From Promethearchaeota archaeon (GTDB taxonomy: Archaea > Asgardarchaeota > Lokiarchaeia > Sigyniarchaeales > SOKP01): DNA of 54,797 nucleotides. The stretch spans positions 1 to 54,797 of the forward strand of contig JAEOTP010000061.1 of the NCBI GenBank assembly GCA_016839765.1, read 5' to 3'. A model generated the notes under the pieces. The model was not told the origin of the DNA and did no database searches. It saw only the letters and a list, made by a program, of their open reading frames with translations. Within the stretch, counting starts at the first letter, position 1. Each line of letters begins with the position of its first letter. The translations under genes and the position numbers were made by a program. Positions 1 to 54,797 of this stretch are shown one piece after another.

Positions 1-1
1 G

Positions 2-1552
2 GAGACTAAAGAGAAAGAAGCTCGAATGCATAATATCAATGCTATGATGGCGATTACAGAAACTGTGCGTTCTACATTAGGTCCAAAGGGAATGAATAAG
101 ATGTTAGTGGATGGTATGGGTGATATAACCATTACTAATGATGGAGCAGAAATTTTAAAAAATCTTGATATTGAAAATGTCGCAGCCAATATGATGGTCA
201 ATATAGCAAAAGCAATTGATGAAAAAATAGGAGATGGAACCACTACAGCGGTTATTTTTTCTGCTACTTTATTAAATAATGCTTTAGATTTAATAGAACA
301 AAATGTTCATCCAAAACCCATTACACATGGCTATAAATTAGCAGCTGATAAGGCTCTTTCAATTTTAAGTCAAATTGCAGATGATATATCTATTGATGAT
401 GAAGTTCTTCTTAAAAATATAGCTAAAACTGCCATGAATTCAAAAGATGTGGTTGGATTAAAAGACTTTTTTGCAGATTTAGCCCTGAAAGCAATAAATC
501 ATATCAAAGATGAGGAAGGCACAACTTTCCCAAAAGTTAGCAACGTAAAAATTGTAAAAGCACCTGGAAAATCCCTTAAAGATTCAGAATTAATAAATGG
601 GGTTTATATCCAGAAAGAAAAAGTCAATTCTGCTATGCCAAATATAATCAAAAATGCAAAAATTGCTGTTATAAGAAGAAAACTTGATGTAGTTAAAACG
701 GAATTTGATGCTCAAATAAGAATTTCCAATCCTGCTGATATTCAGAAATTTTTAAACCAAGAGGAAAAAATATTAACAGATTACTTGAATATATTCAAAG
801 AATTAGGAGTAAACATTATTATTAACAGCCAAGATATTTCTGATAAATTTGGAGCTTACCTAGCAAGAGAAGGAATAGCAGCAATAAAAAATTTAGGCGA
901 AGATGATTTAAAATCAGTATTAAAAGCAACTGGAGCTAAAAGAATAGATGATTTACCTTCACTAACAGAAGCAGATTTAGGTTATGCTGAGACTATTAAA
1001 TTTGAAAAGTTGGATAAAGATGACTACACATTACTAGCTGGTTGTAAGAATCCAAAATCAGTTTCAATCTTATTGAAAGGAGGTTTAGAAAAAATATTAA
1101 GCACAGCAGAAATAACCTTACATGATGTTTTATCAGTTATTGCCAAAACAATAGATACTAAAAAGATTGTAGCTGGTGGTGGGGCTATTTATATCGAATT
1201 AGCAAAGAGATTAAGAGAGTATGCTAATGAAGTTAGTGGGAAAGAACAACTAGCTATCACAGCGTTCGCCTTAGCCCTTGAAGAGATTCCTAAAACATTA
1301 ATCAGAAATGCTGGCTTAGATGAGATTGAAAAAATGACCGAATTAAGAGCAGCGCATAAAACAGATAATGATAAATGGATTGGAATAGACACGATTTCAA
1401 ATACTATAGCAGATAACTTTAAAAAAGGCATTATTGAACCTGCTGCGTTGATAGAACATGTTTTAAAGTCTGGAAGTGAATTGGCAAATTTAATATTAAG
1501 AGTTGACAGAATTATCAGCGCTAAAGGATCAAAACTTCCTGGATTAGATTAA
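2..1552 (+). CDS. Thermosome (group II chaperonin) subunit, 5' end outside the window
   Basis: Subunit of the archaeal CCT/thermosome double-ring chaperonin, which folds proteins in the cytoplasm using ATP. The first visible ATG (26) is not the true start: the frame is open to the window edge and the residues before it (ETKEKEAR) fit the usual N-terminal region, so roughly the first 15-20 residues are missing. Family motifs numbered from ATG 26: TLGPKGMNKMLVD near residue 17, GDITITNDGA near 32, the ATP-binding GDGTTTAV near 69 and VAGGGAIYIELAKRL near 382. The C-terminus ends KLPGLD and lacks the Gly/Met-rich tail of some thermosomes. The length fits the family once the missing residues are added. 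A T-rich tract follows the stop. The family call is certain; which paralogue (alpha, beta or gamma) cannot be told. Confidence 0.95.
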   Translation, partial: ETKEKEARMHNINAMMAITETVRSTLGPKGMNKMLVDGMGDITITNDGAEILKNLDIENVAANMMVNIAKAIDEKIGDGTTTAVIFSATLLNNALDLIEQNVHPKPITHGYKLAADKALSILSQIADDISIDDEVLLKNIAKTAMNSKDVVGLKDFFADLALKAINHIKDEEGTTFPKVSNVKIVKAPGKSLKDSELINGVYIQKEKVNSAMPNIIKNAKIAVIRRKLDVVKTEFDAQIRISNPADIQKFLNQEEKILTDYLNIFKELGVNIIINSQDISDKFGAYLAREGIAAIKNLGEDDLKSVLKATGAKRIDDLPSLTEADLGYAETIKFEKLDKDDYTLLAGCKNPKSVSILLKGGLEKILSTAEITLHDVLSVIAKTIDTKKIVAGGGAIYIELAKRLREYANEVSGKEQLAITAFALALEEIPKTLIRNAGLDEIEKMTELRAAHKTDNDKWIGIDTISNTIADNFKKGIIEPAALIEHVLKSGSELANLILRVDRIISAKGSKLPGLD

Positions 1553-1556
1553 ATTT

Positions 1557-1574
1557 TATTTTTTTCCTTTTTTT
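1557..1574 (+). terminator. T-rich tract after the thermosome gene
   Basis: Almost uninterrupted T run (T's with two C's) beginning 4 bases after the stop. Archaeal RNA polymerase commonly terminates at such oligo-T stretches without a hairpin. The rest of the 265-base gap to the next gene is AT-rich with no other feature I can support. Confidence 0.35.
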
Positions 1575-1817
1575 AAATTAAAAATATTTTAAAAATTTTC
1601 ACTGTTTAATAAAAACGTCTTCACTGATTAGCTTTTTAAAATGAAATTATCATATATAAGCTACTTCAAATATAAAAAATTTAATCAATTTGTTAAAATG
1701 GGTAAATCTTACCACACGAGAGTTAAAAATCGTTCAAATTATAAAACTTTTTAATCATCCTTCTTTTCTTTAAGCATATTCTAGGAAATGATTTAAAAAA
1801 AATTTCAATTGTTTAAT

Positions 1818-3725
1818 ATGGACAATATTAAAACTTTTAAGAAACACTTAGAAAAAAAAATCATAACTAAAGTTGATCTTGAAAAACTGTATGCTCTAAA
1901 CAATAATCATATCTTTAGGATTATAAATGAATTCGTTGATTTATGTAAACCAAGTAAGGTTACAATTATTTCAGATTCAAAAGAAGATATTGAATATGTA
2001 AGACGTAAAGCTATAAAGATTGGCGAAGAGAGTGAATTAGCTTTAGAAGGACACACGGTCCACTACGATGGTTTTTTTACAATATCTAATCATGATCAAG
2101 CCAGAGATAAAGAAAATACACAAGTTTTAGTGTCTAAGGAACAACAAGGTATTTATCCCTGGATTAATACAATGGAACGAGAAAAGGGATTAAAGGAAAT
2201 CTTTGAAATCATGGATGGAGCTATGAAAGGTCATGAATGTTTAGTTCGATTTTTTAGTTTAGGTCCTAAAAATTCTGAATTTTCTATACTAGCTCTTCAA
2301 TTAACAGACAGTTTTTATGTTGGGCATTCCGAAGATTTACTCTATAGAGAAGGCTATGAAGAATTTAAAAGATTGAATGGCTCTGATAATTTCTTTTATT
2401 TTATACATTCTTCAGGAGAATTGATGGGAGACCCTCCAGTTACAAAAAATCTTGAAAAACGGCGAATTTATGTGGATTTAAAAGGTGGCAGAGTTTTATC
2501 AGTAAATAATCAATATGCGGGGAATTCTCTCGGTCTTAAGAAGTTGGCATTAAGATTAGGGATATTTAAGGCAAATAATGAGGATTGGCTAACAGAACAC
2601 TATTTTATTATGGGACTTCATCCAAAAGGTAAAGATCGAATAACTTACGCCTGTGGTGCTTACCCAAGCGCATGTGGAAAGACTTCTACAGCAATGCTTC
2701 CAGGACAAACAATTGTAGGAGATGATATTGCCTATATTAGAAAATGGGATGATGGTTACTGTCATGGAGTAAATATTGAACATGGAATTTTTGGCATTAT
2801 CAAAGATGTTAACTTAAATGATGATCCGGAAATCTTTAAGGCACTTACTACTCCTAGAGAAACAATTTTCTCAAATGTATTGATTAAAAACGGTACTCCT
2901 TATTGGTTAGGTGATGGAAGAGTACCTCAAGAGGAAGGCTTTAATTTTTCTGGAGAGTGGTATAAAGGTAAAAAAGATGAAAATGGGGTAGAGATCCCAT
3001 TTGCACATCCCAATGCTCGTTATACTATAAGGATTAGCGAACTTCTTAATGCTGATCCAATGTTAAATGAACCCAATGGTGTACCTGTCCATTTAATTTT
3101 TTATGGAGGTAGGGATTCAGATAATATGCCTCCTGTTCTTGAAAGTTTTGATTGGGAGCATGGAGTTTTCCTTGGTGCTTCAATCGAATCTGAAACGACT
3201 TCAGCAACCATCGGGCAAGAAGGTGTAAGAAAGATGCAACCTATGGCTAATTTAGATTTTTTAGTAGTTCCATTGGGAAAATATCTAGAAAATCATCAAA
3301 GATTTGGACAATCTTTAGATTTTCCTCCTAAAGTTTTCGCAACAAATTATTTTTTAAAAAGTAAAGATGGAGAATATTTGAATGGAATTTTAGATAAGTT
3401 AGTATGGGTTATGTGGGCAGAATTACGTGTTCATAGTGATGTTAATGCAATTGAAACTCCAATTGGTTATATCCCAAAATACAAAGATTTAGAATTATTA
3501 TTTAAGAGATATCTTGATAAAAATTATACTAAAGATGATTATGTAGAACAATTTTCAATACGAGTGAAAAAATTAATAGAAAAGCTTGATAGAGTAGAAG
3601 AGATGTATAGAAAGGAGAAAAATATGCCTAAATTCTTCTGGGATATTTTAAATGAACAAAGAGAAAAACTCAATAACATAGGAAAGGAAAAGGGAGAAAT
3701 TATATCACCATTGGATTTATCCTAA
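1818..3725 (+). CDS. pckG: Phosphoenolpyruvate carboxykinase (GTP)
   Basis: Converts oxaloacetate and GTP to phosphoenolpyruvate, CO2 and GDP (or the reverse), linking C4 acids to gluconeogenesis. About 635 residues, the usual length of the GTP-dependent family and longer than the ATP-dependent one. The P-loop region reads YPSACGKTSTAMLPG near residue 285, the GTP-type form of the kinase-1 motif, followed by the metal-binding GDDIAYI near 300 and a GGRDSD segment near 415. The TTG at 1809 is also in frame, but ATG 1818 is the more likely start; there is no strong ribosome-binding site for either. It stands alone, with 79 bases before the next gene, so it is probably a single-gene unit. With the CO2-fixing genes in the window it would supply sugar precursors. 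Confidence 0.95.
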   Translation: MDNIKTFKKHLEKKIITKVDLEKLYALNNNHIFRIINEFVDLCKPSKVTIISDSKEDIEYVRRKAIKIGEESELALEGHTVHYDGFFTISNHDQARDKENTQVLVSKEQQGIYPWINTMEREKGLKEIFEIMDGAMKGHECLVRFFSLGPKNSEFSILALQLTDSFYVGHSEDLLYREGYEEFKRLNGSDNFFYFIHSSGELMGDPPVTKNLEKRRIYVDLKGGRVLSVNNQYAGNSLGLKKLALRLGIFKANNEDWLTEHYFIMGLHPKGKDRITYACGAYPSACGKTSTAMLPGQTIVGDDIAYIRKWDDGYCHGVNIEHGIFGIIKDVNLNDDPEIFKALTTPRETIFSNVLIKNGTPYWLGDGRVPQEEGFNFSGEWYKGKKDENGVEIPFAHPNARYTIRISELLNADPMLNEPNGVPVHLIFYGGRDSDNMPPVLESFDWEHGVFLGASIESETTSATIGQEGVRKMQPMANLDFLVVPLGKYLENHQRFGQSLDFPPKVFATNYFLKSKDGEYLNGILDKLVWVMWAELRVHSDVNAIETPIGYIPKYKDLELLFKRYLDKNYTKDDYVEQFSIRVKKLIEKLDRVEEMYRKEKNMPKFFWDILNEQREKLNNIGKEKGEIISPLDLS

Positions 3726-3803
3726 AAATTATCTTAAATTTTTAACAAAATTTTTATTTGTTCAATTTGATTAACTTTTATTAAAAATGTTAAGTGGATT
3801 AAA

Positions 3804-4427
3804 ATGGGTGCAAATGGAATAACATATACCACAGCAGAATTTAATACCATAATAACTATGTTAGGATGTTTATGTGCTACTGTTCAATTAGCATCAGGAT
3901 GGTATGCTGCGTTTAAGAAGAAAAAGATAGGAATGTTAAAAACTAACGATATACTATTTCGGGCTCATAGAGCCTTTGGAGGTTTTGCTACGACATTATA
4001 TTTTCTTGGATTGTTTGCAGGATTAACAGGATTTATAGGTGCACTTATTTTTAATATTCCTCCTTTTGAAGGTGGCGATCCAAGTTTTATTATTCATGTT
4101 TGGCCAAGTTTTGCTGTAATGATTGTAATTATTACAAAAACTTATTTATCATATTTTAAGAAGTCATCAATTTATAAGAAAGGTAAATGGTTAGGTATTG
4201 CTACTTTTATTGCTTGGGCTTTTACTTGGATAAGTTCCGCATTTTCTTATTATTTAAGGACACTACCATCAAATCCTCAACATCCTCCTCCCACTTACTT
4301 GCTACCATTTGAATTATCATGGTTGCAAATTTTAATGCCCTTTCTAATAGGTTTAATTATTGGTTATCTCATAATACGATCTGCAAATATACTAGAGAAA
4401 AAAAAAGCAACTAAAACGGCAAAATGA
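3804..4427 (+). CDS. Membrane protein with conserved-looking His residues, cytochrome b561-like in outline
   Basis: 207 residues with about five hydrophobic segments (near residues 10-32, 57-85, 97-117, 131-153 and 177-199), a basic loop KKKKIG after the first and a Lys-rich C-terminal tail, so an integral membrane protein. Histidines sit at membrane borders in FRAHRAFGGF and IIHVWPSF. This arrangement recalls small b-type cytochromes, in which paired His residues bind haem, but I do not recognise the family firmly. No Cys-based haem c motif is present. It ends exactly where the convergent GTPase gene ends (stop codons abut). Function unknown; electron transfer in the membrane is a guess. Confidence 0.65.
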   Translation: MGANGITYTTAEFNTIITMLGCLCATVQLASGWYAAFKKKKIGMLKTNDILFRAHRAFGGFATTLYFLGLFAGLTGFIGALIFNIPPFEGGDPSFIIHVWPSFAVMIVIITKTYLSYFKKSSIYKKGKWLGIATFIAWAFTWISSAFSYYLRTLPSNPQHPPPTYLLPFELSWLQILMPFLIGLIIGYLIIRSANILEKKKATKTAK

Positions 4428-5108
4428 TTAAATCAAAAGCTTTAATCCCTCTTTTACTTTAAAAGTTCGATTAGCTCGATCTAATTCAATAAATCTTTTA
4501 ATTTCAAGATTATTTAAAAAATCTCTCATCTCAATTGTATTTTTCTTCAATTTTTCGGTTAAACCTTCAATATTGTTCTCATAGGTACGAAGAATTTCTA
4601 TTAATGATGAATAATTTTCATATATCTGATTAACAAGCTGCTTTAAAACATTGTCAAGATTCTCTCCAGTTCTAGTACTAGTAGGAAAAATTACAGTATC
4701 TTCTGGTAAATAATTTTGGGCGCGAACCACTTCAGAGTGTCTCGCTCCTGCGATATCTTGTTTGTTTGCTAAAAATATTATTGGTATATCTTGACTAATA
4801 GCTTTTCTTATAGAATTTAGAATTATAATACCATCTTCATCTTTCTCAGGATGAGCAGCGTCGAAAATAAAAATAACACCATCAGTTCCCCGTAAAACTA
4901 CATCTCTCATCACATTAAATCTTAATAAACCAGGGGTTCCAAAAAGAAACACATCAAAACCATTTAATGTTACAGAACCTAAATCCATCCCTACAGTATA
5001 TAATTTATTATCTCGTGCTTTCGCTTCAATGTTTAATGCATTCTCGTCAAAGTGTTTAATAAACGACGATTTTCCACATTGTAATGGTCCTGATACAACG
5101 ATCTTCAT
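4428..5108 (-). CDS. Ras-like small GTPase, COG2229-like, with C-terminal helical extension
   Basis: P-loop GTPase of about 226 residues. G1 is GPLQCGKSS (residues 7-15), G4 is ANKQD near 112 and the G5-like segment is TSTRTGEN near 135. The G3 position reads FLFGTPGLLRF: the usual DxxG aspartate is replaced, giving GTPG, as is known in the COG2229 family of predicted archaeal and bacterial GTPases, so the fold is intact. After the G domain (to about 165) comes a 60-residue charged, helical extension rich in Glu, Lys and Leu. No prenylation-type C-terminal Cys is present, so membrane attachment is not indicated. Transcribed alone toward the membrane protein. Role unknown; Asgard archaea are known to encode many small GTPases. 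Confidence 0.85.
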   Translation of the reverse strand: MKIVVSGPLQCGKSSFIKHFDENALNIEAKARDNKLYTVGMDLGSVTLNGFDVFLFGTPGLLRFNVMRDVVLRGTDGVIFIFDAAHPEKDEDGIIILNSIRKAISQDIPIIFLANKQDIAGARHSEVVRAQNYLPEDTVIFPTSTRTGENLDNVLKQLVNQIYENYSSLIEILRTYENNIEGLTEKLKKNTIEMRDFLNNLEIKRFIELDRANRTFKVKEGLKLLI

Positions 5109-5452
5109 TTTGTCGGACTAAACTTCTCTAATATAGTTTATTATTGTTTTATTAACTTTTTTTGTTTTATTATTTCGATTAATATATAGATAATATGAGT
5201 CTGTTTAAATTTATCATATAATCATTAATTTGTAATTTTGAAGGGATCCCTAACTAAGATTTACTAAACTAATTATTGTTTTATTTTTTATATTACTTAG
5301 ATAATAAGGTTTACCTTTAATGGCAATTTGTGCTACTTCTCAACCATTAACAGGGATTTAAAATTAAAGATTTAGATAGGATTAAATAATAGTATGGAAT
5401 AATATTAAATTAATTCAAGAAAAGCAATTGCTTTTTTTACGGTGCAAATGAA
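5109..5452. other. Intergenic region with inverted repeats, upstream of pepD
   Basis: 344 bases without a gene between the divergent GTPase and dipeptidase genes, so it should hold both promoters. Visible elements are the palindrome GGGATCCC (5243-5250), an inverted repeat AAGGT-TT-ACCTT (5306-5317) and a stem TTAATGG/CCATTAA (5317-5323 with 5344-5350, 20-base loop). The last lies about 100 bases before the pepD start and could be a leader hairpin or an operator. I cannot name a TATA box with confidence. Confidence 0.4.
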
Positions 5453-6982
5453 GTGGAAAATTTAGCAAAATTAGGTAATCCACCAGAATTCTGGGATTAT
5501 TTTTACCAAATATCTAGAATCCCAAGGTGTACAGAAAATGAAGCCCAAATAAGGGAGTTTATAAGGAAAGAAGCTGAAAAGTTCGGATTTCCTGTGGAAA
5601 TTGATCAAGTAAAAAATATCGTGGTAAAAATTCCATCAAAAGTGCAAAACTCAGATAGACAATTAAAAATAATACTACAATGCCACATGGATATGGTATG
5701 TAATAAGATTGAGGGAGTGCAACATGATTTTTCGAAAGATCCATTAAAATTGAAAATTATAGATGAAGATGACGAAAAGTGGTTAACTGCGGAAGGTACA
5801 ACTCTGGGAGCAGATAATGGTGTAGGTATTGCGTATCAACTATCAATAATGAAAAAAGTGTATAATGGAGAGCTGAATTTTGCTCCTTTAGGATTAGATT
5901 TGTTATTTACAGTAGATGAGGAAGGGAAAGGCACAGGAATACTTCAATTAGATACTAATTTAATTAGCGGAGATTATTTAATAAATCTTGATGCAGAAGA
6001 TGATAATGAGATTTTAATAGGATCTGCTGGGCTTATCCATAATATAATTGATATAAAAATAAAAAGAAAACCTTTAAAAGGTATTGAAACTGAAATTACC
6101 CCGGTTAAAATTGCCCTAGGAGGGTTAATAGGTGGACATTCAGGAGGGGATATTAATAAAGGGCGTGCTAATGCGATAAAACTTCTCTCACAGATATTAT
6201 GGAAACTGAATAAGGAATTCAAAATTTATGTTAATTCTTTAAACGGAGGGACTCATCAAAATGCTATACCTAGAGAATCTCAAGCAGTAATTTATATTGA
6301 AAAGAGCAACTTTTCTAAATTGAATTCTTTTATTCAAGATATTTTTCCCTACATAAAAGATTCGTTCGATGGAATTGAAAAAAATATTAAAATTTCTATT
6401 CAAAAATTACCTGATTATTCAGATTATTCTAGTCTTGAAGAAAACTTTCAGAAAAGATTACTAAATTTTTTATATATTGTACCAGATGGACTGATTTCAA
6501 TGCATCCAAAAATTAAAGACTTAGTTCAGACTTCTACTAATTTAGGAACACTAACTACAGAAGAAAATCAAATAATCTTCCAAATCTTACTAAGAAGTTC
6601 TTCTGAATATGAAAAACATGTGAACAATGAAATAATTTTTATTATTTTAAACATGATGAAATTGGAATTTAATATGTTATTTGATTTAGATTATCCATGT
6701 TGGTCTCCAAATTTTAATTTAAAATTTTTGAATTTAGTACGAGATGTATATCAGAAATTATTTAATATTGATGTTAAAATCAACGCAACGCACGGAACTT
6801 GTGAATGTAATTCTTTTGTGAAATATTACCCTAATATGGAAATGGTAGCCATTGGACCTACAATCAAAGATGCTCATTCTCCAAATGAGCGGCTAAAAAT
6901 TAGCAGTGTTGAAAAAATTTGGAAACTCTTAATAAGTTTACTCAACAACTTAAAAGGAACTAAAATGGAGTTGATAGATTAG
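5453..6982 (+). CDS. pepD: PepD-like aminoacyl-histidine dipeptidase (M20 metallopeptidase)
   Basis: Cytoplasmic di-zinc dipeptidase of the M20 family, PepD/Xaa-His type; 509 residues, close to the usual 480-500. Metal-site motifs are QCHMDMV (His and Asp), LGADNGVGIAY (bridging Asp), FTVDEEGKGTG (catalytic and metal Glu), NLDAEDDNEI, and a C-terminal His in DAHSPNERL. GGLIGGHSGGDINKGRANA matches the lid/dimerisation segment. The start is GTG 5453: no ATG lies in frame upstream, and the ATG at 5448 is in another frame and stops after five codons. Only one base separates its stop from the next open frame, so it is probably cotranscribed with the thioredoxin-like gene. Likely role: peptide scavenging. 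Confidence 0.9.
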   Translation: MENLAKLGNPPEFWDYFYQISRIPRCTENEAQIREFIRKEAEKFGFPVEIDQVKNIVVKIPSKVQNSDRQLKIILQCHMDMVCNKIEGVQHDFSKDPLKLKIIDEDDEKWLTAEGTTLGADNGVGIAYQLSIMKKVYNGELNFAPLGLDLLFTVDEEGKGTGILQLDTNLISGDYLINLDAEDDNEILIGSAGLIHNIIDIKIKRKPLKGIETEITPVKIALGGLIGGHSGGDINKGRANAIKLLSQILWKLNKEFKIYVNSLNGGTHQNAIPRESQAVIYIEKSNFSKLNSFIQDIFPYIKDSFDGIEKNIKISIQKLPDYSDYSSLEENFQKRLLNFLYIVPDGLISMHPKIKDLVQTSTNLGTLTTEENQIIFQILLRSSSEYEKHVNNEIIFIILNMMKLEFNMLFDLDYPCWSPNFNLKFLNLVRDVYQKLFNIDVKINATHGTCECNSFVKYYPNMEMVAIGPTIKDAHSPNERLKISSVEKIWKLLISLLNNLKGTKMELID

Positions 6983-7010
6983 TTTGCCAGTTTCCTATAT
7001 TTATAAAAAG

Positions 7011-7622
7011 ATGATTCGTGATAAGATTAAAAAACTTACGAAACCAGTTACATTAAAGGTATTTACCTCGTCAAATAATCCCCAAGAATCTGTATATATG
7101 ATGGATACGTTGGATATTTATCAAAAAAATTCTAATGGAATGCTGAAAATCGAAGAGTATAACTTAGAATCTAATTCTGAATTTGCTAAAAAGTATGATA
7201 TCCAACGAGCACCTGCGATTTTACTGATGAATAATCAAGGTATAGAAATTATACGTTATTTAGCGGTACCCATGGCTGCGGAAATCCAACCATTTATACA
7301 GGCATTAATGGTATTTACTGGAACACCTAATTATTATGAAGCTATTATAAAGCAAAGCCTAAGTAAAATGGATCCTCTAGTTATTCAGGTATTGATTACG
7401 GATTCTTGTGCTTATTGTCCTACTATTTTATCAATCTGCAGTCAGTTCGCTTTAGCATCAGAAGGTAAAATAAGGACGGTTATAATAGATATTATGGCAC
7501 ATCCTGATATTGGTGAGCAATATAATGTATCAACTGTTCCATATTTAATCATTAATGAAAAAAAAAAGCTAAAAGGCACTATTACTGCAGAGGAGCTTTT
7601 AAAAGAACTACTAGAGTGCTAG
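7011..7622 (+). CDS. Thioredoxin/glutaredoxin-fold protein, two tandem domains (PDO-like)
   Basis: Resembles archaeal protein disulfide oxidoreductase (PDO/glutaredoxin-like), about 203 residues from ATG 7011. It has two thioredoxin folds. The C-terminal one carries a redox motif CAYC (in TDSCAYCPTIL) and a cis-Pro segment STVPYLIIN. In the N-terminal one the equivalent site reads FTSSNNPQES, with no Cys pair, so that half is probably structural. Standard PDO has CxxC in both halves. The frame is open from TTG 6984, but ATG 7011 gives the more typical N-terminus (MIRDKIKKL). It follows pepD by 28 bases. Likely a cytoplasmic thiol-disulfide exchange protein; the partner is not evident. Confidence 0.8.
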   Translation: MIRDKIKKLTKPVTLKVFTSSNNPQESVYMMDTLDIYQKNSNGMLKIEEYNLESNSEFAKKYDIQRAPAILLMNNQGIEIIRYLAVPMAAEIQPFIQALMVFTGTPNYYEAIIKQSLSKMDPLVIQVLITDSCAYCPTILSICSQFALASEGKIRTVIIDIMAHPDIGEQYNVSTVPYLIINEKKKLKGTITAEELLKELLEC

Positions 7623-7795
7623 TTTGAAATGAACTTTTCTTTTTAACAAAAAATCATCAAAAATTTAGAATTTTTTTATTTTGAAAATTTAGTGAAAATT
7701 TATTTTTCTTCTCATTGAAATTTTCTAACATAGAGGTCTGGTCGTTTAATTTAACTTTTTTTAATTGAAAAGATTACTAAAATCAATCAATAATT

Positions 7796-7805
7796 CCGAA
7801 TTCGG
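7796..7805. promoter_or_regulatory. Palindrome CCGAATTCGG, candidate operator
   Basis: Perfect 10-base palindrome, extended to 7792-7809 with one mismatched pair. It lies about 65 bases upstream of the TATA-like box of the hdr operon and is GC-richer than its surroundings. A dimeric regulator could bind it; the Lrp/AsnC protein encoded at the end of the same gene run is one candidate. No second copy was noticed in the window. Confidence 0.35.
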
Positions 7806-7870
7806 TATTTTTTAACCTAATAATTTTTTAATTTCGGATAAAAAATAACAGAAAAAAAACGATTATGGAA

Positions 7871-7881
7871 ATATTTATATA
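7871..7881 (+). promoter_or_regulatory. TATA-like box of the hdr-met operon
   Basis: ATATTTATATA, preceded by a purine-rich GGAA that could act as a BRE. Archaeal transcription would then start about 25 bases downstream, near 7905. The element AAATATTTAT recurs before metV (near 12996). Confidence 0.45.
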
Positions 7882-7998
7882 GACGCATGTTATAATAAGT
7901 AAATTATAAAGAAATTAGTTTATTATTTAAACAATTATTTTCAAAAAGGAGCGAAGATTTTAGAAAAACAACGAAATATAATAAAAAAAAAAGGAAAT

Positions 7999-8022
7999 AT
8001 GCAAAAAAATGATCAAAATTGA
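7999..8022 (+). CDS. Possible leader peptide (MQKNDQN) before hdrA
   Basis: ATG at 7999 with AAGG four bases upstream, seven codons, and a TGA ending six bases before the hdrA start. hdrA itself has no good ribosome-binding site, so translation of this small frame could deliver ribosomes to hdrA. It may equally be chance in AT-rich sequence. Confidence 0.25.
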   Translation: MQKNDQN

Positions 8023-8028
8023 TGAAAA

Positions 8029-11000
8029 ATGGCAAGTAGCAGTATAATGGTTATTGGTGGTGGAATTTCAGGGATAGAAGCAAGTCTTACATTGGCTGAA
8101 CAAGGATATAAAGTAATTCTTGTAGAGAAGACATCTTCTGTTGGCGGTCGAATGGCGCAGCTAGATAAAACTTTTCCGACATTAGATTGTTCGATATGTA
8201 TTCTAGCACCAAAAATGGTTGAAGTATCTCGTCATCCAAACGTTGAACTTTTAGCATATTCTGAAGTGCAAGAAGTAAATGGAGAAGCTGGAAATTTCAA
8301 TGTTAAAGTACTCAAAAAAGCTCGATATGTTGATTGGGATATATGTACAGGATGTGCAGCCTGTCAAGAGAAATGTCCTATGAAAAAAATACCTAGTGAA
8401 TTTGAGGAAGGGATGGGCAATCGTACAGCGATTTACATTCCCTTTCCGCAAGCAGTTCCAAGAAAAGCTGTTATAGATGCTGAAAAATGTCTGTACCTAA
8501 CAAAGGGAGCTTGTCAATTATGTGAAAAAGAATGTGAGGCAGGAGCAATTAATTTCGACATGAAAGACGAAGTAGTTGAGTACAATGTTGCATCAATCAT
8601 TACAGCGACAGGATATGATCAAATAGATCCTGCTATTTTAGATCGATATCATTTTGGTGAATATCCTAACGTTATTACTGCTATGCAGTATGAACGTTTA
8701 CTGAGTGCCTCTGGTCCTACTGGTGGAGAATTATTACGTCCATCAGATAAGGAACATGCTCATAATATAGCATTTGTTGCTTGTGTAGGATCTAGAAATG
8801 AGGATATATGTGCGTATTGTTCTAAATTTTGCTGTATGTACATGGCAAAAGAGGGGGTAGTAACACGAGAACACGCTCCAGACACAGATGTTACTATCTA
8901 TTTTAATGATATTAGAGTAATTGGCAAAAATCAAGAAGAATTCATAGAAAGAGCTAAAGATGAATATAATTTACATTATCATCATGGAATTCCTGGAGAT
9001 GTTCGAGAAAATCCAGAGAATCATAATTTATATGTAAAAGCGGCTAATTTAGATACTGGTGAAGTAGAGACAAAAGAATTTGACCTTATTGTGCTTGCTA
9101 ACGCTGTAACCCCTAGAAAAGATGCTGAAAAATTAGCAGAAATTCTGGGTATTGAAAGGAATGAGTTAGGATTTTTTAAAACGAAAGATTCTACGGAAGA
9201 TTTAAAATCTACTAAGAATGGTGTGTATGTAACTGGTTCTTGTCAATCTCCTGACGATATAGCAAATTCAGTAGCAAAAGCTGGAGGTGCTGCTGCTTTA
9301 GCCGCTTCTCACGCAATCCCTCTAAGTGAAGAAGAAACTAAAGTAGAGTTGCCACCATTAATACCAATAAATCCTGGAGATGAGCCCCGTGTTGGAGTAT
9401 TTATTTGTAGGTGTGGTATTAATATTGCAGGCTATATGGATGTACCTAATTTAGTAGAATATGCTAAAACGTTACCAAATGTAGTTTATTCCATGGAAAA
9501 TAAGTATAGTTGCTCTCAGTTAACTCAAGATATCATAAAAGAAAAAATTGAAGAACTTAATTTAAATCGAGTGGTAGTTGCAGCATGTACTCCTAGGACT
9601 CATGAACCACTTTTCCAAAAAACAATACGAGAAGCTGGATTAAATGAATATCTCTTTAATTTTGTAAGTATTCGCGAATTAGATTCTTGGGTCCATATGA
9701 AAGATAATGAAAGAGCAACTGATAAAGCAAAGGATTTAATAAGAATGGGAGTTGCTAGAGTAATTCGTCAGAGACCTGAATACAAAATTAAGGGGAGCGT
9801 AGTTCCAGAAGCCTTAGTAGTAGGTGGGGGAATTACAGGAATTAGTGCTGCAATGGAGATTGCAAATAAAGGATTTAAGGTTCATGTTATTGAAAAAGAA
9901 GATAAATTAGGAGGACAATTGAATCAAATATACAAAATTAACTTTGATCGAATTGATTCTAAAGAGTATCTTGAGGAACACTTGAAGGAATTTAACAAAC
10001 AAAAAAATATTATCATATATTTAAATTCTGAAGTTGCAGATGTAAAAGGCTCTATAGGCGATTTTAAAGTAAAGATAAAAACTAACGCAGAAGCAAAAAC
10101 TACTGACTTGAATGTAGGTGTGATTATAGCCGCGACTGGCGCCTATGAATATAAGCCTGAAGGCTGGTACCATTATGGTGAAGAAGGAATGAACGATAAA
10201 ATTATGACCCAATTAGAATTATCAGAGAAACTTAGAAATAATAAATTAAAAGATGGTGAGACTCTCGTTTTTATTCATTGTGTGGGTTCACGTCAGCCAG
10301 AAGGAGGAAATGGAGTAAGATATTGCTCTCTTATATGTTGTTCTGAATCGATTAGACATGCATTATATGTGAAAGAGACATACCCGAATTCAAATATTTA
10401 TGTACTATATAGGGATATACGGGTAGGAACTGATGAGGAATATTATTATTGGAAAGCGCGCGAAAGCGTCAATTATATACGATTCAATGAATACCCTACT
10501 GTAAATATTGCAAATGGAAAACTAAAGGTAAAAGTCCAGGACATTTTAACTCAAATTGATCTTACAATAGATGCAGATACAGTTGTTCTTTCTACGCCAT
10601 TAATTCCTCATAATACTCAAAAACTAGGTGAAATGATTAAATGTGCTAGAGATCAAAATGGATATTTCTTAGAGGCTCATATAAAGTTAAGGCCCGTTGA
10701 TTTTGCCACAGATGGAATTTACTTAGCAGGTACATGTCACAGTCCTAAAGGGATATCCGATTCAATTTCTCAAGGCAGAGGAGCGGCAGCTCACGCCTTA
10801 ATCCCTCTCATTTCTGGAGAGGTTGAAAATGAACCTTTAGTTTCAGTAGTTAATCCTGCATTATGCCTAGCATGCCAAAAATGTGAGGAAGTTTGTAACT
10901 TTGGAGCAATCGGTGTTAACTTTGATAAAGCAATTTTAGTTTCTGAATCCAATCCTTTATTATGTAAAGGATGTGGAGACTGTGCTGCTGCATGTCCAGC

Positions 11001-11526
11001 AGGTGCTATTACTATGAGTCATTTTGCAGATGAACAGATATATCCTATGATTAGCGAGGCTGTTCGAGGAGATTTTGTCGATGAAAGACCTCGTATTGTG
11101 GCATTCTTATGCAATTGGTGTAGTTATGCTGGAGCAGATACATGTGGTGTAAGTCGTTTCCAATATCCAACCAACATTAGACCTATAAGAGTAATGTGTA
11201 CAGGACGGATACCAAAACACTTCATCTTGCAGGCATTCTTAGAAGGTGCGGATGGTGTATTAGTAGGTGGATGCCATATTGGTGACTGCCATTATTTAGA
11301 AGGTAATTATGATATGCAAACGCGTTATAATGAACTTCATGAAATAATTGAAAAAGTAGGGATTAATCCTGATCGCTATAGGCTTGAATGGGTGTCTGCA
11401 AGTGAAGGTAAACGTTTCTCAGAGATAGTAACCGAATTTGTAAATAGGGTGAAACAACTTGGGCCATTAGCCAAAATTGGTGATAAGATTGAACCAAAAA
11501 AAGAAAAAGTGAAGGAGGAAGCATAA
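8029..11526 (+). CDS. hdrA: Heterodisulfide reductase A-like flavoprotein: double FAD module fused to MvhD
   Basis: Flavin-based electron-bifurcation core, 1165 residues; ordinary HdrA is about 650. Visible order: an N-terminal HdrA-type FAD module (VIGGGISGIEA, residues 6-16) with a ferredoxin-type cluster CTGCAACQEKCP near 106 and CSKFCC near 263; from about 455 a complete HdrA, with its N-terminal motif FICRCGINIAG, a second FAD motif VVGGGITGISAA near 598 and a CSLICC segment near 765; two [4Fe-4S] motifs CLACQKCEEVC (945) and CKGCGDCAAACP (980); finally an MvhD/FrhD-like domain from about 1020 (FLCNWCSYAGADTC, GGCHIGDC), the usual [2Fe-2S] electron-entry subunit, here fused. Only Cys codons are seen where some relatives use selenocysteine. 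First gene of hdrA-hdrC-hdrB-metV-metF; 3 bases to hdrC. Confidence 0.95.
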   Translation: MASSSIMVIGGGISGIEASLTLAEQGYKVILVEKTSSVGGRMAQLDKTFPTLDCSICILAPKMVEVSRHPNVELLAYSEVQEVNGEAGNFNVKVLKKARYVDWDICTGCAACQEKCPMKKIPSEFEEGMGNRTAIYIPFPQAVPRKAVIDAEKCLYLTKGACQLCEKECEAGAINFDMKDEVVEYNVASIITATGYDQIDPAILDRYHFGEYPNVITAMQYERLLSASGPTGGELLRPSDKEHAHNIAFVACVGSRNEDICAYCSKFCCMYMAKEGVVTREHAPDTDVTIYFNDIRVIGKNQEEFIERAKDEYNLHYHHGIPGDVRENPENHNLYVKAANLDTGEVETKEFDLIVLANAVTPRKDAEKLAEILGIERNELGFFKTKDSTEDLKSTKNGVYVTGSCQSPDDIANSVAKAGGAAALAASHAIPLSEEETKVELPPLIPINPGDEPRVGVFICRCGINIAGYMDVPNLVEYAKTLPNVVYSMENKYSCSQLTQDIIKEKIEELNLNRVVVAACTPRTHEPLFQKTIREAGLNEYLFNFVSIRELDSWVHMKDNERATDKAKDLIRMGVARVIRQRPEYKIKGSVVPEALVVGGGITGISAAMEIANKGFKVHVIEKEDKLGGQLNQIYKINFDRIDSKEYLEEHLKEFNKQKNIIIYLNSEVADVKGSIGDFKVKIKTNAEAKTTDLNVGVIIAATGAYEYKPEGWYHYGEEGMNDKIMTQLELSEKLRNNKLKDGETLVFIHCVGSRQPEGGNGVRYCSLICCSESIRHALYVKETYPNSNIYVLYRDIRVGTDEEYYYWKARESVNYIRFNEYPTVNIANGKLKVKVQDILTQIDLTIDADTVVLSTPLIPHNTQKLGEMIKCARDQNGYFLEAHIKLRPVDFATDGIYLAGTCHSPKGISDSISQGRGAAAHALIPLISGEVENEPLVSVVNPALCLACQKCEEVCNFGAIGVNFDKAILVSESNPLLCKGCGDCAAACPAGAITMSHFADEQIYPMISEAVRGDFVDERPRIVAFLCNWCSYAGADTCGVSRFQYPTNIRPIRVMCTGRIPKHFILQAFLEGADGVLVGGCHIGDCHYLEGNYDMQTRYNELHEIIEKVGINPDRYRLEWVSASEGKRFSEIVTEFVNRVKQLGPLAKIGDKIEPKKEKVKEEA

Positions 11527-11529
11527 AAA

Positions 11530-12063
11530 ATGTCTGAAATGATAAAGAAAAATGTAAATGATCTAGATTTAAACTTCCGTTATGAGATAGCTAAAAAAAT
11601 TGGTGCTAAATCGCTTTTAAAATGTATCCAATGTGGAGTATGTAGTTCTGGTTGTACTGTAACAGAATATGTCGATTTACAACCACATAGAGTAGTTGCA
11701 TCATGTCTTCTAGGTTTGAAAGAAGAAGTATTATCCAGTAAAGCAATTTGGACTTGTTCGTTATGCCATAGATGCACTGAAAGATGCCCAAAAAATGTAG
11801 ATTATTCTTTCATTTTAGCATTATTGCGAAATATGGCAGCAAGAGAGGGGAAAATTCCAAAGGAATATTCAAGCACAGTTGAAGTTATTTATGATAATGG
11901 ATTTGTAGTACCTTATACAGAAGGAATGAAGAAAAATATCGATAGAAGGCGAGAAAGAATGGGATTACCAGAAATTGTCCCCCCCAATCTTGATGATATA
12001 AGGTTTATAATAAACGAAACAGGATTAGGCGATCTTATAATAAAAAAGGAGGATGATAAATAA
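11530..12063 (+). CDS. hdrC: Heterodisulfide reductase subunit C-like iron-sulfur protein
   Basis: Small ferredoxin-like subunit, 177 residues, that passes electrons from HdrA to HdrB. Two [4Fe-4S] motifs are clear: CIQCGVCSSGC (near residue 32) and CSLCHRCTERCP (near 76), each followed by Pro or Thr as usual. A strong ribosome-binding site, AAGGAGG, inside the end of hdrA sets the ATG at 11530. The C-terminal third (residues 115-177) is charged and helical and carries no cluster. Its stop directly abuts the hdrB start, so HdrC and HdrB are translated together. The soluble type without membrane anchors. Confidence 0.95.
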   Translation: MSEMIKKNVNDLDLNFRYEIAKKIGAKSLLKCIQCGVCSSGCTVTEYVDLQPHRVVASCLLGLKEEVLSSKAIWTCSLCHRCTERCPKNVDYSFILALLRNMAAREGKIPKEYSSTVEVIYDNGFVVPYTEGMKKNIDRRRERMGLPEIVPPNLDDIRFIINETGLGDLIIKKEDDK

Positions 12064-12960
12064 ATGACGAAAAAAGGAAATAAATTCTCACTTTTCTTAG
12101 GATGTACAATACCACTAAAAATGCCCCAGCTAGAGAAAGCATTTAGAGATGTAGCAAGTATTTTAGGTGTTGAACTGAAAGAAATGGAGGGTGTTAGTTG
12201 CTGTCCAGAGCCAGTATCATTACAATCATTAAACATTGATACCTGGTTAACTTTAGGAGCAAGAAATCTTGCAATTGCTGAAAAGATGGGATTAGATGTT
12301 TTAACAATTTGTTCAGGATGTTATGAAACTTTAAAAACTGTGAGTGTTCTTCTGGGAGAGGATCCCGAGCATCTGAAGAAAATTAATGAAATCTTAAAGA
12401 AAATAAACTATGAATATACTGGAAAGATAACTGTTTACCATTTTGTAGAAATACTCACTCAACCAGAATGGCTTGAAAAAATGAAAAGCTTAACGATTAA
12501 ACCCCTTGATGATTTAAATCTTGCTGTGCATTATGGGTGCCATTTAATTCGACCTAGTAAAATAATGCGATTTGATCATCCAGAAAAACCCGAAAAAATT
12601 GACCTTATTCTTCAAACTCTTGGCGCAAAAACCATCGATTTTGCCAACAAATTAGAATGTTGTGGTTATTGTGCCCGTCTACAGGAAGAAATTGGCGAGA
12701 AACTTGTTGAAGATAAAATGACAGAATTATGTGAACTTGAAGAAGAAGTTGATGCCTTAATTGCAGTGTGTCCAGCTTGTGTAACCCAATATGACAGAAA
12801 AGAAAAGATAATTGCTCGTAGGACTGGAAAAGAATTAAATATCCCAGTATTATACCTACCTGAAATAATGGCAATTGCGTTAGGTGTAGCTTTAGAAGAC
12901 CTTAATCTTTCTACTAGAAGTGTGAAGCCTAATAAGTTGATTGAAAAATTAACAACCTAA
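12064..12960 (+). CDS. hdrB: Heterodisulfide reductase subunit B-like protein (CCG domains)
   Basis: 298 residues with two cysteine-rich CCG domains, which hold the non-cubane [4Fe-4S] clusters in HdrB. First set: an early Cys in LGCTIPLK, CCPEP near 46 and CSGCYETL near 83. Second set: YGCHLIRPS near 159, CCGYCARLQEE near 199 and CPACVTQYD near 236. Both sets look complete. A ribosome-binding site, AAGGAGG, lies nine bases before ATG 12064. In methanogens HdrB reduces CoM-S-S-CoB; next to metV-metF the more likely task is to connect the Hdr core with methylene-THF reduction, as proposed for acetogens. An 86-base gap with a second promoter-like element follows. Confidence 0.94.
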   Translation: MTKKGNKFSLFLGCTIPLKMPQLEKAFRDVASILGVELKEMEGVSCCPEPVSLQSLNIDTWLTLGARNLAIAEKMGLDVLTICSGCYETLKTVSVLLGEDPEHLKKINEILKKINYEYTGKITVYHFVEILTQPEWLEKMKSLTIKPLDDLNLAVHYGCHLIRPSKIMRFDHPEKPEKIDLILQTLGAKTIDFANKLECCGYCARLQEEIGEKLVEDKMTELCELEEEVDALIAVCPACVTQYDRKEKIIARRTGKELNIPVLYLPEIMAIALGVALEDLNLSTRSVKPNKLIEKLTT

Positions 12961-12995
12961 ATATGAGAGCTTTTTTGATATGTAAAATAAAGTGA

Positions 12996-13005
12996 AAATA
13001 TTTAT
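12996..13005 (+). promoter_or_regulatory. TATA-like element before metV
   Basis: AAATATTTAT, the same core as the box before hdrA, about 50 bases upstream of the metV start in the 86-base hdrB-metV gap. It could allow metVF to be transcribed without hdr. AT-rich background makes this weak. Confidence 0.25.
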
Positions 13006-13046
13006 GAAAATCTAAAAAGAAAAGAAAAAATTTGGAGTTTTGAAAA

Positions 13047-13745
13047 ATGATTATAACCCAATTAAAAGATATTGAAGAAATTTATGGATACATAGAACCA
13101 TACAACAAAATCCTCATAGCAGGCTGCGATGGATGCTGTCAACCACCCAGAAGTGTGAATGAGGCAAAATTGCTCGGACAACTCTTAGAACTAAAAGCAA
13201 GAACTAAGGGAAAAGATCTAAAGTGGAAAGCCATTACTGTTTTAAGACAATGTGATGATAGAATTGCTGCGACAACAGTAAGGCCTTTAGTAGAAGATTA
13301 TGAAGCGATTCTAACATTAGCTTGCGGATTAGGTGTTGTTATGATGAATAAAGTTTTACCGCAGAAATTAACCTTCCCAACTCAAAATAGTATGTTTGGG
13401 GGTGCACAGAGTAATGGAGAAAATAACTTTATTGAGCTATGTGAAACATGTGGAGATTGTATCATTGGAGAAACTGGCGGTGTATGTCCCCGTGCAGGTT
13501 GCGCTAAACATTTAAGTAACGGACCTTGCGGAGGGATGGTTGATGGCATGTGTGAAGTAAGAGGATATACTGTACCATGTGCATGGGTTGAAATTTGGAA
13601 GAGATTAAAGGAATTCAATAGATTAGATTTGTTTAAAAAATATAGAGGCCCAAGGGATTACAGAACTTCTACAAGTCCAGGATATTTGGAGGTTTATAAA
13701 GAATATACGAATATAGAAGAAGAAAAAGAGGAGGTGAAGGGCTAA
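13047..13745 (+). CDS. metV: MetV-like iron-sulfur/zinc partner of methylene-THF reductase
   Basis: 232 residues. It matches the MetV (methylenetetrahydrofolate reductase C-terminal domain) family found beside MetF in acetogens. Cysteines cluster in two places: AGCDGCCQPP near residue 28, and a dense C-terminal region CETCGDC near 132 followed by CPRAGCAK and GPCGGMVDGMCEV. These bind iron-sulfur clusters in characterised relatives. GGAG lies 10 bases before ATG 13047. Its stop abuts the metF start, which strongly suggests a stable MetVF complex. Placed after hdrABC it would be the electron link between HdrA/MvhD and the flavin of MetF. A second copy lies at 24722. Confidence 0.9.
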   Translation: MIITQLKDIEEIYGYIEPYNKILIAGCDGCCQPPRSVNEAKLLGQLLELKARTKGKDLKWKAITVLRQCDDRIAATTVRPLVEDYEAILTLACGLGVVMMNKVLPQKLTFPTQNSMFGGAQSNGENNFIELCETCGDCIIGETGGVCPRAGCAKHLSNGPCGGMVDGMCEVRGYTVPCAWVEIWKRLKEFNRLDLFKKYRGPRDYRTSTSPGYLEVYKEYTNIEEEKEEVKG

Positions 13746-14684
13746 ATGGGAAAAAGACCAGCATATAGTAATTTATGTAAAGCAATTGAGGCAGGAAAAT
13801 TTGTCATCACAGGAGAGCTTGAACCGAAAAAGATTTTAGATCTAAGTGAAATTCTGCATGGTGCTGAAGAAATGAAGAAGACCGGTAAAATTGTTGCCGC
13901 AAATGTTACTGATGGTCCACAAGGAGATGCCTACATGTGTTCATTAGTACCAAGCTACCTGGTACAAGAAAAAGTAGGTCTTGAGGCAGTTTGGCAAGTC
14001 ACTGTAAGAGATCGTAATCGAGTGGCACTCTTCGGAGATATTATTGCTGGAGCAGTTTTAGGCTTGAAGAATATCCTAACTCTCACAGGAGATCATACAG
14101 CGCTTGGAGATCACAAAAAAGGGAGACCTGTTTATGATATAGATAGTACTCAGTTTTGTGAAATGCTTTCGATTATGATTGATGAAGGAACTGATTATGA
14201 AGGAAATAAACTTGAGGGTGGAAAGATTGAAATGAATTATGGATGTGTTGCTAACCCAAACAGTAACCCACGTGAACCAGAGATCCTTAAAGTTGGCCGT
14301 AAAGTAGAACAAAATGTTGACTTTATTCAAACACAAACAGCATTTGATATTGATGAAGCTAAGGATTTTCTTAAAGATCTGGAGCAATTCAATGTTCCAG
14401 TGCTTTTAGGAATCTTTCCTCTGAAATCTTATGGAATTGCTTGGTATTTTGATAATTATATACCTGGGGTTTCAGTTCCAAAAGACCTTCTTAAAGCACT
14501 TAAGAAAGCAGAAAAGGATAATAAGGGTAATAAACCAGCTAAATATGCGGCACTCGATAAGATAAATATTGAATTCTTTGAACCATTTATCAAGGAGATC
14601 AAGAAAAGTACTAAAGCAGCGGGTATTCATTGCATGGCTGTTGAATATGAAAGATTATTCGATCCATTATTAAAAGATTTCTAG
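13746..14684 (+). CDS. metF: 5,10-methylenetetrahydrofolate reductase
   Basis: Reduces methylene-THF to methyl-THF, the last step of the methyl branch of the Wood-Ljungdahl pathway before transfer to the corrinoid protein. 312 residues, a TIM-barrel flavoenzyme: an early ITGELEPKK strand with the conserved acidic residue, NVTDGPQG, LTLTGDHTALGD in the flavin region, and a VANPNS segment. The ribosome-binding site GAGGAGGTGA lies in the end of metV. Most archaea use tetrahydromethanopterin and the F420-dependent Mer instead, so this is the bacterial-type reductase; whether the pterin is THF or methanopterin cannot be told from sequence. Last structural gene of the run; a regulator follows after about 105 bases. 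Confidence 0.93.
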   Translation: MGKRPAYSNLCKAIEAGKFVITGELEPKKILDLSEILHGAEEMKKTGKIVAANVTDGPQGDAYMCSLVPSYLVQEKVGLEAVWQVTVRDRNRVALFGDIIAGAVLGLKNILTLTGDHTALGDHKKGRPVYDIDSTQFCEMLSIMIDEGTDYEGNKLEGGKIEMNYGCVANPNSNPREPEILKVGRKVEQNVDFIQTQTAFDIDEAKDFLKDLEQFNVPVLLGIFPLKSYGIAWYFDNYIPGVSVPKDLLKALKKAEKDNKGNKPAKYAALDKINIEFFEPFIKEIKKSTKAAGIHCMAVEYERLFDPLLKDF

Positions 14685-14791
14685 GAATGGGTGAATCTAC
14701 AATATAAAATCAATTTTTTTATAATTAACACGTATATTTTTTTTGAAAAATAAGTTAAGAAGGAATAATATATAATAGAAAATGATTGAAT

Positions 14792-15238
14792 ATGAAAAAT
14801 TTAGATGAAAAGGATAAAAGAATATTGGAAATGCTAATTGAAGATTCTAGAAGACCTTATCATGAAATTGGAACGGAAGTTGAACTCTCAGAATCAACTG
14901 TTCGTAAAAGAGTAATACGATTGCAAGAAGATGGTGTAATAGAGAAATTTACTATTAAGGTTTGCAGAGAAGAAGAGCGTTGCATATATGCATTTATAAC
15001 CTTGCTACCTAAAAATCAGTCTGAAATAAAAGAATTAATAAGAGAAACCCAGATATTACCTCAATGCGAGGAAGTATATTTTTTAGCGGGAGAATGTGGA
15101 ATTTTAGTAAAAGTCAATGTCCCAGAAATAACAGAACTTGACGCTTTTATAGAAAATTTTCGGGGTAGAAGTGATGTTAAAAGTGTTGAAAGAGTTTGTG
15201 TTGTATTGAAAAATATTAAAGAGCTTGAGAAATCTTAA
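14792..15238 (+). CDS. Lrp/AsnC family transcriptional regulator
   Basis: About 149 residues. The N-terminal helix-turn-helix reads LDEKDKRILEMLIEDSRRP through LSESTVRKRVIRLQ, typical of Lrp/AsnC, and a C-terminal RAM (ligand-sensing, oligomerising) domain follows from about 62 to the end, with YFLAGECGILVKV. ATG 14792 gives the usual family start (MKNLDEKDKRIL); an in-frame TTG six bases earlier is less likely. Its position after hdrABC-metVF suggests it controls that run, possibly through the palindrome at 7796; that link is inference. No enzyme domain is fused. Confidence 0.9.
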   Translation: MKNLDEKDKRILEMLIEDSRRPYHEIGTEVELSESTVRKRVIRLQEDGVIEKFTIKVCREEERCIYAFITLLPKNQSEIKELIRETQILPQCEEVYFLAGECGILVKVNVPEITELDAFIENFRGRSDVKSVERVCVVLKNIKELEKS

Positions 15239-15504
15239 AGATTTAGTAATTCCAAATAGTATTATCCTATTAAAAAACCTCGAATTTTTAATTGAAATTA
15301 TTCCTGGTTCTATTTATTATGGTATCATTTGATTAATTTGAAATTTCAGATAACCAATTTCTACGATAATAATTTTAAAATTAATTAAGTAAACTATATA
15401 TTCGATATCAATAATTTTTTCAAATATAAAAATCAAAATAAAAAAAAAATCTCTAGTCTTAATAAGTAATAATCTCTACGAATTTGGTTTAAAAGGTGGT
15501 TGAC

Positions 15505-16620
15505 ATGAAGGATTTACATGATTCTAAGAGGAACTATTATTTCCAAGTAGACCTCTTAAAAGCTATAATAATAATTTTTGTTATTTCTGAGCATGCGCTA
15601 GTTAGACTTCCGACAGAAATAAGAGAAGCGATGGCTGTTTATTTGTGGCAAAGACTTTCAATCCCCTTTTTTGTGGTTATTTTGGGATTTAATATGGGTT
15701 TGTCCTTTAAAAGAACCGGAAAATCATCTTTAAAAGAACTTTATTCATGGCATTATTTCAAGAAAAAATTTTGGAGATATGTTTTTCCTTATCTCATATT
15801 ATATGTCATATCGACAATTGCTGGTTTAATAATCTATGGTTCGTTTGAAAACATTGTTTTAAATCAATTATACCCTATTATGGACGAAAGACATCTTTAC
15901 ATGGGTATTACTCCTTTTTGGGGGCCAGGAGTATGGTTTATTCCTTTTCTTTTCCAAACAATATTATTAATGCCAATTATTTATAAAGGATTCTCCGGAA
16001 GAACTAACTGGGCTTTATTCACCCTGACTTTATGTATTCTCATTAATTTTATTACTAGTCTATTTATGTTTTCCTTTGCGATGGATTGGCATACCATGGT
16101 TTTCTATTATATGACTATATTTATGTATATTGGTGGTATTGGATTGGGAATGTGGTTTTCTAGAAATCATAAACTATTTAGTTTGCATAATTTATTTATG
16201 TGGATTGTGTTTCCGTTATGTGCCTACTATATATATCTTTTTCAATTCCATGATTATGAAATTGAGTATTTGAGAAGTGATTATAACATTATTTTTTATA
16301 CCTATGCAGCTTTCCTATTTCTAATTGTAATGTTAATCTTTCCAAGTAATCCAAAGAATAAATTCGCGAAAGGCATAGCGTGGATTGGCAAGTCATCATA
16401 TCATATTCTCTTAGTACAAATTTTCTATTTCGGCTTAATGAAAGCGTTCACTGGAAACTTTGCATGTATTCTTCCAGACCCGTATCAAACCTCTGATCTA
16501 ATATTCTGTATATTTTATGATATCATTGCCATAATCATATGTGTTGTTATTGGCGTATTATGGTGTTTTACAGAAACAAAAATTAGAAACTATCGACTAA
16601 GTAGAAAACAAGCTAAATGA
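15505..16620 (+). CDS. Acyltransferase 3 family membrane protein
   Basis: About 371 residues with some ten hydrophobic segments. Begins FQVDLLKAIIIIFVISEHAL, which matches the first membrane helix of acyltransferase-3 proteins, where the His is catalytic (here in SEHAL). Such enzymes transfer acyl groups, often acetyl, from the cytoplasm to sugars or lipids at the outer face. The start is ATG 15505, with AAAGGTGGT a few bases upstream; the GTG at 15496 lies inside that binding site. The C-terminus is basic and cytoplasmic. Target unknown. It has no operon partner, and a second, distinct membrane acyltransferase lies at 22617. Confidence 0.85.
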   Translation: MKDLHDSKRNYYFQVDLLKAIIIIFVISEHALVRLPTEIREAMAVYLWQRLSIPFFVVILGFNMGLSFKRTGKSSLKELYSWHYFKKKFWRYVFPYLILYVISTIAGLIIYGSFENIVLNQLYPIMDERHLYMGITPFWGPGVWFIPFLFQTILLMPIIYKGFSGRTNWALFTLTLCILINFITSLFMFSFAMDWHTMVFYYMTIFMYIGGIGLGMWFSRNHKLFSLHNLFMWIVFPLCAYYIYLFQFHDYEIEYLRSDYNIIFYTYAAFLFLIVMLIFPSNPKNKFAKGIAWIGKSSYHILLVQIFYFGLMKAFTGNFACILPDPYQTSDLIFCIFYDIIAIIICVVIGVLWCFTETKIRNYRLSRKQAK

Positions 16621-16659
16621 TTAAGAATTAGGCAAACTTGAAAAATTTTCAAATTCAGT

Positions 16660-17682
16660 TTAACTCTTATAATAAAATTTTCCATCTTTTTCAATTTTTT
16701 GAACTTTTCCCTCATTTTCCAGATAAATCAAATGTCCTAACACTTCACTTAATGCCATATATAAATTAATTTCATCTAAATCTTTCCCAAAATGTATCTG
16801 TGAGATTTCTAATGGTGTTTTTGGTATATTTTTAATTACTCTTGATATCTCTGATAATCTATTCTTGTGATGTTCCTTTATCGCTAAAATTCGTTCGTGA
16901 GGGTTAAAAATAATTTCTTGGTGAGCTGGAAAAATGATTTCTGCGTTTAACTCATCAATTCGATCTAATGATTTTAGATAATGATGTAAAATATTGGCGA
17001 AATTATAGCCTGCATACTTTTCAGACAAAGTAGTAGGTACAATAAAATTGCCAATATGAGGAGTTATCCGAGAGAGGATATGATCACCAGAAAAAAGATA
17101 CTTTTTTTCCTTGTTAAAAATACATATATGACCAAAACTATGACCCGGTGTCCAAATAATCTCTAAATCATTTAATATTGTATCACCATCATGCACAATC
17201 ATATCAGGTTTTTGATATCGCAAGTATCTTGGCCAGAATGTAAAGAATTGCACAATTCTTTTTCCATCATCAGCATTAAGTCCATATTTTATCATCAGAT
17301 TAGCGACTTTCTTAGCTTGTTGTTTCAATTCTCCAAGATTTTCATCATCAGTTTCCCATTGTAGAATTTGATGTGTGATATCATTCATTATTATCTTAAT
17401 ATTCTTATTTTTTCGCTTAAGAGTTCTCACCAATCCAATATGATCTAAATGCATATGTGTAATTAAGCAATAATCTATATCCTGAATACTATAGCCAAGA
17501 TCATTAAGAGTTGAGAAGAAAATTTTACTCCAATTTCCCATATTCAGTCCAGAATCTATGAGGACCTTCTGATCATCAATCTCAAAAAGGTAAAGACATA
17601 CAAATTTGACGGCAAAGGGAACATCGATCCTTATTTGGTATACATCTTGTATTTGACTTACCTTAGATTTAAAATTGTACAA
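16660..17682 (-). CDS. Metallo-beta-lactamase-fold hydrolase
   Basis: 340 residues. Metal ligands are clear: THMHLDHIG near residue 75 (HxHxDH), GHSFGHICIF (third-site His), FSGDHIL (bridging Asp) and a late FPAHQE His. After the MBL domain comes a C-terminal region of about 100 residues (IKEHHKNRLSEI onward) with a winged-helix look, ending in KVQKIEKDGKFYYKS; this matches the LACTB2/glyoxalase II-like group with a C-terminal helical domain. The start is TTG 17682, with no ATG in frame nearby. Substrate unknown. It converges on the acyltransferase gene, with about 40 bases between the stops. Confidence 0.88.
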   Translation of the reverse strand: MYNFKSKVSQIQDVYQIRIDVPFAVKFVCLYLFEIDDQKVLIDSGLNMGNWSKIFFSTLNDLGYSIQDIDYCLITHMHLDHIGLVRTLKRKNKNIKIIMNDITHQILQWETDDENLGELKQQAKKVANLMIKYGLNADDGKRIVQFFTFWPRYLRYQKPDMIVHDGDTILNDLEIIWTPGHSFGHICIFNKEKKYLFSGDHILSRITPHIGNFIVPTTLSEKYAGYNFANILHHYLKSLDRIDELNAEIIFPAHQEIIFNPHERILAIKEHHKNRLSEISRVIKNIPKTPLEISQIHFGKDLDEINLYMALSEVLGHLIYLENEGKVQKIEKDGKFYYKS

Positions 17683-17825
17683 TCTATACGCCTGAATGTT
17701 TTATATAATTTTTAATAAGAAAAAGCTACAAAATTTTTTTATTTTCCGAAAAATAAATTAGATTTGGTTTCTATAGAAAAAAAAGTATAAGAATATGATA
17801 TTTGAAAGTATTTTATTAAACTAAT

Positions 17826-18530
17826 TTAGGTTTTTAAACCGTAATACATAAGCCAAAAGCTGCTTGAAAATCCAATTCTCACGAATATCACCCATATATC
17901 TGGTTCAAATAATCCTTCTATTAACCCAAAAACACAGAAAAATATTGAACCCATAGATAACAGAAAAAATTTAGTTTTTAAAATACCACTTGATTGAAAA
18001 CTTTTGACTAAAAATCCAATTCCAAGCAAAACTATTATGGTAAGTAGAAAGATTGCCATTAGAATACCTGCTATAGAAAAAGTTTGTACGCTATAATTAA
18101 TTAGAAGTTGTCCTGGAGAAGGCGGGTCTTGAAATTTAAATGCACTAAACGGATCTATAAAAATTAAAATTTCGAATATTATGCTCAGAATTATAAAGAT
18201 TATTACAACATACCACTTTGCTTTGGGTATTAAAAGTTCCGCACCAATATATATTGCTGTGATGATTGCAGGGGCAAGCCATATATAACTCAAAATTCCA
18301 ACAATCCCGGAAGTATTATCCATATTAATTGTTGTTATTAGCACAAATAAAAAGTCTATAAATACTCCTAAAAACGTCAATCCTGCAAAAAGATTTGCCA
18401 AACCTAAATAGTTTAAAATCTTAGCATTAGTTTTTCTTGCTTTGTATATAAAAAATAAACCAAAAACTATGCCAAAGATAACTACTCCAGATGCAGTAAT
18501 CCCATCAATCCATCCCAATGGATCAAGCAA
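17826..18530 (-). CDS. Seven-helix membrane protein of unknown function
   Basis: 234 residues with about seven hydrophobic segments and short loops; little soluble sequence. TTG 18530 is supported by the upstream AAGGTGAG (18537-18544, read on the minus strand) at normal spacing. I recognise no family: the overall look is that of 7TM signalling or rhodopsin-like proteins, but the last helix has no retinal-type Lys. It stands alone, 143 bases from the MBL gene. Similar proteins may simply be lineage-specific to this group. Confidence 0.7.
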   Translation of the reverse strand: MLDPLGWIDGITASGVVIFGIVFGLFFIYKARKTNAKILNYLGLANLFAGLTFLGVFIDFLFVLITTINMDNTSGIVGILSYIWLAPAIITAIYIGAELLIPKAKWYVVIIFIILSIIFEILIFIDPFSAFKFQDPPSPGQLLINYSVQTFSIAGILMAIFLLTIIVLLGIGFLVKSFQSSGILKTKFFLLSMGSIFFCVFGLIEGLFEPDIWVIFVRIGFSSSFWLMYYGLKT

Positions 18531-18697
18531 ACCATTCTCACCTTATGATATAGTGATCATTTATTTATTCAATTATGTAAATTAAAAATGTTAATAATAT
18601 TAAACTCAACCCAGTTTATAAATAAATAGATTACAATATATTGAAGTATTAACATTAAAATATTTATTTAATCAGCCCATAAGGTTATCGATAAGTA

Positions 18698-19312
18698 GTG
18701 TTTGAATTAGAAAATCTTATCAGACTTTCAAAAGAATATATTGAACCAGCAAGTATGGTTTTATCGAGAGCCTTTTTTAATGACCCTATAGTTTGCTGGC
18801 AAATTCCTGATGAGTCTAAAAGAAAAGCCAAACTTCATTATATTTGGAAGATGATTTTGAAAATTTGGATAAAATTAGGAGAAGTATATACCACATCAGA
18901 AAATTTGGAAGGAATTGCTGTATGGCATCCTCCAGAAATGGTAAATATCTCTTATCGGAAATACATTTTAAATGGTGGTTTTATTCTTCCTTTTAGATTT
19001 GGAATTAAATCTACAAAAAAATTAATGTATGTCCAAGATGTGAATGTATCAATGCGTAATCATCTTATCAAAACTCCACACTGGTATTTGGGACCAATAG
19101 GTGTTGACCCAAAATATCAAGGGAAAGGTTTTGCAAGCAAGTTAATAAAACCCATGCTAAAACGTATCTTTTGGGAAAATCTGCCTATTTTGTTAGAAAC
19201 AAATTCTAGAAAAAATGTTTATATTTATGAACATTTTGGATTTGATGTATTTGAAGAAATTATCATTCCAAAAACGAATTTTATTAGTTGGATTATGATA
19301 AAAAGTGATTAA
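18698..19312 (+). CDS. GNAT-family N-acetyltransferase
   Basis: 204 residues. The acetyl-CoA-binding motif A reads LGPIGVDPKYQGKGFASKLI (near residues 128-147), the Q/RxxGxG/A form of the GNAT fold, followed by a typical motif B (LETNSRKNVYIYEHFGFDVF). The start is GTG 18698; no ATG lies upstream in frame. The acceptor is unknown: the family ranges from small amines to protein N-termini. The N-terminal half (IEPASMVLSRAFFNDP) resembles the uncharacterised GNATs often found alone. A hairpin followed by T's lies just after the stop. Confidence 0.88.
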   Translation: MFELENLIRLSKEYIEPASMVLSRAFFNDPIVCWQIPDESKRKAKLHYIWKMILKIWIKLGEVYTTSENLEGIAVWHPPEMVNISYRKYILNGGFILPFRFGIKSTKKLMYVQDVNVSMRNHLIKTPHWYLGPIGVDPKYQGKGFASKLIKPMLKRIFWENLPILLETNSRKNVYIYEHFGFDVFEEIIIPKTNFISWIMIKSD

Positions 19313-19317
19313 AGGAG

Positions 19318-19339
19318 GTAATAGAGCCCTATTACTTTT
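19318..19339 (+). terminator. Hairpin with T tail after the GNAT gene
   Basis: Perfect 7-bp stem GTAATAG/CTATTAC with an AGCC loop (19318-19335) followed by TTTT. It looks like an intrinsic terminator and could serve the GNAT gene; archaea usually need only the T tract. An AAAGGAGGT directly before it has no start codon behind it. Confidence 0.4.
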
Positions 19340-19416
19340 GATCTTGTTTTTCATCATGTTCAAAAAAAAGAGCCTTAAATCTGTTAATATAAAAAAATAA
19401 AAAATAAATTTTTAAA

Positions 19417-20202
19417 TTAAAATTTAGTTTTCTTCTGGAATAAAATGATACCAATGACTATAAAAGCGAGGGTAAAAGCACAGATAATTAAAAGTCCACC
19501 CCATATCGGTATTGGAATTGGTTCAGCAGTTCCTGTCGGGCCAAATAATGAACTACTATACAAAGGATCAAGTAATCCATCTCCCAATACCGTTATTTGA
19601 AGATAAATTTGCTTAGCCCAGTAAGGAGGAGTGAAAAACACAATAGAACTTTCAAATGGCCATAAGCTTCCTGAAAGAAATAAAATCGGCATGTAATAGA
19701 ATAATGCGATTGCGTTTGCAATTTCGGGAGTTTTTGCCAATCCTGAGATAATAATACCAATTCCAACAGATGAAATACCGAATAAAACCGCAATGAAGAA
19801 ACCGATAAATAATTCAAAGATGCCTTTATATTCGATTTGGAGCACACCATATCCAAGTATGAACATGATGAGAATCTGAAGCGAAATCATAAAAGTTTCA
19901 GACAACAGAGCTCCTAAAAATAGATTTTTTCTTCCTGTGGGCATTGTATCTAATCGTTCAAGCATGCCAGATGTTTTATCTACAGCAAATGATATAGCTG
20001 CACTTGTTGTACCTGCTGCTGTTGTATATATTACCATTCCCGGAAAACTATATTGAAATATGTCACGACCAAGAAAAAAGTAAAACATTAATGTAAACAT
20101 AACTGCAAAGCCTAGAGTAAAAACCATGTATTGCCAATGACGTAACTTATCTTTAATATTTTTGATCGATATTTGGATAGCATTATTTTCTAAAAAGTTC
20201 AT
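19417..20202 (-). CDS. ABC-2 type transporter permease
   Basis: 261 residues with six hydrophobic segments, the size and layout of ABC-2 permeases (DrrB/NodJ type) that export drugs, lipids or polysaccharides. The conserved segment near IANAIALFYYMPILFLSGSL matches the ABC-2 signature before the fifth helix, followed by the amphipathic WPFES stretch. ATG 20202 starts one base after the stop of the ATPase gene, with AAGGAGG inside the ATPase 3' end, so both are translated together. A homodimer of this protein with two ATPases would make the transporter. Substrate unknown. Confidence 0.9.
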   Translation of the reverse strand: MNFLENNAIQISIKNIKDKLRHWQYMVFTLGFAVMFTLMFYFFLGRDIFQYSFPGMVIYTTAAGTTSAAISFAVDKTSGMLERLDTMPTGRKNLFLGALLSETFMISLQILIMFILGYGVLQIEYKGIFELFIGFFIAVLFGISSVGIGIIISGLAKTPEIANAIALFYYMPILFLSGSLWPFESSIVFFTPPYWAKQIYLQITVLGDGLLDPLYSSSLFGPTGTAEPIPIPIWGGLLIICAFTLAFIVIGIILFQKKTKF

Positions 20203-20203
20203 T

Positions 20204-21175
20204 TTAATCTCTCATCCTCCTTCCTGTTAAATTTAGAAATACATCCTCAAGTGAGTTTTGCCTAAACTTCATGTTTTCAACCTCATCAATGTTGTCAATA
20301 AGCCCTTGTTGTAACAGTTTCACAAGGTTTTTTAAGCCACCCTTGAAAGATATTAACAAAGTTTGTCTTTCTTTCCTGTGAATTTCACTCGAATTTACAA
20401 CAAAAGGTATGTTTTGTATATTAGTTTTTACTACTTCAAGGTCTTCCTGTTCAAGGAATGATATTTCTAACACATTATCGCTTCCATACTTCTCTTTTAA
20501 TTCAGTAGGAGTTCCTTGAGCGATTATCTTCCCGTGGTCTATTATTGCGACCCGATCGCTTAAAGAATCAGCCTCAATCATGTCATGTGTCATGAGAATA
20601 ATTGTTATATCCTTATTTTTTAAATCACGGATAAAATCCCAAACAAGACGCCTTGCTTGAGGATCAAGCCCTGCTGTAGGCTCATCAAGAAATAAAATAT
20701 CGGGGTCAAATACTAGAGCCATTACGAGATTTAAACGGCGTTGCATACCTCCTGAAAAATGTTTAGACCAGTCTTTTCTTCCAGCTATTCCAAATTCTTT
20801 TAATAATTCTTTAGCTTTCTCTTTTGCTTCTTTACGAGGTATTCCATGCATACTTGCTACAAATTCAACATTTTCTTCTGCTCTTAGAACTTCATAAATT
20901 GTAATCTCTTGTGGACACACACCAATTAGTTTAACAATTTCTTTCTTTCCACTTAAAATACTATTTCCTTTGATTATTGCATCACCAGAGGTGGGAGTTA
21001 AAATAGTTGTAAGCATTCGAACGAGTGTGGTTTTCCCAGCACCATTAGGCCCAAGAATGCTAAAAAGTTCTCCTCTTTTTATTTTCAAGGATACTCCATC
21101 TACTGCCTTGACTTCTTTAAAATGTTTTTCAAGTTCTTTAACTTCAATAATAACAGAATCATTAATAGTGCTCAT
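20204..21175 (-). CDS. ABC transporter ATP-binding protein, DrrA-like
   Basis: 323 residues. Walker A GPNGAGKTT near 43, Q-loop CPQEITIYE, signature FSGGMQRRL near 141 (first Leu replaced by Phe), Walker B ILFLDEPTAGLDP near 160 and the switch His in MTHDM. A C-terminal domain of about 90 residues follows, as in DrrA-type exporters (daunorubicin resistance family). ATG 21175 starts the unit; the permease gene follows directly. It powers export across the membrane. The substrate cannot be read from sequence, and no biosynthetic cluster is next to it. Confidence 0.93.
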   Translation of the reverse strand: MSTINDSVIIEVKELEKHFKEVKAVDGVSLKIKRGELFSILGPNGAGKTTLVRMLTTILTPTSGDAIIKGNSILSGKKEIVKLIGVCPQEITIYEVLRAEENVEFVASMHGIPRKEAKEKAKELLKEFGIAGRKDWSKHFSGGMQRRLNLVMALVFDPDILFLDEPTAGLDPQARRLVWDFIRDLKNKDITIILMTHDMIEADSLSDRVAIIDHGKIIAQGTPTELKEKYGSDNVLEISFLEQEDLEVVKTNIQNIPFVVNSSEIHRKERQTLLISFKGGLKNLVKLLQQGLIDNIDEVENMKFRQNSLEDVFLNLTGRRMRD

Positions 21176-21333
21176 AATATCAAAATCACATTAAAAATAA
21201 TTTTTATTATACTATAAATATAAAAAATATTTAAATTATTAACAATCTTGTTAAAAGTATATGCAAAATCTTCGAAGAATAACGGCTTTTTTATCTTAAT
21301 ATATTGAATAAAAGTAAAAGAAAACTAATTTTG

Positions 21334-21618
21334 TTAATCCTGTTGTTTATCTTTTTCAAAAAAAAGAGATTTTTTCATATCAAACTCAAGCTCTCGTAAT
21401 TTTCGTTTTATTTCTGTGGGATTATAATCTTTTTTCAGCATATCAATAATAGTTTCCTTTAAATTTTCTAAATTATCGACTGCACACTGATAAAAAATAT
21501 TATTTTCATCCATACTCATACTTAAAATATCATATAACCCTGTGAGGGCATCCCTTATTTTTTCATAATATTCCCATGCTCTATCTAAATCAGATTCCTT
21601 ATTAGTGTCAGTCATCAT
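21334..21618 (-). CDS. Small helical protein, unknown
   Basis: 94 residues, acidic N-terminus and basic C-terminus, almost entirely helix-forming. No membrane segment, Cys cluster or known motif. An ATG at 21615 is an alternative start one codon in. Codon use resembles the neighbours. It lies about 160 bases upstream of the ABC exporter on the same strand and might be its small regulator, but nothing in the sequence shows this. Confidence 0.5.
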   Translation of the reverse strand: MMTDTNKESDLDRAWEYYEKIRDALTGLYDILSMSMDENNIFYQCAVDNLENLKETIIDMLKKDYNPTEIKRKLRELEFDMKKSLFFEKDKQQD

Positions 21619-21781
21619 CGCTAAATTAAAAGTTTGTTAAATAAAAAAATGCAATACAATTTATAACATTTCTCTAATTAATTTAAAAGAATTGTATTAG
21701 TTATATCTTTTAGATTAGAGGACGAATAAATTAACATTTAATTAAATTGAATAAAATAAGAAGGTTAAAAAAATTTTAATC

Positions 21782-22114
21782 CTACAAAAGTGCTTTTATT
21801 TCCTTAGAAAAATCTCCGGCTTCAGCATTCTCAAGAATTTTGAAAACTTCTTCCGCATTAACCCTTAATGCTCCATCTAAGAGTTTCTCAAAACCAATTC
21901 GCGTGTTTAATCTTTCAGTTTTTTGTAAATGGAATATAACTCTTCCTAATTCATTTTTTAAGACGCCACCTTCGGCGTTTAAACAAACATCTAAAAGATA
22001 AGGAGCTACTTCCTCAATAACTTCTATGTCAACATTGCTTGCTAATTGATAAACCTTTTCTATTTGTTCATCAGTTAAAGTTAAAACTTCTACTTTTAAT
22101 TTGATTACTTCCAT
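21782..22114 (-). CDS. Small conserved-looking protein, unknown
   Basis: 110 residues, soluble, alternating helices with a regular Leu/Val pattern (ALRVNAEEVFKILENAEAGD). AGTGAG lies eight bases before ATG 22114, so it is probably translated. It may be a helical-repeat or adaptor protein; I do not recognise a family. 500 bases without genes follow upstream. Confidence 0.55.
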   Translation of the reverse strand: MEVIKLKVEVLTLTDEQIEKVYQLASNVDIEVIEEVAPYLLDVCLNAEGGVLKNELGRVIFHLQKTERLNTRIGFEKLLDGALRVNAEEVFKILENAEAGDFSKEIKALL

Positions 22115-22616
22115 TTTTTTTTCTCACTTTTTTTAATATTATTTTTTTATTACTAACTAACGTAAGAATAAATTCATATTTAAATGTATTGGGGTTTTTT
22201 CCGTTTCCCTTTTTACGAGATCAGGCGAAATGTTAAAAATCTAACCATTTCAGGAATGATTTTGACAGAATCCGGAATCCATACAATTCATGGTGAAAGA
22301 GTCAATTTTTCATGGTTATTTATTCTTCAAAGTATTTTCTCCTTACTTTTTTAGGAATTTTTTTGACCAATTCCTGACTAATTTAAAAAGAGGGGTAAGA
22401 AATGGGTCTTTCTTAAACAATAAAAAGTTATGAAAAAATGATCGAAATTCCACAAATCTTTGCTTTTTTTTTCTTAACTGAAAAATTTTTTATTGAAACT
22501 TATTTCCTTTTTGATCAAATTTTACTTTTTAAATCATTATTGGAATTGATCATTATTGTATTTGGTACTTTTTTGAAGTTATATTTTTGATTTCAAAAAA
22601 AAGTAGATAATTTACA
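22115..22616. other. Gene-free region with an imperfect direct repeat and inverted repeat
   Basis: 502 bases without a supportable gene, AT-rich with long T runs. A stretch of about 27 bases starting TCAGGAAT (22250) recurs imperfectly as TTAGGAAT at 22351, with about three quarters of positions alike. The second copy contains an inverted repeat AGGAATT/AATTCCT (22353-22359 with 22369-22375). A decayed gene, a small RNA or regulatory DNA are all possible. Confidence 0.3.
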
Positions 22617-23729
22617 TTACTTATTTTTAAATTTCAAAACATCATGTAATTTAATTTTCATAGATAACCTATAACTTAAGATGTTTATAGTAGCTTTTAA
22701 TGAGGCTTTTGAACCTAATTTATGGTACATTATTCTAAATAAAAACCCACATAAAGCAGTTCCAATAACCCAAATAATTAAAATCTCGATATAGTTAAAT
22801 TGTCCAGGGAAAAGAAAATATAGTAGATAGTGAGATAAATAGATAGTAAATGAGTAAAATGAAAAATAATATAATAGCTTATAACTTTTAGTAGTTTTAA
22901 ATACTTCAAATATCTCAATCGCAATAAATATTGAAAAAACAATTAAAATTAAACCCCAAGAATAAGCTAATGATGATAAAGTGCCTAAAATTAAAAAATT
23001 TGGAAATTGAAAGAAAATCCCAAACATTAATATACACGTTCCAATGATTAAAGACGGTAAAATGAATCTTTTTTTAAACATATATCTTCTTTTTACTTGA
23101 TCCTCTATAATATTAAACTCGAATAGAAAATCGCCTAATACAGTTCCTAAAAGAAAAATCCCAAAGTAAGTTAGAATAATGTATTGATCTGTAGGATTAT
23201 ACAATATATGAAATGAGAAACCAAAAAAATTAGATTGTCCTTCATAAGGCAATAATAATTCCAATAGTACCATGTTTATGGCAAATATAAGAATACTTAC
23301 AACTATTCTAATATATTTAGACATTTTTAAGAAAGGCCAAGCTAATATAAGCGAAAATCCTACGGTTTGTAGAACATACCACGTCCAAATATCTGCTATA
23401 TCACCGCTCCAAATTAATATGAAAAGAGTGTTATAAAGAAAACCTATAAGTAAAATTATTATGGCTCTAATGAGATATACCTTTCTAACGGTTAATAGAT
23501 TAAAATCCTTTGAATTATTACTTTTAATTAAACTGTTTTTATAAGCTAAAGCAGTACTAATTCCTGAAACAAATAGGAATCCTGTAGCACCAACCGATTC
23601 GAGAAAAGCAAACATCCAATCTTTAAACCAGTAACTATCAAAACTAATCCACCATTCTAATATATGCCCAAATATCATAACCCACATGCAAGCGCCACGA
23701 ATAGTATCAATACTACGTATTCTTCTCAT
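22617..23729 (-). CDS. Membrane acyltransferase, DUF1624/HGSNAT-like
   Basis: 370 residues with about ten hydrophobic segments. It begins RIRSIDTIRGACMWVMIFGH, the signature of the DUF1624 / heparan-alpha-glucosaminide N-acetyltransferase-like group, in which a His in the first membrane helix takes part in transmembrane acetyl transfer. SGISTALAY and ILAWPF segments fit the family. Clearly different from the acyltransferase-3 protein at 15505. ATG 23729. Its start faces the truncated beta-propeller gene about 95 bases away. Probable role: modifying surface sugars or lipids; target unknown. Confidence 0.8.
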   Translation of the reverse strand: MRRIRSIDTIRGACMWVMIFGHILEWWISFDSYWFKDWMFAFLESVGATGFLFVSGISTALAYKNSLIKSNNSKDFNLLTVRKVYLIRAIIILLIGFLYNTLFILIWSGDIADIWTWYVLQTVGFSLILAWPFLKMSKYIRIVVSILIFAINMVLLELLLPYEGQSNFFGFSFHILYNPTDQYIILTYFGIFLLGTVLGDFLFEFNIIEDQVKRRYMFKKRFILPSLIIGTCILMFGIFFQFPNFLILGTLSSLAYSWGLILIVFSIFIAIEIFEVFKTTKSYKLLYYFSFYSFTIYLSHYLLYFLFPGQFNYIEILIIWVIGTALCGFLFRIMYHKLGSKASLKATINILSYRLSMKIKLHDVLKFKNK

Positions 23730-23822
23730 TTAAATAAGACTCCCTAATTTCTTGTATTTAAATAATTCTATCAACTAAAATTAATTATTATTTTAATACA
23801 AAATTAGATATAAAATTTTTTA

Positions 23823-24431
23823 AATTTCGAACACCAATGGAATCCAGATATGGTAATTGACAAAACTGGGCGTCTTCATATTGTCTATTATAGTGAAGAA
23901 GGAGGTAATTACAAACCTTATTACCGGACCGTTAATTTTACTGGTTCCAACCGAAATGAAACGGAATTTTCTGATCAGATTGCAATAGCAGATAGAGATA
24001 CTAGTAGTGCATTCTTTAGACCGGGAGAATATTTTGCTATTCAACTCGATAATAATGGTATTCCTCATGTAGCTTGGTCTGATGGAAGAGATAATGAAAT
24101 GGATATATATTATGCCCATGGACTTACAGAAATACCACCATCATTCAATATTGTATTGCTTATTGTGATTATAGCTATTATCAGCACAATTTCCTTGGTA
24201 ACAATTTTTTATATTAGACATAGACGTAAGCTACAACCTATAACAGATAAAGTAGATAAAACAATGAAAGAGCGGAGAAAAGCATACAGGAAGACTTTTT
24301 TGTACTTCTGTGAAACTTCTAAGAAATTTAGCCATACGTTCACAGAATTTTGTGAAAATTGCGGAGGTAAAGCTAGTTTGAGAAAAGCAACGAAAAACGA
24401 TTATGAGAAGTATATGCCAGAGCTAAAATAA
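23823..24431 (+). pseudogene. 5'-truncated beta-propeller (BNR/sialidase-like repeat) surface protein
   Basis: The reading frame shows two propeller-type repeats (HQWNPDMVIDKTGRLHIVYY; later GIPHVAWSDGRDNEMDIYYA), then one membrane helix near FNIVLLIVIIAIISTISLV and a basic cytoplasmic tail holding CETSKK and CENCGG. The repeat is already under way before the first ATG (23850), and the frame is closed by TAA at 23811, so no signal peptide or complete blade precedes it. Full-length relatives are long extracellular proteins anchored by the C-terminal helix. I read this as the remaining C-terminal end of such a gene, cut near 23820. A functional short protein starting at ATG 23850 is possible but would lack a way to export its propeller part. 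Confidence 0.5.
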
Positions 24432-24721
24432 TTGATGGATTCAAATTTTTTTATGTTCACTTATAAAATATGATAATTGTGTGATTCAATTAGATATATT
24501 CTATTACTGATTTCATTCGTTGAAATTTATGAATTTATACAAAAAGGAACAAATAAAAGAAAAATGAAAAAAATTTGTCATAATTACAACTATTTTTATC
24601 TTAAAAAATTTTTGTTTCTAACTAAAAAGTTTAAAAAATAATAATTAAATTTTAATAAATTTATTAATTTCAATATTTAAGGTATTATTTAATCAAAATT
24701 ACTAAAAAGAGTATAATTATA
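24432..24721. other. AT-rich spacer before the second metVF pair
   Basis: 290 bases, very A/T-rich, long A and T runs, no frame worth reporting. It should contain the promoter of metV2; many TATA-like strings are present and none stands out. Confidence 0.3.
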
Positions 24722-25393
24722 ATGGTTGTAATAACAACTAAAAAACCAGATGAAGAAGTATTCGAAGCACTTCAGAATTATAAAGTTAAAAAATTAACTG
24801 TTGTTTCTTGTGGAACTTGTGCTGCGTTATGCCAAACTGGGGGAACTGAAGGCGCAGAAGAATGGAGGAAAAAATTAGAGGAAAAAGGGTATGAAATAGA
24901 AGCTGTGATAGTCTCAGAAGATGTATGTGATAATAGAGTAATGAAAAAAGATTTACGAAAAATCGATGATGAAGTAAGAGCATCTGACGCAATTTTAACT
25001 CTTAGTTGTGGACTTGGAGTCCAATCAATCGTAGAAGTTATTCAAGATAAATATCCAAAAAAACCAGTTCTAGTCTCTAATAATACAAAATTTATTGGAA
25101 TGACGGAGAGAATTGGACGATTTTATTTGCGATGCCGAGCATGTGGTGATTGCCTTTTAAATTATACTGGTGGTATATGTCCTATTGCCACATGTGCTAA
25201 AGGTCTCATGAATGGCCCCTGTGGTGGTATGGTTGATGGTAAATGTGAAGTGGATAATTATGAAAGGGATTGTGGCTGGATTTTGATTTTCAATCGACTA
25301 AAAGCAATTGGTAGACTTGATTTATTTAGTATGTTGCGTGATGCTCGAGACTGGTCTGAAAGTGGTCATCAACAAGAGGTTATATTTAGATAG
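24722..25393 (+). CDS. metV: MetV-like partner of methylene-THF reductase, second copy
   Basis: 223 residues, same architecture as the copy at 13047: an early CGTCAALCQTGG segment, then CRACGDC near 138, CPIATCAK and GPCGGMVDGKCEV. The copies are clearly divergent, not a recent duplication. It starts its own unit, with about 290 AT-rich bases upstream and no hdr genes beside it. It is followed after 13 bases by the second metF. It may supply electrons to MetF from a different donor than the HdrABC-MvhD set, or share that complex under other conditions. Confidence 0.88.
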   Translation: MVVITTKKPDEEVFEALQNYKVKKLTVVSCGTCAALCQTGGTEGAEEWRKKLEEKGYEIEAVIVSEDVCDNRVMKKDLRKIDDEVRASDAILTLSCGLGVQSIVEVIQDKYPKKPVLVSNNTKFIGMTERIGRFYLRCRACGDCLLNYTGGICPIATCAKGLMNGPCGGMVDGKCEVDNYERDCGWILIFNRLKAIGRLDLFSMLRDARDWSESGHQQEVIFR

Positions 25394-25406
25394 GAGGTAG
25401 AAAAAA

Positions 25407-26339
25407 ATGGAAGGAAATCATGCTTATTCAAAATTAGGAGAAGCCCTTGTAAAGGGTGATTTTATATTAACAGGGGAACTTGAACCAGAAAAGACATGTG
25501 ATCTCTCTCATACTATCCAAGAAGCGAAAGAAATGGCTCCTTACGTTGTTGCAGCTAACGTAACTGATAGTCCACTTGGTATTGTTACTATTAACAGTAT
25601 GGCGGCATCACACATTATTCAGAGGGAAGCAGATTTAGAAGTCATTTGGCAATTAACGGTAAGGGATGTTAATAAACTTGGAATTGCTGGGATGATAATG
25701 GGAGGTCATGCTTTAGGATTACGTAATGTCCTTTCACTCACTGGAGATCACACAGCATTGGGAGATATGCCTGAAAGCAAACCTGTTTTTGATTTGGACT
25801 CTGCAACATTAGTAAAACTTGTTAGAGAAATGGTAGATACTGGTAAGATCAATGGACATGAAATTGAACACCCTCCAAAATTTCACGTAGGTTGTGCTGG
25901 GAATCCAAATGCAGAGCCCATGGAAGCAGAAATCCTAAAAATTGGCCGTAAAGCTGAAGCTGGTGCCGAATTTTTACAAACCCAAGTAGTATATGATTTA
26001 GAGCGAACAATTGAATTCTTAACAGAAATTAAAAAATATAAAGTACCTGTTCTTTTAGGAATATTTCCTATGAAGAGCTACGGAATAGCTAAAGGTTTCG
26101 ATACCTTTGTACCCGGCGTGAGTGTTCCAAAAGATATTTTGGCTAAATGGAAAGGGATTAAGACCGAATATAAGACCGATAAAAAGATGCAAAAAGAAGC
26201 CTATGATCAAGCCAATTATGAATTCTTTAAACCCTTTATTAGAGAGCTAAGAAAAAAGAATTTACTTAGCGGGGTTCATTGCATGGCTGTTCACTACCCC
26301 AGAGTTTTTCCAAAACTCATGGAAATCATCCAAACCTAA
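25407..26339 (+). CDS. metF: 5,10-methylenetetrahydrofolate reductase, second copy
   Basis: 310 residues, same family as 13746: ILTGELEPEKT at the N-terminus, NVTDSPLG, LSLTGDHTALGD, CAGNPNAEP and GVHCMAVHY at the C-terminus. The active-site-like motifs are kept, so it should be catalytic. TAGGAGGTAG lies about eight bases before ATG 25407. It pairs with the metV directly upstream. A 570-base gap follows. The presence of two metVF pairs in 13 kb suggests different electron donors or directions of flux (methyl-THF oxidation versus CO2 fixation); this is inference. Confidence 0.92.
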   Translation: MEGNHAYSKLGEALVKGDFILTGELEPEKTCDLSHTIQEAKEMAPYVVAANVTDSPLGIVTINSMAASHIIQREADLEVIWQLTVRDVNKLGIAGMIMGGHALGLRNVLSLTGDHTALGDMPESKPVFDLDSATLVKLVREMVDTGKINGHEIEHPPKFHVGCAGNPNAEPMEAEILKIGRKAEAGAEFLQTQVVYDLERTIEFLTEIKKYKVPVLLGIFPMKSYGIAKGFDTFVPGVSVPKDILAKWKGIKTEYKTDKKMQKEAYDQANYEFFKPFIRELRKKNLLSGVHCMAVHYPRVFPKLMEIIQT

Positions 26340-26910
26340 ATCAAGCTCCCTTCTTTTTACTTTTTTTCAATAAAGATTCAATTTATCAAATCCTACCTAG
26401 TTTTGAAAGTGTAAATTTACGCCCTCTGAATTTATATAAATAAAATCTATTTGAAGTAATATCTAAACTATTTAAAGAAATAAAAAAAATTACTCTGCTA
26501 AGGATTCTAACAAAATAAATGATTCAAAAGTTATTTCACGTAAATTTCTTTATTTTAACTCATGTGCAACATTTTTCTTAAAAATCAAGATCTTTCAGCA
26601 GACCCAAAGTTACCAACTTACTGTTCAAAAAGTGAATTTTATATTTTCACAGATCCTTCTCTCCATTTATCGCCACTTTTCCTGTGAATGAAATTTGAAG
26701 GTTTTTTCACAAATGTTGTACAATAAATCATATCTGAATTAATATGATTTAATTGCTCAATGCAATTCTGTTTAAGAAAGTAACACTTGGAGAGAAATCA
26801 AATGAGATTGTATTATACCATTCATCTTCATAGCTTTTATATTTCAGTTTTATATTCTTCTAATATTCCTTTAAAATATTACTATAAACTTTAAAAGTCA
26901 TATAATTAAA
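26340..26910. other. Gene-free region with two adjacent stem-loops
   Basis: 571 bases without a supportable gene. Two perfect inverted repeats lie side by side: AAATCATAT/ATATGATTT (26725-26733 with 26742-26750, 8-base loop) and AATTGC/GCAATT (26751-26756 with 26762-26767, 5-base loop). They lie about 150 bases before the flavoprotein gene and could be operators or part of a small RNA. TATA-like sequence near 26836 (CTTTTATATTTC) may be its promoter. Confidence 0.35.
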
Positions 26911-28452
26911 ATGGAATGTATGGAGACATATGATTTAGTTGTAATTGGCAGTGGAGCTGGTCTTAATGTTATTAATACTGGACTTCAATTGGGCCTTAAA
27001 TGCGCCCTTGTTGAGGATACTAAGCTTGGTGCTACCTGTTTGACACGTGGGTGTATACCTTCAAAAGTATTAGTTTATCCAGCCGATGTAATTCGAGAAG
27101 CTCAAAATGCAAAAAAGGTGGGCATTGATGTCAACATAGGAAATATAAATTGGGAATTAATTTCAAAGCGCATGTGGTCTCAAATTGATGAGAGTAATGA
27201 AATGGAAAAAGGGCTATCTCAAGTTCCAAATCTGACGCTTTATCGAGGAGTGGGTGAATTTATTGGAGAGTATGAAATGGAAGTAAAAACTCACGTTGGT
27301 GAGCAAAGTCTTGGGAGATTTAAGGGAGATAAATTCGTTTTAGCTTCTGGGGCACGTTCATTCATTCCACCCATTAAAGGATTAAATGAAGTTGACTATA
27401 TCACAAACGAGTCTTTTTTTGAAGATAGATTTCCAGATAAACCTTGGAAAAGTCTAATTATTATAGGAGGTGGAGTGATTGCTGCTGAATTTGCTCATAT
27501 TTTTTCTGCCGTAGGAACAGAAGTAACAATCATTGAAATGCTTCCACATTTGGTTGCAACCGAGGAGCCTGAAATTAGTAAATTTTTAGAGCAAAATTTT
27601 AAGAAATATATGAATGTATTAGTAAATCATAAAGCTATTGAAATAAAATCTAAAAAGAATCTTAAAATTGTAATTGCAGAGAATTTGAAAACTGGCGAGA
27701 AGGTAGAAGTAAAAGCTGATGAGATTTTCATAGCTACTGGTCGAAAATCAAATGCAGATCGTCTAAAAGTTGAAAATACAGGAGTTGAAGTTGACAATAG
27801 TGAGTGGATAAAAACGAATCATTATTTAGAAACAACCAAGGAAAACATATGGTGTATTGGTGATGCAAATGGATTATATCAATTTAGACATAAAGCCAAT
27901 TATGAATCAGAAATTTGTACAAATAATATTTTTGGACCCCCAGAAAATAAGCAATCAGTTGATTATTCTGCCGTACCATGGGCTATTTTTACGTACCCCC
28001 AAATAGGACATGTAGGAATGACTGAAGCTGAAGCTATCGAAAAAGGTTATGAAATATTTGTAGCTTTAAAAAATTATTCAAGCGTGGCAAAAGGTTTTGC
28101 CATGGGTTTTAATCAAAAGGATGATGATGATGGTTTTGTTAAATTAATCGTGGACAAATCTTATAGAATTTTAGGAGCACATGTTGTTGGATCCCATGCG
28201 GCAGTCTTAGTTCAACCATTTGTGTATTTAATGAACTCAGGATTTACATGTATATTACCGGAATTTTCTGAAAAAACAGATGTACCAAAATTGGAACGCG
28301 CATGCCCAGAAGGTGGTTCATTCATGCCGATTTATAAATCTATGATAATTCATCCCTCATTAAATGAAGTTACAGGATGGGCAATTGGTTCTCTACGACC
28401 AGTTAATATAAAAATGGAGCACCAACACCATGATCATAATCATGAAGAATAA
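26911..28452 (+). CDS. FAD-dependent pyridine nucleotide-disulfide oxidoreductase
   Basis: 513 residues, dihydrolipoamide dehydrogenase/mycothione reductase family. FAD motif GSGAGLNV near residue 13; redox-active disulfide CLTRGCIPSK near 43; NAD(P) motif IIGGGVIAAEFAHIF; second FAD motif CIGDANG; C-terminal dimerisation domain with HPSLNE, where the family usually has HPxxxE as the catalytic His-Glu pair. A Cys-rich-free extension ends in a His-rich tail (HQHHDHNHEE) that may bind metal. ATG 26920 is an alternative start. No lipoamide enzyme genes are adjacent, so the disulfide substrate is unknown; a low-molecular thiol or a thioredoxin-like partner is plausible. Confidence 0.9.
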   Translation: MECMETYDLVVIGSGAGLNVINTGLQLGLKCALVEDTKLGATCLTRGCIPSKVLVYPADVIREAQNAKKVGIDVNIGNINWELISKRMWSQIDESNEMEKGLSQVPNLTLYRGVGEFIGEYEMEVKTHVGEQSLGRFKGDKFVLASGARSFIPPIKGLNEVDYITNESFFEDRFPDKPWKSLIIIGGGVIAAEFAHIFSAVGTEVTIIEMLPHLVATEEPEISKFLEQNFKKYMNVLVNHKAIEIKSKKNLKIVIAENLKTGEKVEVKADEIFIATGRKSNADRLKVENTGVEVDNSEWIKTNHYLETTKENIWCIGDANGLYQFRHKANYESEICTNNIFGPPENKQSVDYSAVPWAIFTYPQIGHVGMTEAEAIEKGYEIFVALKNYSSVAKGFAMGFNQKDDDDGFVKLIVDKSYRILGAHVVGSHAAVLVQPFVYLMNSGFTCILPEFSEKTDVPKLERACPEGGSFMPIYKSMIIHPSLNEVTGWAIGSLRPVNIKMEHQHHDHNHEE

Positions 28453-28529
28453 TTTTTTTTTAAATTCTATTTATTATTAATTGAAAAATCATTATATTTT
28501 TAGATATTTTAATCTAATATTAAGATTAG

Positions 28530-30386
28530 ATGGTTTTAAAAAGTAATATTAATTTAAAGAACAATTCAATAGGTCAAATTTTTACACCAGAATATATCGC
28601 TGAATTCATGGTAAAAAACTTTGTTAAACTAATAAAAGATAATAATTTTTTTAAAAATAAACAGCAGAGTTTATCTAATTTAAGAATTCTAGAACCCTCT
28701 GCTGGTAGAGGGGTATTTTTAAAGTTCCTAATTGAAAACAAATTCTCAGATATAACAGCCTATGAAATGGATATTAATTTGAAGCATAAATTAATGAAAT
28801 CTTATCCAACAGTAAAATTTGAATTTGATAATTTTCTTGGATCTGATTTAAATGATTCATATGATATAATAATAGGTAATCCACCATACTTAGGACAAAA
28901 TTATAATGCTGAAATTTTTCAAAATTATGTGAAAAAGTATCCTATATGTGCTAAATACTTTGTTGGTAATATGGATTTATTTTACTTTTTTATCCATTTA
29001 GGGATTTTAAAACTCAATCCAGGGGGACTCCTTTCATTTATTACAACAAACTATTGGGTTACAAAATCTGACAAAACTGGAATAAAGTTACTGAAACCAC
29101 ATATTCTAGATGATTGTTATTTTATTCAGTATATCGATTTAAGGAAATTAAAAATATTTAAAGATGCTACTGGTCAGCATAATTGTATTTTTATTCTAAG
29201 GAAGAAAACAGATCAGGAGAAGCTACGATCTGTAAATAAACCTATTCAAGTAATTCAGATTACTAAGAATAGAAATTCAAACCATATTGATGAAAAGTTC
29301 AATACTATGATCTTTAAACAGGTATTATTAAGAAATGATAATAGAAATATAAGAAAATATAGATCTGCTATAACAAATAATGATTTGAAACCAGATAGAA
29401 GTTGGAACTTATTATATCCGGTGGAAATAAAGGAGATTGTTGATAATATTGAAAAAAAATGTGTCGTTAACAGTAAAATCTCTTATCTCAAGGATAAATT
29501 TATTGTTCGTAACGGTTTAATTTTCATAAAAGATGACATTTTCATTCTAAATGAAGGAAAAAATCTTAAAATAAAAAAACAAGATGTATACATAAAAATT
29601 AATAAAATTTTTATGAAAATTACAGATGCTGAGAAGCAAAGACTTAAGAAAATTTATAAAAGTAAATCAATAAAGTCTTACGGTTATATTGAAGGAGAAC
29701 ATATCGGATTTGCTATATATTTTAATAAAAATGAATTTGATGGCGCGAATATAGAGGAAAGAAATCGATTTTTTGAAGAAAAATATCCAAATCTAATTCA
29801 ATATCTAAAACAATATAAAACAGAATTAAGAAATATTTTAGTTAATGCAAAAGAAAATCCAAATGATTATTTTTTTCCAAGAAGAGGGACGTTTATTCGA
29901 AGTAATGAAAAAAAATCCAATGAAAGCTTAATCGATCTTGAACCTTTTTATGAAAGTGATAAAAAGATCTTTTTTAAGTATATCTCTAATGATAATATTT
30001 TCGGATATTCAAATTCTTCATATTTTGCTACATCTGATACATATTTCTTATGGCCAAGATTAAGCCAAAAATCTATTGATTACACATTTATGTTAGCGTA
30101 TTTGAATTCTAAATTAGTCCGTTTTTTATTTAACGCAAAGAATATTCGGTTAAAGAGAAGTAAGACAAAATTGGAAGATGATTTGCCCATCCCTTTTATA
30201 GAAAACTTTATATCAGAAATAGATCGTGAAAAAATTTCTTTAATCAAAAAATTAACAAACCAATTAATTCAATCCAGCGGGAAAAGAAAAGGAATTCAGG
30301 GAAGAATTGATGAATTGATTTTCGATTTATTTAGGATAAAAGAAAAAGAGATTAATCTCTTATCTAACTTCTTTTATGATTTTTAA
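28530..30386 (+). CDS. N6-adenine DNA methyltransferase with TaqI-like specificity domain
   Basis: 618 residues. SAM-binding motif LEPSAGRGVFLKFL near 54, catalytic GNPPYLG near 116 (NPPY type, gamma class N6-adenine). The C-terminal half (from about 290) fits a TaqI-like target-recognition domain: VRNGLIFIKDDIFIL near 330, later FPRRGTFIRS, then DTYFLWPRL and a helical end. No nuclease motif (PD-ExK or HNH) is visible in the protein, and no restriction gene is beside it, so it looks like an orphan methyltransferase or a relict of a type II/IIG system. Lys/Asn/Ile-rich composition is somewhat more AT-biased than neighbouring metabolic genes, consistent with transfer. Converges on the corrinoid-protein gene. 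Confidence 0.88.
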   Translation: MVLKSNINLKNNSIGQIFTPEYIAEFMVKNFVKLIKDNNFFKNKQQSLSNLRILEPSAGRGVFLKFLIENKFSDITAYEMDINLKHKLMKSYPTVKFEFDNFLGSDLNDSYDIIIGNPPYLGQNYNAEIFQNYVKKYPICAKYFVGNMDLFYFFIHLGILKLNPGGLLSFITTNYWVTKSDKTGIKLLKPHILDDCYFIQYIDLRKLKIFKDATGQHNCIFILRKKTDQEKLRSVNKPIQVIQITKNRNSNHIDEKFNTMIFKQVLLRNDNRNIRKYRSAITNNDLKPDRSWNLLYPVEIKEIVDNIEKKCVVNSKISYLKDKFIVRNGLIFIKDDIFILNEGKNLKIKKQDVYIKINKIFMKITDAEKQRLKKIYKSKSIKSYGYIEGEHIGFAIYFNKNEFDGANIEERNRFFEEKYPNLIQYLKQYKTELRNILVNAKENPNDYFFPRRGTFIRSNEKKSNESLIDLEPFYESDKKIFFKYISNDNIFGYSNSSYFATSDTYFLWPRLSQKSIDYTFMLAYLNSKLVRFLFNAKNIRLKRSKTKLEDDLPIPFIENFISEIDREKISLIKKLTNQLIQSSGKRKGIQGRIDELIFDLFRIKEKEINLLSNFFYDF

Positions 30387-30400
30387 TTGATTTGATAAAG

Positions 30401-31048
30401 TTATTTGAGCAAATCCAAAGCTTTTTTAACAGCTAAAGGAGCTGTAAGGGCCCATCCATCAGCACCCTGTTGATAGGCTATATTTTCTGAAACAGGCCCC
30501 CCACCGGCCATAATTTTCACGCCTTTTGCTTGCAACTTTTTTTCTTTAGCTAAATTAACGATTTTTCCGATTTCAGGAAACATTGAGCTTAACATTGCTG
30601 AAATTAAGATAAGATTCGCATTATTTTTCTCTGCCTCTTCAATAAATTTCTCAGCGGGAACATCAAAGCCCAGATCAATAACTTCGAAACCTTCAGCTTC
30701 AAATAGGTATTTCACCATGTTCTTGCCAAGATCATGAACATCTCCTCTCACTACGCCAAGAACAACTGTGCCTTTACTATTTGCCTTGGCTTTTTCTGGA
30801 TCTATTTTTGATTTTAAAATATTAGCACCCGCATAAAAAACATCTGAGGCTATGATCATGTCTGTTATAAAAACAGTGTCTTCATATTGATCCGCGATTT
30901 CTTTTAAGCCCAGATATAAACCTTCCTTTATTGCTTTTAATGGATCAATTCCTGCCCCTATTGCTGTCTTAGCAGCTTCTATAGCGCCCTCTTCATCAAA
31001 ATTTAGAACACTTTCCTTAAGCATATTTAAAATTTCTTCATCTGACAT
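30401..31048 (-). CDS. Methyltransferase corrinoid protein (MtbC/MttC/MtaC-like)
   Basis: 215 residues. N-terminal helical cap domain (MSDEEILNML onward), then a B12-binding Rossmann domain with the cobalt-ligand motif DVHDLGKN near 101, ISAMLSS and AGGGPVSEN. It carries the methyl group on cobalt between methyltransferases. An ATG at 31111 is also in frame, but it lies inside the upstream gene; ATG 31048 has GGAGG (31057-31061, minus strand) at ideal spacing, comes five bases after that gene's stop and gives the typical family N-terminus. Translated together with the MtaA-like enzyme. No substrate-specific MtaB/MttB/MtbB partner lies nearby. Confidence 0.93.
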   Translation of the reverse strand: MSDEEILNMLKESVLNFDEEGAIEAAKTAIGAGIDPLKAIKEGLYLGLKEIADQYEDTVFITDMIIASDVFYAGANILKSKIDPEKAKANSKGTVVLGVVRGDVHDLGKNMVKYLFEAEGFEVIDLGFDVPAEKFIEEAEKNNANLILISAMLSSMFPEIGKIVNLAKEKKLQAKGVKIMAGGGPVSENIAYQQGADGWALTAPLAVKKALDLLK

Positions 31049-31052
31049 GCTT

Positions 31053-32180
31053 TTAGCCTCCTTCTTCTCCTTCATAATTTGCTCCCTTGCCAGCTTGAAA
31101 ATCTTTACCATATGTCCTAGCTGCTTTCACAACAGCCATCGCATTATATAAAGTTGCATAGGGAGGATATTCACATGATGCTCCAAGAATATAACCAGCA
31201 GGCGACTTTCCGAAAACTTCAAGTTGTCTTTTACATTCTGCTATAACTTCATGAGGAAATGCCCATGCAAGTAATGAAACGCTTAAAAATCCTAAGAAAA
31301 TTAACTTCTTTCCATATTTTTCAACCATTTCCTGTTCAGTTTTTACACCATCGGGTAAGAATGCATTTTGTATGAGAACTGGTCGAAGATGTTCAATTAA
31401 GAGATCAAAATAGGGACCTCGACCACAAGTATGAACCATATAAAAAGCTCTTTTTTTTCTAACAAAATTGGCAATCTTCTTTTGATAGGGCATATCCAAT
31501 TCTAACCACATTTCCTTGCTCATGAGTTCTCTCTCAGCTAAAACGACAGGAACCATTATTGTTCGAGCTCCTGCCTCAATCTGTTTTTCAATATATTCTA
31601 TTTGAATATCAGTAACAATATCTTGTGCTTCATGAAGCTTGTCTTTATGGTACGTGAAATCTCGCACAAGCTCATTAACATTACGAAGCCGGCTTATTAA
31701 TCCTAATGGTCCTATTGTCATTCCCCCTATCATTAAATCAGGTAATTCCTCTTTTATAGTTTTAACAACTTTTATTTGATTTTTCATCCTATCAGCATGG
31801 GACCAATCGAATAATTTATCTATGTTTTTATAATCATCTGGAGATTTAAGAACTGGATTATAAGGATCTGGATAAGCGGCGTTGTCTGGTGGATATATGA
31901 TTTTTGCCCCAAAACCTTGAGCCTCAACACAAAGATCTGGCATTGCTGTAATACCATCATAACCAAAAAGCTGTTGAGCTTCTATTTGGCATCTTAAGAA
32001 TAAATCCGGTTTTGTAGCATATTCTCCATAGTTTAACCTTCTAAGTTGAGCTGCTGCTGCTGAAACAAATGGAAAGCACGGAACTCTATCAAGTTTCTTT
32101 CGTAATAAAAGACCCGTTATCCTTTCCATTGGTGTCATATATTCTTCGCATTCTTTTGGCATTTTTTCTGCTTTTGACAT
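31053..32180 (-). CDS. MtaA/MtbA-like methylcobamide methyltransferase (UroD fold)
   Basis: 376 residues, uroporphyrinogen decarboxylase superfamily. The zinc site of the methyltransferase branch is present: VHTCGRG near 248 (His-x-Cys) and GASCEYPP near 336 (third ligand Cys), which true decarboxylases lack. It should move methyl between a corrinoid protein and a thiol or pterin acceptor. ATG 32180 is chosen over GTG 32189 because AAGTGA lies five bases upstream. Followed directly by its corrinoid protein. In methanogens such enzymes methylate coenzyme M; no CoM genes are seen here, so THF or another acceptor is more likely. Acceptor unknown. Confidence 0.88.
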   Translation of the reverse strand: MSKAEKMPKECEEYMTPMERITGLLLRKKLDRVPCFPFVSAAAAQLRRLNYGEYATKPDLFLRCQIEAQQLFGYDGITAMPDLCVEAQGFGAKIIYPPDNAAYPDPYNPVLKSPDDYKNIDKLFDWSHADRMKNQIKVVKTIKEELPDLMIGGMTIGPLGLISRLRNVNELVRDFTYHKDKLHEAQDIVTDIQIEYIEKQIEAGARTIMVPVVLAERELMSKEMWLELDMPYQKKIANFVRKKRAFYMVHTCGRGPYFDLLIEHLRPVLIQNAFLPDGVKTEQEMVEKYGKKLIFLGFLSVSLLAWAFPHEVIAECKRQLEVFGKSPAGYILGASCEYPPYATLYNAMAVVKAARTYGKDFQAGKGANYEGEEGG

Positions 32181-32409
32181 AATATTCACTTCTTTCTAAA
32201 ATCAGTTTAAATAAAATAATGGAATGCCGTATTTTTAAAACTTTCACCTATTTATAGTGCTAAAAAATATGTGATGTAAAAGAACAATTTTATGATTCAA
32301 ATTGAAAGATCTTAAAGTTTTACAAAAAGAAATCAAAAGAATAATATACAATTGAGAAATTTTCTTTTTTAATTTATTCACTTCTTAACTAAAAAGGTGG
32401 TTAATTCAA

Positions 32410-33474
32410 TTGAGTGCCTTTCCTAAGTTTGATGATGTAGGTAGTTTTCCGTTACCTGAAAATATTACTAATGAAAGTTTCAATAGATTTTATTGGATAG
32501 CCTATAAAGCCTTTGCGAATAAAGAGAATATTTTTACCAACAAAGGAATTCAAATACATTTAATTGAACCAATGCTTAATTCTTTCAAATTAAAATTAAA
32601 GGCTGGAGTTGAAGTTATAAACTACCCTCAACATATAGATATGTACACACAATTCTTACAACCTATAGCAGACTTTGAAATTGAGCCCAATTTGATCGAT
32701 CCAAATAAAGCCTATATCCCTGAAGTCTTTATAATAGAAAACTTCGCCAAGCAATATTATGAAGAAACGGGTGGATGCTTACAAATTAAGGTATGTGTTA
32801 CTGGACCTATTGATTTATACATTAAGCGCTTCAAATTTTCTCTCTATCCAGATATGGTAATGAATTTTGCAAAATCTATAAATTCAATTTTAAAAAACTC
32901 TGTAATGTATACCAAATATATAAATACATCAATTATTTCTATTGATGAACCTTCATTTGGTTATGTTGATATTGTGAACATAACTGAAGAAGATTTAATT
33001 AAAATATATAATAAATCTTTGGAGGGTATTAAGAATAATAATAACACTACTCAAATGCATATCCACACTCTTAATAGGGCTGACATTCCCCTTAAAACTA
33101 AATACTTCGATGTCATAACTTGTGAATATGCTGCTAATAAATCTAACAAAATCTCAGAAAAACTCTTAGAGCAATACGATAAATTTATTAGAGTTGGTAT
33201 AACCAGAACAAATATTGACCATATTATCGCAGAAGCGATAGATAATGGCGCTAAATGGGATGAGTTAAACACAATCAATGGTATGATAAGTTTAATTGAT
33301 TCAAAAGAGAAAATTAAAAAAAACCTTTTAGATGCGATACAGCTCTATGGGGATCGATTAAAATTTATTGGACCAGATTGCGGATTGGGAGGTTGGCGTA
33401 TTCCTGAAGTAGCGTTTGAATTATTACTCCGAACTAAAGAAGTCATTGAAGAAGTTAAAAAAGATAAAAATTGA
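32410..33474 (+). CDS. MetE-like methyltransferase (core, cobalamin-independent methionine synthase C-terminal type)
   Basis: 354 residues, corresponding to the catalytic C-terminal half of MetE; archaeal short MetE proteins use methylcobalamin or a methylated corrinoid protein to make methionine. Fold signatures: FDDVGSFPLP at the start, ISIDEPSFGY, and IGPDCGLGGWRIPE near the end. Zinc ligands in MetE are His, Cys, Glu, Cys. Here the first pair reads MHIHTLN near 217 (His-x-His instead of His-x-Cys), the Glu is in TCEYAANKS and the last Cys in PDCGLGG. The start is TTG 32410, with AAAAAGGTGG nearby. Divergent from the MtaA-like/corrinoid pair, which could be its methyl source. Confidence 0.85.
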   Translation: MSAFPKFDDVGSFPLPENITNESFNRFYWIAYKAFANKENIFTNKGIQIHLIEPMLNSFKLKLKAGVEVINYPQHIDMYTQFLQPIADFEIEPNLIDPNKAYIPEVFIIENFAKQYYEETGGCLQIKVCVTGPIDLYIKRFKFSLYPDMVMNFAKSINSILKNSVMYTKYINTSIISIDEPSFGYVDIVNITEEDLIKIYNKSLEGIKNNNNTTQMHIHTLNRADIPLKTKYFDVITCEYAANKSNKISEKLLEQYDKFIRVGITRTNIDHIIAEAIDNGAKWDELNTINGMISLIDSKEKIKKNLLDAIQLYGDRLKFIGPDCGLGGWRIPEVAFELLLRTKEVIEEVKKDKN

Positions 33475-33664
33475 GATTTAAATTTTTTGCCATAAAATCT
33501 AAATTTTGAATGGTTTATTATTAACTAAATTTTTACATTGGATTCATAAAATTGATTTTTAAAGCGGGAACTCTTATTTTTTAAAATCGATAGATATTTA
33601 TATTTTAAGTGACATCTATTAATTGTCAAGCAAGAATTTACACAAATTTTTATATGGTGATTTT

Positions 33665-34282
33665 ATGTCTGATGATTATGATGATATTGATGATTTTTTT
33701 GAGAAGATTAAGGAAAATTTTGGTTTAAATTGGGATAACTTCGATGTGGATTTCTTTTTTCTACCTGGACCAAGTTTAAATCAAACAAAAAATCCTATGG
33801 ACAAGAAAGGTAAAGCCTTTAAGGTTACTTACCATTTTGAACCAGGTATGGACAAACCTGAAATAAGGATTGAAGGAGATTTTGATCAAAACAAACTTCA
33901 AGATTATTTAAAAAGACTAAATTTATCTAAATATTCTAATTTTCATCAATTACCAAAAACAGCTAAAGTTAAAGAGATTAATGCCAAAGAACTCCAAATA
34001 GAACCCACGAAAAACTATAATAAAATTAAAATCTTAGAACCTTATTCAGAATTAATTGAATATAAAGATTTTATAGAAATCGTTATAGAAGTACCGGGGG
34101 TTGAGAAAGGTCACTTTTTACTGAGTCTTAGCGAAGATGGAAGAAATTTAAAAATTAATGCCGAAAGCCAAATACGCAGATTCTCAAAAGAGATTAATTT
34201 ACCATTTAAATGTACCATGGATAATTATAGTTTAGATATTAATAATGGTATTGCAATTTTAAAAATAAATAAAAAAAATTAG
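33665..34282 (+). CDS. Hsp20/alpha-crystallin-like protein
   Basis: 205 residues. The C-terminal 85 residues look like an alpha-crystallin/CS-type beta-sandwich: YSELIEYKDFIEIVIEVPGV, then INLPFKCTMDNYSLDINNGIAILKI. The N-terminal part is acidic (DDYDDIDDFFEKI) with a second short beta-rich segment, unlike standard small heat-shock proteins, and the C-terminal IxI tail is replaced by LKINKKN. ATG 33665, with GGTGA four bases upstream, is preferred over TTG 33623. Directly upstream of cdc48 on the same strand, so it may recognise clients or regulate the unfoldase; this is inference from position. Confidence 0.75.
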   Translation: MSDDYDDIDDFFEKIKENFGLNWDNFDVDFFFLPGPSLNQTKNPMDKKGKAFKVTYHFEPGMDKPEIRIEGDFDQNKLQDYLKRLNLSKYSNFHQLPKTAKVKEINAKELQIEPTKNYNKIKILEPYSELIEYKDFIEIVIEVPGVEKGHFLLSLSEDGRNLKINAESQIRRFSKEINLPFKCTMDNYSLDINNGIAILKINKKN

Positions 34283-34350
34283 TAAAATCTAAATAATCAA
34301 TTTAATATATATGAAAAAAGAATTAAATATGTTAATAGAGGTTTTTAATA

Positions 34351-36690
34351 ATGAGTAGTAGTTTAACGGGAGAGAATAAAAGAAACTCTGTGGAAGTAAG
34401 AGTAAAAGATGCGTTAAAGGAGGATGTGGGCAAAGGATTTATAAGAATAGATGCAGATATTGTAAAAGAAATGAGCATTCATCCTGGGGATGTTATAGAA
34501 ATTATCCATCCGTCATCAAATAAACGTACAGCTGCTTTATTTTGGAGTGATTATAAAGAAGATAAAGGTACAAAAATAATAAGGATTGATTCTTCGATAA
34601 GAAGAAATATAAATGCTTCTATTGATGATTTTGTAAGAATTTCTAAAATAGAAGCTAGTATAGCCGAAAGGGTTACCTTTGCAGGCTTAGAAGAAGCTAT
34701 CATTTTACGAAATGCTCAACAATTGGCAAATATATTAGAAAATAGAGTCATTACTAAAGGAGATATCCTTAGTTTTTATGCTATGGGTAGTAGAGTGAAT
34801 TTAGTAGTTATTGATTTTACACCAAAATCAGAGGCTGTAAGAATTGATGATCAAACTAAAATTCTTTTATCGCCTAAAAGCCATAAGGAACTTGAAGAAT
34901 TAGAGAGAACTAGGGTAACTTACGAGGATATTGGAGGGTTAGAAGAAGAAATTCAGAGAATTCGAGAAATGATTGAATTGCCATTAAAACATCCTGAGTT
35001 ATTTAAAAGAATAGGTATTGAACCTCCTAAAGGAGTGTTATTGCATGGACCTCCTGGTACGGGAAAAACATTATTAGCGCGAGCAGTAGCTTATGAGACT
35101 GACGCTCATTTTATAACTATTAGCGGACCTGAAATAATGAGCAAGTTTTATGGTCAAAGTGAGGAAAATCTAAGAAAAAAGTTTGAAGAAGCTAAAGAAA
35201 TGGCTCCTTCTATAATATTTATTGATGAGTTAGATTCTATTGCTCCAAAAAGAGGTGAGGTCACTGGAGAGGTAGAAAGAAGAGTTGTAGCCCAATTGTT
35301 ATCATTGCTAGATGGATTGGAAAGAAGAGGTGAAATAATTGTAATTGGAGCAACTAATAGAGTTAATGATATTGATCCTGCATTGAGGAGACCGGGAAGA
35401 TTTGATCGAGAAATTGTGATTGGAGTCCCCGATACTGATGGTAGACATGAGATATTGTTGATACATACACGTGGAATGCCTTTAAATGGAGATGTCGATT
35501 TAAAATTAATAGCAGAGAGAACTCATGGATTTGTAGGAGCAGATGTAGAAGCATTATGTAAAGAATCAGCAATGTTATCTATTAGAGAAATTTTGCCTAA
35601 ATTTGATTTTGACAAACCTATTCCTATGGAAATATTAGAACAACTTCAAATAAGAATGGAAAATTTTCTCCATGCTTTAAATAGTATTGAACCATCTGCT
35701 CTGAGAGAAGTTTTGATACAACAACCTAAAGAAACCTGGGATGATGTCGGAGGATTAGAAGATGCTAAACAACAATTAAGAGAAGTAATAGAGTGGCCCT
35801 TGAAATTTCCAGAATTATATAAACATCTAAATTCAAAACCTCCGAATGGAATACTATTATTTGGACCACCTGGTACGGGAAAAACATTATTAGCGAAGGC
35901 TTTAGCTCATGAAAGTGAAGTAAATTTTATATCTGTAAAAGGACCTGAATTCTTATCAAAATGGGTAGGAGAAAGTGAAAAAGCAGTTAGAGAAACATTT
36001 AGAAAAGCTAGATCAGCGGCACCCTGTATCATCTTTTTTGATGAAGTCGATGCGATTGCTGGAATGAGAGGAAGATTTGCAAGTTCCGAAGTAACAGAAC
36101 AAGTTGTATCTCAATTATTAACTGAAATGGATGGAATGGAAGATCTAAAAGAAGTTATTTTGCTGGCGGCAACTAATCGGCCTGAGCTTCTAGATCCCGC
36201 ATTATTACGTTCAGGTAGATTTGGGAGACATATTGAAATTCCAATGCCAGATTTAGAAACTCGTAAGGAAATATTCAAAATACATTTAAAAAACAAACCT
36301 CTAGCGGATAACGTTAATATAGATAAATTAGCAGAGGAATTGGATGGATATACAGGAGCTGATATTCAAGCTATATGTGAAGAGACAACTTTGTTAACAA
36401 TAAGGAACGCTGTGCCCTCAATTAATGAGAAAAAGCAAAAAATTCAAGAATATAACAATCAATTAGAACAATTAAAAAATGAGCAATCAACAAGTAGCAT
36501 AGTAAGTTTGAAAAATGAAATTGAAGATTTGGAAGGCAAAATTGGAGTACTTCAATCTCAATTGGTTGATAATATAGCCCTATCAAATGATGATTTTGAT
36601 CAAGCAATAGCGAAAATTCTTAAAGGTGCAGATAGAGCAAAAAGAGCACATGATAGTTATGCTAAAGAAGCTGAGGATATGTATAGATAA
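34351..36690 (+). CDS. cdc48: Cdc48/p97/VAT-type AAA+ unfoldase
   Basis: 779 residues: CDC48 N-domain ([27 protein letters not shown]), then two AAA modules. D1: Walker A GPPGTGKT near 234, Walker [10 protein letters not shown] near 289, arginine-finger region [10 protein letters not shown]2: Walker A near 505, Walker [10 protein letters not shown] near 560, [13 protein letters not shown]-driven unfolding of proteins for degradation, as hexamer. Unusual: after D2, within the C-terminal helical part, there is an insert of about 50 residues (691-742) predicted as coiled coil, rich in Gln/Glu/Lys/Leu. The C-terminus ends AEDMYR, short of an HbYX proteasome motif, though it does end near one (MYR). 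The HTH gene follows after 36 bases. Confidence 0.96.
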
Positions 36691-36714
36691 TTTTTTATAT
36701 TAATAATATCAAAA

Positions 36715-36720
36715 GGTGAG
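36715..36720 (+). promoter_or_regulatory. Ribosome-binding site GGTGAG deciding a non-ATG start
   Basis: GGTGAG, preceded by AAAA, six bases before an ATA codon at 36727. The same SD type stands before ATG starts elsewhere in the window. No ATG, GTG or TTG in the right frame lies at normal spacing. Confidence 0.5.
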
Positions 36721-36726
36721 ATAAAT

Positions 36727-37554
36727 ATAGAAATTGAGGAAGAGGATGAAAAGTTTCAAATTATAAGTTTAGATTCTTTGTTAGAAATATTAGGTAATCC
36801 TACAAGAAGAGCAATATTAACAAAACTAGCAAAAGTTCCACATTCTGCCCCTGAATTAGCAAGTTCATTAGGGATCTCAAGACAAGCAGTTCACAGTCAA
36901 TTATCTCTCCTTCAAAGTAACAACATCATTGAAGCTATTGAATCAGCTGAAACTAGAGGAGATAAATATAGAGTAAAAAGTAATATTTCAGTTAATATCG
37001 ATATAACTCCTGATTATTATAATATTAAATATAATACTAGTACGCCTGATAGTGAATCAGAGATGGTTGAATTTAAGGATATGAGTTGGTCAATTAATTA
37101 TTCCAAAATTAAGACTCCTAATAATAAGATTAAATATTTAGGAGATGAGATGAGGAAAGTTGAGAAAAGTATAGTCGATTTAGAAAATAAAAGAAAAGTA
37201 TTTCTTACTCAGAAAAAATGCTTAATATTAGAAATAAAAAATCTGATGCATGGTCAATTTAAGGAGAAATTAGAAACAATGCTAAGAAGTAAATATGAAG
37301 ATATTAAAGATAAAAATTTAAGAGCAAGTTTAAATCTAACTGAAGAAATTCTAACTACCATGTTCTTTAAACCAGAGCGATATTTTAAAGGATTTCGTAT
37401 TGATGTATTGATGGATGATTTATTTTTCTCAGATATGGATAAATATGAACGTAATAGGCGATTTGGTTCACTCTACAGACCATTATTAGAAGATTTATCA
37501 CGAATGATGGGTTTTTTACGTGAGGATGAGGATGATTGGTTTTTAGATTTTTAA
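36727..37554 (+). CDS. ArsR-like winged-helix regulator, probable ATA start
   Basis: N-terminal wHTH: LEILGNPTRRAILTKLA, then GISRQAVHSQLSLLQ as recognition helix. This is followed by about 170 residues of helical and charged sequence with a coiled-coil-like segment (MRKVEKSIVDLENKRKVFL) and a domain ending LREDEDDWFLDF, whose function I do not recognise. The first canonical start in frame is TTG 36778, which has no ribosome-binding site and would leave the HTH without its lead-in helix. The frame is open upstream, reads acidic IEIEEEDEKFQIISLDS, and GGTGAG sits six bases before ATA 36727, so I chose ATA. It follows cdc48 closely and could regulate protein quality control genes. Confidence 0.75.
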   Translation: MEIEEEDEKFQIISLDSLLEILGNPTRRAILTKLAKVPHSAPELASSLGISRQAVHSQLSLLQSNNIIEAIESAETRGDKYRVKSNISVNIDITPDYYNIKYNTSTPDSESEMVEFKDMSWSINYSKIKTPNNKIKYLGDEMRKVEKSIVDLENKRKVFLTQKKCLILEIKNLMHGQFKEKLETMLRSKYEDIKDKNLRASLNLTEEILTTMFFKPERYFKGFRIDVLMDDLFFSDMDKYERNRRFGSLYRPLLEDLSRMMGFLREDEDDWFLDF

Positions 37555-37586
37555 AGTATTTTTATATTAAATAAATGAGGTATTTT

Positions 37587-38093
37587 ATGGAAATCCAAGA
37601 ATTTAAAAAACAAATACCTGAAATTTTTGAAAAAGTTAAAACAGATGTCAGAAAAATTTTAAAACGTCATAGAGCGGGGTTAAGCCTTGGTTTAGTAGAA
37701 GGGGGTTTTTTAGAAGAAGAAGGTTTTATAGGTTTTATAGGTGGTGCGCACTTTTATCCCGGCCATGTAATTGTGATGACTAAATCTCCGTTAAAAATGA
37801 TCCTAGAGTCACAACCTTATGAAATTATATGGGCTTATACATATCATATCCTTCTACATGAATATATTCACTCATTGGATATAATTAATGAATATCAGTG
37901 CAGAGAAATTACTCTAAAAGTAACTGAAGAAGTTTTTAAGGACGTTAACCATCCCGCTATGATTCTTGCCAAGAATGGAATTGGAGCTTTTTTTCCTAAC
38001 TTAAGACCAACTGACGTCCCTCCAGAAATACGGCCTGAAGATATTGAATATGTGCATGGATTTGATAGGGAAAGCCAAACTTATTTTTCTTAA
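37587..38093 (+). CDS. HEXXH-motif putative metalloprotease, unknown family
   Basis: About 168 residues. The motif LLHEYIHSLDIINEYQCRE near residue 90 has the HExxH pattern of zincin peptidases with a downstream Glu (NE) or other candidate third ligand. The rest of the fold is not recognisable to me. ATG 37587 with GAGGT six bases upstream is preferred over ATG 37575, which overlaps that site. Soluble, no signal peptide, so it acts in the cytoplasm if it is an enzyme. It follows the HTH gene by 32 bases, so it is probably the fourth gene of an hsp20-cdc48-HTH-HEXXH run. HExxH alone does not prove proteolysis. Confidence 0.7.
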   Translation: MEIQEFKKQIPEIFEKVKTDVRKILKRHRAGLSLGLVEGGFLEEEGFIGFIGGAHFYPGHVIVMTKSPLKMILESQPYEIIWAYTYHILLHEYIHSLDIINEYQCREITLKVTEEVFKDVNHPAMILAKNGIGAFFPNLRPTDVPPEIRPEDIEYVHGFDRESQTYFS

Positions 38094-38175
38094 CCTCCTT
38101 TTTTTCAATATTAAGAAGTTAAAATTATTTAATCAGCATAATTTAGATTAATTAGAATATTAATCAACTGAATAA

Positions 38176-39257
38176 ATGGTAGAATTAAAATTTCGAATGC
38201 TTCAGAAAAAGAGGACATAGAAAGTCAAGAAGAGACCATTGAAAAAAATCTTGAAATTGTACCCAATCAGTTAATTCTTAATTGGAAATATAAAGATGTT
38301 AATAAAAAACTTACTTATGATATTAAAAAATGCATAGGTTGTAGTTTATGTAAATTAGTGTGTCCTGTGGATGCAATAGAATTAGGACCAATTCCTGAAA
38401 TTGCCCAAAATATTTTAGATGACTCCAATCCTAAACTTTTCATTGATCATGAGAAATGTTGTTATTGTATGTTATGTGTAATAGTGTGTCCTACTGATGC
38501 ATTTCATGAAAATATTGAACCCGAAGGTCAAATATCTTTAGATGAATTTCCCTCGATAGGAAAATTTTATCTAATTGATATGGATAAATGCATTGAAGAT
38601 AAAAATAATGAAATATGCAAATTATGCCTAAGCGTTCGTGACAGGAATGCTATAAAGGAATATTTTCAGATTGAAAAAGATTGTCCTACTAAATGTTTTC
38701 ATATAAAATCTCCAATCCAAGGAGAAGTAATTATTAAAAAAAATATGCTTCATAAATGCGATCCACAGGGTTGCAAAGCTTGTGTTAATATTTGCCCTAC
38801 CGAATCTTTTTTTATACCAGAAAGAGCTGAAGATGTTATGAAGTATGGGAAAATAGCCTGTAATGAAGATGATTGCTTTTATTGCGGAGCATGTGTAAAT
38901 TCCTGCCCCGATGATTTGATTATTATAAATAGAAAAGAGATTGAAATAAAAGATCCCAAGAAAAAAGGAAATTACCCATGGATTCAAGGATGGATTAATA
39001 ATATTAAAGACATATTGAGAAGAAGATTAATTGAAGGAAAAGAACAGATTGAAATCCCTATTATTGAGGAAGAAATTAAGAAAGTAAAAGAAAAAGTCGA
39101 AGAAGAGATTCCTCAATTATCAAAAAAAGATAGAGAAAAACTAGCAGAATTAAATAGTAAAATTCAAGAATTTCTTAAATCTTCGAAAATTAGATATTGG
39201 ATTAAAGATAAAAAAATAGATAAAATTATACAAGAATTGAAAAAATTTTTAAAGTAA
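38176..39257 (+). CDS. Polyferredoxin, start region split by a -1 frameshift
   Basis: Iron-sulfur electron carrier with four clear [4Fe-4S] motifs: CIGCSLCKLVCP, CCYCMLCVIVCP, a CDPQGCKACVNICP form and CFYCGACVNSCP; a further CKLC is seen between the second and third. A Lys/Glu-rich helical tail of about 90 residues follows. The first canonical start in the main frame (GTG 38358) falls inside the first cluster motif, so the gene must begin earlier. The frame is open back to 38172 but has no ATG, GTG or TTG. ATG 38176 opens another frame (MVELK) that joins the main one if one A is added to the A-run at 38187-38190, giving MVELKISNASEKED. Alternatively translation starts at ATT 38190. Partner unknown. 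Confidence 0.8.
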
Positions 39258-39323
39258 ATATAACATTCTTTACAAAAAAGTAAAACCCAAAAGACGATTA
39301 AAAATTGTTTTTTGAAAAATTCA

Positions 39324-39856
39324 ATGATTAGCATTCTAAGAAAATAACTCGTATTTTATTAATTATTGGTGTTAGCTTCTTTATAATTATCATTCCTTTA
39401 ATGATAGTATTTTATGAATTATCAAATTATCCAGTAAGTTTCTTTGAAAGTCAACTCTCATTTAGTAGTGCAGTAATTAAATCTCATTTTAGTATTATGA
39501 ATGCTGAGGAATTAAATTATTATTTCATCTGGGTAATAGTTGATTATGGATTCATGCTAGGATTTGGCATCATATATTTTAGCCTGGATTTAATTATAGC
39601 TAGAAAATTTAATGAAAGTTCGAGGTGGAGAAAATCAGGATATATAGGTGTTTTTTTTGGAATATTATATTTTTGTTGTGATGCTATTGAAAATATCTTT
39701 ATTTTTTCAATGCTTAATGATCCTTTAGGTTTTCCTGACATATTAGCTATAACTCATTCTTGGATTGCTTTAGTGAAATTCATTTTTAACTTTTCTTCTG
39801 GTTTTTGGGTAATTGCTGCGTTAATTATACTATTTTTTAGAAGAAAATCAAAATGA
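39324..39856 (+). CDS. Four-helix membrane protein, start region split by a -1 frameshift
   Basis: About 178 residues with four or five hydrophobic segments; no known motif. The first ATG in the main frame (39401) lies at the end of a hydrophobic stretch, so the first helix would be lost. The frame is open upstream to 39329 without a canonical start. ATG 39324 opens another frame (MISILRK, then stop) and joins the main one if one A is added to AAAA at 39341-39344, giving MISILRKITRILLIIG, a natural first membrane helix. No ribosome-binding site is visible. Function unknown. Confidence 0.55.
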
Positions 39857-39940
39857 AGATTCTAAAATGAAATGAAATAAAGGAAAGAAGTAAAAGTATT
39901 TTCTTAGTTTATAATATAAGAATGAATAAAAAGAAGAAAA

Positions 39941-40726
39941 CTAATAAGAAAAAACTCTATTCGAAATAATTAATGAAACTATACTAGGTATAAACATTAA
40001 GGGAAAAACAATGAAAAATAAATTTAATGAAATAGCTATAGAAGGATTTAAAGAAAATAAAATAAAAATAAAAGGAAGAAATAACCAAAATATAAACAAT
40101 TTCCATTTAGTTTCTAAATGTGAGAAGGGTTTAAATAATAAATTGAAATTTCTGGAAATCAAGTAATAAAAAAAAATTAGGGCTAAAAATCCAGGGATTA
40201 AAAACACCCAATTAGAAATGTTGGTGTAAATTGTTATTAATCTAATATCACCGAAATTTAAAAGACTTCCAACTAATAGATAACCTGTTGAGTTCATAAA
40301 CGCCCAAAATCCATACCAGAATAAAATATGAAGTGCAGTGTATGCTATGCTTGACTTTATTGTCCTTTTTCTTACCACGTAATATATAGCAATATTACAA
40401 GAAATAGCAGCTATAAGACAAGCAAGGATACCTCCACCCGCCATTAATGCTCTTGAAATGTTACTTGCTCCCATAGGAAAAGAAACAAATGCAAACCCAA
40501 ATTCTAATGGCCAAATCCAAGATACGTAATAATTTATTGGCTGACCTCCAACCAAAATACCTATCCCACAATGACCTAGGAACTCATGCGTCCATTCTGA
40601 TACAAACTTCATGAGAAAGGAGATAGGAAATATGCTTATAATTAAAAATAATAGCGTTCTCCGTTTTGAATTACCAGAATTAAACCATAAAACATCTAAA
40701 CCTTTAGATTCCAAAATAATACACAC
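39941..40726 (-). CDS. Membrane protein with an HEFLGH motif, possibly M50-like
   Basis: 261 residues with about six or seven hydrophobic segments. Near residue 48 it reads EWTHEFLGHCGIGILVGG. Intramembrane M50 metalloproteases have HExxH followed by Gly-rich sequence; here the spacing is HExxxH, one residue longer, so the resemblance may be only superficial or the site may be altered. No second M50 motif (NPxxDG) is visible. GTG 40726 is taken as start, TTG 40714 is possible. A 16-base inverted repeat AAGGTTT-AA-AAACCTT (40764-40779) lies about 40 bases upstream and may be an operator or part of the promoter. Function uncertain. Confidence 0.65.
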   Translation of the reverse strand: MCIILESKGLDVLWFNSGNSKRRTLLFLIISIFPISFLMKFVSEWTHEFLGHCGIGILVGGQPINYYVSWIWPLEFGFAFVSFPMGASNISRALMAGGGILACLIAAISCNIAIYYVVRKRTIKSSIAYTALHILFWYGFWAFMNSTGYLLVGSLLNFGDIRLITIYTNISNWVFLIPGFLALIFFYYLISRNFNLLFKPFSHLETKWKLFIFWLFLPFIFILFSLNPSIAISLNLFFIVFPLMFIPSIVSLIISNRVFSY

Positions 40727-40763
40727 TAATAATTTTATACTTACTAAATTGTATAATAAATAG

Positions 40764-40779
40764 AAGGTTTAAAAACCTT
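40764..40779. promoter_or_regulatory. Inverted repeat AAGGTTT/AAACCTT
   Basis: Perfect 7-base arms with two A's between, 38 bases upstream of the minus-strand membrane protein gene and 150 bases upstream of the plus-strand small gene. Suitable in size and place for a dimeric repressor site. Confidence 0.35.
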
Positions 40780-40930
40780 TAATACATCTTTTTTGGATAA
40801 AAACACAATTATAATGGGATAGTTATGATTTATTTGCTGATTTTCTGGAAAATAGTTATTGTTTATATATTTTACACTAGAAATATGTCAAATCAATTGA
40901 TTTTATATTAATCATTAGATATGAGTAACA

Positions 40931-41218
40931 ATGATTCTAAAATTAAAGACAAAATCTAACAGAAAGACAAATCAAAATCAAATCTTTATCTGGATACAAA
41001 GACATAAGGATTTTAAGAAAGACATTCAACAAATATTACAATTCTTTAAGGATCAAATTGTGGTCTCTAAAAAAAGAAAATTATTACCTTATTATAGGAT
41101 AACTTCTGATAACCCCGCTATCCTATTATCTCTTTTCTCAACAATACAAGATTTAATCCCTGAAATTTATTTCAAAGTGGAAAATTCAGTAGAAATTGAA
41201 GAATCCGTAAATTATTAA
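40931..41218 (+). CDS. Small basic protein, unknown
   Basis: 95 residues, Lys-rich N-terminus and acidic C-terminus, no membrane segment, no motif recognised. An ATG at 40921 opens another frame (MSNNDSKIKDKI) that stops at 40957 just where the body begins to read well (NRKTNQNQ), so a one-base difference could join the two. ATG 40931 as it stands is adequate. It lies head-on to the tRNA gene, 24 bases apart. Confidence 0.45.
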   Translation: MILKLKTKSNRKTNQNQIFIWIQRHKDFKKDIQQILQFFKDQIVVSKKRKLLPYYRITSDNPAILLSLFSTIQDLIPEIYFKVENSVEIEESVNY

Positions 41219-41242
41219 ATTAATTTCTTGACTTGTAAAATA

Positions 41243-41343
41243 TGGGAGGAGGGGGATTTGAACCCCCGGCCCCTTGGTCCCAAACCAAGATTTACGCCGT
41301 AGAAGAACCTCTACAGAATCATACCAGGCTAGACCACCCTCCC
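41243..41343 (-). tRNA. tRNA-Pro (anticodon TGG) with an apparent intron before the anticodon stem
   Basis: Read on the minus strand: acceptor GGGAGGG pairs with TCCTCCC, D-arm GTCT...TGAT, anticodon stem CTTGG/CCAAG with loop TTTGGGA (anticodon TGG), variable GGGCC, T-arm GGGGG-TTCAAAT-CCCCC, discriminator A, CCA not encoded. Total 101 bases, whereas these parts add up to about 74. The excess of about 27 bases lies between the D-arm and the anticodon stem (41290-41317) and folds as its own hairpin CTGTAGA/TCTACGG with loop GGTTCT. This is best explained by an intron near positions 25-27; the usual archaeal site, 37/38, is not interrupted. Exact splice sites are not determined. Confidence 0.9.
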
Positions 41344-41542
41344 ATTAAGAAACTGGTCTCAAATTTCAAAGAGAATATTTAATTTATCTCTTATTTTGAA
41401 GATAAAATAAAAGTTAAATAACTTCTCTTATTCATAGGTTGGTATAGATATGAAAAATTAATTAAATAAAAAAATTTTTCCGTTAATCATTGAATTTTAT
41501 ATCAGTTTTATTTTCAATTTTAAAATATTAATCATATTCAAG

Positions 41543-42100
41543 ATGAAAAAAAGAATTTTATTACTAAAAATTGGTCAAGTTGATAAGATAATTCTAGTAA
41601 ATTTGAAGAAAAATTTAGAATGGGTATTTAAGGATTTTCAAATAAAAGTTAGAATACTACCTAAAGAACTTGATTTAAACAATTCTTATTATCATCCAGA
41701 AAAAAGAAAATATAATGCAGATCGAATTATTGAAGGGATGAACGAATATCTATTAGATTATGATTTTTTTCGGGTTTTAGGAATAGTGAAGGAAGATATT
41801 TATTCAGGAACTTATAATTTCATATTTGGATGCGCTGAGAGAATAATTGCTAAAATCGCCTTAATTTCAGTGATTCGATTGAACGAAATTTTTTATAATA
41901 GAACTAAAGATAATTCTCTTTTTGAAAAAAGAATCTTAAGAGAAGCAATACATGAACTTGGTCATACTTTTGGTTTATTCCATTGTCAAGATTATTGCGT
42001 TATGAAATTTTCTAATAGTTTAATGGAAGCTGATAATAAACCAATTAGATTTTGTAAAAATTGCTTAAAAAAAGTGGAAGTATTTCTTAGTAAAACTTAA
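41543..42100 (+). CDS. amzA: Archaemetzincin, zinc metalloprotease
   Basis: 185 residues, the usual length. The extended zinc motif HELGHTFGLFH near 137 (HExxHxxGxxH) is followed by CQDYC, VM, and CKNC, the Cys set that binds a second zinc in archaemetzincins. Cytoplasmic; few substrates are known, aminopeptidase activity has been reported for human relatives. ATG 41543, no clear ribosome-binding site, so possibly leaderless. It converges on the ADP-ribosylglycohydrolase gene, with five bases between the stops. Confidence 0.95.
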   Translation: MKKRILLLKIGQVDKIILVNLKKNLEWVFKDFQIKVRILPKELDLNNSYYHPEKRKYNADRIIEGMNEYLLDYDFFRVLGIVKEDIYSGTYNFIFGCAERIIAKIALISVIRLNEIFYNRTKDNSLFEKRILREAIHELGHTFGLFHCQDYCVMKFSNSLMEADNKPIRFCKNCLKKVEVFLSKT

Positions 42101-42105
42101 TAAAA

Positions 42106-43110
42106 TCAACCATATCTATTCTTAAACTTGTCATACAAGGATTCACTAACTTTTAGAATATATTTATGATTCTTTACTAGTTTTCTTAATTCAAAAGGTA
42201 TATTTTCTAACCCAAAATAGGCTCCTGCTAAACTTCCTCCTATAGCACCAACAGTATCACTATCTCCACCTGCAGTTGCCAATTCAAAGATACATTCTTC
42301 GAATGAATCTAATCTGTGTAAAAATATGAAGATTGCGCAAGCAACTGTACTCATAGTATAGGGATGGACAAATGCTTTCCCAAAGTATTGTTCAATAAAA
42401 TAGGGAGACTTAACACCGATTTGTGAAAACTTAATCAATCCCGCATCAACTGAAATATTCAAATTCTTTTTCACTTTACGAAGGATCTCAATAAATTCTT
42501 CCCAAATATCATCTTGAGAATTAGAAATTGAAGAAATAATTACATCAAAGAACTCGTCAATAGAAAATCCTGTATTTGGGGATTTTTTTATTAAATAAGC
42601 GATAGCTCTCGCCATCACTATTGCTCCTGCTGAAGCTGCAGGGTGAGAATGAGTAATTATGCTAGATTTTAATGCGACAGTTTTTAATGCCTTTAAATTA
42701 TTACAATAAAACAAACCCACAGGAGATATTCTCATTGCTGTACCGTTTCCGCCAGAATTAGAGGCTGCTTTTTGCCAAGGAATTCCATATCTTAATTTAT
42801 GAATTGAAATCAGACATCCATACCCCGGACCAATAGGTGGGTCATCTAACCATTTTATATACTCTCTAATTAAATTATCCAAATTAAACCCCGAGCTTTG
42901 AATGAGCGCCTCAGCAGTGTGTAACGTTAATTGAGTGTCATCTGTATAAGTATTGAATAACTTCTTATGACTTTTAATAAATTCTTTAAAATCAGTAAAA
43001 TAAGAATAAATATCTTCTCGTAAAACCCCTTCAAAAGGATGCCCTAATGTATCACCTATAGCAACTCCAAATAGAGTCCCTGAGAATTTATCTAAATAAT
43101 CATTTGGCAT
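42106..43110 (-). CDS. ADP-ribosylglycohydrolase family protein (DraG-like)
   Basis: 334 residues. Magnesium-site motifs: GVAIGDTLGHPFEG at the N-terminus, YTDDTQLTL near 52 and AGGDSDTVGAIGG near 284, as in DraG/ARH enzymes that remove ADP-ribose from proteins or small molecules. ATG 43110. About 40 bases separate it from the response regulator gene upstream on the same strand, so they may share a transcript. No partner ADP-ribosyltransferase is nearby. Substrate unknown: reversing ADP-ribosylation of an enzyme, or of nucleic acid, are options. Confidence 0.92.
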   Translation of the reverse strand: MPNDYLDKFSGTLFGVAIGDTLGHPFEGVLREDIYSYFTDFKEFIKSHKKLFNTYTDDTQLTLHTAEALIQSSGFNLDNLIREYIKWLDDPPIGPGYGCLISIHKLRYGIPWQKAASNSGGNGTAMRISPVGLFYCNNLKALKTVALKSSIITHSHPAASAGAIVMARAIAYLIKKSPNTGFSIDEFFDVIISSISNSQDDIWEEFIEILRKVKKNLNISVDAGLIKFSQIGVKSPYFIEQYFGKAFVHPYTMSTVACAIFIFLHRLDSFEECIFELATAGGDSDTVGAIGGSLAGAYFGLENIPFELRKLVKNHKYILKVSESLYDKFKNRYG

Positions 43111-43151
43111 TACGTTTTAAAAGGGTATAATGAGTATTTAATTTTGTTGGT

Positions 43152-43520
43152 TTATGCTAAATTCTTATAGATCTTTTTAATTTCAGTTATTAAATCAGTA
43201 ACACTATAAGGTTTATCTAAAAAACTTCTCGCTCCAATAGAAAGAGCTTCTTGCTTGATGCTATTATCAGCACTCGTGAAAATAATTTTTGATTTGTCAT
43301 TAATTTTTAAGATTTGTTTTGTTGCTTCAATTCCATTCTTAATTGGCATTCGATAGTCCATTAAAACAATATCCGGCTTTTTTGGAAATGAATTAAATAA
43401 TGAAACTGCCTCTTGTCCATTTTTTGCTTCCCCTATCACTCGATATCCAGACATTCCTAATACTTTTTTAAATAGCAATCTAAGTGATTGATCATCCTCA
43501 ACGATAAAAACTGAAGCTAT
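43152..43520 (-). CDS. Response regulator receiver domain protein, probable ATA start
   Basis: Single REC domain of about 123 residues. The acidic pair is in VFIVEDDQS (residues 4-12), the phosphoacceptor Asp in VLMDYRMP near 51, Thr/Ser in IIFTSADN and Lys in FLDKPYS, so all key residues are present. The first canonical start in frame (TTG 43478) would cut off the acidic pair, so it cannot be right. Upstream, AGGTG (43529-43533) overlapping the end of the kinase gene is followed after eight bases by ATA 43520, which I take as start. No output domain: it likely acts by protein contact. Probable partner of the histidine kinase next to it. Confidence 0.85.
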   Translation of the reverse strand: MASVFIVEDDQSLRLLFKKVLGMSGYRVIGEAKNGQEAVSLFNSFPKKPDIVLMDYRMPIKNGIEATKQILKINDKSKIIFTSADNSIKQEALSIGARSFLDKPYSVTDLITEIKKIYKNLA

Positions 43521-43525
43521 TTTGT

Positions 43526-45796
43526 TTACACCTCTGGAATTAATACAACAAAATTACTTCCTTTTGAATAGTCTCCTTTAACTTTATCCTCGACCCATAT
43601 TTTTCCTTTATAAGTTGTTAAAATTTTTCTTACAAGTGATAATCCAATCCCCATTCCACTAACGGTTCTATCTACATTATCTACTCTCTGAAATATGCTC
43701 CCTTTATTAGTATCAGGTATTCCAATTCCGCTGTCTTCAAATTCAAATTTAACAAATTTTAAGCCATCTTTTTGAAGTTTTGAAACTTTGATCTTTACGT
43801 CAACAGGATAATTTTGAGTATACTTTACAGCATTGATTAAAATATTTTCAAAAACATCTATTAGAAGCTCATTTGCTTGAACTGTTATTGTTTTATAAGG
43901 GTTTTCAATATCTAAATTGATTTTTTTATCTTGGAGACTTTTTAATAAAAAATCTATTGATTGATTCAATACTTCAATGGCTTCTATGGGTTGGGTGGAA
44001 ATTTTTACTTCTTCCAATCTTGACAATTTTCGGGTATTTGAGATTAAATTAGCCGCCCTACCAACCTGTTGTTTAGATATTTTTAACATTTGTTTTAATT
44101 CATTTAAATCTTTCTCTTCCTCCATATAAAGGAGACATAATTCAACAGAAGATAAGATGTTTTGAAGAATGTTGTTTATATCATGGGCAATTAAGTCCTT
44201 ATAAAAATTAGATCTATTAAAAGCTTCCCGATATTTTTTTTCAGACTTTTTTAATTGCTTTTCAGCATTCATTTGTTCTGTAATGTCTATTGACATTATG
44301 AAGTCGGCTGGTCTTCCTTTATAATTAATTGTTTTTGAAAAACTTTCAAGCCATCTAAGTTCTCCATCTTTCCTTATTATGCGATACTTATATTGTTCAA
44401 TTACACCTTTTTCTCCAATCTCTTTTTTTCTAGCTTGGTCCAGAACAAAATCTCTATCATCAGGATGTATGAGCTTAACAAATTCATACGGTTTCCAATT
44501 TTTTATTTCTTCGGGTGAATATCCATTAACTTTTGGTACTCTTTCATTAAAATATTTAAAAATGCCATCTTGTATGATATAAATACTCATAAATGATTGT
44601 TCGGCAATTGTCCTGAACTTTTCCTCTGATTCTTTTAAGGCCTCTTCTGCCTTCTTGCGTTCAGTTATATCAGTAAAAGTCACGGCAAAATAACCCTTCT
44701 TAGGAGAATATCCTGAAACTTTATACCAACGATCAAATACCTCTGAATAATCCTCAACTGTTATTGGAATTCCTGTTAATCCAACATTTCCAAATTTGCC
44801 AATCCAATCTGCAGAATCATTCTCTGTTCCTGGAATTGCTTCAGTTACAATCTTTCCAATTAGATCTTCTTTTTTTATACCTGTAAGTCTTTCAAAAGCA
44901 GGATTCACTTCAATATATCTATAATCAACTGGTTTATTGTTATCATCAACAATGACCTCATGAAGAGCAAATCCTGCGTTCATATTTTCAAACAAAGAAC
45001 GATATTTTTCTTCAGATTTTTTTAATTTTTGTTCGGCAATTTTCCTTTTCGTAATATCACGAACAAGACCATAAAAACCAACCTTATTTCCTTTAGAATC
45101 GTATAATAAATCAATTGTTCCTTCAAAATAGATTAATTTATTCTTTTTTGTTATTACTTTAGCAACTCCTGTTGGAGGACGGGGAATCCCTGTTTTATAA
45201 ACTTGGTTGAACATATTGAACAAAACTTCGGATGACATTGTATCGTATAGTAAGCGAAAATTCTTTCCTATTAATTCTTCCTTTGAATATCCCATTATTT
45301 TACAATACTCAACATTGGCATAAACAAAATTTCCCATAAGGTCAGTTTCAAAATATCCTTCCATCATATTTTCGAGAATGTTTCGATATTTCACTTCAGA
45401 TTCTTTTAATTTTTGCTCAGCTACTTTTCTTTCAGTTATATCCCGAGTAATTTCCACTACTCCACTAATTTTGTTTTTATCATCAAAAACAGGATATCCC
45501 TCAACAAACCATAGCCTTCCATCTGGAGTAATCATTTCCTTAGAGTTTAATTCTCCAAATTTAAGTGCTTTTAATACTGGACATTCTTCGCACGGTTCGT
45601 TTCGCTCTTGCCATAAGTTATAGCAATTTTTTCCAATTAATTGTTCAGGAGTTAAATTAAGTGAATCAGCCGCAGTTTTATTTGCCCAAATAATTTTGAA
45701 GTCTTTATCATAATAAACAATATGTTCAGAAATGGTTTCTAAAACGTTTTTATAAATATATTCTAATCGTTTTGATAAGGGTTCTCTTTCTGTCAA
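43526..45796 (-). CDS. Multi-PAS sensor histidine kinase
   Basis: 756 residues, soluble (no membrane helix). Four PAS/PAC modules at about 10-130, 138-255, 265-385 and 393-515, each ending in the typical DITERK/DITKRK linker. The first contains CYNLWQERNEPCEECPVL, a Cys-rich loop that may bind metal or sense redox state. Then a phospho-acceptor region AHDINNILQNI near 535 and an ATPase domain with N box FENILINAVKY, G1 DSGIGIPD near 690 and G2 SGMGIGLSLV. A cytoplasmic sensor, paired with the response regulator that starts five bases after its stop. The signal is unknown; PAS domains often bind haem, flavin or small ligands. Confidence 0.94.
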   Translation of the reverse strand: MTEREPLSKRLEYIYKNVLETISEHIVYYDKDFKIIWANKTAADSLNLTPEQLIGKNCYNLWQERNEPCEECPVLKALKFGELNSKEMITPDGRLWFVEGYPVFDDKNKISGVVEITRDITERKVAEQKLKESEVKYRNILENMMEGYFETDLMGNFVYANVEYCKIMGYSKEELIGKNFRLLYDTMSSEVLFNMFNQVYKTGIPRPPTGVAKVITKKNKLIYFEGTIDLLYDSKGNKVGFYGLVRDITKRKIAEQKLKKSEEKYRSLFENMNAGFALHEVIVDDNNKPVDYRYIEVNPAFERLTGIKKEDLIGKIVTEAIPGTENDSADWIGKFGNVGLTGIPITVEDYSEVFDRWYKVSGYSPKKGYFAVTFTDITERKKAEEALKESEEKFRTIAEQSFMSIYIIQDGIFKYFNERVPKVNGYSPEEIKNWKPYEFVKLIHPDDRDFVLDQARKKEIGEKGVIEQYKYRIIRKDGELRWLESFSKTINYKGRPADFIMSIDITEQMNAEKQLKKSEKKYREAFNRSNFYKDLIAHDINNILQNILSSVELCLLYMEEEKDLNELKQMLKISKQQVGRAANLISNTRKLSRLEEVKISTQPIEAIEVLNQSIDFLLKSLQDKKINLDIENPYKTITVQANELLIDVFENILINAVKYTQNYPVDVKIKVSKLQKDGLKFVKFEFEDSGIGIPDTNKGSIFQRVDNVDRTVSGMGIGLSLVRKILTTYKGKIWVEDKVKGDYSKGSNFVVLIPEV

Positions 45797-45945
45797 TATA
45801 CCCGAATCTGCTAAAAATTTATTATATTATAAAATTTATTTACTTTTCATATAAACCAATAAAAAAATTTGTATTTAATATTATTTTTAACCAAAAAGGT
45901 GCAGTTAAATAAGTTTTTTTTCAAATTGAATTATTTTCAACAATA

Positions 45946-45956
45946 CTTATATAAAT
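45946..45956 (+). promoter_or_regulatory. TATA-like box before dapA
   Basis: CTTATATAAAT about 55-65 bases before the dapA start, giving an expected transcript start near 45978 and a short leader. The 213-base gap also holds the promoter of the divergent kinase gene. Confidence 0.4.
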
Positions 45957-45966
45957 TTGTTAACAA
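45957..45966. promoter_or_regulatory. Palindrome TTGTTAACAA next to the dapA TATA box
   Basis: Perfect 10-base palindrome between the TATA-like box and the expected transcript start. A protein bound here would block RNA polymerase, so it is a candidate repressor site for lysine synthesis. Confidence 0.35.
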
Positions 45967-46009
45967 TATTTATTTTAATCAAATACTATATTGAGTTTGA
46001 TAATTAAAT

Positions 46010-46909
46010 ATGTTTAATTTAGAAAAATTAAGAAATTCCATAACTGCATTAATTACTCCTTTTAATGAAGATTATACTATTGATCAAGATAAATATCGAG
46101 AATTTATACGTTTCCAAATAGAAAATGAATGTCAACTATTAACTATGGGCACAACGGGAGAATCTGCAACCCTTTCCCATGAGGAACATCATATCGCAAT
46201 GGATATTGCAATTGATGAGGCTAAAAAAAGTGGAAAGAACCCATTTGTCTTAGCAGGTACTGGAAGCAATTCAACAAAAGAAGCAATCTCTCTTTGCCAA
46301 TATGCTGAAAAAGCAGGCGCTGATGGTTGCTTAGTTGTTGTACCTTATTATAATAAACCAGCACAACATTCATTAATTGATCATTTTTCAGCAGTCGCGG
46401 ACTCAGTTTCTTTACCTATTATTTTATATAACGTTCCCAGTCGTACCGGGCGCAATTTAGAACCAGAAACTGTATCTAAATTAGCATATTCGAAAGATAA
46501 TATTGTTGGTATTAAGTGTGCAAGCGGAAATATTGATCAAATAACGAAAGTTATCAAAACTACACCAGAAGATTTTATTGTTCTTAGTGGTGATGACGGA
46601 ATGACATATCATATAATGGCACTTGGAGGCAAAGGTGTAATAAGTGTAGCTTCTAATATCATACCTGCTCAATTAGTGGAATTCACTAACTTTATGTTAA
46701 ATGGAGAATGGGATAAGGCTCGCAATAAACAATTAGAATTGTTTGATTTATTTAAAGTTTTATTTATCGAAACAAATCCCGGACCTGTTAAATATGCTGC
46801 AGATTTAATGGGTTTAATGGATAGTAGAATGAGATTACCACTAACACCACCATTAAAAGAGAACCAGAAAAAAATTAAACAAGTCTTAAAAGATCTAAAT
46901 ATAATTTAA
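46010..46909 (+). CDS. dapA: 4-Hydroxy-tetrahydrodipicolinate synthase
   Basis: Condenses pyruvate with aspartate semialdehyde, the first committed step of lysine synthesis by the diaminopimelate route. 299 residues, usual length. Motifs: GTTGESATL (Thr pair of the proton relay), YNVPSRTGRNL (Tyr and Arg of the active site) and the Schiff-base Lys in VGIKCASGN near 165. ATG 46010. dapB follows, 26 bases from its chosen start. Related aldolases of the same fold (NanA, KDG aldolase) are possible in principle, but the adjacent dapB decides the call. Confidence 0.95.
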   Translation: MFNLEKLRNSITALITPFNEDYTIDQDKYREFIRFQIENECQLLTMGTTGESATLSHEEHHIAMDIAIDEAKKSGKNPFVLAGTGSNSTKEAISLCQYAEKAGADGCLVVVPYYNKPAQHSLIDHFSAVADSVSLPIILYNVPSRTGRNLEPETVSKLAYSKDNIVGIKCASGNIDQITKVIKTTPEDFIVLSGDDGMTYHIMALGGKGVISVASNIIPAQLVEFTNFMLNGEWDKARNKQLELFDLFKVLFIETNPGPVKYAADLMGLMDSRMRLPLTPPLKENQKKIKQVLKDLNII

Positions 46910-46935
46910 GAAAATTATAGTTGGAGGGTACATAT

Positions 46936-47757
46936 TTGATTAAATTACTAGTTCTGGGACCCACTGGGGTTATGGGAAAATTAATTAGTGAATTAGCTCT
47001 GAAAGACGATGAGATAGATATTGTTGCAGCTTGTGATATCATTAATCTTGGTGATAAACTTGAATCTATTGTAGCTGTAAAAGATTCCAAGAATATCATA
47101 ATTACTGATGTAAATAACCTACAAAAAGTAATTGATCAAACCAAACCTGAAGTAGCAGTTGATTTTACTGTAGCTGCAGCAACAGAAAAAAATTGTCTAA
47201 TTTGTGCAAAGAATGGAATTCGTTGTGTAATTGGAACAACTGCATTATCCCAAGAATTTCTTAACGAATTTGAAAATTTGGTGAAGAATTATCAAGTTCC
47301 TTCGGTTATTTCTCCAAACATGGCGACAGGCGTAAATATTTTATTCAAAACGGCATCAACTTTAACTAATTATTTAAATGATTGGGACATAGAGGTAATA
47401 GAGGCACATCATCATAGAAAAATTGATGCTCCAAGTGGAACAGCTTTAAAAATAGGCCAAATTATAAGTAATAGTTTGGGTTCTGATTTTGAGCAAATCG
47501 TAAAATTTGGTCGAAATCGCGGTCCTAATAAGAGATTGATTGGCGGAAAAAATGAATTAGGTTTTCACTCAATACGAGCTGGAGATATCGTGGGGGATCA
47601 TATTATTTTGTATGCTGGACCTGGCGAAAGAATTGAACTCAAGCATCAAGCACATAGTAGATATTGCTTTGCTGAGGGAGCTATCAAAGCAATAAAATTC
47701 ATAACACAGGTTAAGGAAGCTAAAATTTATAGCACAAGTGAAGTATTAGGATTTTGA
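46936..47757 (+). CDS. dapB: 4-Hydroxy-tetrahydrodipicolinate reductase
   Basis: Second step of the diaminopimelate route, using NAD(P)H. 273 residues. NAD motif LVLGPTGVMGKLI at the N-terminus, GTTALS, then the catalytic HHHRKIDAPSGTAL near 155 and HSIRAGDIVGDH. The start is TTG 46936 with GGAGGG seven bases upstream; the TTG at 46921 overlaps that site and is less likely. Probably one transcript with dapA. The stop is followed by about 230 bases without a gene. Confidence 0.94.
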   Translation: MIKLLVLGPTGVMGKLISELALKDDEIDIVAACDIINLGDKLESIVAVKDSKNIIITDVNNLQKVIDQTKPEVAVDFTVAAATEKNCLICAKNGIRCVIGTTALSQEFLNEFENLVKNYQVPSVISPNMATGVNILFKTASTLTNYLNDWDIEVIEAHHHRKIDAPSGTALKIGQIISNSLGSDFEQIVKFGRNRGPNKRLIGGKNELGFHSIRAGDIVGDHIILYAGPGERIELKHQAHSRYCFAEGAIKAIKFITQVKEAKIYSTSEVLGF

Positions 47758-47990
47758 AGATAACTTTATGAATCGATTTCATTATAAAGAGAGATAAAAT
47801 TATAAAACTTTTCAGAGCAGATCAGTTTTTTCATCAATCTGAATAGCTAGATTTCATAACGCCAACTCTTCATCTAAATAATTAAAGGGTATCCTGTCCT
47901 TAATCATTCCTTATTTTATAATTCTATCTCATAATAATAAAGATTAATGCAATTTTTAACTTTTCTCATAAACATTCGTTAATTTAAGTA

Positions 47991-49313
47991 TCACTTCAAG
48001 TGATCTGGGATGATTTGGTTTTTTAATAAATCTTCAAAGGTTTCAGCTTCTCGAATTTTAAAAGGTTGACCATTACTAATTAAAATTTCAGCTGGACGGG
48101 GTCTAGAATTATAGTTACTGCTCATTGCATAACCATATGCTCCAGTATCAAGGATGGTAAGATAATCTCCTTCTTTTAATTCAGGTAATTCTCTTTCTTT
48201 TCCGAGAATATCTCCAGATTCGCAAATAGGTCCAGCTATATCATATTTTAACATTTTTTTTCCCCTTATCTTATTACATGCCATAATATGATGATAAGCT
48301 CCATACATAGTAGGCCGAATCAAAATATTAAATCCCGCATCTACTCCTGCAAATAATTTATATCCGTTATCCTTAATCGTATTTATCTGAGTTAGCAATA
48401 CACATGATTCAGCAACTAAAAACCTTCCCGGTTCTATTTTAAAAACCGGTTCCCCTAAGTTTTCAACATATATTAATTTTTTAAAAGGTTTTACTACAAT
48501 CTCTTTATATTTTTCAAGATCTAAGGGTTTCTCATTAGCATGATAAGGTATTCCTAAACCTCCTCCGAAATCTATAAATTCAAAATTAATCTTTAGGGAG
48601 CTTGCTAATTTCTTAATTATAGAAAAATACTTCTCAGCTGCTTTTTCAAAATTATATGGGTTATTAATTCCAGAACCAATATGTTGATGAATACCAAATC
48701 TCTCAAAGCCAAAATGTTTAGCTCTTTTGTAGGCTTCTACTACTTGGTGTTCTAAAATCCCAAACTTGACTTCCTTTCCGGCAGTGATATCATGAATATG
48801 ATGTCCTGCTCCAAACTCAGGATTTATTCTAAATGAGATAGTTTTTTTTTCTTTCCCTAAACTTTTATAAATTTTCACCAATCGGTCCAATTGACTAATA
48901 CTATCCAAATTAATTAAAACATCATTCTTAACAGCAAATTCGAAATCATTATCAGTAAACATATTTCCAGTATAAATAATTCTTTCAGGTGCGATTCCTG
49001 CTTTAAAACAAGTATAAATTTCACCTTGAGAAGTGCAATCAAAAAAAGCTCCCTCTGTATTTAAAATTTTTAAAATGGAAATGTTTGAGTTCGCTTTAAC
49101 TGCATAGTGTATATGATTTTTCTTATATTCTGAATTGAGAACTTTTTTTAGAGTTCTATATTTTTCTCGAATTATTTGTTCACTTATAACATAAATAGGA
49201 GTACCGTATTTTTTCGAAAGTTCTATTATGCTTACATCATTAAAAAATAGATTTCCATCTCGATATTCTAAGCCCTTATAATTTAACCAATCTATGTTTT
49301 CCATCAAAACCAT
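47991..49313 (-). CDS. lysA: Diaminopimelate decarboxylase
   Basis: Last step of lysine synthesis: meso-diaminopimelate to lysine plus CO2, PLP enzyme of the alanine-racemase fold. 440 residues, standard. PLP Lys in HYAVKANSN near 65, GGGLGIPY (phosphate binding), EPGRFLVAES and, from the partner subunit, GPICESGD and GAYGYAMSSNYN near the C-terminus. ATG 49313 or ATG 49304 could start it. dapF lies 31 bases upstream on the same strand, so the two probably form one unit that converges on dapAB. Confidence 0.95.
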   Translation of the reverse strand: MVLMENIDWLNYKGLEYRDGNLFFNDVSIIELSKKYGTPIYVISEQIIREKYRTLKKVLNSEYKKNHIHYAVKANSNISILKILNTEGAFFDCTSQGEIYTCFKAGIAPERIIYTGNMFTDNDFEFAVKNDVLINLDSISQLDRLVKIYKSLGKEKKTISFRINPEFGAGHHIHDITAGKEVKFGILEHQVVEAYKRAKHFGFERFGIHQHIGSGINNPYNFEKAAEKYFSIIKKLASSLKINFEFIDFGGGLGIPYHANEKPLDLEKYKEIVVKPFKKLIYVENLGEPVFKIEPGRFLVAESCVLLTQINTIKDNGYKLFAGVDAGFNILIRPTMYGAYHHIMACNKIRGKKMLKYDIAGPICESGDILGKERELPELKEGDYLTILDTGAYGYAMSSNYNSRPRPAEILISNGQPFKIREAETFEDLLKNQIIPDHLK

Positions 49314-49344
49314 CTAATTATTTTACTAAATAAATTTAAATACA

Positions 49345-50217
49345 TTAAAATTCAATTTTTTCAATGAATCCCTTAAAAACTTTAACAATTGGACCTTCCA
49401 TAAAGACATTTTTGCCATTATAAGTAATAATTAAATCACCCCCATCATTGTGAACTGTCACTGGTACATTTTTATCAAATAATCCCAACATCGTACCTGC
49501 CACTACAGCAGCACATGTTCCAGTACCACATGAAAGAGTAATACCTGCTCCTCTTTCAAAAACTCTTAATCTTGCTTCTCTCTTTGAAAGAACTTTTACA
49601 AATTCAACATTGGTTTTATTCGGGAAATGTTCATTAGATTCTATAGCAGCACCATATTTATTTAAATCATTATCGCTAATAACATTTTGAGTAAAAATTA
49701 CAGCATGCGGATTTCCCATAGAAACAGCTGTGAAATTAAATATTTTATCTAAAATTACGATTTGCTCATTTACACATCTATCAACAATATCATCTAATTC
49801 GACCGGAATGCTTTCACAATCTAATATTGGAGAACCCATATCCACTTTAACAGAAATTACTTTATTACCTTCTACCTTTAATTTATTAATGATTATACCC
49901 TTAGGCGTTTCAATTTTTATAGCTTCATTTTTTAAAATATCATTTTCATAAATATACTTTGAAAAACATCTAATACCATTACCACACATCTCCGCTTCTG
50001 AACCATCTGGATTAAACATCCTCATTCTTATATCTGCCTTTTCTGAATCGCATACAAATAATAAGCCATCGGCTCCAACGGAAAAATGAGGTTGACATAA
50101 TAATTTAGCTAAATCCGCTTTCTTGTCATCAGGTATTTTCCATTTGAGGTTATTTATCACAACATAATCATTTCCGAGTCCATGCTGTTTTTCAAAATCT
50201 AAATTTTCAAGAATCAT
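49345..50217 (-). CDS. dapF: Diaminopimelate epimerase
   Basis: Converts LL- to meso-diaminopimelate, the substrate of LysA. 290 residues. The two catalytic cysteines are seen in EMCGNGIRCF (near 85) and LSCGTGTCAA (near 230), and the N-terminal QHGLGNDYVV matches. ATG 50217. Its presence with lysA means the pathway runs through LL-DAP, as with DapL or the succinylase branch, neither of which is in the window. Archaea have no peptidoglycan, so the product serves lysine only. Confidence 0.96.
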   Translation of the reverse strand: MILENLDFEKQHGLGNDYVVINNLKWKIPDDKKADLAKLLCQPHFSVGADGLLFVCDSEKADIRMRMFNPDGSEAEMCGNGIRCFSKYIYENDILKNEAIKIETPKGIIINKLKVEGNKVISVKVDMGSPILDCESIPVELDDIVDRCVNEQIVILDKIFNFTAVSMGNPHAVIFTQNVISDNDLNKYGAAIESNEHFPNKTNVEFVKVLSKREARLRVFERGAGITLSCGTGTCAAVVAGTMLGLFDKNVPVTVHNDGGDLIITYNGKNVFMEGPIVKVFKGFIEKIEF

Positions 50218-50401
50218 TTTTATTTATTTATAATGAATAATTTCAACTTTTATATGTCTTACTTCAAATAATAATAAGATTAAAGCTTCACTGAAAAAAA
50301 TTTCTCTTTTGGGTTATCATTAAAATAGTTTCTGAAAAACCTAAATAAAGCTTCATATTATTTTATTATATTCAATTTGAAATATCTTTAATATTACCAT
50401 T

Positions 50402-50911
50402 ATGAAAAAGAAAATTCTTATTTTACCATTATTAGCTCTTTTATTGTTTATTTGGGCGCCTTCAGTACAAGGATATGAATACTCTGATAATATTAATGAA
50501 GGTATTTCCGTTTATTATCTAACAGCTCTGGATGTGGGAGAGAGTATTGAAGTAAATGTAACCCACTTAGGGGATGGTAATTTTAATTTTACGCTCTTCC
50601 TTTTTGATGAACGACCTTTAGAGTCATATGTTAATTTCGATAAAACCCTTAACAAAGAAATCTTTAACGTTGCTATTAATTATAATTTAGATGATAACCC
50701 TTATCTATATTTTAACGCTTCTGAATCCAAAATTTACTATTTTCAGCTTATATTGCTTGATAATGGTCCAGATACATTTTTAGTTTATAGTGATAAGGAA
50801 TTAACTCGGTATTACCTCCCTATAATTCCAGGATATAACTTGCTTTTATTGGGTCTTATGATTCCTTTAGTTTCTGGATTATTAGTGCTCAAATGTAAGA
50901 AGAAACTTTAA
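50402..50911 (+). CDS. Secreted, membrane-anchored surface protein, unknown
   Basis: 169 residues. Signal peptide MKKKILILPLLALLLFIW with a cut likely after VQG (near 27), then about 115 residues of beta-rich, Asn-containing extracellular sequence with several N-glycosylation sequons (NVT, NFT, NAS). It ends IIPGYNLLLLGLMIPLVSGL and a basic KCKKKL tail. PGxN plus helix plus Lys/Arg tail resembles archaeosortase-type or lineage-specific C-terminal anchor signals of archaeal surface proteins; I cannot say which. Single gene. Function unknown. Confidence 0.7.
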   Translation: MKKKILILPLLALLLFIWAPSVQGYEYSDNINEGISVYYLTALDVGESIEVNVTHLGDGNFNFTLFLFDERPLESYVNFDKTLNKEIFNVAINYNLDDNPYLYFNASESKIYYFQLILLDNGPDTFLVYSDKELTRYYLPIIPGYNLLLLGLMIPLVSGLLVLKCKKKL

Positions 50912-50990
50912 AATAAATGTACTTTTTTAATCGAATAATAAATAATCGAATAATAAATAAATTATATATTCCTCAACTTTTTAATTAATT

Positions 50991-53392
50991 TCATTCCGAA
51001 AAAATTAGTGTAAAGGTATCCTTTAATTTGCTATAAAATTCGTTTTCTATTAAGCGATATTTCATTAATGCTTGAATATCTGATATCTCAAATTCTAACT
51101 CGCTTGGTAGATTAGTTTCTTTTAAATAGATAGCAATGAATTTTTTTTTCTTTTTCAGTGCAAAACTAATCTCTTTTCTTACCATCTCTGAGACGATGAT
51201 TTGAGGAGTTATAAAAACTAGAAATACGCGACTTCGCTCTAAATTTTGAACAATTGATTTTTTCCAGTTTTCACTGATGGGAATTCCTTCATCATACCAA
51301 ATATTTATACCGTTTTTATTAAGATAGTCAATTATCGGATAAACTTGAAGTCTGTCTGTGTGAGAATAACTGACAAAAACAAACGGTTCCTCCCCTTTAT
51401 ATGCCTTAAATGGCATCTGAAATTGCTGAGGATCCGAAAGAAAACTTTCAGAAATTAATTCCTCAAGAGAAGCCGTCTCATTTACTTTTATCTCTATATT
51501 CTTTTTTCCTGCATCTTTTAGTATTTTCATAATATTAGGATCTTTTCTAACTGTTTCAGAAAAGTGGATTAATTTCTGCCGAGCGCTATAGGACTGCCCT
51601 TGGAAAATATAACAAATGGAAAAAGAATCGACTGGTGTTATAAGCACTGTGTGTTGACCGAATTTCACTCGATCAAATGATTCAGAAAGAATCTGGTCGC
51701 AAAATGTATTGCATGAGGATAGAAATTCACTAAAATAGGTGCTATCAATTGTTAAATCAGCAGTAAACGGATTAGATAATAAAATTTTCCCATCTTTTGA
51801 CATAACAGTAAGCAGTACTGGCTGCTCAGCTTCCAATTTGGGGGATTTCACTAATCTCTTTTTTACCATCCTCTCCATTTGTTCATTTAAGCGTGATAAT
51901 TCTATACGTTCAGCCAAGGATGCTTTCGATTCTTTTAAATTCTCCCAGATTTCTAGTTGTTTAAGTAATTCATCATGCTCATTTGAGATTTTAATTACTA
52001 GCAATTTAATTCCATATCTTTCAGCAATCTGCTGGCCTTGAGTAAATAATCGTCGAGCTTCTTTCAAATCCAACGATAACAAAGCCAACTTTGCTTGTAA
52101 AAGGTAAGTTTCTCCAATAAGCCAATACGAATGCGATTTTTCAGCAAGTTCTAACAGTTGACCAAGGAATTGGTTTAACTCATCCAACACAATTAGGTCA
52201 TTAGTCATGCGTAACTCAGTTAGGAGCAATTCACATAAATTAATTAATGCTGTATACCTAACATCATGAGTTAAATTCTCATTTTCAAGGAGTTGTATTA
52301 ATATTTCTTCAGCTTTACCTCGATCGCGAGCTCTAAGACTTGTTTTCAATAATAGAGCCTTATCAAGAAGATGCATTAAATCCATTTCCTTGTTTTTTAA
52401 TTGACTGTTCAATCGCTCCAAATTGTTAAGACTTTGCTGCGCTCGCTCAAGATATCCCCTTTCAATTAATATTTGAATTAAAAAGTCGTGGTTATTAGCT
52501 AGGTTTCTTAAAGCTCCTAAACCACGGTTTAGTCCCATAGCTTGTTCTATACACTCTAACGCACGATCCAAATCTCCGTTGTTTTTATAATCAATAGATA
52601 AATTGTTAAGAATATCTGCCATACCATATTTATTGTCAAGTTCCTTGAAAAGTTCTAAACCTTGTTCATTAGTTTTTATAGAACGATCTGCTTCCCCTAG
52701 AGAACTAGTTATAAGCGCCATAACCTGAAAACTAGATGCGATGTAATATTTTTTACGACTTTCTCTAGCAAGAGATACACTTCGCTCGGAATATTTTAAG
52801 GCACGATCCATTTCACCTTTAAAAATCAATAGATTCCATGCCATCTGATCAAGAGATTCGGAAATTTCATGTCGAATCCCCAATTCTTCTCGCATTACTA
52901 AGCTGTGCTCCAAATGTTTTAATGCCAGATCTGCGTCATCTGGATCTCTTCTGTAATTGTAAAAATATCCTTTTATAAAAGCTAAATAAGCTTCTCTTTG
53001 CTTGTAGGCTCTTTTTAATTCATGTGGAATTGTTTTTATTAATTCTTCTCCATGCTTAATCAAATAAAAAGCCTTATCAAATTTATTAAGCCTTACTAAT
53101 GTATGCGTCATTATAAGTAAGTTGTCGACTATAAAGAGATTATTTTCCCGTTCTCTGCTTTCTTTATACATGGGTTCAGTATGTTTAATAAGCTCTTTGA
53201 GCTTCCCTTGCCAAAAAAAAATTTGACATTGAAGTAAATGACAGGATGCTTTATCATGATGGTTGAGCCCTTCCTTCTGCTCGAAATTATTCAAGAGTGT
53301 GAGAGCCTCATCGAGTTTACCTTCATCAATGAGTTTTTCTGCTCGAATTACTTCTTCAGGGTTTTTTTTTCTATTAATTGTTCTTCGTCCAT
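50991..53392 (-). CDS. TPR-repeat protein with C-terminal TIR domain, start region split by a -1 frameshift
   Basis: About 800 residues. From near the N-terminus to about 480 there are some ten TPR-like helical pairs (for example ALKYSERSVSLARESRKKYY), then a roughly 140-residue linker domain (LTVMSKDGKILLSNPFTADL) and a TIR domain from about 670: FVFVSYSHTDR, then NKNGINIWYDEGIPI, then SEMVRKEISFAL, whose Glu (near 737) fits the catalytic Glu of NAD-cleaving TIRs. The first canonical start in the main frame, TTG 53294, lies inside a TPR. Upstream frame is open (NPEEVIRAEKLIDEGKLDEA), and ATG 53392 (MDEEQLIEKK) joins it if the nine-A run at 53362-53370 had ten. Cytoplasmic; role in signalling or defence is inference. 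Confidence 0.85.
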
Positions 53393-53814
53393 ATTTAGTA
53401 TATACCTTTGTTATTCATCGTAAGAGAGATAAGATAAATTATGGCTTAGCTATTTCTTTTTTGATTTTTCTCCAATTTCAACTATTTTTTCTTTTTCCTT
53501 ATATGGTTTTGCAGGTTTTAAATAATCATTTGGAACATCGCACACCTAACATGCGTTTTTTAAATTAATCTCTTGTTTTTAGAATATATAGTAATAATAT
53601 TATTAGGTGATTTATAAATCATGTATGACGAAAATCGTCGCTGTTAAATTTAAATCCTTTTTCCTTTTTCGTAATTTCAATCTCATTTCTTGTCTGAGAA
53701 TTAACAAAAACCATGTAATACGTTGATCCTTGATCGATTTCCATCACATAATTTTAAATTCAATTCATCAATCCCCTAACTATCAAATTATACAGAAAAT
53801 TAAAGTGAGATAAA
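53393..53814. other. Gene-free region between the TPR-TIR and cdhD genes
   Basis: About 420 bases; it must hold promoters for both divergent genes. Visible: a 14-base A/T palindrome TAATAATATTATTA (53592-53605), an inverted repeat GACGA-AAA-TCGTC (53627-53639), and, over the latter, a tiny frame ATG 53621 to TAA 53647 (MYDENRRC) with AGGTGA 12 bases upstream. No gene of normal size is seen. Confidence 0.4.
53804..53809 (+). promoter_or_regulatory. Ribosome-binding site AGTGAG before a probable ATT start of cdhD
   Basis: AGTGAG five bases before ATT 53815, which is in the cdhD frame. The same sequence precedes ATG 22114 at normal spacing. Confidence 0.4.
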
Positions 53815-54797
53815 ATTTCATTTGAAGAGATTAGTAAAAAATTTGCGGAATTAATGAAAGAGACAGAAGAAATCGAACTGAAAGATGTAGAGCTATTTGC
53901 TGAATATTTAGAGTTCCAAATGCTCCCAAGTCTCGTCCAAGCAGCCGCTCAAGCAGCTCTTCCAGGCATCGGGAAAGCTGAATGGACAGCAACTAAATTT
54001 TCTCTTGATGTTTCTTATCCGGGAACAATCCAAACGGTTGAATTTGTACGATCAAATGGTAAAAAGGCAATGATTGGAGGAGAAATGGTACCTCCTTTCT
54101 ATAATTTCCTTGGACTCGATAAAAGAAATCCTCTACCTCCACTTGTTACTTACGATGTATTTGATATGGGAGATAAAATGATACTTCCAAAACCCATTAA
54201 GCTAGAATATAAGGATGTTTTAGGACATCCTGCTGAATGGGCTAAATTTGCTGTTGATAAATTTGGAGCAGAATGTGTGACTTTTCACTCTCTGGGAATT
54301 GATCCTGGAACTCTTGATTGGCCAGTTTCAAAATCGAAAGAATTTTTTGAAGATATACTACAAGCGGTTGATGTGCCAGTAATCATTGGTTGTTCTGGAA
54401 ATAAAAAGAAAGATGTAGAAATGTTTAAAATACTTGCTGAGGTTTCTGAAGCGGAAGTTTTAATGCTTTCAGCGGCGGATAAGGCGACCTGGGAGGAAAT
54501 AATCCCCTTGGCTGTTAAATATGATCACAATTGTTTACTTTGGACAAGTTTGGATTTAAATAATCAAATCAAGATGAATAAAGATGCAATAGAATTAGGA
54601 TTACCAAGGAACCGAATAGTAATGGACCCAACCTGCGCCACTTTGGGCTATGGGCTTGAATATAGTTTCAGTATTTATCAAAGAATGCGAATTGCAGGTC
54701 TATTAGGTGAAGAAGATTTAGCTTATCCGATTAGTGGAGGTACAACAAATGCCTGGGGTGCTCGTGAGGCATGGATGAGCGAAAAGCAAGCACCTGA
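53815..54797 (+). CDS. cdhD: CO dehydrogenase/acetyl-CoA synthase corrinoid subunit delta (CdhD), 3' end outside the window
   Basis: Delta subunit of the corrinoid iron-sulfur protein that carries the methyl group from the pterin to acetyl-CoA synthase. The visible 327 residues fit the TIM-barrel part: FGAECVTFHSLGIDPGTL near 160, VPVIIGCSGNKKKD, DPTCATLGYGLEYSFSIYQR near 270 and SGGTTNAWGAREAW at the edge. No stop before the window end. The first canonical start is ATG 53854, but upstream residues ISFEEISKKFAEL continue the same amphipathic helix and AGTGAG stands before ATT 53815, so ATT is proposed. The other subunits probably follow to the right. It completes the methyl branch fed by MetVF. 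Confidence 0.9.
   Translation, partial: MSFEEISKKFAELMKETEEIELKDVELFAEYLEFQMLPSLVQAAAQAALPGIGKAEWTATKFSLDVSYPGTIQTVEFVRSNGKKAMIGGEMVPPFYNFLGLDKRNPLPPLVTYDVFDMGDKMILPKPIKLEYKDVLGHPAEWAKFAVDKFGAECVTFHSLGIDPGTLDWPVSKSKEFFEDILQAVDVPVIIGCSGNKKKDVEMFKILAEVSEAEVLMLSAADKATWEEIIPLAVKYDHNCLLWTSLDLNNQIKMNKDAIELGLPRNRIVMDPTCATLGYGLEYSFSIYQRMRIAGLLGEEDLAYPISGGTTNAWGAREAWMSEKQAP

What the first reader, a model, noticed from the sequence alone, without database searches (positions are those of the whole stretch)
41243..41343. tRNA-Pro(TGG) with an intron before the anticodon stem
All arms are present but about 27 extra bases with their own 7-bp hairpin lie between D-arm and anticodon stem. Archaeal tRNA introns mostly sit at 37/38; ones at other places are known mainly from Thermoproteota and imply a splicing endonuclease with broad specificity.
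Basis: partly seen in the sequence, partly recalled or inferred. Interest (0 to 1): 0.58.

Follow-up and report, generated by a model that had tools for sequence, protein, structure and literature searches.

The report
Lokiarchaeal proline tRNA with noncanonical intron
A proline tRNA gene of a Lokiarchaeota-like (Asgard) archaeon is interrupted just before its anticodon stem by a 27-base intron of the kind archaeal tRNA-splicing endonucleases remove; this is an ordinary archaeal mechanism, here in a lineage where it has been little described.

Summary
Confirmed. The minus strand of 41243-41343 holds a complete tRNA-Pro(UGG) gene with 27 extra bases between positions 25 and 26. Four cut registers give the same mature tRNA; only 25/26 makes a strict bulge-helix-bulge (4-bp central helix UAUG/CGUA, two 3-nt bulges, 8-bp inner helix). 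Spliced in silico, ARAGORN reads it as tRNA-Pro(tgg); unspliced, it miscalls it. A same-genus genome has a gene without the insert whose first 47 bases equal the predicted product. The inner helix covaries over 20 distinct introns (118 of 120 cells paired; re-dealt arms at most 107). This is the only tRNA-Pro(UGG) found in the genome. Two endonuclease subunits (one catalytic, with the crenarchaea-type loop lysine; one lacking the catalytic His) and an RtcB ligase are encoded. In the phylum sample the insert occurs only in the window's own family, and presence varies within the genus. Direct precedents exist: Pyrobaculum islandicum tRNA-Pro(UGG) has a 25/26 intron (PMC4090602), and Asgard Atabey-/Freyarchaeia have many noncanonical tRNA introns (PMC11291895). 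A new member of a known kind. Splicing itself is not shown by RNA data.

The parts
41243..41343 (-). pre-tRNA-Pro(UGG) gene, 101 nt; predicted mature form 74 nt
41318..41343 (-). exon 1 (positions 1-25)
41291..41317 (-). 27-nt intron at position 25/26
   Evidence: register chosen by BHB geometry; insert-free counterpart
41243..41290 (-). exon 2 (positions 26-73)
41320..41323 (-). BHB central helix, exon strand UAUG (positions 20-23)
41293..41296 (-). BHB central helix, intron strand CGUA
41317..41319 (-). 5' bulge AU|U; predicted cut between 41318 and 41317
   Evidence: inferred from BHB geometry
41290..41292 (-). 3' bulge AA|U; predicted cut between 41291 and 41290
   Evidence: inferred from BHB geometry
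41297..41316 (-). intron hairpin: 8-bp inner helix and 4-nt loop
   Evidence: covariation
41280..41282 (-). anticodon UGG

Best explanation
A functional tRNA-Pro(UGG) gene carrying a noncanonical BHB intron at 25/26. The transcript folds so that positions 20-23 (UAUG) pair with CGUA near the intron's 3' end. The splicing endonuclease (probably an alpha-beta heterotetramer) cuts both 3-nt bulges after their second nucleotide, and RtcB joins the exons to the 74-nt tRNA. The anatomy, conservation, insert-free counterpart and presence of the genes are shown; cleavage, ligation, cut positions and the subunit assembly are inferred.
For: All four registers 25/26 to 28/29 keep a 5-bp anticodon stem, but only 25/26 has H=4 bp directly next to an 8-bp inner helix. 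Over 34 distinct parsed genes (window included), 20 have a strict BHB (10 of 11 TGG, 5 of 5 CGG, 5 of 18 GGG). Inner-helix covariation: 118 of 120 cells paired versus mean 95.5 and maximum 107 in 2,000 re-dealings. Insert-free same-genus gene G130, identical over the first 47 nt to the predicted product. ARAGORN recognises the spliced form. Only one tRNA-Pro(UGG) found in the genome. In the window's family, 14 of 65 genomes show the UGG gene with the insert, 23 without, 0 with both, 28 undetected by either pattern (my reading). Two PF01974 genes, alpha closest to A. pernix 3p1z_B, RtcB.
Against: No RNA data. The unconstrained minimum fold is not the BHB, by 1.0 kcal/mol, and the z-score is only -1.68. 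Of 34 distinct genes, 9 lack a clear BHB under my rigid scoring, 8 of them GGG and 1 TGG. The D-stem is weak (G-U, U-A, C-G, then a U-U).
Confidence: 0.95

Rival explanations
1. The 27 bases are a retained expansion of the tRNA (an extra arm) that is never removed.
For: No expression data exclude it; the hairpin is stable.
Against: The insert separates the D-arm from the anticodon stem, where no natural tRNA is known to me to keep an extra arm (recalled); it is absent in close relatives; it shows BHB geometry, with conserved pairing between exon and intron.
Confidence: 0.02
2. A decayed or pseudo copy of tRNA-Pro(UGG), the working gene lying elsewhere.
For: The assembly is 96% complete, so an unseen copy is possible.
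Against: No second copy in the genome; stems intact; the same insert lies in other species' only detected UGG gene (14 of 65 family genomes; 0 of 65 with both forms).
Confidence: 0.02
3. A real intron, but with the cut register shifted by 1 to 3 nt (26/27 to 28/29), giving the same mature tRNA.
For: The TCT direct repeat at the borders makes the four registers equal in product; tRNA-Pro(GGG) of the same genome fits 27/28 best.
Against: Only 25/26 gives the strict BHB here.
Confidence: 0.05

Closest known systems
Noncanonical 25/26 intron of Pyrobaculum islandicum tRNA-Pro(UGG) (described in PMC4090602, passages read; original Sugahara 2007 not read)
   Same: Same isoacceptor, same position, archaeal tRNA intron.
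   Different: The Pyrobaculum gene has two more introns (56/57 and canonical); the host is a Thermoproteota hyperthermophile. Sequence relationship was not tested.
Noncanonical tRNA introns of Atabeyarchaeia and Freyarchaeia (PMC11291895, passages read)
   Same: Asgard archaea; introns often at noncanonical positions, more than half of the tRNA genes with several.
   Different: Other Asgard classes; the passages read do not mention this tRNA, and the supplement was not read.
(alpha beta)2 splicing endonuclease of Aeropyrum pernix with crenarchaea-specific loop (PDB 3p1z, 3ajv; PMC6379350 passages read)
   Same: Alpha subunit alignable over nearly its whole length with the loop lysine (K44) and the catalytic His (H133) conserved; a second, His-less subunit in the genome.
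   Different: Asgard host; assembly and specificity untested.

Membership tests
Archaeal BHB tRNA intron (noncanonical position) | Insert in an otherwise complete tRNA gene, outside 37/38 | tested here: met
Archaeal BHB tRNA intron (noncanonical position) | Two 3-nt bulges around a 4-bp helix at the exon-intron borders | tested here: met
Archaeal BHB tRNA intron (noncanonical position) | Removal restores a canonical tRNA | tested here: met
   ARAGORN tRNA-Pro(tgg) on the spliced form; G130 counterpart
Archaeal BHB tRNA intron (noncanonical position) | Splicing endonuclease and ligase in the genome | tested here: met
Archaeal BHB tRNA intron (noncanonical position) | Spliced RNA observed | not testable with these tools
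   no RNA data
(alpha beta)2 splicing endonuclease with crenarchaea-specific loop | Catalytic alpha subunit with Tyr, His, Lys and loop Lys (K44 of A. pernix) | tested here: met
   (loop Lys in 20 of 20 Asgard alpha genes read; not a random sample)
(alpha beta)2 splicing endonuclease with crenarchaea-specific loop | Second subunit lacking the catalytic His | tested here: met
(alpha beta)2 splicing endonuclease with crenarchaea-specific loop | Heterotetramer cutting relaxed BHB motifs | not testable with these tools
   needs biochemistry

The most novel reading that the evidence does not exclude
Asgard archaea ancestrally had a two-subunit splicing endonuclease with the 'crenarchaea-specific' loop lysine, and Lokiarchaeia use it to remove fast-turning-over tRNA introns at many positions; the enzyme lineage behind eukaryotic TSEN may thus have had broad specificity.
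Probability: 0.4. Interest if true: 0.5.

Novelty: new member of a known kind. Interest (0 to 1): 0.32.

Why it matters
It extends noncanonical tRNA introns to a Lokiarchaeal family, with insert-bearing and insert-free genes side by side in one genus, a good system for measuring intron gain and loss. The conserved loop lysine in Asgard alpha subunits makes a testable link between enzyme specificity and intron spread near the root of eukaryotes. A general tRNA finder miscalled the gene, so annotation of such genomes may miss or misname tRNAs.

Tried and rejected
Free-energy z-score of the whole pre-tRNA: not informative (z -1.68). Rfam at gathering threshold on the window: no hit to any family, so the unspliced gene escapes RF00005; the genome search with RF00005 (150 of 302 candidates scored) also did not list it. 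Literature searches with Asgard, Lokiarchae or Prometheoarchaeum plus tRNA-intron or splicing-endonuclease terms gave one paper that I found to describe Asgard tRNA introns (PMC11291895); most listed papers were judged by title and abstract start only, and GtRNAdb was not available. Rejected as accidental matches to the pattern: the bacterial rows, L067, and G107 and G118, whose matches come from a downstream intron or another tRNA. The Bathyarchaeota rows L068, L079, L082, L088, L116 look like another tRNA with an intron elsewhere and were not counted. In one search, 22 rows were dropped as 'no ac' (no Pro anticodon loop of 7 nt at the fixed distance from the T arm); by eye several of them (L066, L073, L122, L154, L156) are tRNA-Pro genes with an additional intron, others are other tRNAs.

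Full report
Observation. On the minus strand of 41243-41343 the sequence reads as a tRNA with acceptor stem (7 of 7 pairs), D-arm, anticodon stem-loop (5 of 5, anticodon UGG), variable region, T arm (5 of 5) and discriminator A. Between U25 and U26 lie 27 extra bases (41317-41291). ARAGORN on the raw sequence calls it tRNA-Arg(tct), and in its intron mode tRNA-Pyl, but on the spliced form it calls tRNA-Pro(tgg). No Rfam family reaches its gathering score in the window.

BHB. A TCT repeat at the borders allows four registers with one and the same product. Only 25/26 gives a strict BHB: UAUG (positions 20-23) with CGUA, bulges AUU and AAU, and an inner helix of 8 bp immediately adjacent. In 200,000 shuffles of the intron, 1,172 gave H=4 with an inner helix of at least 4 bp in any of the four registers and 45 reached 8 bp. 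The unconstrained minimum free energy fold (-43.1) is a different arrangement; with the BHB enforced the best fold is -42.1, so both are accessible. The whole-RNA z-score is weak (-1.68).

Relatives. A pattern for tRNA-Pro with an insert after position 25 hit 98 stretches in the genome collection (84,980 species); of the 80 rows listed, 39 carry Lokiarchaeota or Lokiarchaeia titles (my count) and many others, mainly bacterial, look accidental. From these loci plus the window and L027, 36 genes parsed as complete tRNA-Pro (34 distinct; all 29 whose title was listed are Lokiarchaeota or Lokiarchaeia). Twenty of 34 have a strict BHB, 5 have a 3-of-4-bp central helix, 9 are weak under my rigid rule; 22 further rows were not parsed. 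Among 20 distinct introns of the 25/26 class the first six pairs of the inner helix are kept in 118 of 120 cells with several pair types, while re-dealing the 3' arms gave a mean of 95.5 and a maximum of 107. This class was chosen by having at least 3 pairs in both helices, which favours the observed count.

Phylum. In 227 genomes of the phylum the insert pattern matched 46; by my reading 36 are true, all in the window's family (65 genomes), 2 in that family are accidental (G107, G118), and 8 elsewhere have introns at other positions or chance matches. The pattern without insert matched 76 of 227. For UGG within the family: 14 with, 23 without, 0 with both, 28 not detected by either pattern. 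In the window's genus (24 genomes) UGG carries the insert in 3 (G000, G133, G137) and lacks it in 17; 4 were not detected. G130, same genus, has an insert-free gene identical to the predicted product over the first 47 bases. G104, G109, G110 and G115 carry a T-arm intron in the same tRNA, with or without the 25/26 one. L123, titled Lokiarchaeota archaeon Yap2000.bin6.138, matches G137 in contig length (17,692) and tRNA sequence, which is why I call the window Lokiarchaeota-like.

Uniqueness. Allowing 3 mismatches to the 17-base 5' half, the own genome has two exact hits, this gene and tRNA-Pro(GGG) on C67; all other 41 hits have 2-3 mismatches, and the reversed control pattern gives 55 hits against 43. 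So no second UGG gene is seen in an assembly estimated 96% complete.

Machinery. The genome has two PF01974 genes. One (L001) aligns with A. pernix 3p1z_B over residues 21-201 (E 3.1e-37), including the loop around Lys44 and the His that is Ala in the 3ajv mutant (passages of PMC6379350, name K44 and H133A). The other (L002) lacks the His. The loop lysine is present in 20 of 20 Asgard alpha genes (own plus 19 others that I picked from the listed best hits to span families). PF01974 was found in 194 of 195 phylum genomes, mostly in two copies. RtcB is present. According to PMC6379350 the loop lysine is needed for broad substrate specificity; a strict BHB like the window's would not require it.

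Context. A simple finder over the fetched own-genome loci gave 23 distinct tRNA genes, 12 of them 91-141 nt long, which I read as having inserts; the finder demands a perfect acceptor stem and misses others. Intron-bearing tRNAs are thus common in this genome, as reported for other Asgard classes (92-95% of tRNA genes in Atabeyarchaeia and Freyarchaeia; PMC11291895). Pyrobaculum islandicum tRNA-Pro(UGG) has an intron at the same 25/26 place (PMC4090602).

Verdict. A real, almost certainly spliced noncanonical intron; a new member of a known kind. The less expected parts are the presence/absence variation within a genus and the crenarchaea-type loop lysine across Asgard alpha subunits. I did not find either described in the held library, but Kaneta et al. 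2018 was not held and may bear on it.

Noticed in passing
L022 1501-1628 (G000:C51:104348-104475): tRNA-Trp-like gene with inserts both in the anticodon loop and in the T loop.
   Followed up: no
L023 1501-1652 (G000:C34:6686-6837): tRNA gene with several inserts, one of them in the T loop.
   Followed up: no
L018 about 1388-1636 (G000:C15): Two tRNA genes in tandem, both with D-loop inserts.
   Followed up: no
L019 around 1501-1558 (G000:C50:75732-75789): tRNA gene whose D-arm side carries a repetitive insert of GGCTAGCT-like units.
   Followed up: no
L028 1501-1588 (G000:C34:4362-4449): 88-nt tRNA with anticodon TCA, looks like tRNA-Sec.
   Followed up: no
L240, L241, L248, L249: T-arm introns in tRNA-Pro(UGG) of related genomes, with or without the 25/26 intron.
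   Followed up: partly
L001 1453-2058 and L254-L257, L259-L273: Loop lysine equivalent to A. pernix K44 in 20 of 20 Asgard alpha endonuclease subunits read.
   Followed up: partly
window 41543-42100 + and 42106-43110 -: Neighbouring genes: peptidase M54 family and ADP-ribosylglycohydrolase family.
   Followed up: no
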